Below are positions 1 through 23,187 of a DNA stretch of 23,187 bases, piece by piece. Within the stretch, counting starts at the first letter, position 1. The number at the start of each line of letters is the position of its first letter. Made by a program: the position numbers and the translations under genes. This DNA is from a virus: positions 1 to 23,187 of IMG/VR virus record IMGVR_UViG_3300033144_006472; one strand, written 5' to 3'. The notes under the pieces are model-generated. The model had not been told where the DNA came from, ran no database searches, and saw only the letters and a list, made by a program, of their open reading frames with translations.

Positions 1-2
1 AT

Positions 3-209
3 CATTTGGTTCCAAGGTCTATCCTCAAGGCTTATGGTATCAGGGGTGGTATTCCTAACAATACCGTTCCCTGTTGCCTTGAGTGTAACAGAGAGAAAGC
101 TAACCTACATCCTGAAATGTTCAGGGAGTATGTTAAAGTTAAAATACACGAAACCGGTGATCCTCGATACAGGATTATCTTATTCACTTTAAATGAAATA
201 TTAGTATGA
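3..209 (+). CDS. HNH endonuclease, C-terminal part (truncated by window edge)
   Basis: The reading frame is open at the left edge, so only about the last 68 residues are seen. They begin HLVPRS, which resembles the first histidine strand of an HNH nuclease, and continue with N-N-T-V-P-C-C-L-E-C-N, the usual asparagine plus CxxC/CN segment that follows it. This ββα-metal fold cuts DNA. No start codon should be assigned inside the window; the TTG at position 6 lies within the conserved motif. The stop overlaps the next start as ATGA. It could be a homing endonuclease or a packaging-associated HNH protein, and the missing N-terminus would decide. The family call is fairly safe, the role is not. 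Confidence 0.75.
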   Translation, partial: HLVPRSILKAYGIRGGIPNNTVPCCLECNREKANLHPEMFREYVKVKIHETGDPRYRIILFTLNEILV

Positions 210-508
210 GATACGACAAAGATGGTAAATTCCACATAAAAAAGGAAGATCTTAACAGGGGTGTTATTCTTATCAAGAATCACCAGAGTCAGCAGGAGTT
301 GATGAATGTTCAAGGAGGAGCTCTTAGTGCCTACAAGAACCTTCTTCCTCTTCCTGAAGAGAGCTTTGAGAAGTATAATGCTTTTAGAAAGAAGCATAAA
401 ATGAAGCCTCTTACTGAGGCTGAATGCATGATTATCGATGTTTCAAAAATGAAGCAGGAGAGAGCTCAGGAGGACTTTAATAAGGCAAAAGAAATATTTA
501 AAGGATGA
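206..508 (+). CDS. hypothetical protein, 100 aa
   Basis: This small, charged, Lys/Glu-rich protein has no signal peptide or membrane segment, and I do not recognise a family. The C-terminal third (about residues 70-100) is predicted helical and rich in K, E and Q. It is joined to both neighbours by ATGA overlaps (206-209 and 505-508), so it is translated as part of the same early operon as the nuclease upstream and the 163-aa protein downstream. Gene reality is well supported by the overlaps and by the lack of a better frame. No function is proposed. Confidence 0.75.
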   Translation: MRYDKDGKFHIKKEDLNRGVILIKNHQSQQELMNVQGGALSAYKNLLPLPEESFEKYNAFRKKHKMKPLTEAECMIIDVSKMKQERAQEDFNKAKEIFKG

Positions 509-996
509 AAATACACTTTAACTTCACACCCAGAAAGGGTTACAACCTGAGAGATAAATTGTGGGAACTCCTACAGAATGATGACTTCTTTAAGTATCTG
601 TCTGAGAACACAGGTAAAGAGCTTAGAATGGAGCTTAGACCTGCTGTAAAGCAAGGAACAAAGCAAGCGATATTTGATTACTACCATGGTCCATTGCTCG
701 ATGTGGCTGTCAGGGCTTTTTCTGACGCAGGATATGAATCTATGGATAAAGTTAAAGCCGATTACTTGTTAAAATGTGAGTGTGCTAAAGCTTTAATGTA
801 TAAAGATGGAGAAGAGGTTGTGTACCTTGAAGATAAGGCTTCAATGCCAAAAGAGAGGCTTGTTAAGTTTGTAAATGATGCTATAATGTTTTTAGAGATA
901 GAGCTTGGTGTAGAAAATATTCCAGATTCTTCAGAATACAAAAAGATGCTTAAAACAGGTCACACATTTAAAAGTGTTAGCTATGATAAGAAATAA
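505..996 (+). CDS. hypothetical early protein, weakly NinB-like
   Basis: The 163-aa soluble protein has a layout resembling phage NinB-type recombination proteins: a basic segment with KQGTKQAIFDYY near residue 50, a central helical region, and a C-terminal helix ending EIELGVENIPDS before a short tail. NinB of lambda binds single-stranded DNA and acts in recombination. The resemblance here is one of spacing and a few residues, not a clear match, so it is an inference. The recombination gene neighbourhood fits. The start overlaps the upstream stop as ATGA. A 102-nt gap with a structured element follows, so this may end a translationally coupled run. Confidence 0.5.
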   Translation: MKIHFNFTPRKGYNLRDKLWELLQNDDFFKYLSENTGKELRMELRPAVKQGTKQAIFDYYHGPLLDVAVRAFSDAGYESMDKVKADYLLKCECAKALMYKDGEEVVYLEDKASMPKERLVKFVNDAIMFLEIELGVENIPDSSEYKKMLKTGHTFKSVSYDKK

Positions 997-1001
997 TTTC
1001 T

Positions 1002-1009
1002 TATATTTA
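1002..1009 (+). promoter_or_regulatory. possible -7 promoter box
   Basis: TATATTTA matches the Bacteroidota -7 consensus TAnnTTTG at all but the last base. Transcription would start close to position 1014, near the left arm of the inverted repeat at 1011-1064. The upstream -33 position has only TTAG (977-980), so this is a weak candidate. Confidence 0.3.
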
Positions 1010-1010
1010 C

Positions 1011-1064
1011 ATCGGAGTTGCAATTTAGCGGTTGCATGCAAAAGGTTCACGTTCCTGCTCCGAT
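1011..1064 (+). ncRNA. structured intergenic element 1 (54 nt, closed by 7-bp stem)
   Basis: ATCGGAG at 1011-1017 is perfectly complementary to CTCCGAT at 1058-1064. Inside, GCAA (1020-1023) can pair with TTGC (1032-1035), and AGG (1043-1045) with CCT (1054-1056) around a loop starting TTCA. The 7-bp closing stem, two-base spacer, 4-bp arm and TTC-containing loop recall a tRNA lacking its anticodon arm. There is no CCA and the T-stem is poor, so I do not call a tRNA. A T-rich tail (TTCTTT) follows. It lies upstream of a homing endonuclease gene and could be a leader, a terminator-like structure or a small RNA. Confidence 0.4.
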
Positions 1065-1098
1065 TCTTTAATAACGTGAAACAAAAACGTATCTTATT

Positions 1099-1701
1099 AT
1101 GAAAACATGTGGAAAATGTGGTATTGAAAAACACTTAAGTGAGTTTTACAAAAGCTCCCAAACCCCTGATGGTCTTTATGGAAACTGCAAGTTATGCAAG
1201 GATGAATCTCAAAAGAAGAGAGATAGATCAGTGGATGGACTAATAGCTAAAATATACTCACAACAAAGAACTAACTCAATAAAAAGAGGGCACAACCCTC
1301 CCGAATACAGTCTTCAAGGTCTTATAGATTGGTGTCGTGAACAAGAAAATTTCAAGAGACTGTATGGTGTATGGGTTCATTCAAATTACAACAAAAAACT
1401 TAGACCTTCAATAGATAGAATAAACGACTCTATAGGGTATTGTTATGAAAATATTCAACTGATGACATGTGAAGAAAACATTCAAAAAGGTAGAGATGAC
1501 AGGAGAAGTGGAATAAATAATAAAATTAACTCTGCTGTATTGCAATATAGTCCAAGCATGGAATTGATTAAAGAGTTTAACTCTATAGCTATAGCATGCA
1601 GAGAAACAGGAGTTGACTCATCTGGCATAACAAAAAACTGCAAAGGAAAAAGAAAGTCCGCAGGAGGATTTATTTGGAAATATAAAGAAGATAACCAATG
1701 A
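1099..1701 (+). CDS. free-standing HNH homing endonuclease with NUMOD1-like tail
   Basis: The 200-aa protein has three parts. Residues 4-33 form a four-Cys zinc site (C4, C7, C30, C33). Residues 104-130 carry the HNH signature P-S-I-D-R-I-N...G-Y...E-N-I-Q-L-M...N-I-Q-K. Residues about 147-196 resemble NUMOD1, a DNA-binding helix module (VLQYS...IKEF...G-F-I-W-K-Y). Such proteins cut phage DNA at a defined site and spread their own gene. It sits between early genes, overlaps the HD gene as ATGA, and is preceded by a 102-nt gap with a hairpin element, a position where homing genes often carry translation-controlling structures. The family call is strong; activity is not shown. Confidence 0.88.
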   Translation: MKTCGKCGIEKHLSEFYKSSQTPDGLYGNCKLCKDESQKKRDRSVDGLIAKIYSQQRTNSIKRGHNPPEYSLQGLIDWCREQENFKRLYGVWVHSNYNKKLRPSIDRINDSIGYCYENIQLMTCEENIQKGRDDRRSGINNKINSAVLQYSPSMELIKEFNSIAIACRETGVDSSGITKNCKGKRKSAGGFIWKYKEDNQ

Positions 1702-2222
1702 ATAAAGACGAACAACCAAGAGAAGAGCTTTACACTAAAGGAGAAATAAGAACCTTCACAGGGAAATACATTAACGTTTTTGATCCTAACCCTGATGATA
1801 TTGTTATTGATGACATTGCTCATGCACTTTCTAATATGCCGAGATTTGGAGGGCACCTTCCTGTATTTTACTCTGTCGCAAGACACAGTATTATGTGTGC
1901 TGGTTATGTTCTTGGTAAAGAGTTGCAACTTGAAGCTTTAATGCATGACGCTTCTGAGGCTTATTTGCTGGATATACCTTCGCCAATTAAAGAGATGCTG
2001 CCAGACTATAAAAGGGTTGAAAAAAACCTTCAGAGAGTGATATGTGAAAAGTTTGACTTACCATATCCCATGAGTAAAGAAGTTAAGGATGTTGACAGAT
2101 TCATGCTTGATCTTGAATGGAGAACTCTTGTTCTTGGGCAGAGAGATAAACCAAAGATTTACAGCAATGACGACACGAAAGAAATGTTTCTTGGGTTGTT
2201 TAGGATATTAAGTCGTAAATAG
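1698..2222 (+). CDS. HD-domain phosphohydrolase (YfbR-like, phage type)
   Basis: The 174-aa protein has the metal-binding pattern of HD hydrolases: H63 in SVARHS, the H83-D84 pair in LMHDASEAYL, and D133 in VKDVDRFML. The segments DIAHALSNMPRFGGH (residues 39-53) and DIPSPIK (92-98) are typical of the phage and YfbR-like branch, which removes phosphate from nucleotides such as dNMPs. The probable role is adjusting nucleotide pools during replication. Length fits the family. The start overlaps the homing endonuclease stop as ATGA. The exact substrate cannot be told from sequence. Confidence 0.87.
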   Translation: MNKDEQPREELYTKGEIRTFTGKYINVFDPNPDDIVIDDIAHALSNMPRFGGHLPVFYSVARHSIMCAGYVLGKELQLEALMHDASEAYLLDIPSPIKEMLPDYKRVEKNLQRVICEKFDLPYPMSKEVKDVDRFMLDLEWRTLVLGQRDKPKIYSNDDTKEMFLGLFRILSRK

Positions 2223-2223
2223 C

Positions 2224-2254
2224 TTGATTATCTCGATTAAAATAACTATGTTTG
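2224..2254 (+). promoter_or_regulatory. Bacteroidota-type promoter for the nuclease gene
   Basis: TTG at 2224-2226 lies 20 nt before TATGTTTG at 2247-2254, matching the -33/-7 pattern of Bacteroidota sigma-A promoters (TTG ... TAnnTTTG). It falls in a 54-nt gap, and the predicted start of transcription is about 15-20 nt before the ATG at 2277. No Shine-Dalgarno sequence is present. Confidence 0.65.
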
Positions 2255-2276
2255 AATTCTGATTTAAGATGAAAAG

Positions 2277-3263
2277 ATGGCAACAATAATTACTAACAAA
2301 TATGGGATTTCTGACGCTATTGTAAAAGCGTGTCAAGTAGATAATCACCGAACAATGGGTGATATATCAGTTACTCAACTTCTTGACGCTCCCCAAATTA
2401 GAATGCTTAAAAAACAGCACGACACCGAAGAGGATGTTGTAGATAGGATATGGTCCTTAATGGGTACTGCTGTCCACTATGTTGTTGAACTTGGTGAAAT
2501 TCAATATAGAGAGGCACGACAGCTTTTGGAGGCTGCAGAGGTTCTAATGAAGCATGATCAGGAAAAGGCTGCTAAATGGATGTATAATCTTATAGAAGAG
2601 CTTTATCCAGACCATAAGAATAAAGATGTTTTAACTGAGACTACTCTATCTGTAACTATAGATGGAATGACTGTCTCAGGAACTTTTGATAGGTTCACTA
2701 AATCCTTGAAGCTATTAGATGATTATAAGAACACTTCAGTTTGGGCTTATATGAATCCTGAAGCTATTAAGAAATGGGTAGGGCAGCAGAATTACTACGC
2801 ATACATGTTAAGAGAAAATGGACATGAGGTGGAAAAATCACAAATCACCGCAATATTCCGAGATTTCTCTCCAGGGAAAAGATTTCAGAAAGGTTACCCT
2901 AAGACACCTGTGGTAACTATCCCTATCAAACTACAATCTCATGAGTTCATTCATGATCACATGAGAAAAAGAATTAAGCTCCATAAGGATGCGGAATTAC
3001 ATGGTAAAATACCTGAGTGCACCACTAAAGAGATGTGGGCCACAGCAACAAATTATGCTGTCACAGCTCCGGGTAGAAAAAGAGCCATCAAAGTATTCCC
3101 TTCTCGTGGATTGGCTGAAGCCTTTGTAAAAGGTGATGGAGCTGCTTATGAAGGAGCTTACATTCAAGAGAGGCCGGGTGAGCATAAAAGATGTGACAAC
3201 TATTGTCCTGTAGCTCATGTGTGTCCTCAAAACAAGAAAAGATTAGAAAATATTAACGCTTAA
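2277..3263 (+). CDS. PD-(D/E)XK nuclease with Cas4/AddB-like cysteine cluster
   Basis: The 328-aa protein resembles RecB/Cas4-family nucleases. Residues 62-70 (MGTAVHYVV) hold the family's histidine H67. D138 in SGTFDRF and D149-x-K151 in LLDDYKN give the catalytic D...DxK core, and Q170/Q171 with Y173/Y174 fit the later Q-x-x-Y motif. Four cysteines, C248 and then C306, C310 and C316 near the end (RCDNYC...VC), could hold an iron-sulphur cluster as in Cas4 and AddB. The likely role is processing DNA ends in recombination or replication. It has its own promoter and is followed, after a structured gap, by an SMC-like ATPase that may be its partner. No helicase domain is fused. Confidence 0.82.
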   Translation: MATIITNKYGISDAIVKACQVDNHRTMGDISVTQLLDAPQIRMLKKQHDTEEDVVDRIWSLMGTAVHYVVELGEIQYREARQLLEAAEVLMKHDQEKAAKWMYNLIEELYPDHKNKDVLTETTLSVTIDGMTVSGTFDRFTKSLKLLDDYKNTSVWAYMNPEAIKKWVGQQNYYAYMLRENGHEVEKSQITAIFRDFSPGKRFQKGYPKTPVVTIPIKLQSHEFIHDHMRKRIKLHKDAELHGKIPECTTKEMWATATNYAVTAPGRKRAIKVFPSRGLAEAFVKGDGAAYEGAYIQERPGEHKRCDNYCPVAHVCPQNKKRLENINA

Positions 3264-3344
3264 CAGCAGGACAGTTAGACGATAACCAAATGAAGGCTTG
3301 AGCTCTGTTGGTACTACGCCATCACAGAAGCCTGATTCCTGCTG
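3264..3344 (+). ncRNA. structured intergenic element 2 (81 nt, three-way junction fold)
   Basis: CAGCAGGA (3264-3271) pairs perfectly with TCCTGCTG (3337-3344). Within it, GTTA (3274-3277) pairs with TAAC (3283-3286). AGGCTT (3294-3299) pairs with AAGCCT (3328-3333), and that arm extends through CTGT/ACAG (3305-3308 with 3324-3327) and TGG/CCA (3309-3311 with 3319-3321) around a 7-nt loop. The result is a clean three-way junction directly after the nuclease stop codon. A TTTCTTTAA tail follows, so it might work as a terminator, leader or small RNA. I do not recognise a known riboswitch or ribozyme core. Confidence 0.5.
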
Positions 3345-3364
3345 TTTCTTTAAAACAAAATTAA

Positions 3365-4702
3365 ATGAAAAACGAAGGATTAAAAGTATTAAGTGTAGAG
3401 ATAGAAAACTTTAAAAATATCTCTCAGAAGATGGTAGAATTCAATGGGCGTTCCGCCATGATTGTTGGTAAAAATGGTGCAGGTAAATCAAGCTTTATTC
3501 AAGCTGTAGGTTCTCCGACAAATGCTAAACTAACACCATCAAAGGCAATAAAAGAAGGTGAAGAGAAAGCTCTGATCGAGATTGTTGTTGCTGGCAACCT
3601 CCATGGTGAGGAGCACCACTACAACATTGGTGTGCACTTTACCGAAAAGAATCAGAAAGGTAAGGTAGTTATCCTTGATAAGGATGGTGGTAAGATTCAG
3701 GGTGCCAGAAAAATGGTTGAATCTATCGTTGGTAATATCGGATTTGATATTCAGGAGTTCATCAACTTAGGATTGACTAAGGATGGCAAGGTGTCAAAAC
3801 CTGGTGTTAGAGAGCAGATTGAGATCCTTAAAGGGTTTTTACCACAGGAAGCTAAAAACAAGCTCACAGAGCTCGACAATGAGAAAGAGGAGATATATAG
3901 CAGTCGTGCTGATATCAACCGAGACATCGATAGTTACAAGGCTAAATTGAAGGACATCGAAATGGATCCTGAAGAAATCGAAAAGTACTCCGAGAAGAAG
4001 GATGATACCGAGATTAAGGAAAAGATGGGAAAGATTGGTGAGGAGATATCTAAGTATGATGGCGTGAAGAGTAAACTTAGCATGAAGAAGGATAGAAAGA
4101 ACTATGTTGATGAGGAGATAGATAAGCTTAAAAAGAAATTGGAAGAGTTTGAGTCTGAACAGAAAGAACTTACTAATGACATTAAGAAAGGTGACGCTTG
4201 GCTTGAAAAGAACGAGAGACCATCTATGGAAAACCTTTCCAAGGAGCTTGAAGAGATTTCAGAGCATAACAAGATGTTCGACAAGGTTAATGCATGCAAA
4301 GATATGGACACCAAGCTTAAAGAGGCTGAAAGTAAAGCTGAGACTTATACTGAAAGGTATAAAGCTATTGATGGAGAGAAAGCTGAGGTGTTCAAAGCAA
4401 ATCCTTTACCGGTTAAAGACCTTACATTCTCCGATGACGAGATTCTTTACCAAGGTCTTCCATTTAACGAGAACCAACATCCATCATCGACCATCATTGG
4501 TGTAGGATTGAAGATAGCTATGGCTATGAATCCTAACTTGAGGTTATTGATCATCAAGGATGGCTCGTTGTTGGATAAGAAGATACTGAACTTCGTCCTT
4601 AAAATGGTTGAGAAGAAGGGTTACCAAGTTCTTATCGAGGTTGTGGACTTCGATGGAGAGAAAGACCTTCAAGTTGAGTTTATTGAATCAGAAGTAGAGT
4701 AG
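3365..4702 (+). CDS. SMC/Rad50-like ATPase (AAA_23 type)
   Basis: The 445-aa protein has an N-terminal ATPase lobe with Walker A at 35-42 (GKNGAGKS), a long charged coiled coil at roughly 160-345 rich in K, E, D and L, and a C-terminal lobe. That lobe has a reduced signature-like segment near 371-381 (SSTIIGVG) and a hydrophobic strand followed by K398-D-G-S-L-L-D404 where Walker B and the D-loop should be. Rad50/SbcC proteins bind DNA ends and regulate a nuclease partner. Here the protein is short and lacks a recognisable zinc hook, like other phage versions. The Walker B acidic pair is partly altered (K-D), so catalysis may be unusual. The neighbouring PD-(D/E)XK nuclease is the obvious partner. 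Confidence 0.8.
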   Translation: MKNEGLKVLSVEIENFKNISQKMVEFNGRSAMIVGKNGAGKSSFIQAVGSPTNAKLTPSKAIKEGEEKALIEIVVAGNLHGEEHHYNIGVHFTEKNQKGKVVILDKDGGKIQGARKMVESIVGNIGFDIQEFINLGLTKDGKVSKPGVREQIEILKGFLPQEAKNKLTELDNEKEEIYSSRADINRDIDSYKAKLKDIEMDPEEIEKYSEKKDDTEIKEKMGKIGEEISKYDGVKSKLSMKKDRKNYVDEEIDKLKKKLEEFESEQKELTNDIKKGDAWLEKNERPSMENLSKELEEISEHNKMFDKVNACKDMDTKLKEAESKAETYTERYKAIDGEKAEVFKANPLPVKDLTFSDDEILYQGLPFNENQHPSSTIIGVGLKIAMAMNPNLRLLIIKDGSLLDKKILNFVLKMVEKKGYQVLIEVVDFDGEKDLQVEFIESEVE

Positions 4703-4721
4703 TAATTAAAATCAAGATAAG

Positions 4722-5060
4722 ATGAAAAAGTACACGTTTTTACTATGTATTGGCATAGCTCTGTTGTCTTGCACAGAGAATCAAAGAGCAAGAACATTTG
4801 GTGGTGACGCAAGAATTGATGTTCCAGCAGGAAATAAGGTTACAAATATAACATGGAAAGGAGAGGACCTTTGGTATTCTTACAGACCATTTGAAGAGGG
4901 TGAAAAACCTGTTACTCAAAAATTCATTGAGAGCTCTTCTTTTGGATTAATGGAGGGTAGTGTCACTTTTTATGAGAAAGTTGCTCCTGTACCATTAAAT
5001 GAGAAGGAGAAGTCTGTTTATGAAATAGTTCCAGACACCACAAGACACACTCTAAGATGA
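4722..5060 (+). CDS. small phage lipoprotein
   Basis: The 112-aa protein begins with a lipoprotein signal: KK, a hydrophobic stretch, and a lipobox LLSC with the acceptor cysteine at C17. The mature part includes FGGDARIDVPAG, ITWKGEDLWY and GLMEGSVTFYE, a compact beta-rich domain. It would be anchored in a host membrane through lipid. A membrane lipoprotein in an early operon is unusual for replication. Known precedents are superinfection-exclusion lipoproteins such as T5 Llp, but nothing in the sequence proves that role. The stop overlaps the helicase start as ATGA. Confidence 0.75.
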   Translation: MKKYTFLLCIGIALLSCTENQRARTFGGDARIDVPAGNKVTNITWKGEDLWYSYRPFEEGEKPVTQKFIESSSFGLMEGSVTFYEKVAPVPLNEKEKSVYEIVPDTTRHTLR

Positions 5061-6772
5061 ACAACATTGAGTTTATAGATAGGTATAGGGTTAGACTCCA
5101 TAAAATCTGGAGTGATGAAGAGAAAGATACTGCTGAGTGCATAGGGTTCCAAAGCCAGGGGGACGCTTATGTGTGCGACACCAGAGTTATCTCTGCTCAA
5201 TCACTTCATGGTTTCATTATGGGGTCTTTCCCTACGCTTATGATGTCTCAGGGTTATGCTATCCAGAAGCAAACCTTATTCAGGGAGCTCAAGAGGGCTT
5301 ACGGTGAGGTTTACAATAACTTCTTAGAGAACTACTACCCTAAGACAAAGTACTCAAGAGAGCTGTTTAAGCATCAAAAGAAGTCATTGTCTTTAATGAT
5401 ACACAGACAGTACAATCTATTGAGTTTTGAGCAAGGGTTAGGGAAGACGATCACTTCCGCCACTTTGTCTAAGATTTTAGGCATCTCCAGGACTATCGTT
5501 GTGGCTCCTGCAGGTGTAAAATGGAATTGGTTCCATGATATGACTGATGATTGGGGTTATGACAAGATGCTTTGGACCATATTGGATGCTAAAAAGAGTA
5601 AGTGTATCTACGCTTTTCATGAGAGATTTGTAGTGATTAACTACGAAATGATTGATAAGCACTTTGATCACTTGACAAAGTACAATGTAGGTCACATAAT
5701 TTTCGATGAATGTCAGAAGATTAAAAACATCAAGACAAAGAACTACAAGAACGCTCAGAAGCTTGTAAGACGCTTTCCAAAGGCGAGGGTTACCTTGTTG
5801 TCAGGAACACCTGTAACGAACCGTATAAATGATTTATTTGCTTATTTTAAGCTATGTAATCATCCTATTGGAAACAACTATGCTGCATTCCTTAGAAACT
5901 ATACCGTAAGTACTACAGGTAGGGGTGGGGCCAAGATTGTTGGTGCAAAGAATGTGGAGAAGCTGAGACTTAAAATATCTAACTTCATGATCAGAAAGAG
6001 GGCTGAAGAGTGTTTAGACCTTCCAGACCTTCTTATCAAAAAATACCATTTTGAAATGGGTGATATTAAGGGTGAGTATGAAGAGAAGTTTAAAGAGATT
6101 TACGCTCAGAAGATGGAGCTTGAGAACGCTACAGATAATAAGGAAAGGTACGCTATTAAAGGTAAAATCAAAGCCAATATCCATACGCTTAATAGGATTC
6201 TTGCTACGAGTAAGGTGCAAAACATTATACCTCTTATCGACAAGCTTCGTGAGGAAGGTAGAGATGTTATTGTATTTTCTGGCTACAGAGGCCCTATATT
6301 CGCTCTTGAAGAGCATTACAAGGAAACGTGTGTAAAGGTTATCGGAGGGATGGATGCTCACGAGAAGGATAAGGCTATTCAAAAATTTGTTAAAGATGAA
6401 AATTGTAATGTTTTTCTTGGGAATTTTAAGGCTGCTGGTGTGGGGATTAATTTGGTTAATAGCAGGGATGTTATATTTGTTAACTTTCCTTTTACTCCTG
6501 ATGACCTTGAGCAGCCATATAAAAGAGCTCATAGAATCGGACAGAAAGAAAATGTCAATGTTTACTATACGATAGTTAAGGATAGTATTGACGAACACAT
6601 ATTCAGCATGATCCTGGACAAGACTCAGGACATCAACAGTCTTATTGATGATGGTAAAGAGGGTGTGGTTCATTATAACCAAATACCTAACGAGCTATTC
6701 AAGAGGCTTGTGGCTGACTATGAGAGAAAAAATAATATTAATGAAGAGGCAGGATTTGTCTCGGTAAACTAA
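5057..6772 (+). CDS. SNF2-family DEAD/DEAH helicase
   Basis: The 571-aa protein carries the full SF2/SNF2 motif set. Motif I is EQGLGKT at 125-131, motif II is DECQ at 217-220 (in place of DEAH), and motif III is LSGTPVTNR at 248-256. The second lobe ends with GVGINL, NFPFTPDDLEQ and motif VI RAHRIGQ at 490-496. Phage members probably remodel or translocate on DNA during replication, recombination or transcription. Residues 1-100 have no clear domain. The gene overlaps the lipoprotein gene as ATGA and is followed after 5 nt by a small gene. The family assignment is secure; the exact role in the phage is inferred. Confidence 0.93.
   Translation: MNNIEFIDRYRVRLHKIWSDEEKDTAECIGFQSQGDAYVCDTRVISAQSLHGFIMGSFPTLMMSQGYAIQKQTLFRELKRAYGEVYNNFLENYYPKTKYSRELFKHQKKSLSLMIHRQYNLLSFEQGLGKTITSATLSKILGISRTIVVAPAGVKWNWFHDMTDDWGYDKMLWTILDAKKSKCIYAFHERFVVINYEMIDKHFDHLTKYNVGHIIFDECQKIKNIKTKNYKNAQKLVRRFPKARVTLLSGTPVTNRINDLFAYFKLCNHPIGNNYAAFLRNYTVSTTGRGGAKIVGAKNVEKLRLKISNFMIRKRAEECLDLPDLLIKKYHFEMGDIKGEYEEKFKEIYAQKMELENATDNKERYAIKGKIKANIHTLNRILATSKVQNIIPLIDKLREEGRDVIVFSGYRGPIFALEEHYKETCVKVIGGMDAHEKDKAIQKFVKDENCNVFLGNFKAAGVGINLVNSRDVIFVNFPFTPDDLEQPYKRAHRIGQKENVNVYYTIVKDSIDEHIFSMILDKTQDINSLIDDGKEGVVHYNQIPNELFKRLVADYERKNNINEEAGFVSVN
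6451..6479 (+). promoter_or_regulatory. possible internal promoter inside the helicase gene
   Basis: TTTG (6451-6454), a 17-nt spacer and a perfect TAnnTTTG box, TATATTTG (6472-6479), occur inside coding sequence about 300 nt before the next gene. It could give extra expression of the 89-aa protein and the clamp. The codons also explain the sequence (GINLVNS...VIFVNF), so chance is quite possible. Confidence 0.25.
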
Positions 6773-6777
6773 CGATT

Positions 6778-7047
6778 ATGGGAAAAGTAAGAGTACAAAT
6801 CAAGCACCCTGAATTTATGGCTGACACCATACTTGCAGAGGGCAAGGCATTAACCTATTTAGGGAGAGTAAAGAAGTCTCTTAAGGATAACATCAATGCC
6901 ACATTCACCATGTTAAAAAAGGGCGAAGAGAAGAATGTTATATTTGACGTTTCTGGTCCAATGCCAAAAAAGATTTCGTTGGCTGAAAGACAAGAAAATG
7001 TACGTAAGTACGAAGAAGAAATGAGACAAAAAGGTTATACGATATGA
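6778..7047 (+). CDS. hypothetical protein, 89 aa
   Basis: This small basic protein has no signal peptide or membrane segment, and I recognise no family. The C-terminal 25 residues (AERQENVRKYEEEMRQKGY) should form a charged helix. It lies 5 nt after the helicase gene, and its stop overlaps the sliding clamp start as ATGA, so its production is probably coupled to the clamp. A role as a replication accessory factor is possible from position only. Confidence 0.7.
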   Translation: MGKVRVQIKHPEFMADTILAEGKALTYLGRVKKSLKDNINATFTMLKKGEEKNVIFDVSGPMPKKISLAERQENVRKYEEEMRQKGYTI

Positions 7048-8174
7048 AAATAAAAGTAAACAGAAAGAGCTTAAGTACTTGCTTAACAACACTTTCGGTA
7101 GCACTTCCAACGAGGAATGTAATACCTATTAACTATAACTTCTTATTCGATATACAAGAAGATGGTAAATGTGATGTGTACGCAAGGAATAGTGAGCTTC
7201 AGATGAAAGGGTTTATGACTGTGACAACCAAGGAAGCGGTGAAAATTTGCGTTCCAGGCACCACACTTATGAATACCATTAAACTGCTAACAGAAGAGGA
7301 AATTAATTTCAATTACAATCCAGAGAAATTTATCTTAAATATTTCTGCAGGGAAAAAGAAGTACAAGCTTACCGGTGAGAATCCTAAAGACTATATACCT
7401 CAGCAAGTTCCTGAAGACGCTATAGAATACAAAAATTTAGCGAGTAAGATTATACCTCACATAACCACTTTGTCAAAGGTGGTTGATTGGAAAGATATGA
7501 GGCCTCAGCTTCAAGGAATTACTTTCAATGTAATAGATGGCAACTTAATCCTTTCGGGGACTCATGGGGCGTTCTTCTTTTGTAGGTGCTTAGTAGATAC
7601 GAATGTTGATGATCCGTTTAGCTTCGTTCTTCCCAAAGAATGCTCTATGGCTCTTGCTCAGATGAAAGGACATGGCGACATTGAAATGTTTCTTGGAAAG
7701 AGAGCTGTATTTTTTAAAGTAGAAGGATTTGAGTTAAGGTCATCGCTTGTTGAGGTAACAAGTGTTATTGAGATAGATAAGTATTTCGTTTATAACGATG
7801 ATCAATATTTGATTATGGATAAGAATGACCTTGGTATGGCTACTAAAAGGATGGTGAATTACGCCAACTCTGATGAAGCAACGCTAAGGATAGAGGTAAT
7901 GGGTGACGAGCTTAAATTGTCGAGTGATAATGAGGATTTTGGTAGAGAAGCTGAAGAGATTCTTGATGTTTCTAACCATGAAAATAAAGATATGGTTGTA
8001 GGCCTTAATATGAGGTATGCTGCAGCTATCATGGGTGCTATTGATTCGGACAAGATAAAAGCATTTTTCGTTAACTTTAACAAGCCTGTATTCTTTCAGA
8101 ATGGAGATGGTAACGAAAGTAGTCAAGTATGGGGTTGTGCTCCAATAATTCTAAAAGAACATCTTAATGGATAA
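7044..8174 (+). CDS. dnaN: DNA polymerase sliding clamp, DnaN-like
   Basis: The 376-aa length and three-part layout match the bacterial beta clamp. The N-terminus has the pattern of domain 1 (K..L...L......ALPTRNVIPINYNFLF), followed by VPGTTLMNTIKLL, YKLTGENPKDYIP and then QLQGITFNVIDGNLILSGTHG, which corresponds to the domain 2 strand 'L.GI.F...L...ATDG'. Domain 3 contains NMRYAAAIMGAI and NKPVFFQ near the end. The usual C-terminal MPMRL is replaced by APIILKEHLNG. The protein would encircle DNA and tether polymerase or other partners. A phage carrying its own beta-type clamp is less common than one using the host's. It overlaps the primase gene by 8 nt. Confidence 0.85.
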   Translation: MKIKVNRKSLSTCLTTLSVALPTRNVIPINYNFLFDIQEDGKCDVYARNSELQMKGFMTVTTKEAVKICVPGTTLMNTIKLLTEEEINFNYNPEKFILNISAGKKKYKLTGENPKDYIPQQVPEDAIEYKNLASKIIPHITTLSKVVDWKDMRPQLQGITFNVIDGNLILSGTHGAFFFCRCLVDTNVDDPFSFVLPKECSMALAQMKGHGDIEMFLGKRAVFFKVEGFELRSSLVEVTSVIEIDKYFVYNDDQYLIMDKNDLGMATKRMVNYANSDEATLRIEVMGDELKLSSDNEDFGREAEEILDVSNHENKDMVVGLNMRYAAAIMGAIDSDKIKAFFVNFNKPVFFQNGDGNESSQVWGCAPIILKEHLNG

Positions 8175-9099
8175 CATATTCATAAACATATTCAACGGTG
8201 TCAGGGATTACGATACTTCCAAAAAGATTAGCGTCCTTGACGTTATCTGGAAAATTTCTGAAGGTGAGTGGAAGAATGCAGTTGAGAGGTACAGAAGAGA
8301 ATCAGATAAGAAGACAAGAGAAAACTTGAAGAAAAACCTTCCTGCAGTTACGTTTGCAGGTTCTCTCGATGGAAAAGGAAGGCTTGATGAAAATGTCTGT
8401 GATTATTCTGGCATCGTTGTTTGTGATATTGATAAGATATCGAGAGCAAAGCTTAGTTCGTACAAGAACAAACTCAAGCAGGATGGCTACGTATTAGCCT
8501 TCTTCGAGTCTCCATCTTACGGATTAAAGGTTTTGATCAAGGTTAATTCTGAGCTTAAATTCCACAAATCTCACGCCTTCAGGCAGATTGAAGAATACAT
8601 GAAGTATCACCACGACATCAAGATAGATCCATCTGGCAAGAACCCATCGAGGTTATGCTTTATGAGCTTTGATCCCGATATGTATTATAATGACGAAGCT
8701 CATGTTTTTGAGGTAGACACTACTATCGACTATGAGGAGATTGAGAAGCGGAGTGCCTTTACCTCTGTGAACCAAGGTGGTGATGATCTTGAGATTTCAA
8801 ATGACTCTCAGCATGTTTTTGATACTGCTGTGAAATGGGTTTCCAATAGCAAGACCGGTTCCTATCACAAAGGAAACAGGAACAATTTTATCTTTCACTT
8901 ATCTTGCCTATTGAATAGGGCAGGCATGCAACAGGAGCTTGCTGTTGTAATGATACATGGAAGGTATTCAAGCCTGGAACATTCTGAGATTAAAAATACT
9001 GTTCGTAGTTCTTACCGCCACAATGCTGCAGAGCATGGTACTAAGCCTATCTACAGGAGACAAAGTAATACTAACCAACAAACATTTGACTTATTATGA
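8167..9099 (+). CDS. VirE_N/BT4734-type primase
   Basis: The 310-aa protein matches the VirE N-terminal (PF08800, BT4734-like) group related to archaeo-eukaryotic primases. The catalytic pattern is visible: D87-I-D89 in VVCDID, S115-P-S-Y-G-L-K121, and D154...SRLCFMSFDP at 154-170. Residues 214-290 form a helical PriCT-like region (GNRNNFIFHLSCLLNRAG, EIKNTVRSSY). The likely job is primer synthesis at the phage origin or fork. There is no fused helicase domain. The gene overlaps the clamp by 8 nt, and the protein ends QQTFDLL, which resembles a hexapeptide clamp-binding motif. The next gene starts in its stop codon (ATGA). Confidence 0.85.
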   Translation: MDNIFINIFNGVRDYDTSKKISVLDVIWKISEGEWKNAVERYRRESDKKTRENLKKNLPAVTFAGSLDGKGRLDENVCDYSGIVVCDIDKISRAKLSSYKNKLKQDGYVLAFFESPSYGLKVLIKVNSELKFHKSHAFRQIEEYMKYHHDIKIDPSGKNPSRLCFMSFDPDMYYNDEAHVFEVDTTIDYEEIEKRSAFTSVNQGGDDLEISNDSQHVFDTAVKWVSNSKTGSYHKGNRNNFIFHLSCLLNRAGMQQELAVVMIHGRYSSLEHSEIKNTVRSSYRHNAAEHGTKPIYRRQSNTNQQTFDLL

Positions 9100-9368
9100 C
9101 TTTAGCAGAATTAAAAGCAAGAGATATAATCTACAAAATGAAGCAATATAAGCTCTGTATGAATCCTATGGATGATATATATGGAAAACTTAAGGTAGAT
9201 AAATATGGATCCAAGAGACAAGCTCTACATTGCGTTAATTTTATTATCGATGCAACAAAAAGCAAAAGATATAGAGGGATATTCATAATCAGGACAGAAA
9301 TTACTTATGATCCGTTCTGGTTGAATGTAAGAGAAATTATTAACGATTATAATTACGATTTGTTATGA
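9096..9368 (+). CDS. hypothetical protein, 90 aa
   Basis: This basic, soluble protein is rich in K, Y and I, with no recognised domain. It follows the primase with an ATGA overlap and passes on to a short membrane protein with another ATGA overlap at 9365. Its last residues, NYDLL, resemble the FDLL end of the primase. Part of that similarity may come from the shared TTATGA junction, which forces a final leucine. Function unknown. Confidence 0.7.
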   Translation: MTLAELKARDIIYKMKQYKLCMNPMDDIYGKLKVDKYGSKRQALHCVNFIIDATKSKRYRGIFIIRTEITYDPFWLNVREIINDYNYDLL

Positions 9369-9505
9369 TTAAATGGATATTGGAAAAGAGGTATATTCCT
9401 CGCATTGAGTGGGAAACTCATGTTTCCGAATTAAAAGACATCGATGGCTTCTTATTAGGGGTTGTGGGTGTTGTTATTGGATATTTAATTTGTTTTTTAT
9501 TATGA
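9365..9505 (+). CDS. 46-aa single-pass membrane protein
   Basis: A short open frame fills the gap between two genes and overlaps both as ATGA (9365-9368 and 9502-9505). It starts MIKWILEKRY, has a polar middle (EWETHVSELKDID) and ends in one hydrophobic helix at residues 29-46 (FLLGVVGVVIGYLICFLL). The double overlap is good evidence that it is real, and it also shows that the resolvase downstream starts at 9502 and not at the earlier ATG at 9409. It could be an inner-membrane protein with an N-terminal tail in the cytoplasm. Function unknown. Confidence 0.65.
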   Translation: MIKWILEKRYIPRIEWETHVSELKDIDGFLLGVVGVVIGYLICFLL

Positions 9506-10029
9506 TATATATTGGAATAGATCCTGGAAAGGATGGAGGTATAGCCTACATTAAGGCAAATGGAAAAGTAAGTGCAACCACTGTGCCAAAAATAGGTACT
9601 GAAGTTGACTTGAATGCTTACACCGAAATACTGCGTAAATTGAAGTATTCAGATGAAGATGTTCGTGTGGTATTGGAAGATGTTCATTCAATATTCGGTA
9701 TGTCAGCTAAGTCAAACTTCGAGTTTGGTAAAAACAACGGTCATATCGAAGGAATTCTTGTGGCTCTTGGAATGCCTTATTCAAAGGTAGCTCCTAAGAC
9801 TTGGCAGAAGGTTATGTGGGAAGGAATCAAAATTGAGAAGATAAATACCGGTAAGAAAACAAAGGCTGGGAAAATTAAATACAAAACCGATACTAAGGCT
9901 ACATCACTAAAAGCTGTTAAACGTCTTTTTCCTGATGTTGACCTAAGAAAGAGTGAGAGAGCAACAAAACCTCACGATGGAAAGGTAGATTCCTTGCTAT
10001 TAGCGGAATACGGTAAAAGAAATTTTTAG
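9502..10029 (+). CDS. RuvC-like Holliday junction resolvase
   Basis: The 175-aa protein has the RNase H-fold resolvase pattern: GIDPG with D7, E59 in VVLEDVH, and HDGKVDSLLLAEY near the C-terminus giving H158, D159 and D163. These supply the acidic residues that bind metal. W101 and the stretch NTGKKTKAGKIKYKTDTKA (residues 115-133) add a basic DNA-contacting region. The enzyme would resolve branched DNA during recombination or before packaging. Start at 9502 is preferred because it begins MIYIGIDPG and overlaps the upstream stop; the 9409 start adds 31 residues that belong to another gene's frame. The stop is followed by a promoter for the next gene. Confidence 0.88.
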   Translation: MIYIGIDPGKDGGIAYIKANGKVSATTVPKIGTEVDLNAYTEILRKLKYSDEDVRVVLEDVHSIFGMSAKSNFEFGKNNGHIEGILVALGMPYSKVAPKTWQKVMWEGIKIEKINTGKKTKAGKIKYKTDTKATSLKAVKRLFPDVDLRKSERATKPHDGKVDSLLLAEYGKRNF

Positions 10030-10037
10030 TATTATTC

Positions 10038-10067
10038 TTTGATATTACGTAATTATTGCTACATTTG
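10038..10067 (+). promoter_or_regulatory. Bacteroidota-type promoter
   Basis: TTTG at 10038-10041, an 18-nt spacer, and TACATTTG at 10060-10067 form a perfect TAnnTTTG -7 box with a matching -33 element in the 53-nt gap after the resolvase. Transcription would begin about 10 nt before the ATG at 10083 and serve the small genes and the SSB-like gene. Confidence 0.72.
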
Positions 10068-10082
10068 TGAAAACACAGAACA

Positions 10083-10412
10083 ATGGAAGCACAATTTGTA
10101 ATAGTAAAGAAGATAGTAGCAGAGAAGAAGAGAAACTCTGATGGACAAACAGTAAGAAATCCTATAGATAACAATAAACCTGTTACTGAGGGAGAGAAAA
10201 CTGTTCTTGAAACCATTAGGATAGACGAAATAAGAGCAATCAGGGGTTGGAAGAAGAGTAAGTTTGAGCTTGAAAACGGTTCTATCAAAGGAGACAAGAC
10301 TGTCATCTATATGAAAGGTAAGGATAATGATAAAAGTTCGCCTGAGATACATATAGAAGAAAACCATTTAGATTTCTCGTTAAGAATAGGGGCTGTACCT
10401 TTACCTGAGTAA
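10083..10412 (+). CDS. hypothetical protein, 109 aa
   Basis: This is the first gene behind the promoter at 10038-10067. The protein is charged and soluble, with a basic N-terminal half (VKKIVAEKKRN) and a strand-rich C-terminus. No family recognised. It shares a TAATG stop-start overlap with the next gene. The segment IRIDEIRAIRGWKKSKFEL around residues 44-62 may be a small beta domain. It sits with SSB-like and HTH-like genes, so a DNA-related role is possible but unproven. Confidence 0.7.
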   Translation: MEAQFVIVKKIVAEKKRNSDGQTVRNPIDNNKPVTEGEKTVLETIRIDEIRAIRGWKKSKFELENGSIKGDKTVIYMKGKDNDKSSPEIHIEENHLDFSLRIGAVPLPE

Positions 10413-10771
10413 TGGCTAAAAAGAGACCTGAAAGAAAATATGAGGTCGAAACGTTAGCCAAGGTTAATTGGTCTCCTGCATATTATTATGATTTAATAGT
10501 ATCGTCAGGAGAGATTAAGAAGGTTATACTCGCAAGGATTGAAGAACTTGATGTTGATTTGAACCTTGTGTTAAAGGAAGCAGGAATTACCGCACACGCA
10601 TTTAAGAAAGCGTATTTAAGGCATCCTGATCCTGTGAGTACTCCAGCTCTAAGGCAGTCACAACTCATTAAGCTGCTTGAAACACTTGGGGTGAAAGTCA
10701 AAGTCAGACTTGAAGTCCAGAATAAAGATAACGTAAGAACTGAACACTTGAGATACAAACGTGAGCAATGA
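10412..10771 (+). CDS. hypothetical protein with possible helix-turn-helix
   Basis: The 119-aa protein contains LNLVLKEAGITAHAFKKAYL at about 49-68, which reads like a helix-turn-helix, followed by STPALRQSQLIKLLETLGVKVKV, like the packing helix and strand of small phage regulators. The N-terminus is basic (KKRPERKYE). It could bind DNA as a regulator, but the match is by eye only. The start forms TAATG with the upstream stop, and the stop lies inside the start region of the next gene. Confidence 0.6.
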   Translation: MAKKRPERKYEVETLAKVNWSPAYYYDLIVSSGEIKKVILARIEELDVDLNLVLKEAGITAHAFKKAYLRHPDPVSTPALRQSQLIKLLETLGVKVKVRLEVQNKDNVRTEHLRYKREQ

Positions 10772-11075
10772 AGCGAAAATAAGAGATTTAATAAGCAAAC
10801 ATCCAGAAGATGAAAATATAGTTCTAATGGATATTATGAATGAACTTATAGACCTTCAGGTACCACTCGGTAAGCTTGAGGTGTTTAATTACAAAGAAAG
10901 TGTCACAGAGGCTGTAAAAAGACTATCTGTTGTTGAGGAGAAGCTTAAACTATTTAAGCATAGGATCCGAAACGAAGTTAGGACTGAGGTTATTGATTGG
11001 CACAACAATAAGCCTAAGCAAAAAAGGAATATGAACCCTAATAGCTTAGCTAATTTAAAGAAGAAAAAAAATTAA
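10761..11075 (+). CDS. hypothetical protein, 104 aa, GTG start
   Basis: The best start is GTG at 10761 (MSNEAK), overlapping the previous gene by 11 nt; the next in-frame ATG would remove 22 residues. The protein is helical and charged, with a heptad-like segment at about 50-75 (VKRLSVVEEKLKLFKHRIRNEV) and a very basic tail (KPKQKRNMN...KKKKN) that could contact nucleic acid. No family recognised. It is followed after 25 nt by the SSB-like gene. Confidence 0.65.
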   Translation: MSNEAKIRDLISKHPEDENIVLMDIMNELIDLQVPLGKLEVFNYKESVTEAVKRLSVVEEKLKLFKHRIRNEVRTEVIDWHNNKPKQKRNMNPNSLANLKKKKN

Positions 11076-11100
11076 TTATTAACTATAAATTAGATGAATC

Positions 11101-11616
11101 ATGAGAGATGAATTTAAAAGTGTAAAAGGTGAGTCCGGACCTATTTGGGAATGCAAACAAACCGGTAGTAAAAAAGAAGATAATCTGAAACAGTTGAAAG
11201 CTGGAGATGACTCTTGGATTGTAGGGTATTTCCTTGGAACTGAAACCATCAATGGACAGAATGGTGACTCAAACGTACACAAGCTGAAAATGGACAGCGT
11301 AGGTAATGAGGACCATATAATTGGTGATCTTGGTGAAAATAAGGAAGTTTCTATCTGGGGGACAGGTGTTCTTGATGATGCGATGTCTAAGATCAAGCCA
11401 GGACAGTTTATCTGTGTTGAGTGGAAAGGAAAACAAAAACCTAAGAAAGGTTCTAATCCTTACCATACATGGGATGTTGGTATCAATCACAATGTAGAGC
11501 CATTGTCCATGGGTAATCAAGCTGCTTCTGCTCCAGCTCCTGCTGTAGAAGAAGCTCCAAACGCTGCACCTGCACCTGCTGGTGATGCTGAGGATGATGA
11601 TGATATGCCATTCTAA
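11101..11616 (+). CDS. single-stranded DNA-binding protein-like (SSB-like)
   Basis: The 171-aa protein has a beta-rich N-terminal domain (residues about 10-130), compatible with an OB fold, then a disordered Ala/Pro/Glu linker (141-163), and ends DDDDMPF. That acidic tip with terminal MPF or PF is the hallmark of bacterial SSB proteins, which use it to dock partner enzymes. The OB domain does not read like canonical bacterial SSB, so this is a divergent phage type. It would coat ssDNA in replication and recruit other proteins. A strong UUCG-loop terminator follows directly. Confidence 0.78.
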   Translation: MRDEFKSVKGESGPIWECKQTGSKKEDNLKQLKAGDDSWIVGYFLGTETINGQNGDSNVHKLKMDSVGNEDHIIGDLGENKEVSIWGTGVLDDAMSKIKPGQFICVEWKGKQKPKKGSNPYHTWDVGINHNVEPLSMGNQAASAPAPAVEEAPNAAPAPAGDAEDDDDMPF

Positions 11617-11624
11617 AATTAAAT

Positions 11625-11650
11625 GCTGCTCCTTCGGGGGCAGCTTTTTT
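11625..11650 (+). terminator. rho-independent terminator after the SSB-like gene
   Basis: GCTGCTCC (11625-11632) pairs with GGGGCAGC (11637-11644), including one T-G wobble, around a TTCG tetraloop, and six T follow (11645-11650). This is a textbook intrinsic terminator. It may end the transcript or attenuate the downstream gene. Confidence 0.93.
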
Positions 11651-11670
11651 GTTATTTAAAAACTAAAGAT

Positions 11671-12009
11671 ATGTCAGGAAAAAGATATTCTGTTGCGTTA
11701 AGCAATAAAAAAGACATGAACGAGCTTGTAAAGGTTATCTGTGAAAAGACAGGCAAGAACGAAGAAGCTCTAAGAGATAAATTCAAAATGGTTAAACAAG
11801 CTGATACAAAAACAGTATTAGACCTTTGTAAGTTTTTGAAGATTAAGTTTACCATGGATCCTACGTCAGGCAAAAACATGGTTTCGGTTGAAATACCATT
11901 CGATAAGATGGTTGATGAGATAGAGCCTGATACAAAAGAAGAAACTGAAGAGGCTCAGGAAATACTTCCTCCTGGCGAAGAGCCATCGGAAGATGATGAT
12001 CCGTTTTAA
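11671..12009 (+). CDS. hypothetical protein with SSB-like acidic tail
   Basis: Start at ATG 11671 (MSGKRYS) gives 112 aa. An earlier ATG at 11623 is rejected because it reads through the terminator hairpin. Residues 1-75 form a small basic-to-mixed helical and beta domain (ALSNKKDMNELVKVICEKTG, KFLKIKFTMDP). The last 30 residues are strongly acidic and the protein ends EDDDPF, like the SSB tip. It could compete with or mimic the SSB tail for partners. No family recognised. It is the last rightward gene and meets the convergent leftward operon 2 nt later. Confidence 0.72.
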   Translation: MSGKRYSVALSNKKDMNELVKVICEKTGKNEEALRDKFKMVKQADTKTVLDLCKFLKIKFTMDPTSGKNMVSVEIPFDKMVDEIEPDTKEETEEAQEILPPGEEPSEDDDPF

Positions 12010-12011
12010 TA

Positions 12012-12269
12012 TTAACCCATTTCAGGCATAGAAAGGTCAGGAGCTCCTCCACCTTTCTTTGTCTTATTAAACAAGTACATGGATTTCATTTGAGCCATTG
12101 CTTTGTCTAACTCCTCTTCAGAGTCTCTATAGACTTTCTTTCTGTTGAAGTGCTGCCTACTATCTAAGCTGTTTGGCTTTTCTTTTACTTCATCATACTC
12201 TAATATAAAACCATTATCTGCTGGTCTTAAGCTGATGTATTTGTATTCTGTTGTTTTTCCTAAACTCAT
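12012..12269 (-). CDS. hypothetical protein, 85 aa, last gene of the late operon
   Basis: I choose the ATG at 12269 (MSLGKTTEYKYISLRPADNG) over the upstream ATG at 12323, because the longer start overlaps the previous gene by 26 nt and its extra residues look unconserved. The protein has a strand-rich start, then a charged part (RKKVYRDSEEELDKAM) and a helix with AQMKSMYLFNK, and ends in a Gly/Pro-rich tail. Similar small proteins are common in phages of this group, but I know no function. Its 3' end contains a hairpin that may serve rightward transcription. Confidence 0.65.
   Translation of the reverse strand: MSLGKTTEYKYISLRPADNGFILEYDEVKEKPNSLDSRQHFNRKKVYRDSEEELDKAMAQMKSMYLFNKTKKGGGAPDLSMPEMG
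12031..12065 (+). terminator. possible terminator for rightward transcripts, inside a convergent gene
   Basis: GAAAGGT (12031-12037) pairs with ACCTTTC (12051-12057), enclosing the palindrome AGGAGCTCCT (12039-12048). The rightward strand then reads TTTGTCTT. The T-rich tail favours rightward termination just after the last rightward gene; the opposite strand lacks such a tail. Confidence 0.5.
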
Positions 12270-12297
12270 GACTTTAATTTTTTTATTTTCAGTAAAG

Positions 12298-12621
12298 TTA
12301 GTTATTTTTCTCCATTTGGTCAAGCCTACCTTTAATGTAATATATCTCCTTTATTATTTCGAGATCCATTTTATCATGCTCCTTATCCTTTTTCTTAAGC
12401 TCGTCTGCTGTCCCCATAGCACGTTTGTATCTCTTGTCTGACCTTTCATTCATCAACTGATGCTCTACATCCTGAGAATCGTTCTTAATCGCATTGTGTT
12501 GTATTTGATAGTAAGTCATGAATGCACCACCTATGATTGCTGCTGTAACAAATAGTATCTTACCCCAACTTGTTATAGCACTACCAAGGGCACCTGCTTT
12601 TCTTATAACTTCTTCAGGCAT
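12298..12621 (-). CDS. membrane protein with C-terminal coiled coil (lysis accessory?)
   Basis: The 107-aa protein has one membrane helix at about 19-38 (ILFVTAAIIGGAFMTYY) and a long charged helix after it (residues 45-105, rich in K, D, E, M), which should be a coiled coil. It follows the PF05105-type holin by 2 nt. Position and topology suggest a lysis accessory or spanin-type partner, but no lipobox or signature proves that. Start is ATG after a TAATA junction. Confidence 0.65.
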   Translation of the reverse strand: MPEEVIRKAGALGSAITSWGKILFVTAAIIGGAFMTYYQIQHNAIKNDSQDVEHQLMNERSDKRYKRAMGTADELKKKDKEHDKMDLEIIKEIYYIKGRLDQMEKNN

Positions 12622-12623
12622 TA

Positions 12624-13022
12624 TTAATCCTCCACCTTATCCTTCCATAGAGCCTTCTTAACTCTATCCCACAAATCAAACCCAAGAATTATACTTATGT
12701 TTTCAAAGATACTTTTAACCTCTATTACCGCAAGAATACCGGTAGTAACATCCACCCATGGAATAGATGGTGATAGGTAGTTTTCAGCCACTTTTGCAAC
12801 AACAATAGAGAGGGGGTATAGTAGTAGTTTTGATACTATACGCCCAGCTCTTCTTGATGTTATTGATTTTCTTCCCTTGGTCTTCCAAGAGCCCCAAATT
12901 CCGGTGAAAGTATCTATCATAATAAGGAATCCAACTGCAATAAATGCAGATTTGATGTCCGAAAAGAATATGATTAAAAATGCTGTTAATTCAAATCCAA
13001 CAAATGACACTTTCTCTTTCAT
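12624..13022 (-). CDS. phage holin, PF05105 (TcdE/phi_LC3-like) type
   Basis: The 132-aa protein shows the family hallmarks: a hydrophobic helix leading into D37-T-F-T-G (IMIDTFTGIWGSWKTKG, 33-50), a basic patch (RRAGRIVSK, 57-65), a second membrane region near 66-78, and the C-terminal IEVKSIFENISIILG (100-114), which matches the family's conserved S-I-x-E-N segment. It would form lesions in the inner membrane to let the lysin reach peptidoglycan. It is separated from the lysin gene by about 7 kb of fibre and tail genes, which is unusual for a lysis cassette. Confidence 0.82.
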   Translation of the reverse strand: MKEKVSFVGFELTAFLIIFFSDIKSAFIAVGFLIMIDTFTGIWGSWKTKGRKSITSRRAGRIVSKLLLYPLSIVVAKVAENYLSPSIPWVDVTTGILAVIEVKSIFENISIILGFDLWDRVKKALWKDKVED

Positions 13023-13023
13023 T

Positions 13024-13314
13024 TTATTTCATGTTGTTCACGTAATCTGTGAAGGCAACTATATCCTCATGAACCATCTTCCATTTAGTGATATTTACAC
13101 AGCTCTTTAAGGTCTCGTGATGAGCTTCTTCAAGTTTGTGTGTTTTACCTATCTCCATGTCTCGTAATGGGTTAATAACTTTCAATCTATCCGCCATTTC
13201 AAGTGGAGAAAGTCCGCCTTGAGGGATAGTATTTAAGCATGTTAACGCTAAGTCAGCGTAACCTAATTTCTTCTCACCTTCTGTGAACTTAGTTTCTTTG
13301 TTCTCAAATTTCAT
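13024..13314 (-). CDS. hypothetical protein, 96 aa
   Basis: This soluble protein, without signal or membrane helix, is mostly helical (LALTCLNTIPQGG, EEAHHETLKSCVN, HEDIVAFTDYVNN). It sits between a conserved membrane protein and the holin, 1 nt before the holin start. Similarity to any family is not recognised. The two central segments could be a small DNA- or protein-binding helical domain. Function unknown. Confidence 0.65.
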   Translation of the reverse strand: MKFENKETKFTEGEKKLGYADLALTCLNTIPQGGLSPLEMADRLKVINPLRDMEIGKTHKLEEAHHETLKSCVNITKWKMVHEDIVAFTDYVNNMK

Positions 13315-13331
13315 CTTATTTCAGTTTTAAA

Positions 13332-13694
13332 TTATTCGTCTTCTTCGATTGATTTTATACTGTGGTTTGGATCAATTCCATTTAACCAAGCATCCAATCT
13401 TTTTCCCAAATATAGTAAATTTTCAGCTCTTTTGTTCTTTCCTAACACAGAACTTATTGTTTCATCCGGATTTCCGAACTTATAGTCTGATTTTGAGGAA
13501 ATTAAAATATTGTTAAACATTGGTCCCATTAGAACATTTCCTAACTGATCCAGGGAAACAGCTAAACCTTTATGGTATCTTGATATGATACTCTTATCCC
13601 ATTTGATTAGAGCTAATACATACGTAAATAAAACCCCTACATAACCAACGGTTACAAGGAGTATTAAAGCCAATATGAGTATTAAAGTCCACAT
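13332..13694 (-). CDS. conserved phage membrane protein, 120 aa
   Basis: The N-terminus has a long hydrophobic segment (residues 3-30, possibly two short helices), followed by a conserved-looking core: SLDQLGNVLMGPMFNNILI (48-66), YKFGNPDETISSVLGKNKR (71-89) and a helix with L-G-K-R-L-D-A-W-L-N. The YKFGNPDETISSVLGKN stretch recurs in many tailed phages of diverse hosts in my recollection, with no known function. It shares a TAATG overlap with the upstream gene and lies near the holin, so a lysis or membrane role is possible. Confidence 0.72.
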   Translation of the reverse strand: MWTLILILALILLVTVGYVGVLFTYVLALIKWDKSIISRYHKGLAVSLDQLGNVLMGPMFNNILISSKSDYKFGNPDETISSVLGKNKRAENLLYLGKRLDAWLNGIDPNHSIKSIEEDE

Positions 13695-14260
13695 TATCTG
13701 TTATCTATAATTGCTTCTACTTGAGCGATAGTTGTTGCAGCACGAACTTGGTCTTTTAATGCTGTTCCTGAATCAATACGTGCCTTTTTAGTTCCTAAAG
13801 CAGTCAAGTACATTGCTTCAAGATCAGCAGCATCAGTTACAAAGTAATTATCTGCATCATCTAAAGTATTGTATTCAATAGGATAAACAATAGCTGGACT
13901 ATCTTTCGTTACAAATAATGCTAAAATATTCGTTTGAGCATTAGGAGAAAGAGAAAATTGTTTTGACTTGTAAGTATAACCTAAAGAAACAAGTTCATCA
14001 GTCTTGGCGTCAATAGCATTTGATTTCTGAGCTTTAACTTCCTCAAGTGTATTAGCTAAGTGATTTGCTACAATATCATCAACACCATCTTCATCATTAA
14101 ATGAACCACCATAAAGCGGTATGTCATTACTTCCTTTTACAAGGGTGATATTTTCGTAATCAGTAACAAAACCAGAAGATTCTATATCATCATTAAGCTT
14201 GTTGATATTTAAAACTCCTGCAGCAATGTCTGAAACATTGTATGTCTTTAATAAACTCAT
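13694..14260 (-). CDS. DUF4376-like tail fibre-associated protein
   Basis: The 188-aa protein has an N-terminal beta-rich part (1-70) and a C-terminal domain (74-186) resembling DUF4376: EEVKAQKSNAIDAK, then FSLSPNAQTNILAL, YFVTDAADLEAMYLTAL and LKDQVRAATTIAQVEAI. DUF4376 is usual in tail fibre or fibre-assembly proteins. The gene is joined to its neighbours by ATGA (14257-14260) and TAATG (13694) overlaps in the fibre cluster. Domain call is by pattern of conserved positions, not by search. Confidence 0.62.
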   Translation of the reverse strand: MSLLKTYNVSDIAAGVLNINKLNDDIESSGFVTDYENITLVKGSNDIPLYGGSFNDEDGVDDIVANHLANTLEEVKAQKSNAIDAKTDELVSLGYTYKSKQFSLSPNAQTNILALFVTKDSPAIVYPIEYNTLDDADNYFVTDAADLEAMYLTALGTKKARIDSGTALKDQVRAATTIAQVEAIIDNR

Positions 14261-14724
14261 AATACTTCTTTTTTACCGGTTACTTCAAATATAATATTGT
14301 TATTGTCTGCTTGTATTTCAATTCTACCAAGAGCATCAGCCCTCACTTCCATATGAGTGCACTGTCTCCTTATTGGGAAAAACTTAGGCACTGTACTTCC
14401 AAACTCTCTAACACCAAAAGTATTAATGGTATTATCAGCATACTTATAAACCTTCATTTCTACATCACAATTAGCGTAGGATAAACCTAAAGTACGTGTA
14501 ATCCATAAACCCGAAGAAGAACCAGCAAGAATAGTCGATTCTTCTACATAAGTGTTCTCATTGAATACAGGGTTGTTAGGGTCTGTATTATCTACAATTT
14601 TCCCTGAAGCATAATCTACTCCAACACCAGAAGGTATTTGAGATGCAGGTATAGTTCCTGTACCACCTAAAGAAGCAACACCATTAGCGGCCCCTTTATC
14701 ATTTTCGGTTAAATGTTTTGGCAT
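14257..14724 (-). CDS. putative tail fibre or structural protein, 155 aa
   Basis: Start at ATG 14724 (MPKHLTENDKGAANG) is preferred to GTG at 14745, which overlaps the upstream gene. The N-terminus GVASLGGTGTIPASQIP is the common phage fibre motif that precedes the shaft; the rest is beta-rich (DVEMKVYKYADN, EFGSTVPKFFPIRRQC). The protein lies between fibre-type genes. It probably attaches to or forms part of the adsorption apparatus. No enzymatic motif seen. Confidence 0.68.
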   Translation of the reverse strand: MPKHLTENDKGAANGVASLGGTGTIPASQIPSGVGVDYASGKIVDNTDPNNPVFNENTYVEESTILAGSSSGLWITRTLGLSYANCDVEMKVYKYADNTINTFGVREFGSTVPKFFPIRRQCTHMEVRADALGRIEIQADNNNIIFEVTGKKEVL

Positions 14725-14735
14725 AATCAAAAATT

Positions 14736-15020
14736 TTAAGACCACTTACCAGGATACTTCTCTTCAAGAAGAACTTCTAAGGTATTTGAAAGGTCATTGT
14801 TTTTACTTGTTGACATTGCTGGTAAATCATAAGATGTTACATTAGGAATGTCATCATTATCACATGGATCATCACCACCATTTTTAGTACAAACAGAAAT
14901 ATCAAGCCTTGAACCAGCTTCATTATCTCTGTATATCATCATATGTACTTCAATAGTAAATGGCTGAGCAATAGCATTTCCGTTAGAGCTACCATTCTGT
15001 GTAATTGTGTAAGTTTTCAT
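14736..15020 (-). CDS. hypothetical structural-region protein, 94 aa
   Basis: A small beta-rich protein (YTITQNGSSNGNAI, FTIEVHMMIYRDN) with an acidic middle containing two Cys (CTKNGGDDPCDNDD) and no signal peptide. It sits between the 551-aa fibre-like gene and the 155-aa fibre-like gene in the late operon. No family recognised; a minor virion or assembly protein is likely from context. Confidence 0.6.
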   Translation of the reverse strand: MKTYTITQNGSSNGNAIAQPFTIEVHMMIYRDNEAGSRLDISVCTKNGGDDPCDNDDIPNVTSYDLPAMSTSKNNDLSNTLEVLLEEKYPGKWS

Positions 15021-15041
15021 ATTTATAATTTTAAAATATTA

Positions 15042-16697
15042 TTAAGCTAATTCAGTATTAACAACACCATTGTTATCAATATATAATCTCCATCTTGCAG
15101 CAGAGGTTCTATCTTCATAGATAGTACCATTGGTTCCCCCTGTAATCTCAATATCTGCATTGAATTTAGCAGCAAGTAAAGTTCCTGTTAATGTTCCGGA
15201 ATTTGCCATAGTTACATCTATACCGATTTGGTCACCTGATATCGTTCCAGAGTTTGTAATTTGTACTTTAGCTCCTATAACATCATTGTTTACAGTAGAA
15301 GCATTACTTACAGTAGAACTTATGTCTGCAGCAGTTAGATTGTTAGCAGTTATATTACCTGCATTCAAATCAGCAGAAGCGTCAATACCAACTAAATCAT
15401 TATATGTAGCTGTACTTACACCCCCTGCGGTAAAAAATCCCGCAGTTAATTTCCCTGTTTGTGCTACACCACCAATAGAGGTCACGAATGAGCGAAAACC
15501 GTTTGATTCTTTAGCGTTACCTCTTGCTTGCATGACAGCTACATAACCATATTGTGTTGCAGCATTTGTGGTTATATTGGCTTCATAGCCATAAACTGTT
15601 CCTGTTCCACCTGCACCACTAAAGTTTCTTGAACGATAACCATAGTAAGTTCCGTTATTACTATTATTTAATAGTGAATCAAAATTAGTAGTTTGAGTAG
15701 ATGCAGTATTCATACCCACCGATAATGTTCCTTGTAAGTGAGCAGGGACATTATACCCAAATGTGTTTTTAACCTCCTCATTTGCTTGCCAAATCTCCCC
15801 ACCATCAATATAGATAGCTCTATTATTTGTAGCGCCTTGAGTAGTAATGTATAATCCTACGTTGCCAGAATTTGCACCAACAACTCTTGATCTGATACCA
15901 TAAGAAGCAGCATTTGTTCCAGCATTATTAACGTATAATCCGTTTGTTAATGTATCTGTGTGCTCAATGTAAAGCTTAGAGGAATTAGAAGTTGAACTAC
16001 CAATCTGAACCGTATCAGCCGATGCGTCTGTTCTAAATAAGTTGTCATCAGTTAAACCTTTTATTTGTAAATCCCCTGTAGATACAGAACTATTATTGAA
16101 TATTGTGCTTCCATTTACATTCAATCTTAAAGCACCACTAAAATCAAGTGTGCTTGTTAAAGTAGCAACTCTACCAGCACCTATAGTTCCATCATTAGCA
16201 TATATACTTCCATCAGGAGTTGGTAATTTAGAATTAACCCACTCTTTACTTACAAGAACTCTTGGTGCTGCAGCATCAATAGCAGCTATAGTTGTAACGG
16301 CACTATTATAAGTAAGCAAATTGTCAGAGTTCATTCCACCCATGGAATTAAAGTTAATCTGACCATTTGTTCCATTAGCAGCAAAACTTACAGAACCATT
16401 TGCAATATTGTTTTGAAAAAAGAAGTTACCTGTAATTAAACTTACATTAACAAGATTGTCTAAACTTCTAAGGATAGCGCCATGATTAGTATTTGTGAAA
16501 CTAACATAATCACCAGCTACAGATAAAGCTATATTATTCCCACCTGTAGTATTTCCAATTCCTAAAGTAGCTGCTAAATCTTCTCCGCCCAAACCTGATA
16601 AATCAGCTATTGTAGCAAAAGGGTTTAAAGCTGTCGGAGCATTTGCAGCTAAGGCAGCTTTATATTCGTTATCTGGTAAATATCTTGTAATGTCCAT
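15042..16697 (-). CDS. tail fibre-like protein, 551 aa
   Basis: The sequence is Gly, Asn, Thr and Ala rich and strand-forming throughout. The N-terminus MDITRYLPDNEYKAALAA followed by NPFATIADLSGL is the usual phage fibre start. Repeating pieces of the form N-S-G-x-I-x-G-x-x-I-G-(I/V) fill the C-terminal half, and the end carries RTSAARWRLYIDNNGVVN, a common fibre C-terminal motif. No autoproteolytic chaperone domain was seen. It would project from the tail and bind the host surface. Bases across this gene show low complexity on both strands, which creates false antisense frames. Confidence 0.75.
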   Translation of the reverse strand: MDITRYLPDNEYKAALAANAPTALNPFATIADLSGLGGEDLAATLGIGNTTGGNNIALSVAGDYVSFTNTNHGAILRSLDNLVNVSLITGNFFFQNNIANGSVSFAANGTNGQINFNSMGGMNSDNLLTYNSAVTTIAAIDAAAPRVLVSKEWVNSKLPTPDGSIYANDGTIGAGRVATLTSTLDFSGALRLNVNGSTIFNNSSVSTGDLQIKGLTDDNLFRTDASADTVQIGSSTSNSSKLYIEHTDTLTNGLYVNNAGTNAASYGIRSRVVGANSGNVGLYITTQGATNNRAIYIDGGEIWQANEEVKNTFGYNVPAHLQGTLSVGMNTASTQTTNFDSLLNNSNNGTYYGYRSRNFSGAGGTGTVYGYEANITTNAATQYGYVAVMQARGNAKESNGFRSFVTSIGGVAQTGKLTAGFFTAGGVSTATYNDLVGIDASADLNAGNITANNLTAADISSTVSNASTVNNDVIGAKVQITNSGTISGDQIGIDVTMANSGTLTGTLLAAKFNADIEITGGTNGTIYEDRTSAARWRLYIDNNGVVNTELA

Positions 16698-16698
16698 A

Positions 16699-17556
16699 TT
16701 ATCCTACAGTTGAAATTGTTAATTCACTTGTCAGTGCGTCATAGCTTATAGCTCCATAAGTATCTCTTAAGCTTAACTCAGGAAATGTCACACTAAGACC
16801 TGGTTTTAATGTTTGTCCTAATACTGTTGCGTTATTAGCCCCTGTATTCATAATAGAAACAGAACGCTTTCCTGCAGGTACAGAAGCTGGGCCTGGAGCG
16901 TTAGCTATTATCAATCCAGGAACTACACCTGTTACAGGAGTGTTTAATGACTGAAGCTCAGTGAGAACTAATAACAATGTAGCTTCAGGATCTAAATACT
17001 CTAATGGTCCTGTTGGAACGTAAGCAGCTCCGCCTACATCTTTGTAAGAATAAGAGTAAGTATCTGTTCCTTCATCGTACTCAGCAACCTCGCAAACAAC
17101 TTTATCTCCGTTACCGGTATCACGAACAAGCTTCATTTCAAAATCTTGATGATTCTGAATAGCTTGTAAAACACCTTGCAATGTAGCTTCTGTTGCAAAT
17201 GGCACCCCACCGCCTGCAGCTTGAGTTTGCCATCCACAAATGTCAGCTACAGCCTGAATAAGACCTACTAAATCAGGAGTCCATGTAGGTTGGTTATTAA
17301 CCTCTCTAAGGTCAAACTTAATAGATGGGTTTTCATGCTCATTGTGAAACGTAACAGTTATCATAAATAAATCAACCCATGGGTAAGGTGCTCTATCTTG
17401 TAAACTTGTACCAATGTTTTCTGTATATGTAGGTATAACAGATTTTACCGCATTAAGAGAGTAGCACTCAGGAGCGTTTGGTTTAACCGTATTAATGGTT
17501 AATATTTCAATGTTTGAACCTACCTTATTTATGTCTTTAAGCTTCAATTTAGCCAT
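16699..17556 (-). CDS. putative tail/structural protein, 285 aa
   Basis: The protein opens with a beta domain (1-110), then ATEATLQGVLQAIQNHQD and a Gly-rich middle, YDEGTDTYSYSY, and a C-terminal beta region (NTGANNATVLGQTLKPGLSVTFPELSLRDTYGAI) that reads like a small jelly-roll or TNF-like sandwich. The motif V-P-F-A-T-E-A-T-L is common in virion proteins. It is 1 nt from the fibre gene downstream, and no catalytic motif is present. Best seen as a distal tail or fibre-attachment protein. Confidence 0.62.
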   Translation of the reverse strand: MAKLKLKDINKVGSNIEILTINTVKPNAPECYSLNAVKSVIPTYTENIGTSLQDRAPYPWVDLFMITVTFHNEHENPSIKFDLREVNNQPTWTPDLVGLIQAVADICGWQTQAAGGGVPFATEATLQGVLQAIQNHQDFEMKLVRDTGNGDKVVCEVAEYDEGTDTYSYSYKDVGGAAYVPTGPLEYLDPEATLLLVLTELQSLNTPVTGVVPGLIIANAPGPASVPAGKRSVSIMNTGANNATVLGQTLKPGLSVTFPELSLRDTYGAISYDALTSELTISTVG

Positions 17557-17579
17557 GATTATTCTGTTTTAAAAGTTAT

Positions 17580-17771
17580 TTACGCTGGAAGTTTTCCTTG
17601 AAGCATTGATACGCAATCATCAACCTTAGTCTTCTCAGCAGCACTTAATGAATCATAATCAATGTTCGCAGTTTTAACGTCACCAGAAACAGTGTCGTGA
17701 TACTCAACAACCACTTGTCTTCCTTTTCCTTCTGTAGTTTGATCTACATTGTTAATTACTGTATTAATCAT
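17580..17771 (-). CDS. hypothetical protein, 63 aa
   Basis: A small acidic protein with strand (GRQVVVEYHDTVSGDVKTANIDYDSL) then helix (AAEKTKVDDCVSMLQGKL). It sits between the spike and the 285-aa protein, in the same frame of orientation, with an A-rich leader before the ATG. Small proteins of this type in fibre clusters may be assembly aids. No family recognised. Confidence 0.6.
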   Translation of the reverse strand: MINTVINNVDQTTEGKGRQVVVEYHDTVSGDVKTANIDYDSLSAAEKTKVDDCVSMLQGKLPA

Positions 17772-17801
17772 TTTATTTTAGTTTAAATTAATAATCTTTT
17801 T

Positions 17802-19595
17802 TTACCACTGAACCACAGTCCATCTTGTTGTTACATCTGTAGGAAGTGGAGAGTCTTTAAAGTTTACATCACTTACTATTGCTCCTGCTGGAACTATAGT
17901 TGCACCAGCATAAATACCAGATGCGTTTGAAGAAACAATTCCTTGTACGTCAAACTGTGGAGTTCCTGCACCCTCTATGATAAGGTCTGCTGGATCCTGC
18001 ATGTAAACAAATCCGTTTCCAAAGGTAAGGTTCGCACCTCCGTATGCATCAACGAATCGTATAGCTGACTTACCAGGTGTTCCCTGTTTGATTGAGAATC
18101 TTTCAGTCATGCCAAAGAAAACTTGACCTTCCCATAAACTGTGACCTAATACACAAGTAGCTTGTAATTCAGGATTAACTGACTCATAAGCACCATCAAA
18201 TACCCAAGAAAGTTGATCTCCGCTTGGACCTGTACCCTGTAGCACAACAGCAGAGTTGTTTATAGAATTAAATCTACCACCAATATGTCTGAATAAGTGA
18301 GTTGCACCGAAATTAGATCCTGTGTAAGCAGAACCATTTGTTATGTTAATCTCACCTTCATACCAAATTCTACCACCTTGATGTTGCAGACCTGCAGAGA
18401 GCCAAGTATTAACAGGGTATTCTGCATTGATGTTTCCATTGAAATGTAACGTTCCTGCAACACCTGTTCTTGAGAACATTATAGGTGCCACGTTGTTTGC
18501 ATTTGTGTTCGTGATATCACCACACTTCAAGTAAATTGTGTATGAGTTTCCGCCAAATGTGAACACGTTTCCGTTTTCACCTGTAGAACCAAAGTAAGTA
18601 GTTCCTTCTACATTACAGTGAGCATATATAAGATTGATATCAACATCTTTAACTCCGCCACCAGAGAATCTCATTCCTCTTCCTGTAGTACCACTATAAG
18701 TGTTGTTTATAAATTCACCTCTAATACTTCTTCCGTACCCAGAGTTAGAACAGTTCACAACAGCGTAAGTACATTCGGCAGTAATACTCTTGAATTCAAA
18801 TCTTGTTTCAGATGTTCCTTGGAATAAATTAATCAAGATTGATGATGGAGTTGCTTCAGCAGTTTGGAAAACAGCAAAACCTTTAACCTTATACCCTCTA
18901 ACAGTGTCATTCCACAATGTTTGACCTGCAGCCACCTCAACAACAGCTCCATTTGCAAAGTCATAAGTTATGTTATCTTTTCCAAGATTGCTTTCTCCAG
19001 GATAAAAACCGCCAGCAATATCAATCTTATCACCACCAATAACTACATTTTGAGCAGCACCTATAGTAGCGAATTTAGCGTTAGGATTTCCTCTTTCACC
19101 TGTCAAATCATCGCCTGTGTTAGCATCAACGTAAGTAACAGTAGGAGGAACTATCTCACCACTAACTAAGCTTGCTGTAAGTTCGTTAATACTTTCAGAA
19201 ACTACGTATTCGATAGGTAATAAACCACCTTCTTCTTCGTATAAGAAAACACTTCCTGATGGATGTTCGGTTATTCTTCCAACCACTCTTTCGGCAACAA
19301 AACCAAAGTTAGCAACAGATGGGGCTCTACCCTCTCTTGTGACAACGGTTCCAGCAAACATGCTTGTTCCTGCAGCAGAAACAAAATCAGCAACCGATTC
19401 GTTTAATACATACTGAACATTGTTGTTTCCTTGATTTACAGTGTTTTGTAGCTTTGGAGTTTCATTTATCTCCACTATAGCTTCCCCAGATAGGTTCTCT
19501 ATAATAGGCTCAGACACTCTTGCTGTGTCAATAAGGAGTTTCTTAATGAACTCTACACCGTTTCTTTCTTTAGATGTTACTTTAACTAAACTCAT
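17802..19595 (-). CDS. beta-helix tail spike-like protein (DUF1565-like)
   Basis: The 597-aa protein has an N-terminal attachment region (1-150), then residues 152-221 with VTYVDANTGDDLTGERGNP, FATIGAAQNVV, GDKIDIAGGFY and NITYDFANGAVVE, the DUF1565 pattern that opens right-handed beta helices. The remainder is a run of short strands with N and G turns, as in pectate lyase-like folds. Such spikes bind or degrade cell-surface polysaccharide. Catalytic acids cannot be identified by eye. It begins 5 nt after the membrane protein upstream. Confidence 0.78.
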   Translation of the reverse strand: MSLVKVTSKERNGVEFIKKLLIDTARVSEPIIENLSGEAIVEINETPKLQNTVNQGNNNVQYVLNESVADFVSAAGTSMFAGTVVTREGRAPSVANFGFVAERVVGRITEHPSGSVFLYEEEGGLLPIEYVVSESINELTASLVSGEIVPPTVTYVDANTGDDLTGERGNPNAKFATIGAAQNVVIGGDKIDIAGGFYPGESNLGKDNITYDFANGAVVEVAAGQTLWNDTVRGYKVKGFAVFQTAEATPSSILINLFQGTSETRFEFKSITAECTYAVVNCSNSGYGRSIRGEFINNTYSGTTGRGMRFSGGGVKDVDINLIYAHCNVEGTTYFGSTGENGNVFTFGGNSYTIYLKCGDITNTNANNVAPIMFSRTGVAGTLHFNGNINAEYPVNTWLSAGLQHQGGRIWYEGEINITNGSAYTGSNFGATHLFRHIGGRFNSINNSAVVLQGTGPSGDQLSWVFDGAYESVNPELQATCVLGHSLWEGQVFFGMTERFSIKQGTPGKSAIRFVDAYGGANLTFGNGFVYMQDPADLIIEGAGTPQFDVQGIVSSNASGIYAGATIVPAGAIVSDVNFKDSPLPTDVTTRWTVVQW

Positions 19596-19600
19596 ATCAT

Positions 19601-20326
19601 TTAATTTAAAAATACTTTACCACCAATAATACCATATATAAAAAAGGCAGGTCTTGATAGTAGTATGTTTTTTGCCTTGTTGTCGTCACCCTTTATAGTG
19701 ACATTGTTTACGTAGTTTATCTTAGTGTAAGGATTGTAAGATTTTAACTCCACAACAGGGCTTTTCTTCTTTAAGAAGCCAAAAGTGCCTTCTGGTTTCT
19801 TGTAGCCTATTATAGCGTCAAATTTATTAAATATTCCTAAGCTATCTATGATTGTACTCTCTTTTTTTACAGTTCCTTTTAATGTCATCCAATCATCAGT
19901 GTATGTGAATGGATTTGGAACTCTTACGAAATGCTTATTTACATCGTTCATGTGAACGTACTTACCATCTCTGAGCTTTATTCCATCAAGCGGATCTTTT
20001 TTGTTGTCATATTTAGCCTCAAGATTTTTTACGCTTGTGATTACTTCAGATTTCAAGTATGAATTAATACTCTTGTACCCACTTAATTCCTCACCTAATT
20101 GCTCTAAAGCAACTTTCTGAGACATTATATTCTGAGACATAATAATGCTGTCCTGAGTCTTTAAATCAAGGCTACGCTTCATTTGGTTACGCTCACCGTC
20201 CTTAAATGCAATCATCGCATCATAGCTCTCCGCAATCTCATTCTTTTCAGCAGCATGAGAGCATTCTCTCTGCAAAAGAATCGCAGCGAAAACTACAACT
20301 AATCCTATGGTGATCCATTTATTCAA
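19601..20326 (-). CDS. spanin-like membrane protein, TTG start
   Basis: The only in-frame start that keeps the N-terminal membrane helix is TTG at 20326, 8 nt inside the lysin gene; the next ATG would begin at residue 38. The 241-aa product has a helix at about 5-18, a coiled coil (24-110, rich in E, K, Q, S), a beta-rich region, and a hydrophobic C-terminus (221-241, RPAFFIYGIIGGKVFL). This topology and its place just after the lysin suggest a spanin or lysis accessory, but no lipobox is seen. It is followed by a beta-helix spike. Confidence 0.6.
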   Translation of the reverse strand: MNKWITIGLVVVFAAILLQRECSHAAEKNEIAESYDAMIAFKDGERNQMKRSLDLKTQDSIIMSQNIMSQKVALEQLGEELSGYKSINSYLKSEVITSVKNLEAKYDNKKDPLDGIKLRDGKYVHMNDVNKHFVRVPNPFTYTDDWMTLKGTVKKESTIIDSLGIFNKFDAIIGYKKPEGTFGFLKKKSPVVELKSYNPYTKINYVNNVTIKGDDNKAKNILLSRPAFFIYGIIGGKVFLN

Positions 20327-20915
20327 AATCAGACTCTTCTAATAATGTGTAAGTAAAGCTATTTCCGTATTTAGTGGCAGAAACATTAACAATCTTCATG
20401 AGTTTATTGAAATCATCAACTCTTTTGAAAACTTGACATCCTGCAGACCACTTGTTTACCATATAAGATTCTGACTTAGGATTTGACCTGTGACAGTTGA
20501 TTCCGAAATATTTTCCTTCATCAATAGTAGATGGGTCTAAGTCGTGCTCATCATCCTTGTCATTGTCTCTGTAAACTTTTACCTTCCCTTTTTGTCTTAA
20601 GGCAGTGTATTTTCCTTGGTGTTTACCAATCTTCCATAAACCTGGATATTGTCCTGGAACTACAATCGCAGTCCCTTTTGTGTTTAATGGATTCTCTAAC
20701 CAATGTTTTCCTGGGTCTGTTGTAGCAGGCCAAGCATGGACTACCTTTTCTCCATCCCCATCTCTAAATGCAACACACAAATAATCATCAAAATCATTTG
20801 TATCTGTCTTCATTCTAACGCCAAAAATATTGATGTTGAATGGCTTATTTCCATCGAAGAAGTTATACCCCTTTCGATCAAAAATATTCATTATGTTGTC
20901 ATATCCGAAATTCAT
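20319..20915 (-). CDS. endolysin-like protein with L,D-transpeptidase-type catalytic motif
   Basis: The 198-aa protein has H142 in GINCHRS and S157-A-G-C160-Q in KWSAGCQVF. This histidine-serine-cysteine arrangement matches the L,D-transpeptidase (YkuD) active site, with its H followed about 14-17 residues later by S/T-x-G-C. Other conserved pieces are TTDPGKHW (65-72), GTAIVVPGQYPG (81-92) and KVKVYRDND (111-119). L,D-transpeptidase folds act on peptidoglycan stem peptides, and phages use related proteins as lysins. It follows a holin-like gene by an ATGA overlap. Lysin is the likeliest role, but cell-wall editing cannot be ruled out. Confidence 0.72.
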   Translation of the reverse strand: MNFGYDNIMNIFDRKGYNFFDGNKPFNINIFGVRMKTDTNDFDDYLCVAFRDGDGEKVVHAWPATTDPGKHWLENPLNTKGTAIVVPGQYPGLWKIGKHQGKYTALRQKGKVKVYRDNDKDDEHDLDPSTIDEGKYFGINCHRSNPKSESYMVNKWSAGCQVFKRVDDFNKLMKIVNVSATKYGNSFTYTLLEESDFE

Positions 20916-21127
20916 TGTGCATCTGATTTTCTGTAAGAATCACCACCGATATACATGGTAGTGATTGTTAAAATTCCTGTGATACATGCAGTTACTACAC
21001 TGCTTAAATCAAGCTCAGGATTATACTTCATAACTTGAACGCAATAAACAGAAAAAGCCCCAAGAAAGAGATTTGTATAAATCGCTTTCTTAAGTCTGCT
21101 TTTCTTTATATTGTTTAATGACTTCAT
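20912..21127 (-). CDS. small holin-like protein, 71 aa
   Basis: Start at 21127 (MKSLNNIKK) is chosen because it forms a TAATG overlap with the upstream stop; an upstream in-frame ATG at 21163 is less likely. The product has a basic N-terminus (KKSRLKK) and two hydrophobic helices, about 15-33 and 42-61 (SVVTACITGILTITTMYIGG), then a polar tail. Two helices, small size and a lysin just downstream fit a class II holin. A second, PF05105-type holin lies 7 kb away at 12,624-13,022, so only one of the two may act as the main holin. Confidence 0.65.
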   Translation of the reverse strand: MKSLNNIKKSRLKKAIYTNLFLGAFSVYCVQVMKYNPELDLSSVVTACITGILTITTMYIGGDSYRKSDAQ

Positions 21128-21828
21128 TAAGCTACTACTACATTTGTATCGCTCACAACACATCCGTTAGCATCAGTAACAAAAACTTGGTAAGTACCAG
21201 CAGCTAAACCGGTAGCAGTTCTTGTGGTTTGACCTATTGGGTTTCCACCGTTATCTCTCCAATCATAAGTATATGGTCCAACACCACCTGTAGGATTAGC
21301 CGAAGCTGTTCCGTCTCCAGAGCCGGTGTCTGCAGTGGTTGTTGCGTTAATACTTATCGCATCTGGTTCGATGATAGTGAATTGAGTTGAAGCAGTTAGT
21401 CCGTTATTATCTGTAACAAGCACAGTATGGCTACCAGCAGGTAAAGCTGCAGGATTTGAGGCTCCATAACTAATAGTATAAGGAGCTACACCACCTATAA
21501 TTTGAACACTTGCTGTACCTGTGGAATCTCCGTTACACTTAACATGAGATAAAGACATTACAAGCCTCATATCTGGTGTTAAATCAGCGATAACAGCCGA
21601 GAAGTCTGCAGGTACAAAACAACCTACAAATTCTCCTGTCACAGGATCTATTGCTTTAGCATAGCCTGGAGCACAGACATGCTTACTATTATTATAATCT
21701 TTTGCTTCTTCAGGGGAAACGCAGCCAGCAAATTTACCGCAATCATCATAGATGGCTACTGAGCCAAGAGGGCAGCAGTCTTCTCTATTACATTCGCTAC
21801 AGCCACAGTTAGAGTTACAATCACACAT
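21127..21828 (-). CDS. Cys-rich protein with two SprB-type repeats
   Basis: The 233-aa protein has a Cys-rich N-terminus (C2, C4, C8, C10, C13, C18, C19, C30, C36, C52, C70) with a duplicated motif, DCGKFAGCVSPEEA and VTGEFVGCFVPADF. Residues about 92-157 and 158-233 form two SprB-type repeats: C-N-G-D-S-T-G-T-A, GGVAPYTISY, LPAGSHTVLVTD and GGVGPYTYDW, LAAGTYQVFVTDANGC. SprB is the mobile adhesin of gliding flavobacteria. In a phage this could help bind the host surface or mimic its adhesin. The presence of these repeats is also the main hint of host type. Confidence 0.82.
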   Translation of the reverse strand: MCDCNSNCGCSECNREDCCPLGSVAIYDDCGKFAGCVSPEEAKDYNNSKHVCAPGYAKAIDPVTGEFVGCFVPADFSAVIADLTPDMRLVMSLSHVKCNGDSTGTASVQIIGGVAPYTISYGASNPAALPAGSHTVLVTDNNGLTASTQFTIIEPDAISINATTTADTGSGDGTASANPTGGVGPYTYDWRDNGGNPIGQTTRTATGLAAGTYQVFVTDANGCVVSDTNVVVA

Positions 21829-21838
21829 ATTGTTTATT

Positions 21839-22222
21839 TTAACAAGTTAAACAAGTTGAACAAATTAATGATACCTTATCTGCTAAACAACATAACTGTT
21901 CTTTCGTTAAACAGTTCAAATCTGATTCCTCTAATATAATCTTCTGGTTCTGAGATTCCAAAGATAATGAATTATCTTCAGAAATGTAAGCTTTTTTACA
22001 AAATCTATGTAAAATGCCATTTTCAACGTATGCACTACCTTTAATTTCGTAGTCATTAAATACGTCTATAATTCCTTTTAAATATACCAATTTATTGAAA
22101 TATTCCTCTGATTTCTGTATATAGCCATACCTTATAGCATCTACATACTTCTTAGCCAAGTCAGCCGAACAGCTCTTGAGCTTAAATAGTTGTTGGTTTA
22201 TTTCACATTGAGTTACGCTCAT
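21839..22222 (-). CDS. Cys-rich-tailed hypothetical protein, 127 aa
   Basis: The protein is mainly helical, with a polar middle, and ends in a cysteine cluster: C104, C111, C112, C121, C124 and C127 (ICSTCLTC at the end). No family recognised. It lies between the collagen-like and SprB-repeat genes, both of which have Cys-rich N-termini, so the three may form linked virion parts or share a metal site. It starts as TAATG with the upstream stop. Function unknown. Confidence 0.7.
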   Translation of the reverse strand: MSVTQCEINQQLFKLKSCSADLAKKYVDAIRYGYIQKSEEYFNKLVYLKGIIDVFNDYEIKGSAYVENGILHRFCKKAYISEDNSLSLESQNQKIILEESDLNCLTKEQLCCLADKVSLICSTCLTC

Positions 22223-22908
22223 TATCCAAGTCTAAACACTGAGTATTTAAAGGCAGCAACAATAGCCGTACCACCAGCTTCTTCCGCCCAAATCTGAATC
22301 TCTTGACCATCATTGATGTTCAATACAGCAAAGTTTGTAATGCTTTGAGGACCTGGAAGGCCAAGTGTTGCTATATCAAGTTCGTCTACAGTTACACCTG
22401 CAACTTTAATCTGAACCTTGTCTGGCATTGCTGTTTTCATGTGCAGAACATACTGAACAAGGTAGTTTCCATCACCCTGACCAGCAATGTCATTCATTCC
22501 TGTGATTATTGCTGAAGCTCCAAGTGTTTGATTTGGAGTCCCTGCGATGTAATCATTAAGGGATATAGAATTTACACCATCAGCACCATCGGCACCATCG
22601 GCACCATCGGCACCTGCTACACCTGGGTCTCCAGGTAATCCTTGAGGGCCTTGAGGACCTATTGGACCATCTGAACCTGTAGCACCTATCGGACCTTGAG
22701 GGCCTGTATCACCTGTTGGGCCTGCATCACCTGCTGGACCTTGAGGGCCTTCTGGGCCTGCTGGACCTTCTGGGCCTTGAGGGCCTATTGGACCTTGAGG
22801 ACCTTGCTCACCTTGATCCCCTTTATCTCCCTTTGGGCCTACAGGGATTGTGATGCCATCAAAACATGTTTCACAATTATTACAGTTATTATCGCAGTTA
22901 CAACTCAT
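22222..22908 (-). CDS. collagen-like fibre protein
   Basis: The 228-aa protein has a Cys-rich N-terminus (C3, C5, C9, C12, C15), then 29 uninterrupted G-x-y triplets from G24 to residue 110, ending in four GAD repeats. The C-terminal part (about 115-228) is a beta-rich domain ([40 protein letters not shown]), like C1q/TNF sandwiches that trimerise and bind ligands. Collagen-like stalks occur in phage fibres, and this one would be a trimer. The upstream partial gene has a similar C-terminal domain. Confidence 0.87.
22574..22611 (-). repeat. 9-nt tandem repeat encoding GAD triplets
   Basis: About four copies of a 9-base unit (CACCATCGG on the given strand) encode the [12 protein letters not shown] segment of the collagen-like protein. 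Copies are almost identical, so copy number could change by slippage, adjusting the stalk length in steps of one triplet. Confidence 0.8.
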
Positions 22909-22910
22909 GA

Positions 22911-23187
22911 CTAAGATTCTTTATTAATTAACATTGCTCTGTGATTTGTGTTTATTACAGCACCTGACACAGTTTCACATCTAACCTCTACGGTTTCAGT
23001 GTTTAAGATATTACCTCTCCACAGCATAGAGTTATCTTCTTGATACCTTCCATCAGTAGGATTCGGGGCTAAGAGAGATTTCTCCTGAACCATTACACCT
23101 CCAACATAAAGCCTAAGAACAGGCGGTGTTGCTCCAACTCCTGTTAAGACTAAGAAACTTGAGATGTTCGCATGAACCTGATAGTTT
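22911..23187 (-). CDS. fibre-like protein, C-terminal part (truncated by window edge)
   Basis: The frame is open to the right edge, so the start lies outside; about 91 residues are visible. They form a beta-rich domain with [28 protein letters not shown] and [17 protein letters not shown], resembling the sandwich at the end of the collagen-like protein just downstream (NYLVQY...[10 protein letters not shown]...). It is probably a related fibre or adhesin. The ATG at 23093 is internal to this domain, not the true start. Two bases separate it from the collagen-like gene. Confidence 0.65.

Follow-up and report, generated by a model that had tools for sequence, protein, structure and literature searches.

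What occupies the short spacer between two recombination genes of this phage, and would it act within their common message or as a molecule of its own? The window is the whole analysed stretch of 23,187 nucleotides (IMG/VR record IMGVR_UViG_3300033144_006472, positions 1–23,187). Its + strand carries a gene for a PD-(D/E)XK (Cas4/RecB-like) exonuclease of 328 aa (2277–3263; Pfam PF12705, phrog_2139) and a gene for an SMC/Rad50-type AAA ATPase of 445 aa (3365–4702; Pfam AAA_15, AAA_23 and SMC_N; phrog_1499), and the element between them lies on the same strand. The names that a preliminary description had given to the neighbours, a Cas4-like nuclease and an SMC-like ATPase, were upheld by Pfam, by PHROG and by the nuclease alignment, in which C248, C306, C310 and C316 are invariant with an Fe–S-type pattern; four invariant cysteines are what is expected of a Cas4/AddB-like Fe–S nuclease. 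The gap between the two genes contained no ORF of at least 40 aa and was thus taken as noncoding. A gene for an HNH/I-HmuI-type homing endonuclease (1099–1701) adjoins the nuclease operon, and a related gene is found at the same place in the sister phage (L153).

The element was delimited from the sequence and the minimum-free-energy (MFE) fold as positions 3262–3346 of the + strand (85 bases), a three-way junction. The complementary segments and the junction previously proposed at 3264–3344 were reproduced by the MFE fold of that segment (−26.0 kcal/mol). The closing stem was perfect, as described, but measured 10 rather than 8 bp: the 5′ arm of P1 (AACAGCAGGA, 3262–3271) is the perfect complement of its 3′ arm (TCCTGCTGTT, 3337–3346, followed by TCTTT), and the pair probability of the helix exceeds 0.9, also within longer transcripts, where the other two arms stay near 0.7. 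With ten base pairs P1 takes in the final two bases of the TAA that ends the nuclease gene (3261–3263), so that the element does start at this stop codon but not directly after it; its 3′ end lies 18 nt upstream of the ATPase ATG (3365), close to the earlier figure of about 20 nt. The 4-bp arm was likewise recovered (P2, 3274–3286; GTTA/TAAC with the 5-nt loop GACGA; pair probability ∼0.69), but the long arm (P3, 3294–3333; outer-helix pair probability ∼0.75) was folded as 5+5+4 bp with bulges of 5 and 2 nt and not as 6+4+3 bp with a bulge. P3 consists, in order, of AGGCT/AGCCT, the 5-nt bulge TGAGC, TCTGT/ACAGA, the 2-nt bulge TC, TGGT/GCCA and the loop ACTAC. The junction strands are CA (J1/2), CAAATGA (J2/3) and GAT (J3/1), and the GC content of the element is 0.47, against 0.37 for the window.

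The fold was compared with those of shuffled sequences. For 3264–3344 the MFE gave z = −3.1, with 0 of 200 shuffles as good; with 500 shuffles the values were z = −2.68 for this segment (6/500 as good) and z = −3.56 for 3262–3346 (2/500 as good). Equally stable folds, which the preliminary description had named as grounds for dropping the proposal, were thus rare, and its view that such a structure seldom arises by chance was confirmed as to an excess, but the excess was only moderate once more shuffles were used. Among 4000 shuffles, three produced a closing helix this strong anywhere in the 104-nt stretch. When both strands of the window were scanned in 86-nt segments, the element ranked 13th of 1158 by z and eighth by energy. 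We consider it rather unlikely, though possible, that the fold is a chance or neutral one in a noncoding spacer, for example a functionless insertion remnant. The twelve segments of the same 23-kb sequence with lower z values speak for this, as do the absence of the element from five of five syntenic relatives (described below) and the fact that picking a finding by its fold favours good folds. Closed multi-hairpin segments also occur in the gaps of unrelated phages (15 seen against 7.25 expected in 48 kb of gaps); as they are about twice as frequent in phage gaps generally as in shuffled sequence, the element is not exceptional. Against a chance origin stand the rarity among the shuffles of both the perfect 10-bp closing helix and the MFE, and the compactness of phage genomes, the window containing only three gaps of at least 70 nt. 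The fold is accordingly real as a prediction, though not extraordinary. An unusual abundance of closed-stem junction RNAs in this phage group as a whole was considered and rejected, since the excess in the group (six seen against 2.75 expected in 16.4 kb of gaps) resembled that in the unrelated phages. Elsewhere in the window, where the early (+) and late (−) gene blocks converge, a low-z structure (12002–12087, z = −4.6) and a hairpin flanked by T-rich sequence (12031–12057) probably form a bidirectional terminator.

Homologues of the element were sought by several routes. Rfam gave no match in the window, the best permissive matches (E values of 2.9 to 8.2) all lying below the gathering threshold, in agreement with the earlier remark that no matching RNA class was known. 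No tRNA or tmRNA was found in the window by ARAGORN or by Rfam, and the element has neither a T-arm nor a CCA end. A pattern-plus-stem scan of the window for hammerheads (CUGANGA and GAAA core, three stems) was also negative. Blastn with the element against phages and plasmids returned no relative down to E = 10, a short-word blastn over all fetched loci gave no match, and the exact inverted-repeat pattern had four matches over IMG/VR, all with unrelated inner sequence. A single-sequence covariance model detected no homologue in ∼312 kb of relatives and related loci, which took in most of the five relatives' contigs in full, or in 25 more distant phage records; the best match outside the element itself had E = 4.9, and because the model was built from one sequence, strongly diverged homologues could be missed. 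The element is present as a single copy in the window and is absent from the contigs of the relatives.

This distribution also bears on whether the feature is an element of the DNA, such as a small transposon-like inverted repeat or a protein-binding site, instead of an RNA. The P1 arms do form a perfect inverted repeat that flanks 65 bp, and relative to the phages L121 and L159 the element looks like an insertion. Single occurrence and absence from the relatives are at odds with such an origin; moreover, no target-site duplication was apparent on inspection of the flanks, the inner arm P3 pairs as well, and the + strand folds better than its complement (z = −1.95, 10/200 shuffles as good), so that we regard a DNA element as quite improbable. 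A retron-like reading of the closing repeats (as a1 and a2) was rejected because no reverse transcriptase was found among the ten neighbouring proteins scanned.

Scanning IMG/VR initially with single proteins, or with alignments of distant relatives, yielded no syntenic locus. Relatives sharing the gene order were recovered with a specific motif pattern and then with alignments that included the first such relative. Five were obtained, with mean protein identities over the nuclease, the ATPase and the SNF2 helicase of 66% (L153), 49% (L159), 47% (L154), 44% (L156) and 43% (L121); L153 was placed by the tree as the sister phage with full support. The nuclease–ATPase gaps measure 631, 18, 1197, 158 and 13 nt, respectively, and in none of them, that of the sister phage included, was a homologue of the element detectable by blastn or by the covariance model. 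No covariation is therefore seen, and the data give no support to a conserved riboswitch.

Riboswitches with three-way junctions include the purine and THF classes, among others, and the element resembles them in its three helices and in its regulatory position upstream of a start codon. A riboswitch or attenuator in which ligand sensing sets the expression of the ATPase could use the 5-nt and 7-nt single-stranded segments as binding sites. It differs from the known classes in that Rfam gives no match, even at permissive thresholds, and in that orthologous ATPase genes in the five relatives are not preceded by it, which disfavours a ligand sensor. An alternative pairing with the 3′ coding end of the nuclease gene (3202–3211 with 3266–3275) has a predicted probability below 0.08, on which ground a translation-dependent switch involving the nuclease 3′ end was also rejected, and the ATPase leader is predicted not to be sequestered. 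The ligand-sensing role suggested earlier is therefore unsupported, the five relatives offering no homologue in which compensatory changes could be seen, and a regulatory RNA of this kind is very improbable.

Several of the same gaps do hold structured RNA of unrelated sequence. That of L154 contains a 12-bp closed two-arm RNA beginning 3 nt past the nuclease stop codon (2792–2872; helix in 0 of 4000 shuffles, z = −5.7), an RNA candidate of ∼206 nt with a 16-bp closing helix and several inner hairpins (3195–3400; z = −5.9, 0/150 shuffles, no Rfam match at the gathering threshold), a tRNA-like sequence without an anticodon arm (∼3466–3528; 31.7 bits) and a further closed-stem segment of 12 bp (3530–3612). 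In L156 a 10-bp closed segment starts 8 nt past the nuclease stop codon (3580–3692; 20/4000 shuffles), the overall fold of which is not significant (z = −1.4). The gap of the sister phage L153 carries a 56-aa ORF, a tRNA-like gene (3601–3706; Rfam tRNA, 50.5 bits, with a 39-nt anticodon loop), further structured sequence and, before the ATPase gene, a hairpin plus T8 terminator. Counting the present phage, four of six have structured RNA in this spacer, which looks variable and prone to hold such RNA. A third odd tRNA-like gene, with ∼45 nt between the D- and T-arms, was noted in L191 (19238–19335, minus strand); two of the three, those of L153 and L154, sit in the nuclease–ATPase gap, and all three might be decoys or non-decoding RNAs. 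Another stretch of the sister phage (L181, ∼7605–9098; contig G001, 27405–28898) is a gap of ∼1.5 kb without a 60-aa ORF; two further phages, L191 and L189/L190, have gaps that resemble parts of it.

The contents of these gaps raise the possibility that the element is a stand-alone, trans-acting small RNA, cut from the operon transcript and held by its terminal helix, and one of several unrelated RNAs exchanged at this position. The tRNA-like genes of L153 and L154 and the closed-stem RNAs of L154 are consistent with this, as are a gap size that, at a single locus, varies between 13 and 1197 nt and a terminal helix joining both ends, which is typical of processed stable RNAs. In none of the collections searched was a homologue found, however, so that there is no sign of a shared or selected RNA; the element itself is not tRNA-like, and neither a promoter nor a terminator belonging to it was recognized. 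On balance a stand-alone RNA seems rather unlikely. More doubtful still is a broader version, in which the gap would be a docking site for swapped, unrelated structured RNAs and the element a trans-acting cargo that might, for example, decoy or inhibit a defence nuclease of the host or an RNA-processing enzyme; the docked molecules would then comprise closed-stem RNAs, terminators and tRNA-like RNAs that lack a usable anticodon, a grouping that we hold to be equally doubtful.

The explanation that we favour, tentatively and at close to an even call, is that the element acts in cis, as an RNA structure between cistrons of a polycistronic early phage mRNA. What the data show is its anatomy: the sequence, the predicted fold and its excess over chance, the position at the stop codon, the lack of a counterpart in the relatives and the A-rich leader downstream. 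Once the nuclease–ATPase message has been made, the branched stem would form behind the last ribosome to leave the nuclease cistron. The nuclease message could then acquire a 3′ boundary that is protected or processed, whether through endonuclease cutting, through blocking of an exonuclease or because transcription partly terminates at the weak U-rich tail TTTCTTT. The stem would also uncouple translation of the ATPase from that of the nuclease; in the relatives with gaps of only 13–18 nt, translation of the two is probably coupled. The exact sequence of such an element would matter little, so that in relatives the corresponding position can be empty or occupied by other structures. Together with the position at the stop codon, this independence of exact sequence suits a boundary of mRNA decay or processing, or partial 3′-end formation, combined with translational insulation of a gene pair that would otherwise be coupled. 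The unrelated closed-stem structures just past the same stop codon in L154 (2792–2872) and L156 (3580–3692) lend support to the cis-acting reading, as does the hairpin with its T8 terminator ahead of the ATPase gene in L153. Like any intercistronic structure, the element may also set the ratio of nuclease to ATPase protein.

Translation of the ATPase would start from an A-rich leader without a Shine–Dalgarno sequence (3347–3364), which has A at −6, −12 and −13. Positions −11 to −5 are predicted to be unpaired with a probability of ∼0.9–0.99, and −13/−12 with one of ∼0.45–0.5. A similar A-rich leader is the part of the gap that is retained before the ATPase ATG in relatives without the RNA. In Bacteroidota, both secondary structure and A residues upstream of the start codon modulate translation initiation, and −6, −12 and −13 are Kozak-like positions at which A raises initiation in Flavobacterium johnsoniae (PMC6847099); the host of this phage is only inferred.

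Partial termination after the stem is possible. As in an intrinsic terminator, a GC-containing stem is followed by a U-rich stretch (TTTCTTT); it differs from one in its 65-nt branched loop, and a standard scan called no intrinsic terminator in 3000–3600. A relaxed long-loop rule (65-nt loop) does include the element but gives ten hits on the window's + strand, which makes the U-rich tail weak evidence.

For processing, the closest parallel is with the RNase III sites of phage T7-type early mRNA, which recur between several genes. An irregular hairpin between co-directional genes, the mark of such sites, is present here by position and predicted fold, co-transcription being assumed from the gene order. 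The element shares with them a branched or bulged hairpin of similar size, placed between co-transcribed early genes past a stop codon and before the next leader. It differs in that there is no homology, in that T7 has several such sites whereas one is found here in 23 kb, in that the helical path is broken by the three-way junction and in that cleavage here is only putative. Phage hammerhead ribozymes, which may cleave long phage transcripts to give gene-length mRNAs (PMC3088659), provide a second comparison: they too are three-helix junctions in phage intergenic regions for which transcript processing has been proposed, but the element lacks the CUGAUGA and GAAA core. A textbook hammerhead core was seen in an intergenic gap in a distant part of the sister phage's contig (L181, ∼10799–10865, + strand; IMGVR_UViG_3300031669_000035, ∼30599–30665), reading AGTTAA CTGATGA GCCTATAAAGGC GAAA CAAAGAGAC...TCTCTTTG TC TTAACT, with stems I, II and III of 6, 4 and 9 bp; Rfam makes no call on it at the gathering score.

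As judged from its predicted fold and its distribution, the element is a lineage-specific orphan intercistronic RNA structure. If functional, it would add one more lineage-specific intercistronic RNA to those of phage operons and would show that what separates two conserved recombination genes can be replaced. The locus is a more interesting lead than this one molecule: tRNA-like and other closed-stem RNAs occupy the same spacer in related phages, and this could bring to light cargo made of RNA, in contrast to protein cargo.
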